A DNA stretch of 51,023 nucleotides from a bacterium (lineage in GTDB: Bacteria > JAGOBX01): the NCBI GenBank assembly GCA_029551925.1, contig JAKPEO010000068.1, positions 1 through 51,023 of the forward strand, read 5' to 3'. Shown here piece by piece: positions 1-51,023 of the stretch. The position numbers and the translations under genes were made by a program. The notes below the pieces were generated by a model that saw only the letters and a list, made by a program, of their open reading frames with translations, made no database searches and had not been told where the DNA came from. Each line of letters opens with the position of its first letter. Within the stretch, counting starts at the first letter, position 1.

Positions 1-241
1 TTTTATAGTTAGCTATTATTACATATACTCTTTGCAGCATTTGTTCTTCAATATTGTGAACTACCTTTCCGCTCTCTCGTTTATCTATTATGCACACGCT
101 CATTTTTTTTATTATTTTATGTTTCTTTTCTATTTCTCGAAAAAGAAGCAAACCAGCATCGCTCGTTATATCACCGCCTTTAAATTCAACAATTATTTCC
201 TGTTTTTTTATTCCTTTGAATCTAATAATTTCTGATTTCAT
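1..241 (-). mobile_element. Edge of an IS1380-family insertion sequence
   Basis: The left edge holds the first third or less of an IS1380-type element, recognised from the transposase N-terminus it encodes. The rest lies outside the window. I could not identify the terminal inverted repeat; it should lie to the right of the transposase start, somewhere after position 241, so the stated right border is only the coding start. Confidence 0.75.
2..241 (-). CDS. IS1380-family transposase, N-terminal 80 residues (partial)
   Basis: A reading frame starts with ATG at 239-241 and stays open to the window edge, so it is truncated only by the window. My translation contains EFKGGDITSDAGLLLFREIE followed by a DKR segment, a VHNIEEQMLQR segment and VIIANYK. 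This matches the start of IS1380-family DDE transposases, which typically read GGDLTSDAGLLLLRELD, then a D-R-Q/E segment, then a motif ending in QR-YGIALGYED. The catalytic DDE residues lie beyond the edge, so whether the copy is intact cannot be judged. No clear Shine-Dalgarno motif precedes the start. It points toward the outside of the window, away from the response regulator gene, whose 3' end it neighbours. Confidence 0.85.
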   Translation of the reverse strand, partial: MKSEIIRFKGIKKQEIIVEFKGGDITSDAGLLLFREIEKKHKIIKKMSVCIIDKRESGKVVHNIEEQMLQRVYVIIANYK

Positions 242-600
242 TGAAATACTCCATTTGCTTGTTTTAATACTATTTATATCAGCAGATTTGCTCAAAATCT
301 TTATTTTTTTTATAAATTTTTATTCCGTTTTTTGAGAAATATTTTTTTCTAATTTTATTGCTGATTGTATTGATTTTATTAGTGTTTTATATGCCTTTTG
401 TTTAATTATTATGAAATATGCAGGTTAAAATTGAAATCCCGAAAACTGAAAACATTGAAAATAACTATGACTAAACAGCATAATTTGAAAGTCAAGGATA
501 AAGTGCTGATGATATTAAAAGATAACGCAGTAGAAAAAAAAATATCAGTGATTTTTTCTTATTATGACTGCGTTTTTCTCAGAGATAGATTTAAAGCGCG
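242..600. other. Intergenic stretch between the IS1380 transposase start and the response regulator gene
   Basis: This A+T-rich stretch has no convincing gene. It should contain the IS1380 end and its junction with host DNA, which I could not locate. A small hairpin (AGATTT at 284-289, AAATCT at 295-300, loop GCTCA) is followed by a T-rich run from 301, so it could weakly terminate plus-strand transcription. A short open frame at 467-628 (+) has no ribosome binding site and no recognisable product. No strong terminator for the response regulator is visible here. Confidence 0.4.
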
Positions 601-1938
601 CTATGCTTTTTTTAAAATCTTATTATAGAGTGTTTTCCTTGATATTCCTAATATTTTAGCAGTTTGAGAAATATTATTATTAGTCATTTCCAATATTTTT
701 TTTATATATTCTTCTTCTACTTCTTCCAATGTTTTTATCTTTGATTTTTTATTTGTCATTAAATCTTTATTTAATAATTTAGCATAACCGTCGGTTAATT
801 CTGTAAGTGTTAAAATATTACCTGCGGCAAGCAAACATAATCTTTCTATAACATTTTGTAATTCTCTGACATTACCGGGCCAATCATAATCTTCAAATAA
901 TTTTATAAGTTTCTCATCTGCGCCAGAAATATCAAGATTATATTTTTTATTAAATGTTTTAATAAAATAATCTACTAATAATCTTATATCTTCCTTATGT
1001 TCTTTAAGTTGTGGCAATTCAATAGGAAAAACGCTCAAACGATAATACAAATCTTCGCGAAATCTACGCTCTTTTATTGCTTGTTCTAAATTCAACGAAG
1101 TTGCGGCTATTATTCTTCCAGAAAATTGTATCTCTTTTGTATCGCCGATACGCATAAATTTTTTTTCTTCTATTACCTTCAATAATTTCGCTTGCGAATT
1201 TAATGAAAGTGCGCCAATCTCATCTAAAAACAAATCGCCGTCTGTAACCGCTTCCAATTTTCCATATTGAAAAGTATACGCACCGGTATATGCGCCTTTT
1301 ATATGCCCAAAAAATTCGTTTTCTATTAATGTTTCCGGTATAGCTGCGCAATTAATAGATATAAACGGTTTATCGCGTCTCTTTGATTTTTTATGTATTA
1401 ATTGCGCTAATAAATTTTTACCTGTGCCACTTGCACCTAAAATCAAAATTGAAACATCTTTATCATACACATTTTTAATTTTTTCCAATACCTCTTTGAT
1501 TTTTTCTGATATGCCAATAAATTCAATGTCAGACTGATATGATTTTATTTCATTTTCTAATTGCCAGACCTTTCTTTTCAATTCACGAGTATTAACCGCA
1601 TTTTCTATTATCAATTTTAACTCGTCAAAATTATAGGGTTTTACTAAATAATCCACTGCCCCTTTTTTTACACAATTAATTGCATCACGAATATTGTCAT
1701 TAGCAGTTGCCATTATCACAATTATATCCGGATAAAGATTCATTAATTCATCTAAAAATGCGATGCCGCTGCCGTCCGGTAAATTTATATCAAGCAGCAC
1801 TATATCAATATAATGGTATTTTACTACCTCCCTCGCTTCTTTGAGAGTATTCGCAGTTTTTATAGTATAATAGTTTTCTAATAAATTAACTAATGGCTTG
1901 ATTAAATTATTATCATCATCAACTAAAAGTATATTCAT
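601..1938 (-). CDS. NtrC-family sigma-54-dependent response regulator
   Basis: This cytoplasmic transcription activator should work with RNA polymerase holding sigma-54 after phosphorylation by an unidentified sensor kinase. The receiver domain (1-115) has the acidic triad DDD at 7-9, phosphoacceptor Asp50, Thr78 and Lys100. The AAA+ domain (about 140-365) has Walker A GASGTGKN at 168-175, the sigma-54 contact loop GAYTGA at 215-220 (a variant of GAFTGA) and Walker B DGDLFLDE at 233-240. A Fis-type helix-turn-helix ends the protein (ISQTAKILGISRKTLYNKIL). The 445-residue length is normal. Walker A ends in Asn where Glu is usual. The gene lies 6 nt downstream of radA, last in the dapB-mlaD-radA run, and no kinase gene is in the window. 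Its target genes cannot be inferred. Confidence 0.93.
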   Translation of the reverse strand: MNILLVDDDNNLIKPLVNLLENYYTIKTANTLKEAREVVKYHYIDIVLLDINLPDGSGIAFLDELMNLYPDIIVIMATANDNIRDAINCVKKGAVDYLVKPYNFDELKLIIENAVNTRELKRKVWQLENEIKSYQSDIEFIGISEKIKEVLEKIKNVYDKDVSILILGASGTGKNLLAQLIHKKSKRRDKPFISINCAAIPETLIENEFFGHIKGAYTGAYTFQYGKLEAVTDGDLFLDEIGALSLNSQAKLLKVIEEKKFMRIGDTKEIQFSGRIIAATSLNLEQAIKERRFREDLYYRLSVFPIELPQLKEHKEDIRLLVDYFIKTFNKKYNLDISGADEKLIKLFEDYDWPGNVRELQNVIERLCLLAAGNILTLTELTDGYAKLLNKDLMTNKKSKIKTLEEVEEEYIKKILEMTNNNISQTAKILGISRKTLYNKILKKA

Positions 1939-1944
1939 AAAAAA

Positions 1945-3300
1945 TCAAAAATATTTTAGTAATTCTTTTATATTGCCAATTGTATGAATTTTAATATTTT
2001 GCGAAATGTCAGATTTTTCAAAATTTAAAATATTTTGATCTGATACAATACAATTATCTATTCCATTTTTTCTGCATTCATTGAATCTATCAAGCATTCG
2101 CGCAGCAGCGCGTATTTCGCCAGTCAATCCCAATTCGCCAATAAATGCGCTGCGCACACTTATCGCTCTATCTTTGACTGATGAAATTATTGACATCGCA
2201 ATCGCTAAATCAATCGCCGGATCGTCAATATCCAATCCGCCGGTTATATTCACAAATACATCTTTATCTATTAATGATATTCCGCAATGTTTTTCTATTA
2301 CTGCTATTATTACAGATAATCTCGATATTGATATTCCGCGCGCAACACGGCGAGCATTACCATAAATCGCGGAATTTACTAATGCTTGTATTTCTATTAG
2401 CAGAGGTCTGCTGCCTTCTATTACTACGCTGTTTGACACGCCGGCAACTTTATCTTTACGATTAAAATAAAATAAATTTGAATAATTATTTATTCCGCGC
2501 AAACCTTTATCTGTCATTTCAAATACCGCAATTTCATTTGTTGCGCCAAAACGATTTTTTATACTTTTCAATATTCGAAAGTCATTTGTTTTTTCGCCTT
2601 CAAAATACAAGGCTGTATCTACTAAATGTTCTAAAACGCGCGGTCCTGCAAATTCGCCGGTTTTAGTTATATGTCCAATTATAAAAACCACTATATTTCG
2701 CGGTTTGGCGTATTCCATTAATTTTAATGCGCATTCGCGCACTTGATTTATATTGCCAGGCGCCGATTGAACAGCGGAATCATAAATAGTCTGTATTGAA
2801 TCTATCACAATCACAGATGGCTTGATTTTTTCTGCAGTATTCAAAATTTTCGATATTTCAATTTCTTGCAGAAGCAATATTTTTGGATTTTTTAATTTTA
2901 ATCTATCAGCCCGAATCTTGATTTGTTCAGGCGATTCTTCGCCGGCTATATATAAAACTATATCAGATAAATTTTCAATAATTTGCAGCATTAAAGTTGA
3001 TTTGCCAATGCCCGGACTACCACCCAATAATATTAACGACGACGGTACAATACCACCGCCTATCAATTCATCAAATTCAGAAATACCTGTTTTTTGTCTG
3101 GTTATTTTTACCGAATCTATTTCCGTTAATTTTATTGGTGCTGACGGCTCTTTTAAATTAATATTAGTTTTAGATATATCTTCGTCTATAATTTCTACAA
3201 ATGAATTATAAATATTGCACTGCGGGCATTTGCCGAGCCATTTATTTGTCTCATAACCACAGCCATTACAAAGATATTTAATTTTATTTTTTTTAACCAT
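1945..3300 (-). CDS. radA: DNA repair protein RadA
   Basis: RadA is a RecA-like ATPase that acts as a branch-migration helicase in recombinational repair. The 451-residue protein has the full family layout: a C4 zinc finger (Cys11, Cys14, Cys25, Cys28), Walker A GGSPGIGKST at 93-102, the RadA-specific KNRFG motif at 248-252, and a C-terminal Lon-protease-like domain from about residue 275 without a protease role. The start is the ATG at 3298-3300; no strong ribosome binding site precedes it. It begins 13 nt after mlaD and ends 6 nt before the response regulator start, so the genes are probably cotranscribed. All key motifs are intact. Confidence 0.97.
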   Translation of the reverse strand: MVKKNKIKYLCNGCGYETNKWLGKCPQCNIYNSFVEIIDEDISKTNINLKEPSAPIKLTEIDSVKITRQKTGISEFDELIGGGIVPSSLILLGGSPGIGKSTLMLQIIENLSDIVLYIAGEESPEQIKIRADRLKLKNPKILLLQEIEISKILNTAEKIKPSVIVIDSIQTIYDSAVQSAPGNINQVRECALKLMEYAKPRNIVVFIIGHITKTGEFAGPRVLEHLVDTALYFEGEKTNDFRILKSIKNRFGATNEIAVFEMTDKGLRGINNYSNLFYFNRKDKVAGVSNSVVIEGSRPLLIEIQALVNSAIYGNARRVARGISISRLSVIIAVIEKHCGISLIDKDVFVNITGGLDIDDPAIDLAIAMSIISSVKDRAISVRSAFIGELGLTGEIRAAARMLDRFNECRKNGIDNCIVSDQNILNFEKSDISQNIKIHTIGNIKELLKYF

Positions 3301-3313
3301 AGTGATTTTATAT

Positions 3314-4693
3314 TTATTTTTTCTGTTGCGAAGCTGCGGGCTGCTGCTGTTTCTGGGTCTGCGGTTGAGCCGTAGGACGCGGAGCTTGCGGACGCGACGG
3401 CGCTTGCTGCTGCGGCGCTAATTTTCTTTTTAATTCGCGTTCTTCTGCTTCTAATTGTTTTCTAAACTCGTAATATTCTTCTGGCGAGACATATTTCGCT
3501 TTATTCAATAACACGCCGGGATTATGCTTTAAATACAAAGTTGTCATTTGCAGATTTTCCGCTAATTTTTGAACATCAAAACTAAATTGTTTGTTGTGAA
3601 TCAGCACGCCGAGCAGTCCTTTTTCAGTCCGCAGCGCTTCTAAATTAAAATTCAACACTTCGATCGTCTTATCAAGTTTGGTAGTAATGTTAGAAAAATT
3701 TTTTATACTCTGAGCTAATTCTTTTTCGTTTTTGCTCAATAAATCAGCGAGCGATTTAGAAGCAATATTGAAATTGTCAATAGACGCTTCAAAAGTTTTT
3801 CTCTTATTTTTTACAGCTGTTTCAATTTCAGTTGCCGCGCTGTTTAGTTTTTTGCCCATTTCAGTTAAATCATTTTGCAGATTCGCAGTAGCATTTTCCA
3901 ATGTCTTTATTGTTTTAGTCAAATTATCAATCATTTCATTAATTTTAGCATTATTTTTAACGCCTATTGAATTTAAAGTTTCAGAAAACACAGAAATATC
4001 TCTGATTATTTTATTTACATTTTCTTCATTTGCTGAAATCATCTTCTTCAATGACACAGTGGATTCGCTCATATTTTTCAAAGACAATTCAAAATTGCCT
4101 AATCCCTTATTTATATGATTTTTATTAGTATTGATTAATTCAGAAATATTTTTTATAGCGGTAGATAAATTATCAATTGCTAATCGTAATTTCGCTTTTA
4201 CATCTTTTTCAACAAATACATCATTAAATCCATCAATCGCTTTATTCAATCCACGAATAACATCCATTGTCCCAGCTATAATTTCATCTATTTTCTGCGG
4301 CTCTATGCCTATCAATTCTTCGCCCGGCGTAATATTCGGCACGCCGGCCGTGCCCGGATCTATTTCAATATATTTCTCTCCCATTAATCCTGCTTGATTT
4401 ATGTATATCTTCGCATCTTTCTTTATCGCTATTCTATCTTCAAGCCAAATTTCAAGCCGAACTTTTGTTATATTGTCTATTGTAATAAACTCTATATTCC
4501 GCACTTTTCCCAATTTCACGCCTGACACCATTACAGGTCCGTCTTTTAGTATGCCATTAGCAAAATTAAAAATAGCGTAAAATGTCAGACCTTTACTTAA
4601 TTTCCATTCGCCTAATTTCAGCATTAAAAACACTAATAATATAACTGCAATAAATATAGTAGACCCTACAAACACTAAATTTTTTTGTTTCAT
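3314..4693 (-). CDS. MlaD-like MCE-domain protein, membrane-anchored lipid-transport component
   Basis: MCE proteins of the MlaD type are inner-membrane-anchored periplasmic subunits of ABC systems that move lipids between the membranes. Here one transmembrane helix (about 8-26) is followed by an MCE domain (about 37-118), a long helical region predicted as coiled coil (about 125-390), and a Pro/Gln/Ala-rich tail (about 425-459). The frame opens one codon earlier with TTG, but the ATG at 4691-4693 is preferred because AGGA lies about 8 nt upstream. Permease and ATPase partners (MlaE, MlaF) are not in the window. The DNA coding the tail (about 3320-3420) is clearly G+C-richer than its surroundings. 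Confidence 0.88.
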   Translation of the reverse strand: MKQKNLVFVGSTIFIAVILLVFLMLKLGEWKLSKGLTFYAIFNFANGILKDGPVMVSGVKLGKVRNIEFITIDNITKVRLEIWLEDRIAIKKDAKIYINQAGLMGEKYIEIDPGTAGVPNITPGEELIGIEPQKIDEIIAGTMDVIRGLNKAIDGFNDVFVEKDVKAKLRLAIDNLSTAIKNISELINTNKNHINKGLGNFELSLKNMSESTVSLKKMISANEENVNKIIRDISVFSETLNSIGVKNNAKINEMIDNLTKTIKTLENATANLQNDLTEMGKKLNSAATEIETAVKNKRKTFEASIDNFNIASKSLADLLSKNEKELAQSIKNFSNITTKLDKTIEVLNFNLEALRTEKGLLGVLIHNKQFSFDVQKLAENLQMTTLYLKHNPGVLLNKAKYVSPEEYYEFRKQLEAEERELKRKLAPQQQAPSRPQAPRPTAQPQTQKQQQPAASQQKK

Positions 4694-4711
4694 CAATTAT
4701 TCCTAAAAAAA

Positions 4712-5512
4712 TTATAATCCCAAAACTTCCGCCATCGAATATAAACCTGTTTCTTTTCTTTTAAGCCAAACTGCGGCATTTACAGCGCCATTTGCAAATG
4801 TCTCGCGACTGTGCGCTTTATGCGTTAATTCTATTCTTTCGCCAGGTCCTGCAAATATCACAGTATGTTCGCCTACTATATCGCCAGCGCGCACTGCTAA
4901 TATTCCGATTTCTTCTTTTGTCCGTTCGCCGATCATACCTTCGCGACCATAAACAGCGCATTTTTCTAAATTGCGATTTACAGCGGAAGCGATAACCTCT
5001 GCGAGTTTCATCGCTGTTCCTGACGGGCTATCTTTTTTTTTGTTATGATGTGCTTCGACTATTTCAATATCATAATTCTGCCCTATGATTTTTGCTGTCT
5101 CCGCCGCTATCTTAAATAATAAATTCACGCCGATACTCATATTAGGCGAAAATACCACTGCGTTCGTTTTAGAAAAATTTTCAATTATTCTTTTTTGGTC
5201 TTCTGAAAAACCAGTTGTGCCTATAATTATTTTCTTATTCGTATTTTTAAGTTTTTCCAATAAATTCAAAGTCGAACTAACAGTGCTAAAATCAATTATT
5301 ATTTCGCAGTCGTTCGTAAATTTATCAATATTATCAGTCAATATAACATTTAATTCTGAAATGGCTAAAATATCTCCAATATTTTTATTTACTAATGGAT
5401 GCCCGCTTTTTTCAAGCGCTGCGGTTAATTTCGTTTCTTTATTTGCTAATATAGAATTAATTATCATTCTGCCCATTCTACCTAATGCGCCAACTACTCC
5501 AATATTAATCAT
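4712..5512 (-). CDS. dapB: 4-hydroxy-tetrahydrodipicolinate reductase
   Basis: DapB makes tetrahydrodipicolinate with NAD(P)H, in the lysine and diaminopimelate pathway that feeds peptidoglycan synthesis. The 266-residue length is typical. The N-terminal nucleotide-binding motif GVVGALGRMGRM is present, as is the catalytic block EAHHNKKKDSPSGTA, with the active-site His and Lys and the SGTA substrate loop. A GGGGAAAG ribosome binding site precedes the ATG at 5510-5512. It heads the dapB-mlaD-radA-regulator run, with 18 nt to mlaD. A candidate promoter lies just upstream. Confidence 0.97.
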   Translation of the reverse strand: MINIGVVGALGRMGRMIINSILANKETKLTAALEKSGHPLVNKNIGDILAISELNVILTDNIDKFTNDCEIIIDFSTVSSTLNLLEKLKNTNKKIIIGTTGFSEDQKRIIENFSKTNAVVFSPNMSIGVNLLFKIAAETAKIIGQNYDIEIVEAHHNKKKDSPSGTAMKLAEVIASAVNRNLEKCAVYGREGMIGERTKEEIGILAVRAGDIVGEHTVIFAGPGERIELTHKAHSRETFANGAVNAAVWLKRKETGLYSMAEVLGL

Positions 5513-5544
5513 ATTTCTTTCCCCTTATCCTAAAATTTTCAAAT

Positions 5545-5574
5545 TTTATAAAGTTAATTGTAAAATTTTAACAA
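5545..5574 (-). promoter_or_regulatory. Candidate sigma-70-type promoter for dapB and following genes
   Basis: On the minus strand TTGTTA (5574-5569) and TATAAA (5550-5545) are separated by 18 nt, about 33 nt upstream of the dapB start. The surroundings are very A+T-rich, so chance matches are likely. Confidence 0.4.
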
Positions 5575-5632
5575 ATTTTTGCAAGATTTTTTATTTATTT
5601 TTTTTAATATTTTTCAGAAATGACCGCTATTA

Positions 5633-6571
5633 TTATGCATTTGCCATTTTTTTGATTGCAGAACGAATCAACGCTTCGCAAGTTTTTCCTGATTGCGGAT
5701 AATCTGCGATACCGTAAATTATTTCTATTTCAGACAATAAATTCTTCTGATTATTTTCCAATTTAAATTTTATTAATTTTAATTTCAATTCTTCTAATTT
5801 ATTAAAAGTTTGTTCATAATCCATATCCGGAAAAATTATTGAAATTATCGTATTGTACAGCATTGCTAACACATCTATTTTTCTTAAATGTTTCTTCAAA
5901 AAATCAGTTAAAATTTTTAATAGATTAGCCGAAAGTTCAGCATTATTTTTCGCAAGATTATTTAAATTATTTATTTCTATAAGAGCAATAGAAAATTTAG
6001 TGTTTAATCTTTCTGCTTCAATAATGTGTCTATATAAATTTTCATATAAAAAATCTTGATTAAATAGCAAAGTCGTAGGATCGAAAATATTAAAATCATC
6101 TAATTTTTCTACTATTTCCAAAGTAATATTGCTTTTCAAAATCAATAAATGATTATTTATTATCGGTAAAATATCATTTAATTCAATATTACTACTCAAT
6201 GTTTGCAGTAAAATCAAATATCCGAATCTGCGATTATTCTGTAAATCTATTGGGATTATGAATATCTGTTCTAATTTATCAGTAAGCGTTTTCTTCAAAT
6301 ATTCAAATATCGGATTATTTTTTTGTTTTATTCCTATTGGTTCCAATATCTGTTTAGCATCTAAATATTTTTTTATATAGAAATCTTGAAATAATTTAGA
6401 CGAAAGCCCGTAATAATCAATTATGCTGTCTGTATTATTTTTTTGATTATGAAACAGAATAAAACCCTTATTCAATTTCGTTTCATTTAATATATTTTGC
6501 AATATAATTCTGCACAAATTTTTAAAATCAAAAAACAAAGTAATTTTATCATGGTCTATTATTTTTTTCAT
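5633..6571 (-). CDS. GAF-like plus degenerate GGDEF-domain protein
   Basis: The N-terminal half (about 1-150) looks like a GAF-type sensory domain. The C-terminal half (about 163-312) follows the diguanylate cyclase fold: DPTTLLFNQDFLYENL matches the usual D-x-LT-L-NR start, and SIALIEINNLNNL matches the usual hD-D-FK segment. The catalytic signature is gone: where GGDEF should stand the sequence reads YNTII (239-243), followed by the expected hydrophobic strand and Pro. Synthesis of c-di-GMP is therefore not expected; a scaffold or effector role is an inference. The ATG at 6569-6571 is chosen over an in-frame TTG at 6599-6601, because weak promoter-like sequence overlaps the extension. It stands alone, divergent from greA. 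Confidence 0.72.
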   Translation of the reverse strand: MKKIIDHDKITLFFDFKNLCRIILQNILNETKLNKGFILFHNQKNNTDSIIDYYGLSSKLFQDFYIKKYLDAKQILEPIGIKQKNNPIFEYLKKTLTDKLEQIFIIPIDLQNNRRFGYLILLQTLSSNIELNDILPIINNHLLILKSNITLEIVEKLDDFNIFDPTTLLFNQDFLYENLYRHIIEAERLNTKFSIALIEINNLNNLAKNNAELSANLLKILTDFLKKHLRKIDVLAMLYNTIISIIFPDMDYEQTFNKLEELKLKLIKFKLENNQKNLLSEIEIIYGIADYPQSGKTCEALIRSAIKKMANA

Positions 6572-6620
6572 AATATTTAATAGTATAAAATATTTTTTCA
6601 AAAAATCAATAATAAAATAC

Positions 6621-6648
6621 TTGAAATTTACAGAAATTTATTTATAAT
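6621..6648 (+). promoter_or_regulatory. Promoter for greA-mcsB
   Basis: TTGAAA (6621-6626) and a perfect TATAAT (6643-6648) are separated by 16 nt. Transcription would start near 6655, leaving a leader of about 40 nt before the greA start. Confidence 0.65.
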
Positions 6649-6694
6649 ATTTACTTCAAATTTTTTAAATATTATTTTTAGAGGGATTAATGAA

Positions 6695-7165
6695 ATGAAA
6701 GAATTATTGATGTCGCAAGAAACTTACGACAAACTAAAAAGCGAATTAAACGAACTAAACGAAGAAAAACCGAAAGTTCAGGAATTAATTGCAGAAGCGC
6801 GTTCACACGGAGATTTAAGTGAAAACGCTGAATATCATGCGGCGCGCGAACGCTTAGCTTTTATTGAAGCGCGTATATCTCAAATAGGTGCAAAACTTGC
6901 AAATGCAAAAATCATAGATCCTAAAAAAATAAAAGCAAACAAAGTCGGCTACGGAGTAACAGTAAAATTATTAAACAAAAACACAAAAAAAGTAGATGAA
7001 TTCACTGTAGTTGGCGATGGCGAAGCAGACCCAGATAAATCAGAAATTTCAATGAATTCGCCTATTGGCAAAGCCATTATGGATTTAAAAGAAGGCGATG
7101 AAGTTGAAGTAAAATTACCATTAGGCATAGTGAAATACAAAATTAAACAGATATATGTAAAATAA
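6695..7165 (+). CDS. greA: Transcription elongation factor GreA
   Basis: GreA binds the secondary channel of RNA polymerase and stimulates cleavage of backtracked RNA. The 156-residue protein is of normal length. Its N-terminal coiled coil (about 1-75) carries the [16 protein letters not shown] segment with the acidic tip residues that act at the polymerase active site. The C-terminal globular domain contains [17 protein letters not shown], where GreA proteins usually have SPIGRAL. GAGGG at 6681-6685 lies 9 nt before the ATG at 6695. Another ATG at 6690 is out of frame and stops after two codons. mcsB follows after 15 nt and is probably cotranscribed. Confidence 0.97.
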
Positions 7166-7180
7166 CATTCAAAATAATCT

Positions 7181-8239
7181 ATGAGCAGTATATTTGAAAA
7201 CGCAATTAAAACGCCAGGTAATTGGTTATTAGAAAATGGTCCTAATTCTGATATTGTATTATCGTGTAGAATTAGATTAGCGAGAAATTTAAAAAATGAA
7301 TTATTTCCGCATTATATAAAAAAAGAAAACTCCAAAAAATTAAAGGAAAATTTAAAAAAAATAATATCTAATTGCGCTTCTTTAAATAATTCCGAATTTT
7401 ATGAAATGTCTGATATAACGCATTCTCAAAAAATGCTGTTATTAGAAAGACATTTAATAAGCAAAGAATTAGCAGAAAAAGAATTCGGTATGTTAGCAGT
7501 CAGTTCTGACGAAAAATTAAGTATTATGGTTAATGAAGAAGATCATTTAAGATTGCAGGCATTCGGTTCTGGACTCCAATTATCAGAAGTCTGGGAAAAG
7601 ATTAATAAATTAGACGATGAACTAGCGGAACAAGTAGAATTTGCATATTCGGAAAAATATGGTTTTTTGACCGCCTGCCCGACAAATGTCGGCACCGGTA
7701 TGCGTTGTTCTATATTAGTTCATCTTCCGGGCATAATTTTAATAAATCAACTTAAAAGCATTCATAAAGCAATAGAAAAATTAGGGCTGACAATACGCGG
7801 CTATTACGGCGAAGGTAGCGAAGCGATAGGTAATTTTTTTCAAATATCCAATCAAATTACACTCGGATTGTCAGAAGAACAAATAATAGACAAAATCAAT
7901 AATATCGGAAAAAAAATAGTTGAACACGAAGAAAACGCAAGAAAAGTATTATTACAGGAATCTAAAATACGGCTTGAAGATCAAATATACCGCGCTCTCG
8001 GAATATTAAAAAATGCGCGTATTATCTCGACTAATGAAACAATGAGTTTATTATCATTTATTAGATTAGCAGTTGATTTAAAAATAATCAAAGATATTAC
8101 AATATCTACTTTAAATGAGATATTAGTTTTTTTGCAGCCCGGTCATTTGCAAAAAATCGCCGGCAAAGAATTATCTCCAGAAAAACGCGATTTTATCCGC
8201 GCTAAGATGATACGCGAAAAATTTTCAAACGCTAACTGA
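7181..8239 (+). CDS. mcsB: Protein arginine kinase McsB
   Basis: McsB phosphorylates protein arginines, which in Bacillus marks proteins for ClpCP. The 352-residue protein has the phosphagen-kinase fold signatures: DIVLSCRIRLARNL near the N-terminus (ATP-phosphate-binding arginines), NEEDHLRLQ at 118-126, CPTNVGTGMRCS at 166-177 with the conserved Cys166, and GEGSEAIGNFFQISN at 210-224. The C-terminal RDFIRA at 336-341 fits the RDXXRA phosphoarginine pocket used for allosteric control, which separates McsB from ordinary arginine or creatine kinases. Unlike the Bacillus operon, no mcsA, ctsR or clpC is adjacent; the partner is greA. Its last 8 nt overlap the convergent gene, so no terminator separates them. 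Confidence 0.9.
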   Translation: MSSIFENAIKTPGNWLLENGPNSDIVLSCRIRLARNLKNELFPHYIKKENSKKLKENLKKIISNCASLNNSEFYEMSDITHSQKMLLLERHLISKELAEKEFGMLAVSSDEKLSIMVNEEDHLRLQAFGSGLQLSEVWEKINKLDDELAEQVEFAYSEKYGFLTACPTNVGTGMRCSILVHLPGIILINQLKSIHKAIEKLGLTIRGYYGEGSEAIGNFFQISNQITLGLSEEQIIDKINNIGKKIVEHEENARKVLLQESKIRLEDQIYRALGILKNARIISTNETMSLLSFIRLAVDLKIIKDITISTLNEILVFLQPGHLQKIAGKELSPEKRDFIRAKMIREKFSNAN

Positions 8240-9188
8240 AAAATTCATTATTTCCTAATCTCTGAAAAAATTCATCTACTAATTTTTCTGATTTTTTTAA
8301 GCATTCAATACAATCATTATATTCGTTTAATGATTTGACTTTAAAAATAATTTGCATTTTTTTAGTTTCAAATGTTCTATCGTATTCAAATTTAATATTC
8401 TTATTTTTAGCATTTAATTTATTAATAACTTCGTTTAATTGCTTTTGTTTAGCTGAAATAATAGGATAACGCAAATTAAAAATATGCGAGATTATTTTTT
8501 CCGAACTTTTGGTCTTCGCAAATACAGCACAGCAGTCTTCTAATATATCATAAAAAGAATATTTTTTTTTAATTAATTCAAATAAATAAATTAAAACCTT
8601 TTTTTTATCGTTTAGCGAAAAATGTATTTTTTTAAAAAAATCAAGCAACGCACTTTGCTGTTCAGGCGAAAACAAAAACAATATTTCAATCAAGTCTCTA
8701 TTAAATTCTAATTCTAAGATTTTTTGTTTTTGCATAATCGCTAATTTTGAAATTTTTTTTAAAATTTCAAAATTTTCAGCGGTCGGTTTAATATTAGCAA
8801 ATTTTAAAAATTCAATTATTAAATTTTTATCAGCAGTCTCTTTTACCAAATAATCGCACAATTCTGCAATGTTAATAATATTCAAAATTCCGAATTTTTT
8901 CAGTTCATCTGCGCAAAAAAAAATCCATTCTATTTTAGAAAAATCAGCATTTTCAAAAATGCGCGTATATTCTATTGCGTTATTATTGACAAAAAAAAGA
9001 TAACAATAGCGATTATTAATTTTAATTATCGGTATCTTAATAAATTGAAGATAATTATTAAAATTTTCATTTTCTAAAAAAGTTAATGAAAATAAATAAA
9101 AATCCTTATTGCAATATATCTCGCCAGTTTTTTGATAAATCGCAGTAATCCTGACATTCGCAAATTTTTCTGTAAATTTCAGATTCAT
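8232..9188 (-). CDS. Protein of unknown function, mostly alpha-helical
   Basis: I do not recognise this 318-residue protein. It has no signal peptide, membrane segment or clear motif; it is rich in Lys, Ile, Leu, Phe and Asn and looks mainly helical in the second half. The ATG at 9186-9188 lies inside the 3' end of the preceding glycosyltransferase gene, an 83-nt overlap in another frame, yet is preceded by a good GAGGA ribosome binding site about 8 nt away. The overlap therefore looks real and the genes translationally linked. It is the last gene of a run starting upstream at queA or earlier, and its 3' end overlaps convergent mcsB by 8 nt. Confidence 0.65.
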   Translation of the reverse strand: MNLKFTEKFANVRITAIYQKTGEIYCNKDFYLFSLTFLENENFNNYLQFIKIPIIKINNRYCYLFFVNNNAIEYTRIFENADFSKIEWIFFCADELKKFGILNIINIAELCDYLVKETADKNLIIEFLKFANIKPTAENFEILKKISKLAIMQKQKILELEFNRDLIEILFLFSPEQQSALLDFFKKIHFSLNDKKKVLIYLFELIKKKYSFYDILEDCCAVFAKTKSSEKIISHIFNLRYPIISAKQKQLNEVINKLNAKNKNIKFEYDRTFETKKMQIIFKVKSLNEYNDCIECLKKSEKLVDEFFQRLGNNEFFS

Positions 9189-10074
9189 TTATTTTTCCTC
9201 GCTTCAAATAACCCATATATAAAATTTTAGATTTTTTTTGGAGTTCGGCAACAATTATTTTTTTTAATTCATCAGTCAATAGATTCCAATGCATATTTAA
9301 AAATTTCAAGAGCGCAGCGAGGCGAAATCTATCCATTGCAAAATATCTTTTTGATAATTGACAATTATGCCCGCCACGCTTGATAATCAACTGTTCATCT
9401 ATAAAATAAACAGCATAATTAAAAGTCAATCTAAGCCAATATTCATAATCTTCGCAAACAATAAAATTACTGTCAAAAATTCCGATTTTATTAATAACTG
9501 ACTTCTTCAATAAAATCGATGATGCGCTGATAATACACAGCGGCAAAGTATATGCAAAAATATCGCCGGAATATTTTTTATGTTTTTTACACTGATTTAG
9601 ATGTCTGCCGTTTTTCAGCCATTTTTCATTGGTATAACAAACTTCATATCTTGTATTTTTCAATATTTCCATTTGTCTGGCTATTTTATTTTTATGCCAT
9701 AAATCGTCATCGTCTAAAAACGCTATGTATTCTGATTTTGAAAGTTTTATGCCTGTATTGCGCGCTTGGCTGATGCCTGAATTTTTTTGATAAATATAAT
9801 AAAAATATATAATTTTATTTTTTAAAATTTTGTTAGTTTCATCTGCGCTAAATAATCTATTTGCTTGTAAAAAAATATATTTTTTTTGGAAATTTTTTTT
9901 TATTGCCGTGCAATTATCCGAAGCGCTGATACTGCCGTCGTCAACAACTATAATTTTCAAAAAATTATAAGTTTGATTTATTACAGTTTCAATTGCTTCG
10001 CTAATAAATTGTGGACGATTGCAAGTTGTAATTATAACATCTACAAATTCTTTGTTTTCACAATTAACTTTCAT
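9106..10074 (-). CDS. Family 2 glycosyltransferase
   Basis: This is a GT-A fold enzyme that transfers a sugar from a nucleotide-sugar donor; the acceptor is unknown. Motifs are VDVIITTCNRPQF at the start, VVDDGS for nucleotide binding, AFLDDDDLW as the metal-binding DxD region, and CEDYEYWLRLTF as the catalytic-base region. No membrane segment is evident. The ATG at 10072-10074 overlaps the stop of the methyltransferase gene as ATGA, so it is preferred to an in-frame ATG 27 nt earlier (10099-10101). The pairing with a methyltransferase suggests both decorate one glycan or glycoconjugate, which is an inference. Confidence 0.88.
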   Translation of the reverse strand: MKVNCENKEFVDVIITTCNRPQFISEAIETVINQTYNFLKIIVVDDGSISASDNCTAIKKNFQKKYIFLQANRLFSADETNKILKNKIIYFYYIYQKNSGISQARNTGIKLSKSEYIAFLDDDDLWHKNKIARQMEILKNTRYEVCYTNEKWLKNGRHLNQCKKHKKYSGDIFAYTLPLCIISASSILLKKSVINKIGIFDSNFIVCEDYEYWLRLTFNYAVYFIDEQLIIKRGGHNCQLSKRYFAMDRFRLAALLKFLNMHWNLLTDELKKIIVAELQKKSKILYMGYLKRGKINESEIYRKICECQDYCDLSKNWRDILQ

Positions 10075-10661
10075 ATTTTTTGAGCGATAGCATAAATCCA
10101 TTTTATATTACGGTTGTCCGCTGATTCATCTACTGAACATTCGATAATTTTATAGTCAGCATGATTTAAAATATTGGCAATTTCTGCTTCTGAATAATAC
10201 GCAAAAAATCTGCCGCGCTCATCATAACCTTCGCCTTCCCCTTTTTTTACTGAAATATATAATTTACCTGTTTTTTTTAAGACTCTGCGGATTTCTAATA
10301 AAACCTTTAACGCTTGCGCTTTTGCGATGTGTAATAAACTCGCATTAGCAAGGGCATAGTCAAATATACAATTTTTAAAAGGTAAAAAAATCATATCGCC
10401 ATTGCAGAATTTTCCAGAATATTCTTTTGCCGCTAATTTTAATAATTCGACAGCCAAATCAAAACTAACAACATTATAACCAACAGACGCTAAATATTTG
10501 CTGTCTCTACAAGAGCCCGCACCGACATCAAGCAGCAACGAGTTTTTATTATCAAAATGACTAATAATTTTTTTATAAATATCAGTCAAATCAATAGTAT
10601 AAGTGCAATTAAAATATTCGCAGGCATTAGGATTATAATATTGCCTTAAATCATTAAACAT
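10071..10661 (-). CDS. Class I SAM-dependent methyltransferase
   Basis: A 196-residue Rossmann-fold methyltransferase with motif I LLDVGAGSCRDSKYL, an acidic second strand (VVSFDLAVELL) and FDYALANASLLHI near motif IV. The fold resembles the UbiE/Methyltransf_11 group, which does not define the substrate. AAAGGA lies 8 nt before the ATG at 10659-10661. It follows queA by 24 nt and overlaps the next glycosyltransferase by 4 nt (ATGA), so it most likely acts in the same glycan pathway rather than in tRNA modification. Confidence 0.85.
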   Translation of the reverse strand: MFNDLRQYYNPNACEYFNCTYTIDLTDIYKKIISHFDNKNSLLLDVGAGSCRDSKYLASVGYNVVSFDLAVELLKLAAKEYSGKFCNGDMIFLPFKNCIFDYALANASLLHIAKAQALKVLLEIRRVLKKTGKLYISVKKGEGEGYDERGRFFAYYSEAEIANILNHADYKIIECSVDESADNRNIKWIYAIAQKI

Positions 10662-10685
10662 AATAAAATCCTTTCTTTTATAATT

Positions 10686-11714
10686 TTATCTAATAAACAT
10701 AGCATCGCCAAAACTAAAAAATCTATAATTATTTTTCACTGCAATATTATATAAATCCATTACTTTTTTTCTACTGATAAATGCGCTAATCATAATAATA
10801 AGCGAACTGCGCGGTAGATGAAAATTTGTTATTATACTATCAACGCAGCGAAACACAAAGCCCGGAGAAATATATAATTTTGTTTCACCTGATAGTTTCG
10901 GCGCTTGCAAATCTTGCGCCGCTGCAAACACTGTCTCTAATGTCCGCACAACAGTAGTGCCAACTGCTATTATCTTTTTTCCGTTTTTTTTATAATTACA
11001 AATTTTACAATAGTCTTCCTGATTAATAGAATAATATTCGCTATGCATCTTGTGTTCAAAAATATTTTCGCATTTTAGCGGCTGAAATGTCCCGGGTCCG
11101 ATATGCAAAGTGATTTCTATTATATCGCATATTTTTGATTTTATCTTTTGCAATAATCCTTCAGTAAAATGCAAGCCGGCAGTAGGCGCGGCAGTCGAAC
11201 CGTTTATCTTAGAATATACTGTCTGATAATATGTTTTGTCCCCTTTATAATCTGTGATATACGGAGGAAGCGGTATATCACCATAAGAAAAAATAACATT
11301 ATCATCAACAAGTTTTCCGCTGTCATTATAAAATTCAATTATTCTGCCAATTTCAGAATAATCTTTAATTTTACATTTTAAGTTTTGATTGATTTTTAAT
11401 TCAGTATTATTTTTAAACTTTCTGCCGGGCCGCACCATACAATCATATACTCCACCGCTGATTTTTCTTATCAATAAAATTTCAAGTTTATTATTTCCAT
11501 TATTAAATAATAATCGCGCGGGCATAACTTTTGAATTATTTAAAACCAGCACATCGGCTTCTGTCAAATAATTAATAATGTCCTTAAAAATACAATGAAT
11601 AATCTGATTATTGGTTTTATCATAAATCAATAATTTACACTTATCACGTAATTCATTTGGCGTCTGCGCTATCAAATTTTCAGGTAAATAATAATCAAAT
11701 TCTGTTATATTCAT
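10686..11714 (-). CDS. queA: S-adenosylmethionine:tRNA ribosyltransferase-isomerase
   Basis: QueA moves the ribosyl part of SAM onto the 7-aminomethyl-7-deazaguanine base of tRNA, forming epoxyqueuosine at wobble position 34. The 342-residue length is typical. Characteristic stretches are EFDYYLPENLIAQTPNELRD at the N-terminus, VLNNSKVMPARL, GSTAAPTAGLHFTEGLL, LHIGPGTFQPL and ITNFHLPRSSLIIMISAF. No other queuosine gene (tgt, queG/queH) is in the window. The start at 11712-11714 has no clear ribosome binding site. Confidence 0.97.
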   Translation of the reverse strand: MNITEFDYYLPENLIAQTPNELRDKCKLLIYDKTNNQIIHCIFKDIINYLTEADVLVLNNSKVMPARLLFNNGNNKLEILLIRKISGGVYDCMVRPGRKFKNNTELKINQNLKCKIKDYSEIGRIIEFYNDSGKLVDDNVIFSYGDIPLPPYITDYKGDKTYYQTVYSKINGSTAAPTAGLHFTEGLLQKIKSKICDIIEITLHIGPGTFQPLKCENIFEHKMHSEYYSINQEDYCKICNYKKNGKKIIAVGTTVVRTLETVFAAAQDLQAPKLSGETKLYISPGFVFRCVDSIITNFHLPRSSLIIMISAFISRKKVMDLYNIAVKNNYRFFSFGDAMFIR

Positions 11715-11754
11715 TATTCAATATAAGATAACTAAAAAGGCGTGTTCTGGTTAT

Positions 11755-12249
11755 TCACAAAAATCTGACATTAAGTATTACATTAAACACAAAAACATAA
11801 ATTGTAAAAAATAAAATTGCATAACTATTTACAATAAAACTATTGTCCCAAATATAATTCGTTATTTCGCGATAATATAATTCATCTGGAATATTCACCA
11901 AAAATTTATAAAAATTAGGAGTGAATGAATAAACCTTATCTGTCTCAAAATCGCGCACTAAAATATTTTGATTTTGCCCTCTGCGCTCTATTCCCATATA
12001 TTTATCTTTATACGAGGGTTGAAAAAAATAGACAAAAAAATTCAAAAATATCCAAATTGCAAGCAACGACCAAAAAGTCCAGCGAATCACTCTGGTGACA
12101 TCACTGCCAAAATAAATTGTCTTAAATCTAAATGGTTTGAATGTTATATACAATGCAAGCACTAATGATATAAATATCGGAATAAATTCCGTTTTGTATT
12201 TATAAATAAAATCAATTACATCATCAAATACTTGAAATAAATTTTCCAT
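11755..12249 (-). CDS. Membrane protein of unknown function
   Basis: I do not recognise this 164-residue protein. It shows three hydrophobic segments: about 23-38, about 56-75, and about 138-160 at the C-terminus. Between the second and third lies a polar loop with ERRGQNQNILVRDFETDKVY. It starts 10 nt after the cyclic-nucleotide-binding gene and ends 40 nt before queA, so it is probably cotranscribed with the former and may be functionally linked to it. Confidence 0.65.
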   Translation of the reverse strand: MENLFQVFDDVIDFIYKYKTEFIPIFISLVLALYITFKPFRFKTIYFGSDVTRVIRWTFWSLLAIWIFLNFFVYFFQPSYKDKYMGIERRGQNQNILVRDFETDKVYSFTPNFYKFLVNIPDELYYREITNYIWDNSFIVNSYAILFFTIYVFVFNVILNVRFL

Positions 12250-12259
12250 TTTTTTCTTA

Positions 12260-14674
12260 TCAAATTCCTATTTTCAAAAATTCTAATTCGTCATAAAGTT
12301 CTTTTGGTATTGTTATTCCGGATTTTTCGTATTTCTTGATTTTATTTTCAAGTTGCTGAATCTTTTTTGTGTTAATATTGACAAATTTAAAGTTTAATTT
12401 AGTAAAATTTGGATTATTTGCTAACTTATCGCGATAGCGTTTGTGAAAGGGGACATAATTGAAAAATATATCACGCGTCAAAATATTCAATTTCATTACG
12501 CCCTGCGATTCGTTTTGTATCCATAAAATATAATCTTCTGCGAATCTATCTTTTGTCTGAGGAATTTTCTTGAATTGCTGTTTTATCTTTTCTTTTATCT
12601 CTTCGCTCAATTCTTTGCTCTGCTTATAAATTGATGTATATTCAAAGTATCTGCCGGTCAAACCGCCGTTAATCGGATCGCCCCAGTTTGGTCCGGCAAT
12701 TGTCTTCGCTAATTCCCAACGCAGATGAGCAAATGCTTCTAACAGCATTGTTTTTAAATCATCAGTTGCAAACAGCGGCACCATTATACGGCCCTTGCTG
12801 CTTTTATTTCGGTCAGATAATTCCTGCCAGCATACTGCCTTACTACCGGCAACAGGCAAAATAATAAAATAAGGCAGCACTTCCTTTTGCACAAATTCTT
12901 TACCGTCTCCGCACATTACGCTTACTTCTCGATAAAAGCAAGAATAATCTATTTCCAATATTTCTTTGACTGTTTTTTCCAATCGTTCTTTTGTAACTAT
13001 GCAGGCATCCGGCTTTAATGAAATATAATCACTGTCTATTATCGGAGATTGTTGAGAAATCATTCCGGCGCAAGTACGCACTGCTGCAGATATTACCTCT
13101 TTTATTTCATACGAAAGATGCAATTTTGATGGGTCCATATTAGGCAATTTATTTTCTTTGGCATATTCGTCAAATGTCTGCCCTAATCCATTTATACTTG
13201 GCGGCGTGATATTACCAGAATATATTTGCGAAAGCCATTCATCAGCAAAATAAATATCTATTGTATGCGGAGTTTCAACAGGCGTAGCTTTAAAACAATT
13301 TATCGTGTCTTCATTCAAAAGATTATCATCTAATACACCATAACGCAACATCAAAAATACAGATACTGGCAAGTCTCCGCCTTTCTCAATATATTCAAGA
13401 AATAAATCATTATAAAACTGCCAATATATCGCGTCTAATTCTTTCTTGATTTTTCTGCCGTCGCCCATTGTGTCAAACTTATCTATTATCTTATGATATT
13501 TTTCTAATGCTGCGCGCAATTTCGTTTTTACTTCATTATTAGAACACGGTATCTGCATCAGATTATTAAAATTATCATTAAACTCCAAATTGCTCTGTTC
13601 TATAATCTTTAATTTCTTTTCTTCTTGTTTTTTCGCTACTTGTTCTTTTTCTTTACTCATTAACGCAGTTTCTTGTTTTAAAAATTCAGGATGTAAATTA
13701 TTTATTTTGCTGTTATACATATCCAGATATTGAATATGTAAATCCTTCAATATCTGGACTAATTTTGAATGCGCTTTTTCTACAAATTTAAAACTCGGAT
13801 GTTGCGCTGATTTCAATAATCCATAAATCGAATAAAATGATTCAAATACGCTTCGATTAATGCCCGCTAATCTTAATATTTCTTCTTCTGCTAACTTATT
13901 GGTTTTTATAAAAAATTTGTTTAATTCTTTTAAATATTCGCTCAATTTCAAACAAGTAAACTCCACAATATTCGGACTTAGTTTTATTACTATTTTCGCA
14001 ACTTTTTCAGGTAAATAAAGTATATCTTTTATAATATCAATAATTTCAAAATTAATAGTTGGCAATTCTATATCTATTCCATATTCTCTTTCAAACGCAT
14101 TACTCAAATTAGTTTCTATCAATGCTAATGACAATTTATCTGCGACTTTTCCTTTTGATTTTTCAACTAATTCTTTGCCATTAACATAAACAGGATGATT
14201 TTTATCTTTTGCATTTTGATTTAATTTATAATACACAAACGAAAAATTATCATAATACATCTGCGCTTTTTCTAATAATTTTATTGTGTTTTCAATAACT
14301 CCATAAGTACTCAAACTTTTTTGTAATAATGTCTTGCTGATAGATAGTCCTATAACCGGATTCGTGCGTATTAGATTTTTTAATGCATCTTTACCAGTGG
14401 GAATCTTTACTAATGTTCCATTAGTCAGTGCTCTAATAGTAGCATTACGCGAGGTATTAAGAATAAAACTAACTTCGCCAAATGGCGTCTTTTCATCTTT
14501 TATCACTCCCACTCTACGACTGCTTGCCAATAATTCGTTTTTTTTGATTTCAGTTCCCTCAACTACATCAGCAATTAAAACCTCTAATTCGCCATTAACT
14601 AAAATAAATAATCCGTCAGTTGGGTCTCCTTGATAACAAATAATATCATCTTTATAAAAAGTTATTTTTTCCAT
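12260..14674 (-). CDS. Large protein with N-terminal cyclic-nucleotide-binding domain
   Basis: Residues 1-130 form a CRP-type cNMP-binding domain: ICYQGDPTDGLFILVNGELE in the beta-roll, then the phosphate-binding cassette FGEVSFILNTSRNATIRAL, which keeps the ligand-phosphate Glu and Arg. The remaining 670 residues contain no DNA-binding helix-turn-helix or other domain I recognise; they are largely helical, with a Lys/Glu-rich linker near 340-365 and a coiled-coil-like C-terminus (QQLENKIKKYEKSG). It is therefore an effector or regulator, not a CRP-type transcription factor. The ATG at 14672-14674 follows an AGGA site 11 nt away. A class I adenylate cyclase lies about 7 kb further on (21725-24427), so cAMP is a reasonable ligand. 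Confidence 0.78.
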   Translation of the reverse strand: MEKITFYKDDIICYQGDPTDGLFILVNGELEVLIADVVEGTEIKKNELLASSRRVGVIKDEKTPFGEVSFILNTSRNATIRALTNGTLVKIPTGKDALKNLIRTNPVIGLSISKTLLQKSLSTYGVIENTIKLLEKAQMYYDNFSFVYYKLNQNAKDKNHPVYVNGKELVEKSKGKVADKLSLALIETNLSNAFEREYGIDIELPTINFEIIDIIKDILYLPEKVAKIVIKLSPNIVEFTCLKLSEYLKELNKFFIKTNKLAEEEILRLAGINRSVFESFYSIYGLLKSAQHPSFKFVEKAHSKLVQILKDLHIQYLDMYNSKINNLHPEFLKQETALMSKEKEQVAKKQEEKKLKIIEQSNLEFNDNFNNLMQIPCSNNEVKTKLRAALEKYHKIIDKFDTMGDGRKIKKELDAIYWQFYNDLFLEYIEKGGDLPVSVFLMLRYGVLDDNLLNEDTINCFKATPVETPHTIDIYFADEWLSQIYSGNITPPSINGLGQTFDEYAKENKLPNMDPSKLHLSYEIKEVISAAVRTCAGMISQQSPIIDSDYISLKPDACIVTKERLEKTVKEILEIDYSCFYREVSVMCGDGKEFVQKEVLPYFIILPVAGSKAVCWQELSDRNKSSKGRIMVPLFATDDLKTMLLEAFAHLRWELAKTIAGPNWGDPINGGLTGRYFEYTSIYKQSKELSEEIKEKIKQQFKKIPQTKDRFAEDYILWIQNESQGVMKLNILTRDIFFNYVPFHKRYRDKLANNPNFTKLNFKFVNINTKKIQQLENKIKKYEKSGITIPKELYDELEFLKIGI

Positions 14675-14780
14675 AAAATACTACTTCCTAAAAAAAAATA
14701 ATAAAACCTTAAACTAAATAATTTTATATTATACTAATAAAAAATTCAACCAATTCTATTTTGTTTTTATAAAATAAAAA

Positions 14781-14808
14781 TTGACAAAATAAAAAATACA
14801 AATAGAAT
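14781..14808 (+). promoter_or_regulatory. Promoter for the chemoreceptor gene
   Basis: A consensus TTGACA (14781-14786) and TAGAAT (14803-14808) are separated by 16 nt. Transcription would begin near 14815, about 50 nt before the ATG at 14865. This start site lies at or past an alternative in-frame TTG at 14817, which supports the downstream ATG. Confidence 0.72.
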
Positions 14809-14864
14809 TTAATAGTTTGCAATATTGCAAATTATTAAAAATAAAAAAAGTGTTGGTGGTAATA

Positions 14865-16808
14865 ATGAAATTAAAAAATAAATTAACCGCTTTTATCTTA
14901 TTGATTACAATCATTCCTTTATTAATTTTCAATTTTATTTTTTTTGATAATCTTAAAGAATTACTGAAAAAAAATATTTTAACAAGATTTGATAATGATT
15001 CTTTGACAATGCAAATAATAACAGACGACATTGTGAAAAATAGATATATTGATTTAATAAATTGGTCTGAAATTGATAAAGTAAAATCAGCGCTAAAATC
15101 AACCGATTCCTTGCATGAATCAATATTAATACTCAAAAAAAATGTTGCGCTGCGCGATGGCTATATCGCTTCGTTAATATTAGACGATAATGGTAAATGC
15201 ATTGCTTCTACTAATTTTTCACTTGTAGGTTTAGAATTCGGCGAAGAAAATTGGTTTAAAAAAATTGCTGCATCAGATATTGGAATTACCGATAAAGTAT
15301 TAAATCCAAAATTAAAAGTTATAACAGGTAAAGATGAAAATTTTGTCCAGTTTTATTTAAAAAAATTAGATGGCGGCGGATATTTATTAAATATAATGGA
15401 TTGGAAAATAATCCAAAAATATATTGATTTCATCAAACAAAAATATATTGATATGGAAGTGCCATCAGGTTATGGCTATATAATAGCTGGCGATAACAAT
15501 TCAATTATCGGACATCCAGACCCAGCGCTTGCCACAAAGAAACTAACTGATTTTAATTTAGAAAATTTAGCAAATTATTTTTCATCCGGCAAAGAAAAAA
15601 CAATCTATAATTATGTTTATAAAGAAAAAGAAAAGGCGATATATTTTTATAAAAGTAAACCTATCGCAAATAATATAAATCTTAATTGGAATTACGCGGT
15701 CGGCGCTAATGCAGAAGATATTTATTATTCAATAAAATATTATCAAAAAATTATGATTTTAACTATAACTTTAATAGTTTTTATAATAATTGCGGTTACT
15801 TTGCTATTTTCAAAAAAATTAATATCACCGATATATTTAGTAATTGATAAAATGAAAGCCATATCGCAAGGCGATTTAATGCAAGAGCCGATAAAACTGC
15901 AAACTAATGATGAAACAAAATATTTAATAGAATCATTCAATAATATGCTTTCTATTTTAAGATCATTAGTATCGCAAATCAAAAATATTTCAACAAAAAT
16001 AAAAGAAATATCCCAGCAAACATTAAATGCATTTGATGCTATTGCAGCTGCTACCACAACGCAAAGTGACGAAATAACAGACACTACAAGCGCACTAACT
16101 GAAATGAGTGCGGCTATTCAAGAAATATCATTAAGTTCTCAAAACGCCGATAAAATGTCTAAAAACGCCAAACAATCAGCTGACAATGGCTCACAGTCAA
16201 TCAATCTAACATTAGACAGTTTGCAAAATATAACTCAACAAATCGAGCAAGCAGCGAATATGAATAAAAAATTAGGCGAGCATAGCAAAGAAATAGGAAA
16301 AATAGTGCAGACAATTACCGAAATAAGCGAGCAAACAAATTTATTAGCGTTGAATGCGGCGATAGAAGCTGCACGGGCTGGCGAACACGGCAAAGGCTTT
16401 GCAGTAGTTGCTGATGAAGTTAAACGATTAGCGGAGCGCAGCGGTTCAAGCGCAAAAGAGATAAGCGAAATAATCGAAAAAATCCAAAATGAAATGATCG
16501 AAACAATAAAATCAATGGAACAAACTACAAAAGTAGCAAATGAAAATATGCAGTTATCAGACGGTTTGAAAAAATCATTTTTTCAAATTGAAGAAAATGT
16601 CAATGACACTACTAAAAGTATAGAAGATATAGCAAACGCTTTAAGTCAGCAAGCGCAAGTCTGCGATAATTTAGTCAATACTACGGAAGAAATCATAAAA
16701 TCAACAAAAAATATAGAGACAAAAATTTCATCATTATCTAACGAATTCAATAAATTAAAAAGTGAAATAAACAATTTAGATAGAGAAGTCTCAAAATTCA
16801 ACTTATAA
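14865..16808 (+). CDS. Methyl-accepting chemotaxis protein
   Basis: A 647-residue chemoreceptor: transmembrane helix 1 (about 7-28), a periplasmic Cache-like sensor (about 40-290), helix 2 (about 296-316), a HAMP domain (about 317-370) and a long signalling coiled coil. The hairpin tip is well conserved, with [20 protein letters not shown] followed by [19 protein letters not shown] (488-526). The ATG at 14865 is chosen because GGTGG lies just upstream and a promoter precedes it; an in-frame TTG at 14817 would add 16 residues. No CheA, CheW or flagellar gene is in the window. It is monocistronic and ends in a strong hairpin terminator. Confidence 0.95.
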
Positions 16809-16820
16809 AATATCTTGTTA

Positions 16821-16857
16821 AAAAAAACGATTGCGCGATTGTGCAATCGTTTTTTTT
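16821..16857. terminator. Bidirectional intrinsic terminator
   Basis: A perfect 14-bp inverted repeat (left arm 16821-16834, right arm 16843-16856) has a G+C-containing core, CGATTGC paired with GCAATCG. It is flanked by an A-run on one side and a T-run on the other, so it can stop transcription from both sides. It sits between the convergent chemoreceptor and Cys-cluster genes. Confidence 0.93.
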
Positions 16858-17459
16858 CAATTTATTTTCTCAAATATTTTTTCGACAATAGGATAAAAAA
16901 CAATTTTATTATTAATTGCTATAACAACCGGTGGAATAGAGGATTTCAGTATTTTTCGGTCAGCCGCCAAATTTTTACATAATTTTGGCGCGGTGATAGA
17001 ACAAATATTAGCACAGACAAAAGGTCTTACAGGATAGAGCAAACAAATGTTATTTTCTAAAAATGGACATTTGATTTTTAATTTTAAATATTCATTTGCT
17101 AAACTATAATATTTTCTAACTTCTTCAATTGATGGAGCGCCACAACCTATTATCGGAATAATTTCCTTTATTTGATTTATTAAATTTTCAAACTTCAAAA
17201 TTTTATCAAGCCATTTTTTTATATTCTTAATGATTTTTTTTTTTAAATATTCAGTGTTGTTAATAAAATAATTTATTAATTCGATTTCTATTTCCGGACC
17301 AATTAAATATGCAATACAGCAGTAATCACATTTTTTTTTACAACTAATTTTGAAATTTTGGCTATTAGCAATATTCAATAAATTTCGCTCAATTTCATTA
17401 AAATTCTGCTGCTTCAATAAATAATATTTTTGTATGAGAATTTCTAAATTTTGCGACAT
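16857..17459 (-). CDS. YkgJ-type CxxCxxCC-like cysteine-cluster protein
   Basis: A 200-residue protein with the Cys pattern of the YkgJ (zinc- or iron-chelating) family: KKKCDYCCIAY with Cys40, Cys44, Cys47 and Cys48, and later CPFLENNICLLYPVRPFVC, which matches the usual C-x-Y-x-RP-x-C block. The family function is not established; metal or Fe-S binding is assumed. Start ATG 17457-17459 overlaps the preceding stop by one base (TAATG), so it is translationally coupled to the methyltransferase-glycosyltransferase gene. A second, more canonical family member is at 29716-30090. Confidence 0.8.
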   Translation of the reverse strand: MSQNLEILIQKYYLLKQQNFNEIERNLLNIANSQNFKISCKKKCDYCCIAYLIGPEIEIELINYFINNTEYLKKKIIKNIKKWLDKILKFENLINQIKEIIPIIGCGAPSIEEVRKYYSLANEYLKLKIKCPFLENNICLLYPVRPFVCANICSITAPKLCKNLAADRKILKSSIPPVVIAINNKIVFYPIVEKIFEKIN

Positions 17460-18901
17460 TATATTCGTTTAGTCAATTTGAATTTCAAAAAACCGAATGC
17501 TGACATTTTTAATAAAATCAAGCCGTGTTTGAATCTGCTTATTTTAGTATCGCCATAAGTGCGAGCCCGATAGCGTATCGGCATCTCAATAATTTTCAAA
17601 TTGAGTTTTGCGGCGCCAAACAGTAAATCAAAATCACCGAATGGATCAAATTCGCCAAAATAATGACGATTTTCTTCAATTTCTTTATAATCGCTTTTTA
17701 ATAAAACCTTAGTGCCGCATAATGTATCTTTTATTCGCTGATTAAATAAAAAAGAAAAAACAAGCGCAAAAAATTTATTGCCAAAAAAATTTAATGTGCG
17801 CATTGCGCCGGATTCCATATTATAAACCAATCTGCTGCCATTAATAAATTCGCCTTTGCCTTCTTCAAGCGCTTTATAAAATTTTATTAGGTCTTCTGGC
17901 GGCACTGTTAAATCACTGTCAAGAATCATCAATACATCATTTTGCGCTACTGCAAAACCAGTACGCACAGCATCAGCTTTGCCTTTGCCCGGCTGCTCGA
18001 TAAATTTTATATCTTTATTTCCTTTTTCTTTTTCAATCATCTCTAAAATTTTTTCTTTTGTGCCGTCTGTCGAATGCCCATCAACAAAAATTAATTCAGT
18101 ATGCAACCCCATATTCGGCGTACGATATATCGCGCCTTCAATGTTTTCCCGTTCATTTTTACATGGGATAATAACAGAAACTGAATATTGATTTATTGGT
18201 TTCAACGGTTCATACATCGGCTTTGCAACTATCCAACTTATTAAATTCAATCTATGAATAATCGGCAAATTAGAAAATATTTTATTTACTAAATCAGAAA
18301 TAATCGGAATATTAAAAGGTAATATACATTCATATCCATATTTCACGACTTCAAAACCATTCAAATACAATAAATTTTGTATGTCTCGAAAATTCAACCA
18401 GTTTTGCGCCGGCAATTTAATCTTAAATCCCAACTTTTCCGCAAGCCATAATATCGGTTCCCACAACTGATTATAATAAACAATTACGATTTTAGTTTTT
18501 AATTCGCAATTATTTTTTAAATTTCTAAAACACTGCCAAATATCTTCTAAATCACCAATAATATTTGTCAAAAGTATATAATCAAATTTTCCGGTTATTT
18601 TTTCTTTTTGACAATCGCAAACTTGAAATTTTAAATTATTAACAGAATATTGTCTTTTATTGTATTCTACTATATTTTCCGCAATATCTACGCCCATTCC
18701 GTCGCAAGGCTTTAAATCTTTCAAAAAACCAGAGACGCCGCAGCCGACATCAAGTATTCTTTTATTTTGCGGTATGAGAAACTTCAATAATTTCAATATA
18801 TAACTATGGTAATATTTATTACGCTTTTTGAATTTCAATATTTTAGCAATATTATCATTATAAAATTTTTTTACTTTGTCAGTTGCAGTTTCATATCTCA
18901 T
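17459..18901 (-). CDS. Methyltransferase fused to a family 2 glycosyltransferase
   Basis: The 480-residue protein joins two enzymes. Residues about 45-170 are a class I methyltransferase (ILDVGCGVSGFL motif I, FDYILLTNIIGDL near motif IV). Residues about 230-480 are a GT2 of the dolichyl-phosphate-mannose-synthase type (VSVIIPCKNERENIEGAI, ELIFVDGHSTDGT, LDSDLTVPPEDL as the DxD region, and DTLCGTKVL). Such GT2 enzymes transfer sugar to a polyprenyl phosphate or glycan. AAAGGA lies just before the ATG at 18899-18901. It follows the GDP-fucose synthase gene by 34 nt, so both may serve one surface glycan. Confidence 0.87.
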   Translation of the reverse strand: MRYETATDKVKKFYNDNIAKILKFKKRNKYYHSYILKLLKFLIPQNKRILDVGCGVSGFLKDLKPCDGMGVDIAENIVEYNKRQYSVNNLKFQVCDCQKEKITGKFDYILLTNIIGDLEDIWQCFRNLKNNCELKTKIVIVYYNQLWEPILWLAEKLGFKIKLPAQNWLNFRDIQNLLYLNGFEVVKYGYECILPFNIPIISDLVNKIFSNLPIIHRLNLISWIVAKPMYEPLKPINQYSVSVIIPCKNERENIEGAIYRTPNMGLHTELIFVDGHSTDGTKEKILEMIEKEKGNKDIKFIEQPGKGKADAVRTGFAVAQNDVLMILDSDLTVPPEDLIKFYKALEEGKGEFINGSRLVYNMESGAMRTLNFFGNKFFALVFSFLFNQRIKDTLCGTKVLLKSDYKEIEENRHYFGEFDPFGDFDLLFGAAKLNLKIIEMPIRYRARTYGDTKISRFKHGLILLKMSAFGFLKFKLTKRI

Positions 18902-18935
18902 CTTATCCTTTCACCTTTTAAATTTAATTTGTTCA

Positions 18936-19874
18936 TTATTTAAAATTTTCTTCAAACCATTGTATAGTTTTTTTCAAGCCATCGCGAAAATCAGTTGTCG
19001 CTTTCCAGCCAAAATATTCTATTGCTCGCGAAATATCAAGACATCTGCGCGGCTGACCGTCAGGTTTAGTTGTATCCCATTCTATTTTGCCTTTAAAATC
19101 TATTAAATTACAAATTAACTGCACTAAATTTTTTATTGATATTTCCATACCTGATCCTACATTCACAGGTTCGGCGCCATCATACTTAATAGTTGCTTGT
19201 ATTATCGCTTCCGCGCAATCTTCAACATATAAAAATTCGCGCGTTGCATTGCCAGTGCCCCAGACCACTATTTTATCGAGTTGCGCGCGTTTCGCTTCTA
19301 CACATTTTCGTATTAATGCAGGAATAACATGCGAACTTTCCAAATCAAAATTATCGCGCGGTCCGTATAAATTTACTGGGAGTAAATAAATAGCGTTCAT
19401 GCCATATTGCTGACGATATGATTGACATTGCACTAACAGCGCTTTTTTGGCTATACCATAAGGAGCATTGGTTTCTTCTGGATAGCCATCCCATAAATGT
19501 TCTTCTTTAAAAGGCACAGGCGTAAATTTTGGATATGCGCAGATTGTGCCGACATTAACAAATTTTTCTACGCCGATTTTCCGCGCTTCTTCTATTAAAT
19601 GCAACCCCATTGCTAAATTATCATAAAAAAATCTGCCGGGATTAGCGCGGTTAGCGCCGATACCGCCTACATTCGCAGCTAAATGTAAAACAATATCTGG
19701 TTTATAATCTTGCATTAATTTATGAACAACTGCTTCTATTCGCAAATCGCAATTTTTCGAACGTGGAATAAATATATCTGACGGTCTATAATTCTGAAGT
19801 TTTTCATAAACAAAACTTCCTAAAAAACCAGCGCCGCCAGTCAATAATATTTTTTTTTTTTTTAAGTCAGTCAA
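18936..19874 (-). CDS. fcl: GDP-L-fucose synthase
   Basis: This enzyme epimerises and reduces GDP-4-keto-6-deoxy-mannose to GDP-L-fucose. The 312-residue short-chain dehydrogenase-type protein has the [12 protein letters not shown]-binding motif at 12-19, the catalytic Tyr139-x3-Lys143 in [12 protein letters not shown], the family stretch [15 protein letters not shown] and HVIPALIRK. The start is a TTG (19872-19874), supported by a very strong GGAGGAAAATAA ribosome binding site and by the position of the Rossmann motif; no suitable ATG exists. GDP-mannose 4,6-dehydratase, the preceding enzyme, is not in the window. It lies between the RseC-like gene (28 nt) and the fusion glycosyltransferase (34 nt). 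Confidence 0.93.
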
Positions 19875-19902
19875 TTATTTTCCTCCATTTACGCTATTTA
19901 TA

Positions 19903-20301
19903 TTATTCAGCAATTTTATAAATTTCACAATTTAATTTCGATTTCAGTAAATAATAATAAATAAATACCGCTATCGCCGCGCAAAAAAAATTTATAAAAT
20001 CATTAGCGTCTAAAAATTCGCCGACAATCAATATTCCACTAAAAATCAAAATTGGCAGTAATAAAAATAAAAGTGTTAATTTCAAATATATTTTCCCGTC
20101 AAAATCAATATTCACTATATCGCCGATATTGTATTTTGCTATATCAGCAATATTGCCGATTTTTATATTGCTCTCTGTATCTAATTTTTTTTTGAATATT
20201 CCACACCCTTTACAGGATTTGCATTTGACTATCTCATCTTCAGCCAGCGGCTTTAATATCAAAAATTTATCTGTTATATCTTCAATTTTACATTTCAACA
20301 T
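19903..20301 (-). CDS. RseC/MucC-like membrane protein
   Basis: This 132-residue protein has an N-terminal soluble part with a Cys cluster (Cys27, Cys30, Cys33, in KCKSCKGCGIF) and two transmembrane helices (about 73-95 and 102-118), the layout of the RseC family. In enterobacteria RseC works with the Rsx/Rnf electron-transfer complex and in anti-sigma control. No rnf gene is in the window. It starts 20 nt after a strong hairpin that follows the phosphofructokinase gene, so its expression may depend on read-through or on a promoter hidden in the hairpin. Confidence 0.65.
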   Translation of the reverse strand: MLKCKIEDITDKFLILKPLAEDEIVKCKSCKGCGIFKKKLDTESNIKIGNIADIAKYNIGDIVNIDFDGKIYLKLTLLFLLLPILIFSGILIVGEFLDANDFINFFCAAIAVFIYYYLLKSKLNCEIYKIAE

Positions 20302-20321
20302 TTTAAGAAAATAAAAAAATA

Positions 20322-20374
20322 AAACACTTACAAAATTCGATATTTTATTTTTTTATCAAATTTTGCAAGTGTTT
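20322..20374 (-). terminator. Intrinsic terminator after the phosphofructokinase gene
   Basis: Two 21-nt arms (20374-20354 and 20342-20322, minus strand) pair along their full length, allowing two G-U wobbles, around an 11-nt loop. A U-rich run follows at 20321 and below. It lies 18 nt after the stop codon and only about 20 nt before the RseC-like start. Confidence 0.85.
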
Positions 20375-20392
20375 ATATTAACATTGAAAATA

Positions 20393-21643
20393 TCACTTAT
20401 ATTCAGGCAATATTTTTTTTACTAAATGACGTTCTAATTTTATATAATTCGGCAGTCCGTTGAGATACGGCGGATAATCTTCGCCTGTAATTAGCGGCTC
20501 GCAATAAATTTTAAAATCTTCTGTTATATGCATTCCGTCATCACTTATATATTCATCCGGCACTAATTTTTCGACATTAGCAATTTTTTCTATATCAGTA
20601 TAACCCGTAGTCCACTGATACGGGTCATTGCTTTCGCGAATTATAGTCACCATCTTGCCATTTAAGCCCTTGCCCGCAATCTCAACCGCCTTACGGCCGC
20701 AAGCAATCGCCTGCATTACATCGCGCTGCGACGCTATATGCCTGCCTGAACGCTGACAATAATCTAATATTGCTGTATGCACTTTTAATTTTAGTTGATT
20801 TTTTATTAAATCGCTTATTATTGTTCCAACGCCGCCTAATTGCGCATGCCCAAAACTATCCACTAATCCGCTCTCAGCTAAAAATTTACCTTCTTTATTT
20901 TTTATGCCTTCTGATACGGCAATAACGCAATATCCTATTTTTGAAATTGTACGCTCAATTTTCGCTAAAAATTTATCTTGGTCAAATAGTCGTTCAGGCA
21001 ATAAAATAATATGCGGTCCATCTTTCGGCGAACGATGCGCTAATCCAGTAGCAGCAGCAATCCACCCTGCGTGCCTGCCCATTGTCTCTAATACAAAAAC
21101 CTTTGTAGAATCGCGGTGCATTGACGCTACATCGTAGGCGCCTTCCATAATAGAAATGGCATTGTATTTTGCCACTGACCCGAACCCCGGACAATTATCT
21201 GTTATCGGCAAATCATTATCTACTGTTTTCGGTATTCCTACGCATACTAAATCATATCCGATTTCTTCTGCGATTTTACTTACTTTATATGCTGTATCCA
21301 TTGAATCATTGCCGCCATTATAAAAAAAATAGCGGATATTATGCGCTTTAAAAACTTCAACAATTCGTTCAAATTCTTTTCTGTTTTTTTCTAATGACGA
21401 TAGTTTTCTGCGGCACGAGCCAAAAGCGCCAGCCGGAGTATAACGCAAGCCCTCAATATTTTCAGGCGCCTCCATCTGTATGTCAATTAATTGTTCATAC
21501 AATACTCCGTTAATACCATTAAAACCTCCATAAATTTTTTCAATGTAATCGCAACGCTGCGCTTCTTTAATTACTCCGTATGCCGAAGCGTTTATTACGC
21601 TTGTCACACCGCCAGATTGAGCATAAACTGCATTTCCTTTCAT
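20393..21643 (-). CDS. Pyrophosphate-dependent 6-phosphofructokinase
   Basis: The enzyme phosphorylates fructose 6-phosphate using pyrophosphate instead of ATP, a reversible glycolytic step. The 416-residue protein has GGNDS at 110-114 and PKTVDND at 138-144. Asp in the fourth position of GGNDS and Lys in PKT are the PPi-type residues; ATP enzymes have GGDGS and PGT. MGRHAGWIAAATGLA and the N-terminal AQSGGVTSVINAS phosphate loop are also present. A strong AGGGGGC ribosome binding site precedes the ATG at 21641-21643. It is a single-gene unit with its own terminator and a possible promoter. Donor specificity rests on these residues, not on assay. Confidence 0.92.
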   Translation of the reverse strand: MKGNAVYAQSGGVTSVINASAYGVIKEAQRCDYIEKIYGGFNGINGVLYEQLIDIQMEAPENIEGLRYTPAGAFGSCRRKLSSLEKNRKEFERIVEVFKAHNIRYFFYNGGNDSMDTAYKVSKIAEEIGYDLVCVGIPKTVDNDLPITDNCPGFGSVAKYNAISIMEGAYDVASMHRDSTKVFVLETMGRHAGWIAAATGLAHRSPKDGPHIILLPERLFDQDKFLAKIERTISKIGYCVIAVSEGIKNKEGKFLAESGLVDSFGHAQLGGVGTIISDLIKNQLKLKVHTAILDYCQRSGRHIASQRDVMQAIACGRKAVEIAGKGLNGKMVTIIRESNDPYQWTTGYTDIEKIANVEKLVPDEYISDDGMHITEDFKIYCEPLITGEDYPPYLNGLPNYIKLERHLVKKILPEYK

Positions 21644-21681
21644 TATATATCTTGCCCCCTTTTTATATTTTTTTAATTCAT

Positions 21682-21710
21682 ATTATATTTTTTTCCATTT
21701 TTTTCAATAA
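21682..21710 (-). promoter_or_regulatory. Candidate promoter for the phosphofructokinase gene
   Basis: On the minus strand TATAAT (21687-21682) lies 17 nt after TTATTG (21710-21705). A better -35 match, TTGAAA, is spaced only 14 nt. The -10 element is convincing, the -35 is not. Confidence 0.45.
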
Positions 21711-21724
21711 AAATATTATCTATC

Positions 21725-24427
21725 TTATTCTGTTTTTCTCAACTGCATCAGCAATTTATAATTCATAAAAATCATTTTTTCTATTTTATGTCTTATCCGC
21801 ATATAAACTGCCGGCTGATATTTTTCTTTTTCTTCGCTTATTATATTCACACTTTCAATATTAAAATATTTATCTTGAACATTAACAAATAAAAATTTCA
21901 ATAATTCTACTATTTGTATTTTATCAGATAAATCAAATTTTTTATCGCCTGCGATTATCTTATATTTCTCAATATTATTCATATCATCGTCTATATCATA
22001 GTTGAATTCTACTTTTAAATTAAAAACATCATCGTATTTCTTATTATCATTGTAATCTGACAATAAATATTTATCATTTGATTTTTTTAATATGTATATT
22101 TTCATATCTTCGCTGCAATTAACTTTTACAAATTCTTTAACAGTGAACAAAAATTGCGGCAATTTAGAATATGATACAGCGCCGACCGTCGGCAAATTAA
22201 ATTTATCAAAAAACAGCCATAAATAATATCTGCCTGAATCCAAAACCAACAACTGATTGCGTTCTAATTCTACTTTTGAAAAAATCGTAGAATATAAATT
22301 TGCATTTAATATATTTTTGTCGTATTCAAAATAAATCATTTGTTTTTTGTAAACAATTAAATTATCAAATAATTCGGCGATGCTGTTTTTATTGATTAAT
22401 TCAAATTCGACATTATGATTTGAATACATTAAATATTCGCCTTCGCAAAATGTAATGAATATCTTACGTTCTGAACCAATCCATTTCTTTTTAAAATAAA
22501 AATTATATAATTGTTCTAATAATCTTTTTATTATTAAGCAGCAATTCATCTTGCCGCGCGGAATATAAACAGATATAAAATCGTCAAATGCTACTAAATA
22601 ATGAATTTTTATATAACCGTTTAATAGATCTACAATTTTTCTATATAAATTACGATAAGAATTATAATGTTCTATATACAATTCAGAATAACTGGTTTTA
22701 TACATAAATGTAATATCTGTTTTTTCAATCGCGTCATCCTGCTCAAAATTCACTGTTACAACGCTTTTAAATATAAAACTTTCATTAAGAAATAATTTCG
22801 GATTCTTCAATATATCGCTATTTTTTTTTAATAACTTTTGAATAGTTATAATAAATTCGCGGGCATCGCTGAATTCTATTTTTCGTTCGGTCAGCATTCG
22901 TAAATCTGTCTGCCATTCATTATAAATATTATTATACGCAAGCCAAATACATACATCTGTCAAATAATAAGAACTATATATCGCGCCTTCTGTAAATTTA
23001 TCTTTTTGATTAGCGACATATTTCACACGCGTAACAGTCCATCTATCTTTCAAATCCAGCAAATTAATACACTCTTCAAAAAAATTATCTTGCAAACTAA
23101 AATAAAAATATTCAACTTTACTCGGTTTTTTGACATAATATGAAATCAGTTTTCTTCCTATTATCGTCGTGTCTTCTTCTGAAATAATTGCTGATACATT
23201 ACGAGTCTTCAACGCCTCTGATAATTTCAAATAATTATTCAACATATATTTTTTTAATTCGCCGTCAAACTGCATCAGTTCGTTCATTGTCCATTTATGG
23301 AACTGGTCTAAATATAAAATTTTATTTTTATCCCAGCGCCAGTTCTGACAATAATCAGACATTACATTAATTTTTATATTTTTTTTATCTGATGCGCAAA
23401 CGCTTAATTCCGGCTGAACTTTTAAATAAAAACATTTTCTTAAAATTTCTAAAACATTCTCTATATTCTTATTCATAAAATATTCTGAAATAGTGTCAAA
23501 CATCAAAACATAGTGATCGTTCTTTTTGACTGATATTTCCGATGCCCAAACTGTCTGCCGTAATTTTTCAGATAACAGTACTTTTTCTTGACCAGCATTG
23601 ATATATTTTTCAAGCAACGACATTTTCATAAATGATTTATATGGAGAATCCAATGATTTCACTAATTGCCACAGCGCCGCGCCAAAAAATTCTTTTTCGT
23701 CAACTTGATGAATATTGCCAATATTAATAAATAATTTTTCTAATCCCGGATCTTTTTTTTTTAATTTTTCCCAAAGCGTAATATTAAGTTTTTCGTTTTC
23801 TTGATTTGGAAATACCCACCACAATGGCACTTTACCAGCTATCATAATCAAACTGCGGAAATATTCATCTTTCAATAGCAGCGCCTGCGCTGATCCGCAA
23901 GATTCGCCGCCAGCACTACCGAAATCATTATTATAAATTTTCTTTATATCCATCGGAAAAAAATGCACTTCTACTTTGTTTTGTGCGCACCATTGCTCTA
24001 TTAATCTAATTTTTTCTAATAATAAATTCAAATCATCTGTATCTAAATTATCTGAAAAATAACACAGCCAAAAATCAAAATCAGATTTAGCATTTTGTGC
24101 AATAGTTCCGATACTGCCCATTAATGACAATGATTCTACCGCTGTATGTTTTATTTCTGGAACTTTTAAATTTGAAAAACCAAATCTATTATAAATAATT
24201 TTTAAAATATTTTCGTCAAAAGTATAATTCGCTATTCCGCAAACAGGATTTTTCGTATCTATATAACCCGGCAAACCCTTAATATTAGTATTAAGAAAAA
24301 ATGGTATTAATTGCAATATTATTCGCTGACGTTCTGCGAATATTTGATTGCTTATCTCTAATTTAAAATTATTATATTGCCAAAATTTTTTTTCGTTTTC
24401 GCGTATTAACTGCGGAGTGAGTTCCAT
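21725..24427 (-). CDS. cyaA: Class I adenylate cyclase
   Basis: This 900-residue protein matches the enterobacterial-type (class I) adenylate cyclase that makes cAMP from ATP. The nucleotidyltransferase signature reads LMGSIGTIAQ (Gly104, Ser105) then SDFDFWLCYF, with the metal-binding Asp116 and Asp118 and Trp120. The class-specific block FGSAGGESCGSAQALLLKDE (169-188) closely parallels the E. coli sequence [20 protein letters not shown]. The remaining 700 residues correspond in length to the regulatory region but diverge strongly, so regulation by EIIA-Glc cannot be assumed. The stop of the fumarase gene is 11 nt upstream of the ATG at 24425-24427; no clear ribosome binding site is seen, so coupling is likely. 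Confidence 0.88.
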   Translation of the reverse strand: MELTPQLIRENEKKFWQYNNFKLEISNQIFAERQRIILQLIPFFLNTNIKGLPGYIDTKNPVCGIANYTFDENILKIIYNRFGFSNLKVPEIKHTAVESLSLMGSIGTIAQNAKSDFDFWLCYFSDNLDTDDLNLLLEKIRLIEQWCAQNKVEVHFFPMDIKKIYNNDFGSAGGESCGSAQALLLKDEYFRSLIMIAGKVPLWWVFPNQENEKLNITLWEKLKKKDPGLEKLFINIGNIHQVDEKEFFGAALWQLVKSLDSPYKSFMKMSLLEKYINAGQEKVLLSEKLRQTVWASEISVKKNDHYVLMFDTISEYFMNKNIENVLEILRKCFYLKVQPELSVCASDKKNIKINVMSDYCQNWRWDKNKILYLDQFHKWTMNELMQFDGELKKYMLNNYLKLSEALKTRNVSAIISEEDTTIIGRKLISYYVKKPSKVEYFYFSLQDNFFEECINLLDLKDRWTVTRVKYVANQKDKFTEGAIYSSYYLTDVCIWLAYNNIYNEWQTDLRMLTERKIEFSDAREFIITIQKLLKKNSDILKNPKLFLNESFIFKSVVTVNFEQDDAIEKTDITFMYKTSYSELYIEHYNSYRNLYRKIVDLLNGYIKIHYLVAFDDFISVYIPRGKMNCCLIIKRLLEQLYNFYFKKKWIGSERKIFITFCEGEYLMYSNHNVEFELINKNSIAELFDNLIVYKKQMIYFEYDKNILNANLYSTIFSKVELERNQLLVLDSGRYYLWLFFDKFNLPTVGAVSYSKLPQFLFTVKEFVKVNCSEDMKIYILKKSNDKYLLSDYNDNKKYDDVFNLKVEFNYDIDDDMNNIEKYKIIAGDKKFDLSDKIQIVELLKFLFVNVQDKYFNIESVNIISEEKEKYQPAVYMRIRHKIEKMIFMNYKLLMQLRKTE

Positions 24428-24438
24428 AACAAATTATT

Positions 24439-25284
24439 CTAAAACTCAATTTTTCCAATTCTAACAGCATTACAAGATATTGATATGGCTACAGGCAGCA
24501 TTGCTATATGCGCAGGTAATAATTTAATATTCACTTTCATAACTGACGGAAACTCGCCGAAACCCTGTGGACCTATACGTAAATCATTTATCGCTTTCTT
24601 GATTTTTCGCGACAATTGCAACGCTTGACGATTAGTATCAGCAAATTCATCAATTAAAACTTTTTTAGACATCAATGCGCAATATTCAAATGTTCCGCCA
24701 AGACATATCCCTAATTTATATGGCGGACAAGCCTTTGCTCCTACGTTTTTTAAATGTTCAATTACAAAATTTATTATATCTTTTTCAGAATTTGACGGAT
24801 TAAAAAACTTTATAGTAGATACATTTTCACTACCGCCGCCTTTAGGCATAAACCATACTCTTATATTTGAACCAGCAACAATATCATAATGAATAACAGC
24901 AGGCGAATTATCAATTGAAATTGGCTTACGCGTCAAAGGATTCTGAATTATCGATTTTCGCAAATTCCCTTTTATATATGCCTGACTTGCCGCTTCTTGC
25001 AGAGCAGCGTTTATTGTCTTCTTTGACAATTTGACATTATTACCTAATTCTACAAAAAAAACTGCAATACCAGTATCTTGACATACTGGCAATTCCTGTT
25101 CTTCTGCGATCTTGGCATTTTCTAAAAATAATTCTAACGCGATTTTGCTTAATTTACTGAGTTTTTTAGAAGATTCCAATTCTTTTTTTATTTGTTTGGT
25201 AAGCTGCTCGTCAACTGAATAATTAGTTTTTATACATAATTCGCAAATTTTTTTTACAAATAAATCATAATTTATAATTTTCAT
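24439..25284 (-). CDS. Class I fumarate hydratase, alpha subunit
   Basis: The alpha subunit of the two-subunit [4Fe-4S] hydratase interconverts fumarate and malate (tartrate dehydratase TtdA is the close alternative). It contains the three cluster cysteines in their usual contexts: LPVCQDTGIAVFFVELG, KACPPYKLGICLGGT, and the last in PVAISISCNAVRIGKIEF. The ATG at 25282-25284 is preferred; the frame also runs from an ATG at 25353, but that would overlap the upstream small gene, and the shorter 281-residue form fits the family length. The beta subunit, needed for activity, is not in the window. It lies between a small membrane protein and the adenylate cyclase. Confidence 0.9.
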   Translation of the reverse strand: MKIINYDLFVKKICELCIKTNYSVDEQLTKQIKKELESSKKLSKLSKIALELFLENAKIAEEQELPVCQDTGIAVFFVELGNNVKLSKKTINAALQEAASQAYIKGNLRKSIIQNPLTRKPISIDNSPAVIHYDIVAGSNIRVWFMPKGGGSENVSTIKFFNPSNSEKDIINFVIEHLKNVGAKACPPYKLGICLGGTFEYCALMSKKVLIDEFADTNRQALQLSRKIKKAINDLRIGPQGFGEFPSVMKVNIKLLPAHIAMLPVAISISCNAVRIGKIEF

Positions 25285-25291
25285 TTTTTGT

Positions 25292-25501
25292 CTAAAATCT
25301 CCGCATATCTTCGCGCATTTTCTTGTATAACTCCTGCTCTCGTTTAGTTTCATTTATTTCATACTGCAAATATTCTAATTCCTTTTTCGAGCGGATCATA
25401 TAAAAAATATAAAGCATCACTAATGCGCCGAATAATACTATAATCAATATCAGCCAATAAGCATAATCTAATTTATCAATAAAACTCCAAAACGCTTCCA
25501 T
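25292..25501 (-). CDS. Small single-pass membrane protein with cytoplasmic coiled coil
   Basis: A 69-residue protein with one transmembrane helix (about 15-36: YWLILIIVLFGALVMLYIF) followed by a charged heptad-like segment (SKKELEYLQYEINETKREQE). No family is recognised. It starts the run toward fumarase and adenylate cyclase, ending 7 nt before the chosen fumarase start. The candidate promoter places transcription start about 4 nt before its ATG, and there is no ribosome binding site, which would fit a nearly leaderless message. Confidence 0.55.
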   Translation of the reverse strand: MEAFWSFIDKLDYAYWLILIIVLFGALVMLYIFYMIRSKKELEYLQYEINETKREQELYKKMREDMRRF

Positions 25502-25511
25502 ATAAATTAAA

Positions 25512-25540
25512 ATTTTACATTAAAATACAAGAAAAATCAA
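25512..25540 (-). promoter_or_regulatory. Promoter for the small membrane protein, fumarase alpha and cyaA genes
   Basis: TTGATT (25540-25535) and TAAAAT (25517-25512) are separated by exactly 17 nt on the minus strand. The predicted start site falls near 25505, leaving almost no leader before the ATG at 25501. Confidence 0.55.
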
Positions 25541-25620
25541 TTTTTTTTATTTTTTTCTTTTAGAAAATGCACCGCAAAAAAGTCCAAATATTTTTAACAA
25601 AACAAAATTTTCGTGTTTAA

Positions 25621-26373
25621 TTAATATAATCCGAAACTTTTTTTATCTGCTTCTGTTAAATTTATGTTTAATTCCTGAATTTTACGAAGAAATATTTCTT
25701 TATTTTTATTATATGTATCTTGATAATTTACATTATTTTTTATGAATGTCGCGCTCGGTTGTAAATGCAATACATCTGCTTTTACGGAAATCGCTAATTT
25801 TTTATTTGCTAAATATCGTATTTTTACTGATAAAAATGTGTCTTCAAAATTACCTAATGCAAAATCTTCAGCCCAACCGTTTATTTCTTCAAATAATTGT
25901 TTCGGTAGCAAAATACAAAAACCAATTAGATGATTTGCGCAAACATCGGTATCAAACTGATTTTTATGCTGCGGATATTTGATTTTTTTGTTTTGAATAA
26001 CGCAAAAGCCATCTGGATTAGCGAGCGGTCCGACTGCGCCGCAATTGCTAATATTCGCAAATGTTTTATACATTTCATCAAGCCAATTTGCTCCTACTAT
26101 TATATCGCTATTCATAAAACATAGATATTTTCCAACTGCTAATTCAGCGCCTTGATTATTCGCTTTTGAAAATCCTAAATTTGTTTTATTAAATATTACT
26201 TTTAAATTTGCAATATTTAATGACTGCAAATATTCTACTGAACTATCAGTAGAGCCATTATCAATAATTATTATTTCATAATATTTTGTATGTTTAATAA
26301 TTGAATTAATACAATTTTCTAAAAGTTCGCGCGTATTCCAATTCGGTATAATTATAGATGTTTTTATTTTCAT
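25621..26373 (-). CDS. Family 2 glycosyltransferase
   Basis: A 250-residue GT-A enzyme of the rhamnosyltransferase-like GT2 type. It shows TSIIIPNWNTRELLENCINS, IIIDNGSTDSSVEYL, the acidic metal site in CFMNSDIIVGANW, and FALGNFEDTFLSVKIRYL as the catalytic-base region. No membrane segment is visible. Its ATG overlaps the stop of the upstream glycosyltransferase as ATGA (26370-26373), so the two are cotranslated and probably build the same glycan. Donor and acceptor are unknown. Confidence 0.88.
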   Translation of the reverse strand: MKIKTSIIIPNWNTRELLENCINSIIKHTKYYEIIIIDNGSTDSSVEYLQSLNIANLKVIFNKTNLGFSKANNQGAELAVGKYLCFMNSDIIVGANWLDEMYKTFANISNCGAVGPLANPDGFCVIQNKKIKYPQHKNQFDTDVCANHLIGFCILLPKQLFEEINGWAEDFALGNFEDTFLSVKIRYLANKKLAISVKADVLHLQPSATFIKNNVNYQDTYNKNKEIFLRKIQELNINLTEADKKSFGLY

Positions 26374-27659
26374 AATTTTTCAGCATTAAATTTAGATATT
26401 AAATATTTTTCTAACTTCAATAAATAATTTTCATAATTTTTTTTTAATGGCTCAAAAATAGAATATTTGATTTTTTTAACAGATATTGGTAAAGTTAAAA
26501 ATACAGCGTTTAACTCAAAAATCAAATCAACTAAATTAAGATCAACAAAATATAATATATCTGTATTGGTTATTTTTTTATAAACAATTGCTTGCGCCGC
26601 ATTAAAAATATATTTATCCGGCTCTATTACAATTATTTTATAAAAATCTTTTGTTTCTATCAAACTTTGAACTTTATAGCCAAGCCCGGCGCCGATTAAT
26701 ATTATTAGCGTATTATCATCAGTTGCAAATTTAGCGATTTGCCGCTGACTTTCTAATATCGGATTATATTTGCTGTGCAGCAGAAATTCGCGTCCATTAG
26801 AATCTTTAATAACTAAATTTTTACAGCCGTTGAGTTCTATAACTTTCACCCATTCTGAATATTGATTTTCAAATGTCGCGAGATATTGTAAATGCAATTT
26901 TTTGATTTCTTGAAATTTATCAAAAAAAGATTGATATTTAATCAAAATTTTTTTGCGCGCTTCATAAAATTTGTCAAATTCTGCAAAAGTGGAGTTAGTG
27001 CGATCATTACGCAGGCAATATCTACACCCACAAATATCTATTTTTTTAAAAATAAAATTATTTTGATACGCAGCTTGTAAAAATAAATCCCAATCTTCCA
27101 AACAATCGAATGTTTCTGAAAAACGAATCTTATCAAAACATCTGCGATTAAATACCGCTGTTATTATTGGTATAAAATTTGATTTTGTTAATAATTCAAT
27201 ATCAAATTCCGACGTCGTTATATATTCTCGTTTATATTCACGGTAATTATCTTCGTAAAAATCTAAATAAATTTTTTGATAATTAGAATAAAAAATATCT
27301 ATATTACAATCGCTGGTCTCAATAATTTTATTATAAACATTCATCAAATAAGTTTTATCTAAATAATCATCATCATCTAAAAAAATATAATATTGTGAGG
27401 ATTGTTCGACAAAATTCAGAGCATAATTCCGCGCAGCAGAACGACCAGCTGAATATTTATTATCTAAAAACTTAAAATTTAACTCTGATATTATTTTTTC
27501 ATCGAGTTTATATTCGTAATCAGAATAATCATTGACTACAATAACTTCAAAGTTTTTGAAAGTCTGATCTTTTAAAGATTTCAAAGTGTTATTTATAGAA
27601 TACTGCCGATTTTTTGTAGCGATAATAATACTAAAAAAAACTGAATTATTATCTTGCAT
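26370..27659 (-). CDS. Family 2 glycosyltransferase with Maf-like C-terminal domain
   Basis: Residues 1-240 are a GT2 domain: FFSIIIATKNRQYSINNTL, VVNDYSD, IFLDDDDYLDKTY and DCLEDWDLFLQAA. Residues about 281-429 resemble the Rossmann-like core of Maf (motility accessory factor, DUF115) proteins: FLLHSKYNPILES at 292-304, then ILIGAGLGYKVQSL with GAGLGY at 323-328, and IIVIEPDKYIF with EPD at 346-348. Maf proteins add nonulosonic acids to flagellin. Here only this core is present, without the rest of a full Maf. The fusion suggests a glycosyltransferase for surface protein or glycan decoration; the exact role is inferred. Confidence 0.82.
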   Translation of the reverse strand: MQDNNSVFFSIIIATKNRQYSINNTLKSLKDQTFKNFEVIVVNDYSDYEYKLDEKIISELNFKFLDNKYSAGRSAARNYALNFVEQSSQYYIFLDDDDYLDKTYLMNVYNKIIETSDCNIDIFYSNYQKIYLDFYEDNYREYKREYITTSEFDIELLTKSNFIPIITAVFNRRCFDKIRFSETFDCLEDWDLFLQAAYQNNFIFKKIDICGCRYCLRNDRTNSTFAEFDKFYEARKKILIKYQSFFDKFQEIKKLHLQYLATFENQYSEWVKVIELNGCKNLVIKDSNGREFLLHSKYNPILESQRQIAKFATDDNTLIILIGAGLGYKVQSLIETKDFYKIIVIEPDKYIFNAAQAIVYKKITNTDILYFVDLNLVDLIFELNAVFLTLPISVKKIKYSIFEPLKKNYENYLLKLEKYLISKFNAEKL

Positions 27660-27676
27660 TCACATTAAAACCGCTG

Positions 27677-27728
27677 CGGCTGCTATTTTAGAATTTTAGA
27701 AATTTCTAAAATTCTAAAATAGCAGCCG
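27677..27728. repeat. Perfect 52-bp palindrome
   Basis: Two 26-nt arms (27677-27702 and 27703-27728) are perfect reverse complements with no spacer. The outer 8 bp are G+C-rich (CGGCTGCT), the inner part is TTTTAGAA-type repeats. It lies between the 3' end of the ankyrin lipoprotein gene (stop 11 nt away) and the start of the glycosyltransferase gene. It could fold as a long terminator hairpin for the ankyrin gene, although the following minus-strand T-run is only four bases; on the plus strand a run of seven Ts follows. Confidence 0.9.
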
Positions 27729-27738
27729 TCAGATTTTT

Positions 27739-28422
27739 TTACTTTTTAATTAATTTATATATTTCTTCTGTTGACTGAAGTTTTGCTACTTTTTCAAGTT
27801 CAGTATTTTTATCTTGACCAACGAGTATATTTTTATTTGCGCCTTTTGAAAGCAGATATTTGACCATTTCAACATTTTTGTGAAGAATAGCAAAAACTAA
27901 TGGCGTTTGATTTGAGACGGTTTCAACAACATTAACATCAGCGCCAGCTTCTATCAATTTTTTCGCTATTTCAAAATTGCCTTTTTCGCAAACATAAAGC
28001 AGCGGATTTTTTCCTTGTTCGTCAAATTTATTCAAATCTACTTTCTGCGCAAGCAAAAAATCTATAATATCGTTTTTTTCTAATTTGCAAGCAAGTATTA
28101 ACGGCGTGCTTTTCCAATCATCAATCAAAGATATATTAAAATTTAAGCCTTTTTCAGCTAATTTTTGAAGAACTGATAAATATCCGTTTTCTATACTCTT
28201 TTGGATTATTTCAGCAATTTCAGATTTTACTGTGTTTTGGACATTTTCTGTTACTGACGCCATTGCATTAATTAAAGAAAGCGCCGTTTGTTCGTCATTA
28301 CTTGCGATTGCCCGAAAAATATCAGAATACGATTCAGTAATATCTTTGAGATTATTCGCGCTACACGCAAAAAATACAAATAACGCCATAACTACTGCCG
28401 CTAAAAAAAATATTTTTTTCAT
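27739..28422 (-). CDS. Ankyrin-repeat lipoprotein
   Basis: A 227-residue protein with a lipoprotein signal peptide: MKKIFFLAAVVMALF, then a lipobox-like VFFAC with Cys20 as the acylation site. After a helical region come about four ankyrin repeats (about 100-215), for example DDWKSTPLILACKLEKNDI, DEQGKNPLLYVCEKGNFEIA and NQTPLVFAILHKNVEMVKYL. It should be anchored in the periplasm and mediate protein-protein contacts. GGGAG lies upstream of the ATG at 28420-28422. It stands 95 nt downstream of the PBP4-type gene with an A+T-rich leader of its own. Confidence 0.86.
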   Translation of the reverse strand: MKKIFFLAAVVMALFVFFACSANNLKDITESYSDIFRAIASNDEQTALSLINAMASVTENVQNTVKSEIAEIIQKSIENGYLSVLQKLAEKGLNFNISLIDDWKSTPLILACKLEKNDIIDFLLAQKVDLNKFDEQGKNPLLYVCEKGNFEIAKKLIEAGADVNVVETVSNQTPLVFAILHKNVEMVKYLLSKGANKNILVGQDKNTELEKVAKLQSTEEIYKLIKK

Positions 28423-28517
28423 AAAATATCTCCCGTTATAAAAAAAATTATTATCATCATATTATATTAAATAAAATTAATTTCAATATTAAAATAACAA
28501 TTATTTCCGATGATTTT

Positions 28518-29735
28518 TTAATCTATTAATTTTAAAAGTTCGTCTAATATTTTTTGTCTGGTATTGCGCTGCTGATTTAAAATTATCGTTATATATACAT
28601 CTCCGTATTTTTTGGAATTATAATAGCCGGAAATAGAATACACTCCGTTTAATGTGCCTGTCTTAAATAATCCGCCAACACGTTCAGGTAATAGTTTTTT
28701 ATACTGTTCAAATAATTTCAAAACATAATTAGATTGTGCGCAGCTAATTTTATTTTGTCTTGATAAACCGGATGCTTCTTCTATCTCTATATCATTTAAT
28801 ATTCTATCGTTTTTAAATATTTCTTTAAATACGATTACGCTCTTCGATAAATTTGCCGGTGCTTGCGTTTTTAAGGCACCAATATACAAAAATATCTGAT
28901 TAATCATAAAATTATTCGAATATTTATTTAGTTTTTGTATCAAACTTTCAAGCGTTTCACTTGAATAAAATCTAAAATAATTTTTCAAATTGCCCGGTAT
29001 GTTTTTTTTTGATACTGTTCCATTAATTTCAATATTATTTTGTTTTAAAAACTCTTTTAATAACTCGCCAAAATATAATTCAGGATAATCGCGATTTTTT
29101 CCGATGTTTATTCTCTCGTTTCCTTTAAAATTTATTGAATTTAGATATTTCTTTATAAATTCTGTCATTGGTGTCTGCTGTTCATTACTGAAATACTCAC
29201 CGTTTTCATATTTTACCGCTACCGTATTAAAATTTACTGTTAACGCTCCGTTCTGTGTGTCATACGGATTTAAAGTAGCGGATACTCCGGGAATATTAAT
29301 CGCATCGTCAAAAAAACTGTCATCTACATAAATATTATTAATTTTTTTATATTTTTTCGATATTTCATTTGCTAATTCCGCCATTCGCTCTGATACAAAA
29401 AATGGATCGCCGTAGCCCCTAACAAATAAATCAGTTGTCTTTTCATCAAAATAAATATCAGTATAAAAACAAAAATCAACACCTAAAATTTTTAATGCGA
29501 AATATGAAGTTAATATTTTTATAATAGATGCTGGTATAAATTTGGTATCAGCATTATAAGAATAAATTATATTATCGTATTTATCTGAAATTAATACTCC
29601 GCCATTATCTATCATTTTTTTTATATTTATCGGCAAATCATTTTTTTTATTTTTTTGAGCCATTGCCGCAATCTCTATTTTAAAAAAATTAATTATAAAA
29701 AATAAAAGCAATAATCTAAAAAATATTTTTGTCAT
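28518..29735 (-). CDS. dacB: D-alanyl-D-alanine carboxypeptidase/endopeptidase (PBP4 type)
   Basis: This periplasmic class C low-molecular-weight penicillin-binding protein trims or cuts peptidoglycan stem peptides. A signal peptide (about 1-26) is followed by the three active-site motifs: Ser70-x-x-Lys73 in FIPASIIKIL, S-x-N in KYSNNFMINQ, and KTG at 358-360 in LFKTGTLNG. The 405-residue length fits DacB proteins with a reduced domain II. The ATG at 29733-29735 lies inside the 3' end of the upstream Cys-cluster gene (20-nt overlap) and has AAAGGA about 11 nt before it, so translation is coupled. Confidence 0.93.
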   Translation of the reverse strand: MTKIFFRLLLLFFIINFFKIEIAAMAQKNKKNDLPINIKKMIDNGGVLISDKYDNIIYSYNADTKFIPASIIKILTSYFALKILGVDFCFYTDIYFDEKTTDLFVRGYGDPFFVSERMAELANEISKKYKKINNIYVDDSFFDDAINIPGVSATLNPYDTQNGALTVNFNTVAVKYENGEYFSNEQQTPMTEFIKKYLNSINFKGNERINIGKNRDYPELYFGELLKEFLKQNNIEINGTVSKKNIPGNLKNYFRFYSSETLESLIQKLNKYSNNFMINQIFLYIGALKTQAPANLSKSVIVFKEIFKNDRILNDIEIEEASGLSRQNKISCAQSNYVLKLFEQYKKLLPERVGGLFKTGTLNGVYSISGYYNSKKYGDVYITIILNQQRNTRQKILDELLKLID

Positions 29736-30090
29736 TCAATATCATTCCTTTGCAGATTGTAGAATGAATTTTTAATAATTCGTCATCATTCAATAAATTT
29801 TGCCAATATGGATAATTGCGGCACTGCAAAGGTCTGCATTCGTAAATCTTGCATTTTCGGCGCTTGTCAAGAAAAATACACCAATAATCATTTTCAGATT
29901 TTCGCAATTCTTTTAGTGTTATTCTGCCATTTATTTTTTTTGTGTATTTTTTCAAAAATTCATTTAATGGCAAATCTAAAAATTTTGATATTTTCAACTG
30001 TTCTTCTTCCGACAGCCAGACATAACCGCTATCGCCTGCGCAGCAATTTCCGCAAGTTTGACAACTAAATTCAAATTTATCTGTTTTCAT
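29716..30090 (-). CDS. YkgJ-family CxxCxxCC protein
   Basis: A 124-residue canonical member of the YkgJ zinc/iron-chelating family: CQTCGNCCAGDSGYVWLSEE at the N-terminus, then RKCKIYECRPLQCRNYPYW. The function of the family is not settled. Its start overlaps the end of metH by 14 nt and its end overlaps dacB by 20 nt, so all three are tightly coupled. Confidence 0.88.
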   Translation of the reverse strand: MKTDKFEFSCQTCGNCCAGDSGYVWLSEEEQLKISKFLDLPLNEFLKKYTKKINGRITLKELRKSENDYWCIFLDKRRKCKIYECRPLQCRNYPYWQNLLNDDELLKIHSTICKGMILNDKNIF

Positions 30091-32509
30091 TTTCTTCAGT
30101 CAATAATCTATCAAGTAATTTAACAGCGGCAAGCGCATCTTGTGCATAACCATCAGCGCCGATTTCATCGCAGTATTCTTGCGTAATCACAGCGCCGCCA
30201 ATAATAATTTTAGCATTAATATCATTTTGTTTTGCTAAATCTACGACATTTTTCATCTGTGTCATTGTCGTAGTCATCAACGCTGATAATCCAATAAAAT
30301 CAGCGTTATATTTTTTTGCTGAATTAATTATATCAATAGCCGCCACATTTTTACCTAAATCAACAACTTTATATCCGTAATTTTTCAGCATTACACAAAC
30401 TATATTTTTTCCTATATCGTGTATGTCTCCTTCAACAGTAGCCATTATTACTATTATTTGTTTTTCTAATTCTGTTTCGCTGCGCGACAAATACGGCTCT
30501 AATACGATAAACGCCTCTTTCATCGCTTCTGCGCTTGATATTAACTGCGGCAAAAAATACTCTTTTTTTTCATATAAATTGCCAACTTCTGTAATCGCTG
30601 GAATTAATATAGAATTTACAATTTCATTTGCCGCCAGCCCGCTGTCTAAATTCTTTTTTATTAATTCTGCAATATTATCGCTGTTTCCTTCTAATATCGC
30701 CGAATACAATTCCTGCTTTTGATTAGCTGACGCTGTTTTTTTTGACTGAGCGCTTGCGCTCTGATCTTTTGAATTTTGTGAAAATTTACTAATATAAATT
30801 TTACTATTTTTATCTCTGCCGGTCAATACATCTGCGCCGTATTTTATATTCATAAAAATTTCATCGCTCGGATTCGCTATTGTCAGCGACAATCCGCTGT
30901 TTGCAGCCATCGCTAAAAACGCCGAATTTATATATGTCCGCGCAGGCAGCCCAAAAGAAATGTTAGACAACCCTAAAATTGTTAGAGTATTAAAACTTTC
31001 GCTGCACCATTTAATTGTTTGAAGCGCTTCAATTGCGGCGTTTTGATTTGACGATACTGTCATTACTAATCCGTCAACAATAAAATCATTTTTTGTAAAT
31101 CCGCGCAATTTCGCCAATTCATAAATTTGCTGTATTATCTCTATACGGCGCTCCGCTGTTTCAGGCAATTCTTTTTCTGTCAGCGGCAGAAGAATAACCA
31201 TTGCTCCGTATTTGGCGGCTAAATCCAATAATTTTTCACATTTATGGCTCTCGCCTGATATAGAATTTAATAACGCTCGACCGGGATATAATCTTAATGC
31301 GCTTTCAATCACATCAATATTCGACGAATCAACACAAAGCGGCGCTTGAAAATTTTTGGATAAAAAACTTATAACTTCCAGCATTTTAGATTTTTCGTCT
31401 ATGCCGCTCATTCCAACATTCACATCAAGTATATCTGCTCCGGCATTAATTTGCTCAATCGCAAATTTTCTGATAATAGCAAAACTTCCGTTTTTTAATT
31501 CTTCCTGCAAATCCTTCTTGCCAGTGGGATTAATACGCTCGCCGACAATTTTTATCGGCGCGCCTTGATTTAATATTACATATTTCACAGCAGAACTCAC
31601 TGCGCTAATAGAATTGCGCGCAGGTTCAAGCGGTTTAAAATTTTTAGAATGTTTTTTTATTTTACTTATATATTCAGCGGTTGTGCCGCAGCATCCGCCG
31701 ATTATATTCACGCCGCTTTCAAAAAAATCATTTAGATAATTTTCAAATTCATCTGCCGTCATATCAAAATAAGTTTTACCTTGATGTAATTTCGGCAGTC
31801 CCGCATTTGGCTTTGCTATTAATGGTATTGTAGAATACGGTTTTAATTTTTTTATTATTTTTATCATCGGCTCCGGACCAGTTGAACAATTGCAGCCGAA
31901 CGCATCAGCGCCTAATGACTGCAATGTTATCAATGCTGTCAATGGTTCAGCGCCCATTAATGTCCTGCCGTCCTCTGAAAAAGTAAGAGTCACCATCACA
32001 GGCAAATCGCAAACTTCTTTTGCCGCTATAAGCGCTGCGCGACTTTCTTGAATATCCATCATTGTCTCAATCACTAATAAATCAACGCCAGCGGCAACTA
32101 ATACTGTTATTTGTTCTTTATAAACTTCTACCGCTTCATCAAATTTGAGTTCACCGAACGGCTCGACAAATTTACCGGTTGGCGAAATATCGCCAGCCAC
32201 CAGCGCTTTGTCCCCAGCCGCCTCTTTACTTATCGCAGTTAATTTTTTATTTAATTCTATAACTTCATTTTCTAAATTGTATTCTGACAATTTAATGCGA
32301 TTACAACCGAAAGTGCAAGCATAAATAATATCGCTGCCCGCTTCTATATATTTTTTTTGGATTTCTTTAATATACTGCGGATTGTCTGCAACCCATTTTT
32401 CTGGACAGACATTTTTAGGAAGCCCGTATTTCTGCAGTTCTGTGCCTGTCGCGCCGTCTAATATTAATATTTTTTCAGAGCATAATTTTTTAAATTCTTG
32501 TTTTGTCAT
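30077..32509 (-). CDS. metH: Cobalamin-dependent methionine synthase without reactivation domain
   Basis: MetH transfers methyl from methyltetrahydrofolate to homocysteine via cobalamin. The 810-residue protein has the homocysteine domain (1-290, zinc ligands Cys208 in GCNC and Cys273/Cys274 in GGCCGTT), the pterin-binding domain (about 318-580) and the B12 module (about 620-810) with DIHDIG at 695-700, His697 being the cobalt ligand. The C-terminal SAM-binding reactivation domain, which brings E. coli MetH to about 1,220 residues, is absent, as in Thermotoga-type MetH. A Ser/Gln/Lys-rich linker separates pterin and B12 parts. Start: ATG 32507-32509, or the TTG just before it, which is nearer the AAGGAG site (10 versus 13 nt). 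Confidence 0.95.
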   Translation of the reverse strand: MTKQEFKKLCSEKILILDGATGTELQKYGLPKNVCPEKWVADNPQYIKEIQKKYIEAGSDIIYACTFGCNRIKLSEYNLENEVIELNKKLTAISKEAAGDKALVAGDISPTGKFVEPFGELKFDEAVEVYKEQITVLVAAGVDLLVIETMMDIQESRAALIAAKEVCDLPVMVTLTFSEDGRTLMGAEPLTALITLQSLGADAFGCNCSTGPEPMIKIIKKLKPYSTIPLIAKPNAGLPKLHQGKTYFDMTADEFENYLNDFFESGVNIIGGCCGTTAEYISKIKKHSKNFKPLEPARNSISAVSSAVKYVILNQGAPIKIVGERINPTGKKDLQEELKNGSFAIIRKFAIEQINAGADILDVNVGMSGIDEKSKMLEVISFLSKNFQAPLCVDSSNIDVIESALRLYPGRALLNSISGESHKCEKLLDLAAKYGAMVILLPLTEKELPETAERRIEIIQQIYELAKLRGFTKNDFIVDGLVMTVSSNQNAAIEALQTIKWCSESFNTLTILGLSNISFGLPARTYINSAFLAMAANSGLSLTIANPSDEIFMNIKYGADVLTGRDKNSKIYISKFSQNSKDQSASAQSKKTASANQKQELYSAILEGNSDNIAELIKKNLDSGLAANEIVNSILIPAITEVGNLYEKKEYFLPQLISSAEAMKEAFIVLEPYLSRSETELEKQIIVIMATVEGDIHDIGKNIVCVMLKNYGYKVVDLGKNVAAIDIINSAKKYNADFIGLSALMTTTMTQMKNVVDLAKQNDINAKIIIGGAVITQEYCDEIGADGYAQDALAAVKLLDRLLTEENENR

Positions 32510-32669
32510 CAATCAAAAAAAACTCCTTTTTATTTTTTATATCTATTAAAATATTAAAAATACTTTTTTTTTATGAATAGTCAATTGAAAAATATAAATG
32601 CATAAATATATTTTTTTATTATTATAAATTCGCGTAGATTGGCGGCGCTTAATTTCAATAATATATTAA

Positions 32670-34826
32670 CTAAAAAATTATTTTCAAGCCGGTATTAATT
32701 GACAATTTATTATAATTCAAAGTAATATCTTCAAATTTATTTTCATTATATTCAAGATTAAGGGTCAGCGCGCGGCTGTATTTTTCTAATTTTTGAGAAT
32801 ATTCACAATTAAACATATATCTATGCTTACGCGAATCTTGATTTGGCTGATTCGAGTTGGTTATATCTGTATAATATCCGATATTAAAATTCAATGTAGG
32901 AGTATTATAAATAAATGCTATACTGCCGTTCAAATATTTTTCTTTATCTGCGATATATGTCTTATATCTTGTTTTTAATCGTAAATCAATCGTAAACTTT
33001 TCAATAATTTTTGTTTTGAAATTATTATCAAATTCCAGAATACGCATATATATTTTTTCATTCAATAAATTATCTATTTCTCGTTCGTGTTCAAATGAAA
33101 TATTGAATAAATATTGGTTGTCAAACAATTTATTAAAAAATCTATATTTCGCGTTGATTGTCGATAAATCATTATCTCTATCAACTGAACTATTGCTTAT
33201 CTTATTATATTTTTCGCTTTTCAAAACTTCTAAAAATAACTCTATATATCGCAAGCCTTCAGTAAACTCTTCTAATGGTTTAAAATTACAGCCCGCTTTA
33301 TGTTCAAATACATAATTTCTTTTATTATTGCGTTTTTTCAAATCATCAAACTGATAACGAGTATTAATATTATAATTAAAAATTTTATAGACATTGCGAT
33401 AATTAAAATTAATATTTTCCTTATCTGGCGTAGCAATACCATTCAGTGTATAAAAATCGCTGCCTACTCGATTAAATTCAAATGTCGCTTGCGCTTTATC
33501 TTGTTTATAATTTAATTTTAACATTGCGGCGTTATCTTCGATTGTATCAGTATCTTCAAAAGTTGTGGGCTTATAAAACGAATGAGTAAATTCAAATTCC
33601 AATAACAGTGGAGCAAATAATTTGAATAACCCGTATACGCCTGTATGATAATTACGAACCGGTATTATTGCAGTATCCTCGCTGATGCTGTTCTTGTCAT
33701 CTTGACTCAATGCCGCAGAAAAAAGCAATTTTTGTTTATTTTCAAAATTGCGAGTATATCCCAATACAAAACTATTGCGAGCATAATATTGATTGTCTTT
33801 GCCTTCGCGATCGCGGCCTGCGATAATCGTATAAACATTTTTTTTATCCGTTGTCTGATAATCCGCAATCAAGCCCTCAAGCGAATTGCTGAATATTGTT
33901 TTAATCGTCTGTGAAAAAATATTGCCAGCAGAAATTTTTAAATTTTTATTTTGATAATTTAATAATATTTTATCTAAATCTACTTTTTTGTTTTCTTCAT
34001 AACTTTTAGTTTTTATTACAAGATTACCATCTAATGATGCGCCGCTGTTTAATAAAGATTTGAAAGTAATTTTTTCTTCGGTCTCAAATTTATTTTGCGT
34101 CTTTTTGTCTTCGCCCGCGGCTTCTAAATCGCCAGATGTTATCGCTATATGTTCGTTTCTAATATTTATTTCGGTTTGAACTTTTGTTGATGGCTGTTTT
34201 TTTTCAGTTGGCTGCGCAATTTGTTCGCCTAAGGATTCAAGCAATTTTCGCTGCGCTTCTGTTAATTCTATTTTTTTCTTTTCTTGAAATAATTCGCTTC
34301 TTTTTTCTAAAATTTGATTTATTTCTTCATTAATTTTTTGCGTGATTTTTTCGATAAAATCGCGAATGGTTTCTCTATCCGATTTTCCGCGACCATCTGG
34401 ATTCTGTTCAGTAGAAAATATATTTTCAATAAATACATTCGGTTGAGTATAAATATTTCTTCCGCTGTCACTCTTTAAAATATCTATATTAAGTAGCATA
34501 ATATACCGTTTTTCAATTACATTATTATTTTTATCGCGAGTATAATCGGATATTGAAAAATCCAATATTTTACCTGATAATTTATAATCGCCGACATTAT
34601 CGATTTTCAATTTAGGATTTTCTTTAAGTTTTGGCGATAAAGTATTCTTCAATAATTCTACAATATTATATTCGTCTAACAGCGCTTTTAAATTAGCATT
34701 ATAATCAAACCAATCTATTTGGATACTAATAGGCTTTGATACAATTTCGTCATTTTTAGCAAATATCGTATTATAACTCAACAAGCATAAACACAACAAA
34801 AAATATAATTTAATTTTTTTTAACAT
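32670..34826 (-). CDS. Outer-membrane protein with LptE-like N-terminal domain and beta-barrel
   Basis: The 718-residue protein begins with a signal peptide (cleaved after about residue 23, TIFAK). Residues about 30-200 look like a small periplasmic alpha/beta domain (YKLSGKILDFSISDYTRD, then VIEKRYIMLLNIDIL), reminiscent of LptE or a CsgG/LpoB-type domain. A Gln/Lys-rich linker follows (about 195-225). The last 480 residues alternate polar and aromatic residues in strands typical of an outer-membrane barrel, and the protein ends in Phe, as barrels often do. I do not know the family. It is the last gene of the six-gene envelope operon. Confidence 0.7.
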   Translation of the reverse strand: MLKKIKLYFLLCLCLLSYNTIFAKNDEIVSKPISIQIDWFDYNANLKALLDEYNIVELLKNTLSPKLKENPKLKIDNVGDYKLSGKILDFSISDYTRDKNNNVIEKRYIMLLNIDILKSDSGRNIYTQPNVFIENIFSTEQNPDGRGKSDRETIRDFIEKITQKINEEINQILEKRSELFQEKKKIELTEAQRKLLESLGEQIAQPTEKKQPSTKVQTEINIRNEHIAITSGDLEAAGEDKKTQNKFETEEKITFKSLLNSGASLDGNLVIKTKSYEENKKVDLDKILLNYQNKNLKISAGNIFSQTIKTIFSNSLEGLIADYQTTDKKNVYTIIAGRDREGKDNQYYARNSFVLGYTRNFENKQKLLFSAALSQDDKNSISEDTAIIPVRNYHTGVYGLFKLFAPLLLEFEFTHSFYKPTTFEDTDTIEDNAAMLKLNYKQDKAQATFEFNRVGSDFYTLNGIATPDKENINFNYRNVYKIFNYNINTRYQFDDLKKRNNKRNYVFEHKAGCNFKPLEEFTEGLRYIELFLEVLKSEKYNKISNSSVDRDNDLSTINAKYRFFNKLFDNQYLFNISFEHEREIDNLLNEKIYMRILEFDNNFKTKIIEKFTIDLRLKTRYKTYIADKEKYLNGSIAFIYNTPTLNFNIGYYTDITNSNQPNQDSRKHRYMFNCEYSQKLEKYSRALTLNLEYNENKFEDITLNYNKLSINTGLKIIF

Positions 34827-34855
34827 TGCAGAACTAAATTTATAAAATTTTAATA

Positions 34856-36718
34856 TTATAAATCAGGCGGCGACGGCAGCGTAGGAAACCACGCTTTAAA
34901 ATTTAGACCTGTTCTATCAGTCATTATTTTCCACACGCCATTTTCTTTTATTACATCAAATTTTGACAAAACAGATATGCCTTTCGGAATATCAATATCA
35001 GTAAAATACATATTTCTTCTAAATTGAAATGTAACTTCACCGCGAGTCGGACTATTTAATACAATAGTTCTATTCGATGCAGAACATAATGAAGTTGTAC
35101 TGCGTCTAAATTCTCTTTTTATTGTATCATTAATTTCATTATAATCACGATATCCTCTAAAATTCCCTGAAAAATTTTCGGAAATACAAGACATAAACAA
35201 AGCATTATCGCCATTCAAAATTGCTTGACAGAAATTATCTAAAAGCATATTAATCAATTGATTATTTGTTTTATGAGTGTAATTAATATAAAGTTCATTA
35301 AAATAATCTTCGGTAAGCCATTTATCATCGTCCATTTGGATTTTTATAGCAAATTTTAAAACTGCATCACCAGTAGGTCTATAAGAATACTCCAATTTTT
35401 GCTGTGCGGTCTTTTTTTCAAATGTGATATTTTGATAATTATTGCCATCAATCGTAATACTTAATATTTTCACATTTGATAGATTATTCGCTGAAAATGA
35501 AATTAGAAATCTATCGTCAAGCAAATTATCTCTACATAAATATTCGCCTTTTTGATAACTATCAATTGGTTTATTATTTATCATTATTTCAACAATGTTC
35601 GGCTGTTGTTCAATTTCTACAATTTCCAGTTGTGTATCTTCGCGCACTTCATCTTTTTTAATAACAACAGGCAGTTCAATAGAAAAATATGAAATGGCAT
35701 CAACATCTGTTTTTGATATAATATTTTCATTTTTATCCAAAGCCACCACTAACCACGCATAATTAGTTTTATCCTTCAATTCTTCTATCGCATCGCTTGC
35801 CGAAAAAACATAATTTGTCGCTTTAAGTTCTTTTGATAAAATCAAATTATTCGGAGAAAATGGAATACGCGAAATATATAATTGATATTTTTCCGCTGAT
35901 TGATAATTATCCCAAGCAAATTCAGGATTCAAAATTCTAACTATACTATTTTGATTCGGGCTCTGCCGTCTAATATAAGAAATTACTATCTGTTGCGATA
36001 TTTGTTCTATATCTTCAGAAAATTCGATTTTTTCTTCTTCTGGCTGGACGACTGCGATATCTACTAATGGCGTTATTGTTAATTGAAATATAAATTCCCC
36101 TTTTTTTACAGTTGTGATTACTTCTTCTTTTTTTACTTCTTGCTGTTGTGTGGGCTGTTCGATTTTTTCTTGAGTAATCGTTACAGTTTTTTCCAGCTGC
36201 TGTTCTTCGCCTACTTGCGGTTGAACAATCGGCGCTGTAATCCCTTCGCTTTTCTCAGGCTGCTCAATTGTCTCTACTTTCTTTTCCGACTCTTTTTGGA
36301 CCGCTGCTTCTGTCTTTATTAGTTTCTCTGACAATTGCTCTATTTCTTCGGAAAATTCATATTCGACTTGCGGTTCAGGCGAACTAACTATCGCGTCGCC
36401 TGTAAATACAAATTCCCCTTTTTTTCTCTTTGTAATTACTTCTACAACTGAATCTTTTATTTCTTCAAGTGATACTTTTAACTGCGGCTGTTCTACTTTT
36501 TCTTCTTTTCTGCTATCCTGTTCTGCAGCGGATGCAGCAGTTTTTTCAATTTCCTGCTGCATCTTATTTTGCTGGTCTTTTAATTGTTCTTTTAGAAAAA
36601 TCGGTAATAAAATCGGCTTATCATTTAATATCGGATAATATATTATCGCTGCATTAAGTCCGCCAATAAACAAAATAAAAAATAAACAGTAACAAAAAAG
36701 ATAAAAAATTTTCTTCAT
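34856..36718 (-). CDS. Membrane-anchored periplasmic protein with internal repeat and NTF2-like C-terminal domain
   Basis: A 620-residue protein with one N-terminal transmembrane helix (about 5-28), a Gln/Glu/Lys-rich low-complexity stalk (about 45-245), a fibronectin-like segment (about 255-350) and a C-terminal SnoaL/NTF2-like domain (about 485-605, ending FDVIKENGVWKIMTDR). The stalk holds a duplicated unit: KKGEFVF (99-105) followed by SEEIEQLSEKL, and KKGEFIF (205-211) followed by SEDIEQISQQI. The architecture recalls a TonB-like spanning stalk, but no TonB C-terminus is present. The ATG at 36716-36718 is preferred to a TTG one codon earlier. It follows the FecR gene by 10 nt. Confidence 0.7.
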   Translation of the reverse strand: MKKIFYLFCYCLFFILFIGGLNAAIIYYPILNDKPILLPIFLKEQLKDQQNKMQQEIEKTAASAAEQDSRKEEKVEQPQLKVSLEEIKDSVVEVITKRKKGEFVFTGDAIVSSPEPQVEYEFSEEIEQLSEKLIKTEAAVQKESEKKVETIEQPEKSEGITAPIVQPQVGEEQQLEKTVTITQEKIEQPTQQQEVKKEEVITTVKKGEFIFQLTITPLVDIAVVQPEEEKIEFSEDIEQISQQIVISYIRRQSPNQNSIVRILNPEFAWDNYQSAEKYQLYISRIPFSPNNLILSKELKATNYVFSASDAIEELKDKTNYAWLVVALDKNENIISKTDVDAISYFSIELPVVIKKDEVREDTQLEIVEIEQQPNIVEIMINNKPIDSYQKGEYLCRDNLLDDRFLISFSANNLSNVKILSITIDGNNYQNITFEKKTAQQKLEYSYRPTGDAVLKFAIKIQMDDDKWLTEDYFNELYINYTHKTNNQLINMLLDNFCQAILNGDNALFMSCISENFSGNFRGYRDYNEINDTIKREFRRSTTSLCSASNRTIVLNSPTRGEVTFQFRRNMYFTDIDIPKGISVLSKFDVIKENGVWKIMTDRTGLNFKAWFPTLPSPPDL

Positions 36719-36728
36719 CAATCTATTT

Positions 36729-37655
36729 TTACTTGTTCACAATTTTATATTTAAAACTAAATCCCTTCTCGCCTTTTGTATCAAACGAATAGATATAAAC
36801 TTTTTCCGCTTCTATTTCTTTACCGCCGCTTGAAAAATTCATCTTATATTCGCCAACAGGATTGCCATTAGATAAAACAATAATAATAACTTCACTCTGC
36901 GCCAGATCTATATTTTTTACTTTCAAAGTAATTTCTTTAATATTCCCGTTATCAACAATATTTTCGCCTAATAATGTTGGAGTTAATTCTATTATTATCG
37001 GTTTGGAAATTTCTTTTTCTTTACTATTTAATTTTACTAATTCTTCATCGCTCATCTTTTTCGGTTTTTCAGGTGCGGAATTTTTTGTTAACGAAGTTTT
37101 TTCGCCTTTTTTAACTGATACTTTTTTATTAGGAAAAGCAGGATTATACATTTCGACATTGCCTTCCAAAACTGATAAATTAGATTCATCTTTTATTTGC
37201 TCTACATTAAATGATGTCCCGCGCACACCACACACAGAAGAAGCTGTTTTTACTTCAAATTCCGAGCCGCGACTTAATTTATTTACTTTTGAAAATATAT
37301 TGCCGCTCGCTAAATTTATTTTTGCGCTTGTGCCTGTAACTTTTTCAGATTTTCCAAACATTTTTTTTACTTCTACTTCTTGTTGCTTTAATGCTTCTAA
37401 TGTCAATAATGTATTGCTTTCTACCATCAGCAGCGTGCCGTCTTCTAATTTTATACGCGCTGACGATTCTTTTGCAGTTCTAATTGAATCTGCTTCTTTT
37501 ACCAAATCACCGGGTTTAGCATTAACCCAAGTTTCAGCGGCAGGCGATTTGAATTGAACGCCGCCTTTGACATCTACAATCTTCGCTGTAAGCGAAGCAT
37601 ACAATGCAGAATTTAATAATAAAATACTTGTCATCACTGCAAAAAACTTTTTCAT
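36729..37655 (-). CDS. FecR-domain periplasmic protein
   Basis: A 308-residue exported protein with a signal peptide (about 1-20, ending ALYAS) and a FecR domain (about 25-175): IVDVKGGVQFKSPAAETW, then PGDLVKEADSIRTAKESSAR and the late motif VCGVRGTSFNVE. FecR domains sense or bind in the periplasm; in classical systems they control an ECF sigma factor, but this copy lacks an N-terminal cytoplasmic anti-sigma part and no sigma gene is near. The last 90 residues form a separate beta-rich domain. AAGGGGGAAG precedes the ATG at 37653-37655. It lies in the middle of the envelope operon. Confidence 0.87.
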   Translation of the reverse strand: MKKFFAVMTSILLLNSALYASLTAKIVDVKGGVQFKSPAAETWVNAKPGDLVKEADSIRTAKESSARIKLEDGTLLMVESNTLLTLEALKQQEVEVKKMFGKSEKVTGTSAKINLASGNIFSKVNKLSRGSEFEVKTASSVCGVRGTSFNVEQIKDESNLSVLEGNVEMYNPAFPNKKVSVKKGEKTSLTKNSAPEKPKKMSDEELVKLNSKEKEISKPIIIELTPTLLGENIVDNGNIKEITLKVKNIDLAQSEVIIIVLSNGNPVGEYKMNFSSGGKEIEAEKVYIYSFDTKGEKGFSFKYKIVNK

Positions 37656-37673
37656 AAAACTTCCCCCTTAAAC

Positions 37674-38480
37674 TTAAAAAATAATTTCTAATCTATAATA
37701 AAATTTTTGATGCCTTGGTAATTTATAAACGCTCTGAAATTTAAAAATCTTTTCTTTATTCAAATTAGCTGATATTTCTTTTTGTATCATCGGCGCTACG
37801 GCAAAAATTTTTATATTTTCATCATAAATAATTAAATTCACATTTTTAATATTTTCGGATTTCAAATCAGCAAGAAATTCTAATTCTAAAAAATTATCTG
37901 TTTTGTTTATAATCTTATTATCAAAATTTAATATTTCCGCGCCTGCATATTTTTTTTTATTGCTTTTTTTTAATTCTAGCGCGCCGATAAAATATAAATA
38001 TTCTTCTGTCTCAAAAAAATTAAATATTGAAAAATTATCGTCTATTTTTAATTGATATATTCCGTTTTTTAGAGACGAATTCTTCTTATCTTTTGCTGCA
38101 TCCAGCAATTCAACTTTCAATATCATATATTCAATTTCAGAATCTATTATTCTTTCCCAAACATCAACATATAAATTATATTTTTTTTTATTGGCATCCT
38201 GCAAATTATATTTTTGAGTGATAAGTTCTCTATTTACAGGAATAACAATAAAAAAATCATTTACTATTCTATTATTTCTTATAATTGCCTCTAATATTTT
38301 TTTCAAAAATATATTAAAATCTGCAATAGTATAATTTTTTAATAATTCAACTGAATTTTTAGAATATTGATATTGTTTTGAATTTTTATTTAATGTTTTT
38401 ATATAGTTAATCAAATCATCAGCGCTTAAATTCGACGCTAATATAAAAAATAAAAAAAATAATAATAATATCTTTTTCAT
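37674..38480 (-). CDS. Exported protein of unknown function
   Basis: A 268-residue protein with a clear signal peptide (about 1-20, MKKILLLFFLFFILASNLSA). The mature part has a helical N-terminal region and a beta-rich C-terminal half; no family is recognised. It begins 6 nt after the PorV-like barrel gene and ends 18 nt before the FecR gene, so it is cotranscribed with envelope genes. Its Lys-rich, strand-alternating C-terminus (FYYRLEIIF, ending in Phe) could be periplasmic or associated with the outer membrane; this is not decidable from sequence. Confidence 0.65.
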   Translation of the reverse strand: MKKILLLFFLFFILASNLSADDLINYIKTLNKNSKQYQYSKNSVELLKNYTIADFNIFLKKILEAIIRNNRIVNDFFIVIPVNRELITQKYNLQDANKKKYNLYVDVWERIIDSEIEYMILKVELLDAAKDKKNSSLKNGIYQLKIDDNFSIFNFFETEEYLYFIGALELKKSNKKKYAGAEILNFDNKIINKTDNFLELEFLADLKSENIKNVNLIIYDENIKIFAVAPMIQKEISANLNKEKIFKFQSVYKLPRHQKFYYRLEIIF

Positions 38481-38486
38481 TTCATT

Positions 38487-39368
38487 TTAAAATTCATAGC
38501 CCAAACTAAATTTATGCGTTAAATCTAAATCTTTATGTTTAGACAAACCATATTGAAATTTAATATTCATTATTTTAGCGCTGAATCCGACAGTCGGAAT
38601 TTTTGATGAATTAATATATCCGGCATTCAAATAAATATCACGAAATACTGCATATTTCAAACCAGCCCGATAATCCTGTCCGTAATTTTCTTCGCATTCC
38701 AAGGCAACGCCTATTATTAAATCGTCAAGCACATAATAATTTGTAGATATATCAATTTTTACAGGCAATTTTTCTTTTGTTTTTCTACCACTGCTTTTAG
38801 TTGAAAATAAATTTTCTGCAAAGCAATCTATAATCAATTTATTAAATTCGTATTTTGCACCTAATGATAAAGTATAATTATCTAATTTATATTCTCTTAT
38901 TTTCTGTTGATAATACGAAACTCGCAGCCCTAAATCTAATTTATCATTAATATTGTATCCGACATTTGCGAGCAGCGCCTGAGATTTTGCGCTGTAATTT
39001 CCAGTAAATTGCGCATTATCATTATAACCGCGAATATCGTCAACATTAAAATTATAATATAAAATTCCAGACACTATCTTTTTATATGGAAATATAATGA
39101 AAATATCGTGCTCTTTTATTCCATCGATTTCATTAAAAAGTTTGGCGTAAGTTGAACCGATATTTATTCTTGTATTTTGTGCTAATCCGGCTGGATTATG
39201 ATAAATATAATCTACTTTACAGCCACCACAAATTTTACCTGATGAAAAATATCCGGCACTTCCGATATTTTCAAATACAGCGCCATAAGTGCCGCCATAG
39301 TTTTTAGCAGAGACATAGTAACTGCTGATCATTAAAAAAATAAAAAATAATATTAATTTTTTTTTCAT
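38487..39368 (-). CDS. PorV/UPF0164-like outer-membrane beta-barrel protein
   Basis: A 293-residue protein with a signal peptide (about 1-21) and a predicted 14-strand-type barrel ending in Phe. The block DYIYHNPAGLAQNTRINIGS near the N-terminus contains the NPAG motif typical of PorV, PorQ and FadL-like barrels. In type IX secretion PorV shuttles substrates carrying a C-terminal sorting domain to the surface. Here the gene overlaps (ATGA) the gene for a protein with just such a C-terminal domain, which supports a functional pair, though other type IX components are not in the window. Confidence 0.75.
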   Translation of the reverse strand: MKKKLILFFIFLMISSYYVSAKNYGGTYGAVFENIGSAGYFSSGKICGGCKVDYIYHNPAGLAQNTRINIGSTYAKLFNEIDGIKEHDIFIIFPYKKIVSGILYYNFNVDDIRGYNDNAQFTGNYSAKSQALLANVGYNINDKLDLGLRVSYYQQKIREYKLDNYTLSLGAKYEFNKLIIDCFAENLFSTKSSGRKTKEKLPVKIDISTNYYVLDDLIIGVALECEENYGQDYRAGLKYAVFRDIYLNAGYINSSKIPTVGFSAKIMNIKFQYGLSKHKDLDLTHKFSLGYEF

Positions 39369-41221
39369 TTTATTATCCCTAATTTATCTATTAATTTATA
39401 AGACTCCCCAATTGGCGATATATATTCAATAATATAAATATAAACTCCGCTGCCTACTGACTTACCAGCATCATTGCGACAGTCCCATTCATAATCGCCA
39501 ATAGGATAATTATTTAAAACAACATTTCTTTCACATACTTTTCTGCCCGCCATATCAAATATTTTTATTTTTAATCTGCCATTAGCATCAATATTATTAC
39601 ATCTAAATTTTACTTTGTCATTAACATCCGGACCGGGATTCGGATAAGCAAAACTCACATCTTTACTTAACGGCGCTCTTAATAATGCTTTAACATATTC
39701 AGGATATCCTACAATTATACTATACTTTCTATCTCTATTTTTTGGTTGAGTTATATTAACCGCGTTATTCTCGCGCAAATTATAAATACTATTATCTGCT
39801 CGATTAACCAAATAAATATCATATTCATCAGGCACATTTTCAATATTCGGAAATTCTATGGTAATATTAGTGTTATTTCCATTCGATATTGTCAAGTGCC
39901 ATTCTTCTGCTGTTTGTATTGGTGGGCGAAAATCCTGACACAATACTTCATTGTTATTCATTAATCCAGCATAAAGTAAATTGCTGAATTTCGGCGCTTT
40001 CTTCAATTTATCGATATTCGCATTTACTCCGATGTAATTAAATAAATCGCTGATTTCATTACCTTTGATAGATACAAGCATCTGCCAATCATTAACTGTG
40101 CCTTTTATTCTGCGCGGCGCTAAATTTATTTTGTCATTAATAGTATAAGAAAATCCCGGAACAAATAATAATCTGCAAGACTGCCTAGCATAAACCCAAA
40201 AACCAGTCCATACATATAATTTCGGATTTGGAATTTCGTTATTTGGTCCCCAATAATAAACATTATCTTTAAACCAAAAAATTTTATTTATTATCAGCCC
40301 TTCTGTTTCAGCGGCTGCTACGCTCAATATTTTATTATCCGTAGTCTGTATTTTCATATTTTTCCAATCAACAAGATAATAATACGGCGACGCTACTTGA
40401 TTCCAACCAGGATGCAATTGTTGAATATATGTATCATTAAAAAATGAACCACTTAATGTTAAAACGGTTTCCTCCGGAAAAATTGTAAAATATCCCTGAC
40501 CGCTCAATATTTCTGATACTGCTTCATATCTCTGATTTATAGGATCATTATCTAACAGCGGATTCCATCTGTAAATATATTCCGGCTTAACATTATTAAA
40601 AACAAAATCAACATTTGTATTATTCATAGATATTTTATTTAGTCCTATCATTCTCCACTGCTTCGCTGGAATGACTGTCTCGTTTGTGGAATAACACAAA
40701 TATTCGCTGCCTACATCAAAATAACTCACTTTTAAAATATATGAACCGCTGAGCACACCAGCGCGATAATTCAAACTCGCTAAACCATTTTTATCTGTCT
40801 CTATAATAACAAATGTATCATCTGTTGCGCCAATTGGCTTATCTACAACTTCTACATCTAATTTTATATAACGCACAGGTTCACTGTCAAAATCAGAAAC
40901 TAATAATAATGCGGTGTCATTAGAAAAACTATTGCGCGAAAAAACAAACTTATTGTCATTATAAATTTTTAAATAGGCGGGTAAATAATTCGCGTCTAAA
41001 TAATTCAAATATCCGCTATTCAATTTATAGTTAGCGCTTTGTAGTGAACTTCCAAAAAGTTCACCCAAAGTATAATTGTCTATTACATAATTTCCCAAAC
41101 TAACAGAATCAGTTGAAGTATAAAATGAGCCTACTTCATAAGTATAAATGTTAGATGAATATAATGGAATATGAATTATTCCAAAAATAAAAATTAAAAA
41201 TATATATATTTTTTTTTTCAT
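39365..41221 (-). CDS. Secreted protein with type IX-like (FlgD/Por) C-terminal sorting domain
   Basis: A 618-residue exported protein: signal peptide (about 1-22), a beta-rich body with no recognised enzyme motif, and a C-terminal Ig-like domain (about 525-618). The latter shows FAYPNPGPDVNDKVKF, LKIKIFDMAGRKV, and YEWDCRNDAGKSVGSGVYIY, the hallmark pattern (YPNP, G-A-GR-V, W-G-ND-G--V-SG-Y-Y) of FlgD-type and type IX sorting domains. It is probably exported to the cell surface. It is first in the envelope operon behind a near-consensus promoter. Confidence 0.8.
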   Translation of the reverse strand: MKKKIYIFLIFIFGIIHIPLYSSNIYTYEVGSFYTSTDSVSLGNYVIDNYTLGELFGSSLQSANYKLNSGYLNYLDANYLPAYLKIYNDNKFVFSRNSFSNDTALLLVSDFDSEPVRYIKLDVEVVDKPIGATDDTFVIIETDKNGLASLNYRAGVLSGSYILKVSYFDVGSEYLCYSTNETVIPAKQWRMIGLNKISMNNTNVDFVFNNVKPEYIYRWNPLLDNDPINQRYEAVSEILSGQGYFTIFPEETVLTLSGSFFNDTYIQQLHPGWNQVASPYYYLVDWKNMKIQTTDNKILSVAAAETEGLIINKIFWFKDNVYYWGPNNEIPNPKLYVWTGFWVYARQSCRLLFVPGFSYTINDKINLAPRRIKGTVNDWQMLVSIKGNEISDLFNYIGVNANIDKLKKAPKFSNLLYAGLMNNNEVLCQDFRPPIQTAEEWHLTISNGNNTNITIEFPNIENVPDEYDIYLVNRADNSIYNLRENNAVNITQPKNRDRKYSIIVGYPEYVKALLRAPLSKDVSFAYPNPGPDVNDKVKFRCNNIDANGRLKIKIFDMAGRKVCERNVVLNNYPIGDYEWDCRNDAGKSVGSGVYIYIIEYISPIGESYKLIDKLGIIK

Positions 41222-41244
41222 TTTTATTTTTTTTCATTTTTTTA

Positions 41245-41273
41245 ATAATAGATTATTATTTCAATTTTGTCAA
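41245..41273 (-). promoter_or_regulatory. Promoter for the six-gene envelope operon
   Basis: On the minus strand a perfect TTGACA (41273-41268) is followed after exactly 17 nt by TATTAT (41250-41245). Transcription would start near 41238, about 17 nt before the first ATG. This is one of the best promoter matches in the window. Confidence 0.78.
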
Positions 41274-41323
41274 AACAAAATTATTATTTGTGATTTTTTT
41301 TACCGATATATTTTTTTTATTAA

Positions 41324-42031
41324 TTATTCATTTTTATCCTTTATAGATTCTGATGCCGGGAGGGATAGTTTATTTTTTAATTGTTCGGCATTTTTTAATT
41401 CAACAATTACGTAATCTATCGATTCAATTATTTTTATAGATGGATCAATTTTTTCTAATTTTATTTCTATTCGTCCGCTATTCAATAAATCTTTAATATT
41501 AACAGTCTCTGTTTTCAACTCCTTGATTTTTCTTAATATCTTTTCAGGGCCGATAATATCAGCAAATTCAGGAGTTATAATTATATCTGAAAAATTAAAA
41601 TTTTTAGGTATATCTCCTAATATTTCTGGAATGACTTTTACTCTTTTATTTGCTTTTCTATCAATAGTAATCTCTATTTCTGGTGGGTCAATATTAACAA
41701 TTTTAAATTCTTCTGGTATTAAAATATAATTAGAAAATATCTTAAATGTATTATTGCCGACTGTCGCATTTGCTAAATCAATCATCACATCTGTATTAAC
41801 AAAATTTTGCGATGACTGATAATTTTTTGGACCATATAAAAGTAATTTTACAAATTTCAAATCATCTTTATCTTTAACTATACATAAATTATCAGGCAGA
41901 TTTTTATATTTAATCGGAGCAATCACAGTAAATTCCACTGATTTTTGGCTCGCAATATAAAACCACAGCAAAAATGCAATCATCACAGCAAGTAATTTTA
42001 AATGCCAATTTTCAAATATTTTTATTTTCAA
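41324..42031 (-). CDS. cdaR: YbbR-domain protein, CdaA regulator
   Basis: A 235-residue protein with one N-terminal transmembrane helix (about 10-24, HLKLLAVMIAFLLWFYIA) and two YbbR-type beta domains (for example FTVIAPIKYKNLPDNLCIV). In Firmicutes CdaR binds and modulates CdaA. The start is a TTG at 42029-42031: AAGGTG lies 7 nt upstream, no ATG would keep the helix intact, and this spacing fits. It follows cdaA by 14 nt and ends the ftsH-folE-folP-cdaA-cdaR operon. glmM, often next, is not present. Confidence 0.85.
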   Translation of the reverse strand: MKIKIFENWHLKLLAVMIAFLLWFYIASQKSVEFTVIAPIKYKNLPDNLCIVKDKDDLKFVKLLLYGPKNYQSSQNFVNTDVMIDLANATVGNNTFKIFSNYILIPEEFKIVNIDPPEIEITIDRKANKRVKVIPEILGDIPKNFNFSDIIITPEFADIIGPEKILRKIKELKTETVNIKDLLNSGRIEIKLEKIDPSIKIIESIDYVIVELKNAEQLKNKLSLPASESIKDKNE

Positions 42032-42045
42032 ATCACATCACCTTA

Positions 42046-42783
42046 TTACATATGCGTTACCATTAATTCTTTTAAAAAATCTTCTTCTATATCGCTTACT
42101 AATTTTCCTTTTACAGCAACTGATATATTACCTGTTTCTTCTGATACAATTATCACAAATGCATCTGTTTCTTCTGAAATTCCCAAGCCAGCGCGGTGTC
42201 TTGTACCGAATGTTTTCTTCAAACTTTGATTATCAGAGAGTGGTAAAATACAACTTGCCGCCACAATTTTATTTCCGCTTATTATCACTGCTCCGTCGTG
42301 CAACGCAGTATTTTTAAAAAATAAAGTTGTTAATAATTCTATTGTAACATTAGCATTAAGTTCCACTCCTGTTTTAGCATAATCTTTAAGCGATATGGAA
42401 TTTTCTATTACTATCAATGCACCAATTTTTAATTTAGACATTCGCACTACTGCTTTTAATATCTCATTTTTTATATCTTCAGTCATTTCCTGTTTGAATA
42501 ACCGCTGCCAAATGCGATTATTTCCTATACGCGCAAGCGCTTTTCTAATCTCTGTTTGAAATAAAATTATGAATGTCAATACCCAAATAGATGCGAAATT
42601 TGTCAATAGCCACGCAATAGTCCGCAATCTAAATTTTTCTGCAATAAGCGAAAATATCAGTATTATTCCTAACCCGAATAACACTTGAACAGCATATGTC
42701 CCGCGTATAAATATAAATACTTTATAAAGCACATACGCTATCAACAAAATATCAATAATATCATTAAAATTAGGAACTATCAT
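42046..42783 (-). CDS. cdaA: Diadenylate cyclase CdaA
   Basis: CdaA condenses two ATP into c-di-AMP. The 245-residue protein has three membrane helices (about 9-26, 31-48, 57-76), a coiled linker and a DAC domain (about 100-230) with the DGA motif at 163-165 (LHDGAVII) and RHR at 195-197 (FGTRHRAGLG). Both catalytic motifs are intact. The order folP-cdaA-cdaR is a known conserved arrangement. Targets of c-di-AMP are not in the window. Confidence 0.95.
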   Translation of the reverse strand: MIVPNFNDIIDILLIAYVLYKVFIFIRGTYAVQVLFGLGIILIFSLIAEKFRLRTIAWLLTNFASIWVLTFIILFQTEIRKALARIGNNRIWQRLFKQEMTEDIKNEILKAVVRMSKLKIGALIVIENSISLKDYAKTGVELNANVTIELLTTLFFKNTALHDGAVIISGNKIVAASCILPLSDNQSLKKTFGTRHRAGLGISEETDAFVIIVSEETGNISVAVKGKLVSDIEEDFLKELMVTHM

Positions 42784-42803
42784 TTATCTTTTATAAACTC
42801 TCA

Positions 42804-44018
42804 TTAATTTAAAATTTTTACATTCATTATTTTTTTTGTCAATTCCAATGCCTGTTTGTTTTCCTTTATATTATGAACTCTAAAAATTCGCGCGCCGTTA
42901 ATATACGCATTTACATTTGCCGCAGCAGTGCCTATCACTCTTTCACTAATTTCTAAATTTAATATTTTACCAATAAACGATTTATTACTTACACCGATTA
43001 AAATAGGTCTATTCAACGATGAGAACTCATTCAACCGTTTAATTATTTCAAGATTATGTTCAACTGTCTTACCAAAACCAATACCAGGATCAATAACTAT
43101 TGAATTTTTATTCACGCCTTTTGACACTGCCTTTTCTATTGCTTCTAAAAGATATATCATTATCTCTTTTATTAAATTTTTATAATTAGGATTATCTTGC
43201 ATATTCATCGGTTCGCCCTGTTTATGCATTAAACACAACCCTGCTTTGTATTCAGCAGTTAAATCAGCAATATTAATATCTTTTGATAACCCCGAAATAT
43301 CATTCACAATATCAGCGCCATTATCTAATGCGCGTTTTATAACATTATACTTTGTGCTGTCAATAGAAATCGGTATATTCGCGAAATTTTTTTTTAATTC
43401 CTTTAAGATAGGTATTACTCGATTTATTTCTTCTTCTTCTGTTATTGGCTCTGCACCAGGACGCGTTGATTCGCCGCCTATATCCAAAATATCAGCGCCG
43501 TCTTTTATCAGTTTTTCCGCATAATTCAAAGCATCTGTTAGAGTTTCATTATATTTTCCACCATCATAAAACGAGTCTGGCGTAATATTTATTATGCCCA
43601 TCAATACAAAATTATTTTGTGAAAAATTAAACGAATGATTTGTGAACATCCAATATTTTTCAATATGTGCAACTAATGCTAATAATTCATTCGCAACTAT
43701 ATCCAGTCCGAATTGTTGCTTCTTAATTTTTTTTATTAAAATATTCAATTGTTTGAGATTGCACATTAATAGCGTTGTAAATTTTTTGGTTTTATCTTCT
43801 TCAATTATACATTCTTTTGGTATCGCCAATTCCGCGCCGCAAGACAGCGCTTCTTGCTTTAATATTATAGCCGCAGGCGCGCGTAATTCGTTTATCTCAA
43901 TATTATAATAATTCAATTTATTTTTCATTATGTTTATGCCTGCGGCATCCACATCTAAATTAAATAAATATCTGACAATGTCTTCATCTTTTTCAAATTT
44001 TATTAATCTGCAGATCAT
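42804..44018 (-). CDS. folP: Dihydropteroate synthase with N-terminal extension
   Basis: DHPS joins p-aminobenzoate to the pterin diphosphate in folate synthesis. The catalytic TIM-barrel covers about residues 130-400 and has [49 protein letters not shown] and [14 protein letters not shown]. At 404 residues it is longer than the usual 270-290: an N-terminal extension of about 120 residues precedes the barrel, as in several other bacterial DHPS proteins. The start overlaps the folE stop as ATGA (44015-44018). It lies between folE and cdaA. Confidence 0.95.
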
Positions 44019-44578
44019 AGCGTTTTCCTTAATAACTCTAATGCCTCTGTGCGCGTGCGCGAATCCGCTCTAAATATTCCGCGCAATGCGGATGTAATAG
44101 TTACGGCACCAGGCTTTTTTATTCCGCGAATAGTCATACATAAATGTTCCGCTTCGATTATTACAAGCACACCTTTTGGCTTTAATACTTTCATCAATGT
44201 ATCAGCAATCTGCGTAGTCAGACGCTCTTGCAATTGCGGTCTCTTTGAATATATATCTACTATCCGCGCTAATTTACTTATGCCTGTAATCATAGAATTT
44301 TCTGGAATATATGCAACAGATGCACTACCTATAAACGGCAATAAATGATGTTCGCAAAATGAAAAAAACGGGATATCTTTAACCATTACTAATTCTTCGT
44401 GTTTTTCTTCTTTAAATATTTTAAATACTTTTTCCGGCTCTTTTTTCAAACCGCTGAATACATCTAAATACATTCGCGCTACTCTATCAGGCGTTTCTTT
44501 TAAACCCTCGCGCTCTAAATCTTCGCCAATACCTTCTAATATTAACCGTACACCTTGCTTGATTTTCTCTGTATCCAT
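44015..44578 (-). CDS. folE: GTP cyclohydrolase I
   Basis: FolE converts GTP to 7,8-dihydroneopterin triphosphate, the first step of folate synthesis. The 187-residue protein has the zinc ligands Cys75 and His78 ([11 protein letters not shown]) and Cys147 ([11 protein letters not shown]), plus [20 protein letters not shown]. All are intact. The ATG at 44576-44578 is preferred to an in-frame TTG at 44585-44587; neither has a clear ribosome binding site. It starts 22 nt after ftsH and overlaps folP by 4 nt. Confidence 0.96.
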
Positions 44579-44600
44579 ATCTAACAAATATCAAATATAT

Positions 44601-46961
44601 TTAATTTTGTTTTTCCTTTATTTTTGACACTAATCCGTCAATCACTTTTGCAGAGTGTTCAATCGCTGTCGGCTCAATAAATAAAATTTTTACCCTACGA
44701 TTTTTAGCGCGGCCATCAGGCAGCGCATTATCGCCGATCGCTTCACTGTCCGCTTTACCTATTGCAAACAGCATATTTTCAGGTATCTCGAATTTTTCAA
44801 TTATATACTTCTTTACATTTTGCGCACGCTGTAAAGATATACGATTTTTTTCTTCCGCTGTCCCCAAACTATCAGTATATCCCAAAATTTCAATACGCGG
44901 AGTTTTAGAACTATATTTTTCAGATTCTTTTGTTAATATATCTTTAATCTGTTTTGCAATTCTATCAATCGCTATTTGTCCGCTTTCTGTCATTTCTGTT
45001 TTATTTACTTCAAACATCATTCCCAACACATTATAAGTTATAATATTATTCATTGATGAAACAGCAACTGGAAGCGGAGAAAACGCGACATTCTCGCCAT
45101 TTTCTTTTTCTTTTGTTTTAACATCTTCGCCGCGAATAACAGCACGTACTTCTTCACCGTCAATAGTTTCTTTTTCCAATAACAATTCTGCAATCTTATC
45201 TAATATCGCGCGATTTTTAGTTAAAATTGTATGTGCTAACTCATATTGTTCTGTAACTATTCTTTTTATCTCTCCGTCAAGTTCTATCCCGGTATGTTCG
45301 CTATGATCTTTATGATACGCCAATTCTCTGCCTAAAAATGGATGCTCTTCGCGTTTACCAAATTGCACTGGACCAATCTTTTCACTCATTCCCCATTCGC
45401 AAACCATCTTTCGCGCTATTTCCGTAGCGCGTTCTATATCATTAGACGCGCCTGTCGTAGGCGCTGAAAATACAATATTTTCTGCGGCGCGGCCGCCCAT
45501 TAATATCGCTATTTTAGACAGCCAATATTCTTTGGGATAACTATATTTTTCTTCTTCCGGTAAATGAACAGTCGCTCCTAATGCGCGACCGCGAGGTATT
45601 ATAGTTATCTTATGCAGCGGATCAGTGCCCGGTATCATCTCTGCTACCAACGCATGACCGGCTTCATGATATGCGGTATTCTTCTTTTCTTTTTCATTTA
45701 TCACTAAACTTTTACGAGCAGGGCCCATCATTACTTTATCTTTCGCTTCTTCCAATTCAGGCATTGTCACTAAATCTAAATTTTTGCGCGCCGCTAATAA
45801 CGCTGCTTCATTCATTAAATTCTCCAAATCTGCACCTGAAAAACCTGGACACCCGCGCGCTATAACTTCTAAGTCAATATTTATATCTAATGGTATTTTT
45901 TTTGAATGCACTTTTAATATTCCTATTCTGCCTTTTAAATCCGGATTATCTACAACTACTGTTCTGTCGAATCTGCCTGGTCTTAATAATGCCGGATCTA
46001 ATACATCTGGTCTGTTTGTCGCCGCTATCAATATCACGCCTTCGTTAGTTTCAAATCCGTCCATTTCCACTAACAACGCATTCAGCGTCTGCTCGCGTTC
46101 ATCGTGCCCACCGCCTAATCCAGCTCCACGCTGTCTGCCGACTGCGTCTATCTCGTCAATAAAAATTATGCAGGGCGCGCGTTTTTTTCCCTGTTCAAAT
46201 AAATCGCGCACTCTGCTTGCGCCTACGCCGACAAACATTTCAACAAAATCTGAACCGGATATACTCAAAAATGGCACGCCCGCTTCGCCTGCAACAGCGC
46301 GCGCTAATAATGTTTTTCCAGTCCCGGGCGGACCTACTACTAATACTCCTTTTGGAATCCTACCTCCTAATCTTTGAAATTTTTTTGGATCTTTTAAAAA
46401 ATCTATTATTTCTTCTAATTCTTTCTTGGCTTCTTCACAACCGGCAACATCATTAAATGTCACTTTCGGAAGATTACTTATAAATAATTTTGCGCGACTC
46501 TTGCCAAATGAAAAGGCGCCTTTACCGCCGCCGCCGACATTACGATAAAATACAAACCATAAAAATAAAATAAATAATAATGTAGGGCCCCAAGTAAATA
46601 ATATGCTGCTCCAAAATCCGCTTTCTTCCGGCTGTTTGATTTTGACATTTATGTTTTTACTGCTTAAATCTTCGGCAAATTTATAATCAACTTCCGGTAT
46701 AACGCATTTTTTCTTATAACTTACTAAATTATCTATATATTCAATATACGCTATTTTTTCTTGAAATACTATGCTCTTAATCTCTACTCTATCGCGATTA
46801 CCTACTGGCAATTCTGCGCGTTTTACTAGATTCATAAACTCTGTAAATGTAATCTCTTTACTTTCCGCACTATTCGGCGTCTGATTAAACGAATAAAATA
46901 AAGTCGCTATTATCAATCCCAACAGCAGCCAGAATGCCAAATTTTTAGACGAATCTTTCAT
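44601..46961 (-). CDS. ftsH: ATP-dependent membrane protease FtsH with C-terminal OmpA-like domain
   Basis: Residues 1-612 are a complete FtsH: transmembrane helices at about 8-24 and 118-138 around a periplasmic domain, Walker A GPPGTGKT (210-217), Walker B IIFIDEID (265-272), the SRH region with NRPD and RPGRFDR, the zinc-protease motif HEAGH (432-436) and the third ligand Asp508. FtsH usually ends near 610-650 residues. Here the frame continues to 786 with an OmpA-like domain (about 637-765): [20 protein letters not shown], then [12 protein letters not shown]. It keeps Asp697 and Arg712, matching the diaminopimelate-binding residues of OmpA. No membrane segment lies between, so the domain would be cytoplasmic by normal topology. 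Start ATG 46959-46961. Confidence 0.95.
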
Positions 46962-47003
46962 TGATTTCTACCACACACTCCACTAAAAATTCATAAAATT
47001 ATT

Positions 47004-47032
47004 ATTATACTTATTTCTTCAAAAAATATCAA
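47004..47032 (-). promoter_or_regulatory. Promoter for the ftsH-folE-folP-cdaA-cdaR operon
   Basis: TTGATA (47032-47027) and a perfect TATAAT (47009-47004) are separated by exactly 17 nt on the minus strand. Transcription would start near 46997, leaving a leader of about 36 nt before ftsH. Confidence 0.75.
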
Positions 47033-47153
47033 TAAAAAATTTTTATTTTGTAATTTTTAAAATTTTAATGATTAAAAAAATTAAAAAAAACTTGTTTTTT
47101 TCAAAATTTATAATACAATTTTTATTTTAGATATTTTTTTATTGTGAGTTATT

Positions 47154-48344
47154 ATGCTTGAAATTGATGTTGATTGTTTGGTGCCGGGAATAACTTTTAA
47201 TAAACCATTATTAGACGATAAAAACAGTCGTATCGCTTCGCCATTTTCGCCGCTTACGCAAGATGATATTAATATTCTAAAAAAATGGAATATTAAAAAG
47301 GTTCATACAGAAGGCAAAATTATTTCAGGACATATCTTAAAAAAACAGGAAGAAAATCAAAATAATCAGCAAGCAGAAAATGAAAATATAGATATGTCAG
47401 AAGGCGCAAAAGAATTATCCGCTGGTCAGAAGGCAAAATTGATTTCTTTGTATGATGAATGGCTTGCTGATACTTGCGATTTACTTCAAAATTTCAGTAA
47501 AGGAACAAAAATTAAAAAAAACAGCGTATTAAGTATTATTGATAAAATTTTATTAGTTTGTCCAGAAAATAAAAATTTCTTTTTATCTATTGCGCAAGAA
47601 CGCGAAACAACAGAATATTTATTTGCGCATTCGCTCAATATGGCTATAATATCAGTAATAATTGGAGCAGGTTTGAAATATAATAATGCTAATTTAAGAT
47701 TATTGGGCGTAGCTGCATATTTTGCGGATATTGGCATGTTCAAAATTCCCAAACATATTAGAGAAAAACAAGTAGCGCTTACGCAAGCGGATATACAACT
47801 AATAAAAACGCATCCAATACACTCAAATAAAATGTTGCAAAATTACGGACAATTTCCAGAAATAATAGCAGAAGTAGTTATGCAGGTTCACGAAAATTTC
47901 GACGGCACCGGTTATCCTCAAGGCAAAAAAGGAGACGAGATTCACGAATACGCTAAAATAATTAGTATTGCAGACACATTCGATGCTATGACAAAAAAAC
48001 GGAGTTTTCGACAAGAAAAAATTCCGCATAACATTATGAAAGAAATGCTGAAACTCGTAGAAAAAAAATTTGATCCAAAAATTATGCGGGTATTTCTCTC
48101 AACAATGGCTATATATCCGATTGGCAGTATGGTACAATTAAATACGAAAGAATTGGGATTAGTCATTGATATTAACGAAGCGTCGCCATTAAAACCAAAA
48201 GTGAAAATTTTATATGATTCGCAATTGAAAAAGGTTAATAATGAAGATATAAAAATCATTGATTTAATAAAAAACGAAGAATACAAAATAATTGGAGTAA
48301 TAAATCCCAAAGCGCTTGGTATTTCTATTGTTGATGAAATCTGA
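47154..48344 (+). CDS. HD-GYP-like protein with partly degenerate metal site
   Basis: HD-GYP proteins hydrolyse c-di-GMP. This 396-residue protein has a short N-terminal domain (1-60), a helical linker and an HD-GYP region (about 150-320). The GYP block is kept (HENFDGTGYPQG, GYP at 253-255), as are His159, His220, His246 and Asp274. But the HD motif reads AADIG-type: Ala191-Asp192 replaces His-Asp (AYFADIGMFKIP), and the second His of the usual HHE is Val245. Loss of two metal ligands makes normal activity doubtful; a binding or regulatory role is possible. A TATAAT at 47109-47114 may be its -10 element, with no good -35. It leads the yraN-nadC-coaX run. Confidence 0.83.
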   Translation: MLEIDVDCLVPGITFNKPLLDDKNSRIASPFSPLTQDDINILKKWNIKKVHTEGKIISGHILKKQEENQNNQQAENENIDMSEGAKELSAGQKAKLISLYDEWLADTCDLLQNFSKGTKIKKNSVLSIIDKILLVCPENKNFFLSIAQERETTEYLFAHSLNMAIISVIIGAGLKYNNANLRLLGVAAYFADIGMFKIPKHIREKQVALTQADIQLIKTHPIHSNKMLQNYGQFPEIIAEVVMQVHENFDGTGYPQGKKGDEIHEYAKIISIADTFDAMTKKRSFRQEKIPHNIMKEMLKLVEKKFDPKIMRVFLSTMAIYPIGSMVQLNTKELGLVIDINEASPLKPKVKILYDSQLKKVNNEDIKIIDLIKNEEYKIIGVINPKALGISIVDEI

Positions 48345-48747
48345 TAATTCTGTAAACTACTCTGAAAAAAATAAAATTTTAGGCACATTCGGTGAACATC
48401 TAACAGAAAATCATTATAAATCGCAAGGTTATAAAATTCTAACTAAAAACTTCAAACATCACGGCGGCGAAATAGATTTAATCGCTCAAAAAAACGATAT
48501 TATTGTTTTTATAGAAGTTAAAACACGCGAAAATTTTGAAGATATTCATCCAAGCGAAGTAGTTGACAAAATCAAAAGATTAAAAATAATAAAAACTGCG
48601 AAATATTTTAATTTTCTTAATAATTATAATGAAAAAGATTATTATTTCAGATTTGATATTGCAAATATTTTTATTTACAATTATCCGGAAAAATATAAAA
48701 TAGAAATTTTTGAAAATTGCTTTGACGAAAAAGGAAAAATATTATGA
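48334..48747 (+). CDS. yraN: YraN/UPF0102 family nuclease-like protein
   Basis: A 137-residue protein of the YraN family, with a predicted restriction-endonuclease-like fold. Motifs are GTFGEHLTENHYKSQGYKIL, then GGEIDLIAQKNDIIVFIEVK with the acidic residues and the E-x-K core, followed by TRENFEDIHP. Its role in cells is not firmly known. The ATG at 48334 is preferred to a TTG at 48316; it overlaps the HD-GYP stop by 11 nt. Its stop overlaps the nadC start (ATGA). Confidence 0.9.
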   Translation: MKSDNSVNYSEKNKILGTFGEHLTENHYKSQGYKILTKNFKHHGGEIDLIAQKNDIIVFIEVKTRENFEDIHPSEVVDKIKRLKIIKTAKYFNFLNNYNEKDYYFRFDIANIFIYNYPEKYKIEIFENCFDEKGKIL

Positions 48748-49571
48748 ATGATTATTTAATAGAAAATATATTGAAAAATACGCTGATTGAAGACATCGGC
48801 GGCGGCGATATAACCACTAACGCAATAATAAAAAAAAACAAAACTTCAACCGCTAAATTAATAGCAAAAGAGAATGGCATTATCGCAGGGCTCGATTTTT
48901 TTTGTAAAACTTTTTGGTTGCTCGATAAAAACATAAAAATAAAATTAGTCAAACAAGACGGCGATGTATGCCGAAAAAAAGAAATATGCGCAAATTTAAC
49001 AGGCAATTGTGCCGCATTATTGACAGCAGAACGCGCAGCGCTAAATATCTTACAGCATTTAAGCGGAATCGCTACCGCAACCTCAAAATTTGTTGATATT
49101 GCAAAAAAATATAATGTAAAAATCGCGGATACTCGCAAAACATTACCCGGATTAAGAATACTACAAAAATATGCCGTAAGAATCGGCGGAGGCATCAATC
49201 ATCGCAGCGGGCTATACGACCATATTCTAATAAAAGACAATCATATTAAAGCGGCAGGCAGTATCGAAAATGCTGTAAAATCAGCAAAAAATATTAGCTT
49301 TACAAATAAAATTGAAGTGGAAGTTTCGAATTTATCAGAACTTCGCGAAGCGCTTAAAATGAATGTTGATATTATAATGCTCGATAACTTTTCACCTGAA
49401 AAGATTTTAGAAGCAAAAAAAATTATTAATGGCAAAGCTCTTATAGAAGTATCCGGAAATATTACACTTGATAATTTAGAAGATTATTGCAAATGTCAGC
49501 CGGATATTATTTCGGTCGGCGCTTTAACGCACAGCGTAAAAGCATTAGATTTTTCTTTAAAATTTGAATAA
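48744..49571 (+). CDS. nadC: Nicotinate-nucleotide pyrophosphorylase (quinolinate phosphoribosyltransferase)
   Basis: NadC makes nicotinate mononucleotide from quinolinate and PRPP in de novo NAD synthesis. The 275-residue protein is of normal length and has EDIGGGDITTNAI at the N-terminus, the substrate-binding ADTRKTLPGLR, GGGINHRSGLYDHILIKDNH, and EVEVSNLSEL, LDNFSP and EVSGNITLDN in the barrel. AAGGA lies 8 nt before the ATG. nadA and nadB are not in the window. Overlaps yraN by 4 nt; coaX follows after 8 nt. Confidence 0.96.
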   Translation: MNDYLIENILKNTLIEDIGGGDITTNAIIKKNKTSTAKLIAKENGIIAGLDFFCKTFWLLDKNIKIKLVKQDGDVCRKKEICANLTGNCAALLTAERAALNILQHLSGIATATSKFVDIAKKYNVKIADTRKTLPGLRILQKYAVRIGGGINHRSGLYDHILIKDNHIKAAGSIENAVKSAKNISFTNKIEVEVSNLSELREALKMNVDIIMLDNFSPEKILEAKKIINGKALIEVSGNITLDNLEDYCKCQPDIISVGALTHSVKALDFSLKFE

Positions 49572-49579
49572 GGATTTTT

Positions 49580-50371
49580 ATGCAATTAATAATTGATGTA
49601 GGGAATACAAATATAACATCTGCTATTTTTAAAAATACAGATATTATTTTTGATTTTAGATTGGCTACTGATAAAAATAAAAGCATAGACGAATATTATA
49701 TTTCATTCAATACTATTTTAAACAGCGCTAATATTAATATTTCAGAAATTACAGATATTGTCATTTGTTCAGTTGTACCGCAATTAGACAAAATTTTGGA
49801 GTTATCATTTATAAAATACTTTTCGATAAAACCATTTTTTATTAATCTTGCTGACAATTTAAAATTAAATATAAAAATCAATGTGCATAATCCGCTTGAA
49901 GTAGGCGCTGATAGAATTGCAAATGCTGAATATTGCGCTGTAAATTTTAAAGAACAAAATATCATTGTAATTGATTTTGGCACTGCTACGACATTTGATA
50001 TAATTTTAAAAAGCGGTATTTATGAAGGCGGTATTATTGCACCAGGCATAGCACTATCGTCAAAAGCTTTATTCAATGCCGCGGCGAAACTTTATCCGGT
50101 AAATTATGAAAAAATCCCTAATAACATTATCGGCAAAAATACTAATGAAGCAATGGTATCAGGCATTTTATACGGATATATCGCTATGACAGAAGGACTA
50201 ATTAATAAAATAATAGAATCAACAAGTATCAATGATTGGCTCATTATCGCTACTGGCGGTTTTTCTAATATTTTTCAAAAGTTGACAAATCGCTTGAATA
50301 TCATCGACGATAAAATAACATTAAAAGGCACAAAATTAATATTCGATAATACCAAAATCTCCAAAAAATAA
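49580..50371 (+). CDS. coaX: Type III pantothenate kinase
   Basis: CoaX phosphorylates pantothenate, the first step to coenzyme A. The 263-residue ASKHA-fold protein shows IDVGNTNI at the N-terminus (phosphate binding), CSVVPQLD, GADRIANAEYC (substrate site), IVIDFGTATTFD and YEGGIIAPGIALS. AAGGA precedes the ATG. As last gene of the plus-strand run, it is followed by 158 nt without a gene or clear hairpin terminator before convergent comF. Confidence 0.96.
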   Translation: MQLIIDVGNTNITSAIFKNTDIIFDFRLATDKNKSIDEYYISFNTILNSANINISEITDIVICSVVPQLDKILELSFIKYFSIKPFFINLADNLKLNIKINVHNPLEVGADRIANAEYCAVNFKEQNIIVIDFGTATTFDIILKSGIYEGGIIAPGIALSSKALFNAAAKLYPVNYEKIPNNIIGKNTNEAMVSGILYGYIAMTEGLINKIIESTSINDWLIIATGGFSNIFQKLTNRLNIIDDKITLKGTKLIFDNTKISKK

Positions 50372-50529
50372 AAAAAAATACAGACATTAGAAGATATTCT
50401 TATATTAAGCATTTTTTTTGCAAGAGTTTTTATAATTTATCTTTTATTGAATTTATATTAACATAATGTGAATAATACATATAAAACAAATAGTTTATCA
50501 ATATGATTTTTCTTTATTTTTTTAGCACA

Positions 50530-51023
50530 TTATTCGCCGCGCGCAAATGTCAAAATATAGATATTCGCTTTTCTACATTTGCGCTTTAATGTCAATGAAC
50601 ATTCATTGACAGTCGCGCCGGTAGAATAGACATCATCAATTAATAACAGATTTTTATTATTGAAATCAATATTTACTTCTGAATTTACAACAAAACTTTT
50701 TTTGATATTTTTTAGTCGTTCTTTACGAGGCAAACCTGCTTGCTGATGCGTGTCTACATTTTTTTGTAAAACATTATTAATATAAGGAATTTTCAATTCT
50801 TCGGATAATGTCTCGCAAATAAAATTTATATGGTCAAATCTGCCTTGGTTGATTTTATTTATATGCATCGGAATATTGATAATATAATCAAATTTTATTT
50901 TAGAATAGTCGGTTTCTGGAGTTTTTAGATATTCAATAAATTTTGAAGATATTAGTATCCCATAATCTTTGATATTGTGATATTTATAATCAAGAATAAT
51001 TTTTTTGATAAAATCGCGATATA
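50530..51023 (-). CDS. comF: ComF-family phosphoribosyltransferase-like protein (N-terminus beyond window)
   Basis: The frame stays open to the right edge, so the gene is cut by the window rather than starting at the internal ATG (50868). My translation of the upstream part reads FIKKIILDYKYHN and later FDYIINIPMHINKINQGRFD, which fits the ComF pattern (I-alKy-g, then PVPLH--R-R-RGFNQ). The C-terminal half has NLLLIDDVYSTGATVNEC, the PRPP-binding loop. The zinc-finger N-terminus would lie outside. ComF is linked to DNA uptake in competent bacteria; other com genes are not in the window. The loop motif is intact. Confidence 0.9.
   Translation of the reverse strand, partial: YRDFIKKIILDYKYHNIKDYGILISSKFIEYLKTPETDYSKIKFDYIINIPMHINKINQGRFDHINFICETLSEELKIPYINNVLQKNVDTHQQAGLPRKERLKNIKKSFVVNSEVNIDFNNKNLLLIDDVYSTGATVNECSLTLKRKCRKANIYILTFARGE

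Follow-up and report, generated by a model that had tools for sequence, protein, structure and literature searches.

The window, by which we mean the whole stretch of 51,023 nucleotides analysed here, encodes an FtsH protease that runs on, in a single open frame, into an OmpA-like domain. The gene is the housekeeping FtsH of its lineage, to whose C-terminus a flexible linker attaches an OmpA-like domain. As far as we searched, it is a genuine variant of a known protein that has not been described before, and it occurs in a single, poorly known family. The gene, its parts and the genes that follow it are located in the window as follows:

44601..46961, minus strand: ftsH-ompA fusion gene (786 aa, one uninterrupted frame), the sole M41 gene found in the genome of the window
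46542..46943, minus strand: membrane and periplasmic part, with TM1 at about residues 7-26, FtsH_ext (Pfam, residues 9-108) and TM2 at about residues 118-140 (hydropathy)
45951..46346, minus strand: AAA ATPase domain, residues 206-337 (PF00004, E 7.3e-47)
45138..45704, minus strand: M41 zinc protease domain, residues 420-608, with HEAGH at 432-436 and Asp508 (PF01434, E 9e-72)
45018..45125, minus strand: linker, residues 613-648, with 616-637 predicted to be disordered (pLDDT <50)
44697..45017, minus strand: OmpA-like domain, residues 649-755, with Asp697, Arg712 and GRAKNRR (PF00691; AlphaFold model; PDB matches)
44604..44663, minus strand: helix of residues 767-786 that follows the OmpA core at the C-terminus (helix 152-170 of the model; conserved in the alignment with the second genome, G001)
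44015..44587, minus strand: folE (GTP cyclohydrolase I; PF01227), the next gene downstream of ftsH-ompA
41324..44018, minus strand: folP, cdaA (c-di-AMP synthase) and ybbR, the rest of the gene run, which also lies downstream of OmpA-less FtsH genes

The FtsH portion is complete. NCBIfam assigns the protein to FtsH (TIGR01241) at 844.9 bits, with a cut-off of 600, and the features by which FtsH is recognized are all present: FtsH_ext, an AAA domain with Walker A and B motifs, an M41 domain with HEAGH and the aspartate that serves as third zinc ligand and, by hydropathy, two N-terminal membrane segments; Pfam additionally places AAA_lid_3 at residues 361-405. With its motifs intact, the protein is predicted to be a hexameric ATP-dependent protease. 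It resembles characterized FtsHs (such as those of E. coli, 7vhp, and Thermotoga, 2ce7) in its full set of FtsH domains, its catalytic motifs, its two membrane segments and its neighbourhood of folate genes, but differs in the addition, after a linker of about 40 residues, of an OmpA-like domain of about 110; FtsH structures in the PDB match it only to about residue 622. The preliminary description had reported a complete FtsH joined in frame to an OmpA-like domain, which the 786-aa frame and the Pfam domains bear out, and its residue positions are all correct (HEAGH at 432, Asp508, Asp697 within the GYTD motif at 694, Arg712 and GRAKNRR at 750). The span that it gave for the added domain, 44667-45053 (residues 637-765), covers the OmpA domain and is slightly wider than the Pfam match at 44697-45017. 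At the possible internal start codons that we examined (codons 637, 648, 649 and 657), no convincing ribosome site was found.

The tail of the protein has a clear OmpA fold, and the predicted fold and the architecture are both well supported. The domain scores 60.3 bits with PF00691 (E 2.5e-16; curated cut-off 27.2 bits), and several OmpA-family models of NCBIfam match the tail in part. AlphaFold, given residues 616-786 together with translations of 14 OmpA relatives from contigs of a viral collection, modelled a core at pLDDT >90 that is preceded by a disordered linker (616-637) and followed by a C-terminal helix. The top Foldseek match of this model is OprF (5u1h, E 1.2e-10), and VIA-align gave Z scores of 18.1 to 7rjj (rmsd 1.7 over 117 residues), 17.6 to TagL (7bba), 15.7 to AbOmpA with an mDAP pentapeptide (3td5) and 15.3 to AbOmpA with DAP (3td4). 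A tail model unlike OmpA had been named as one outcome that would overturn the preliminary description; the predicted structure instead matches the OmpA fold. In common with known OmpA-like domains (AbOmpA, 3td3-3td5; OprF, 5u1h; the PA1041/YiaD lipoproteins) the tail has the fold, the Asp and Arg ligand residues and GRxxNRR, while it differs from them in some 10 additional residues ahead of strand 2, the C-terminal helix and a lysine in place of a near-invariant asparagine. AlphaFold modelled the full-length protein poorly (pTM 0.39), and that model was discarded for placing the domain relative to the protease ring.

The same fusion is encoded in G001, which belongs to a different genus within the family (L007, 733..3105, minus strand; 790 aa). 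The two proteins are 74% identical over residues 1-785 of the window protein, and the OmpA domain of G001 scores 61.1 bits with PF00691 (cut-off 27.2). By part, identity falls from 96% in the AAA domain and 81% in M41 to 57% in the N-terminal part, 48% in the OmpA domain and 31% in the linker. Downstream of the fusion gene lies folE in both genomes (by sequence in G001). A single M41 match was found in each genome; given their completeness of 86-87%, a second FtsH is unlikely in either.

We surveyed 386 genomes of about 260 families with a profile that combines the end of FtsH with the OmpA domain. Among the matches listed, full-length ones occur only in the genome of the window (G000) and in G001, and the remainder cover either the FtsH part alone or a separate OmpA part alone; the search for further FtsH homologs with a C-terminal OmpA domain, proposed in the preliminary description, yields one family and two genera among the matches listed. 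Across the 84 FtsH frames examined, the OmpA domain is absent from all but the window and G001 copies. Long FtsH frames in G003, G020 and G023 were considered as candidates and set aside; they have no extra C-terminal domain, their additional length lying elsewhere. A query spanning the junction, from the FtsH end into OmpA, had no full-length match among the plasmids and phages searched. Of 2572 plasmid records from a different search, 4 were reported with 80% coverage of the protein as a whole. We found no description of an FtsH-OmpA fusion in the open-licence literature, in agreement with the earlier impression that no such FtsH had been described.

FtsHs of another phylum (L008 of G030, 1501-3300; L135 of G312; L136 of G177) also end in a conserved domain of about 130 residues. 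It is located at the same place as the OmpA-like domain but is different in sequence, with no Pfam match and neither GYTD nor NRR, and a profile built from it has clear matches only in G030, G177 and G312. In an FtsH tree from a quick search, this phylum is the group nearest to the FtsH of the window (SH-aLRT 82). Alignment of the tail to OmpA with hhalign gave probabilities of 26% and 17.5% over 26 columns, a region corresponding to the second OmpA helix and the next strand; the scores, 27.0 and 23.7, exceed every one of 100 and 150 shuffles, respectively, which peak at 20.0 and 23.1, and in the second case the margin is narrow. These comparisons are suggestive of a possibly degenerate OmpA domain, and they hint at an older C-terminal FtsH extension.

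OmpA domains are normally periplasmic wall anchors, whereas FtsH has its AAA and protease domains in the cytoplasm. By hydropathy, the fusion protein has just two stretches that are hydrophobic and long enough to cross the membrane (about residues 7-26 and 118-140), and a third, sought after residue 600, was not found; the best 19-residue mean in that region is 1.12 at residues 632-650, a peak that runs into the first OmpA strand. Because there is no third membrane segment and the AAA and protease domains of FtsH are cytoplasmic, the OmpA-like domain should face the cytoplasm. The unusual topology that had been offered as an alternative therefore finds no support, and the domain differs from known, periplasmic OmpA-like domains in being tethered to a cytoplasmic protease. 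FtsH is a hexamer, so as many as six OmpA domains would be suspended below its protease ring.

In Omp38 of A. baumannii the positions aligned with Asp697 and Arg712 are Asp271 and Arg286, the residues reported to bind diaminopimelate (PMC5974059; PMC12108004). The equivalents of both are preserved in G001 despite 48% identity of the domain, and the two proteins share the GYTDSLG loop and GRAKNRR without change while much of the remaining domain has diverged. An asparagine located between the two ligand residues in 98% of standalone OmpA domains is retained in G001 and is Lys705 in the window. The standalone OmpA domains gathered for comparison have 29 columns in which conservation reaches 70% or more; the window copy matches 16 of these and that of G001 24. 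The preliminary claim that the domain keeps its ligand-binding residues accordingly stands for Asp697 and Arg712 but not for the whole signature. Lys705 and the other motif losses could weaken the pocket of the window protein, and the conserved Asp, Arg and NRR may instead serve the fold.

MurE carries a DNPR motif, which we take to be the DAP-type motif, in both G000 and G001, and the window carries dapB and MlaD. Standalone OmpA proteins in the genome of the window are, by appearance, OmpA-barrel-like, Pal-like with a coiled coil and MotB-like. This gene content fits a diderm with LPS and a DAP-type wall. The order ftsH-folE-folP-cdaA-ybbR is shared in part by ordinary FtsH loci (folP in 50 of 80, cdaA in 20 of 80); the operon context is common to FtsH genes without OmpA and is therefore no argument for a link to the wall. 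LpxC is the classical FtsH substrate. LpxC frames of about 435-446 aa, seemingly fused to FabZ by sequence, are found in G000 (L137), G001 (L138) and the G030 phylum (L139-L141), so LpxC control of the E. coli type cannot be carried over.

Other genes in the window include a class-I adenylate cyclase (PF01295 with PF12633; 21725-24427, minus strand), an enzyme best known from gammaproteobacteria, and an 804-aa protein with a cNMP-binding domain (12260-14674). A 352-aa ATP:guanido phosphotransferase (7181-8239, plus strand) resembles McsB in size and family; outer-membrane genes are present in the same genome. Two long frames of 718 and 621 aa at 32670-36721 (minus strand) have no Pfam match and adjoin a FecR-domain protein (36729-37655).

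We tentatively favor a reading in which the accessory OmpA domain binds mDAP-containing precursors or turnover peptides and thereby tunes or targets FtsH. The pocket of Asp697 and Arg712 would bind cytoplasmic molecules that contain mDAP, either UDP-MurNAc-peptides or recycled wall peptides; binding would alter the activity of FtsH or its selection of envelope-synthesis substrates, and proteolysis would in this way be coupled to the supply of cell-wall precursors. We count in favor of mDAP binding the intact FtsH and OmpA parts in two genera, the structural matches to mDAP and DAP complexes, Asp697 and Arg712, the DNPR MurE, dapB and the single M41 gene, and against it Lys705 and the motif losses, the possible role of Asp, Arg and NRR in the fold, the operon shared with OmpA-less FtsH and the LpxC-FabZ frames. 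The more specific proposal, that an OmpA fold moved to the cytoplasmic side of a housekeeping FtsH reads mDAP wall precursors and sets proteolysis accordingly, is doubtful.

Ranking just below mDAP binding, and nearly as likely, is the possibility that the domain is a protein-docking module that recruits a substrate or an adaptor to FtsH, its ligand binding being vestigial. The OmpA fold makes protein contacts in the TolB-Pal and YfiB-YfiR complexes, both of which are among the structural matches, a disordered linker suits a tethered recruiter, and the wall-binding signature is incomplete in the window copy. Docking does not readily account for Asp, Arg, the GYTDSLG loop and GRAKNRR, which are identical in both members while the rest has largely diverged. 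Less probable still is a domain whose main effect is on hexamer assembly or stability, or that acts as a shield for the protease ring, with no specific ligand or partner; the conserved helix after the OmpA core would fit such a role, as would the extra conserved C-terminal domain, different in sequence, of the neighbouring-phylum FtsHs, but the survival of the pocket residues would be left unexplained.

That the domain is a neutral passenger, an accidental fusion already in decay, is very unlikely. The OmpA part does change faster than the M41 part (48% versus 81% identity). However, synonymous sites between the window and G001 are saturated or nearly so (pS 0.62 to 0.86; for the OmpA part, pS 0.66 and dN 0.47), and the frame, fold and motifs have survived this divergence; by our estimate from base composition, the probability that 174 codons at 30% GC contain no stop by chance is about 1e-6. 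An open frame and OmpA motifs preserved at saturated synonymous divergence indicate selection, and we reject decay as largely refuted, in keeping with the preliminary view that the domain is not simply decaying. An assembly or binning artefact that fused separate FtsH and OmpA genes, for which one could cite the fragmented assemblies of both genomes (131 and about 590 contigs), or a frameshift or false join between residues 612 and 637, is refuted by the G001 copy, which has the same junction at 74% identity, with folE 3' of it in both genomes, and merits practically no credence.

FtsH is among the most conserved bacterial proteases, and how its substrates are chosen is still being worked out. 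A wall-binding fold fused to the sole FtsH found in the genome is a covalently stated partnership of proteolysis and the cell wall, and its interest lies in a conflict of compartments, with an OmpA domain that should lie in the cytoplasm, where such domains are not expected. The fusion raises a testable question, whether an OmpA domain can read cytoplasmic precursors, and suggests that FtsH-OmpA may use its OmpA domain to sense the building blocks of the cell wall or to recruit partners.
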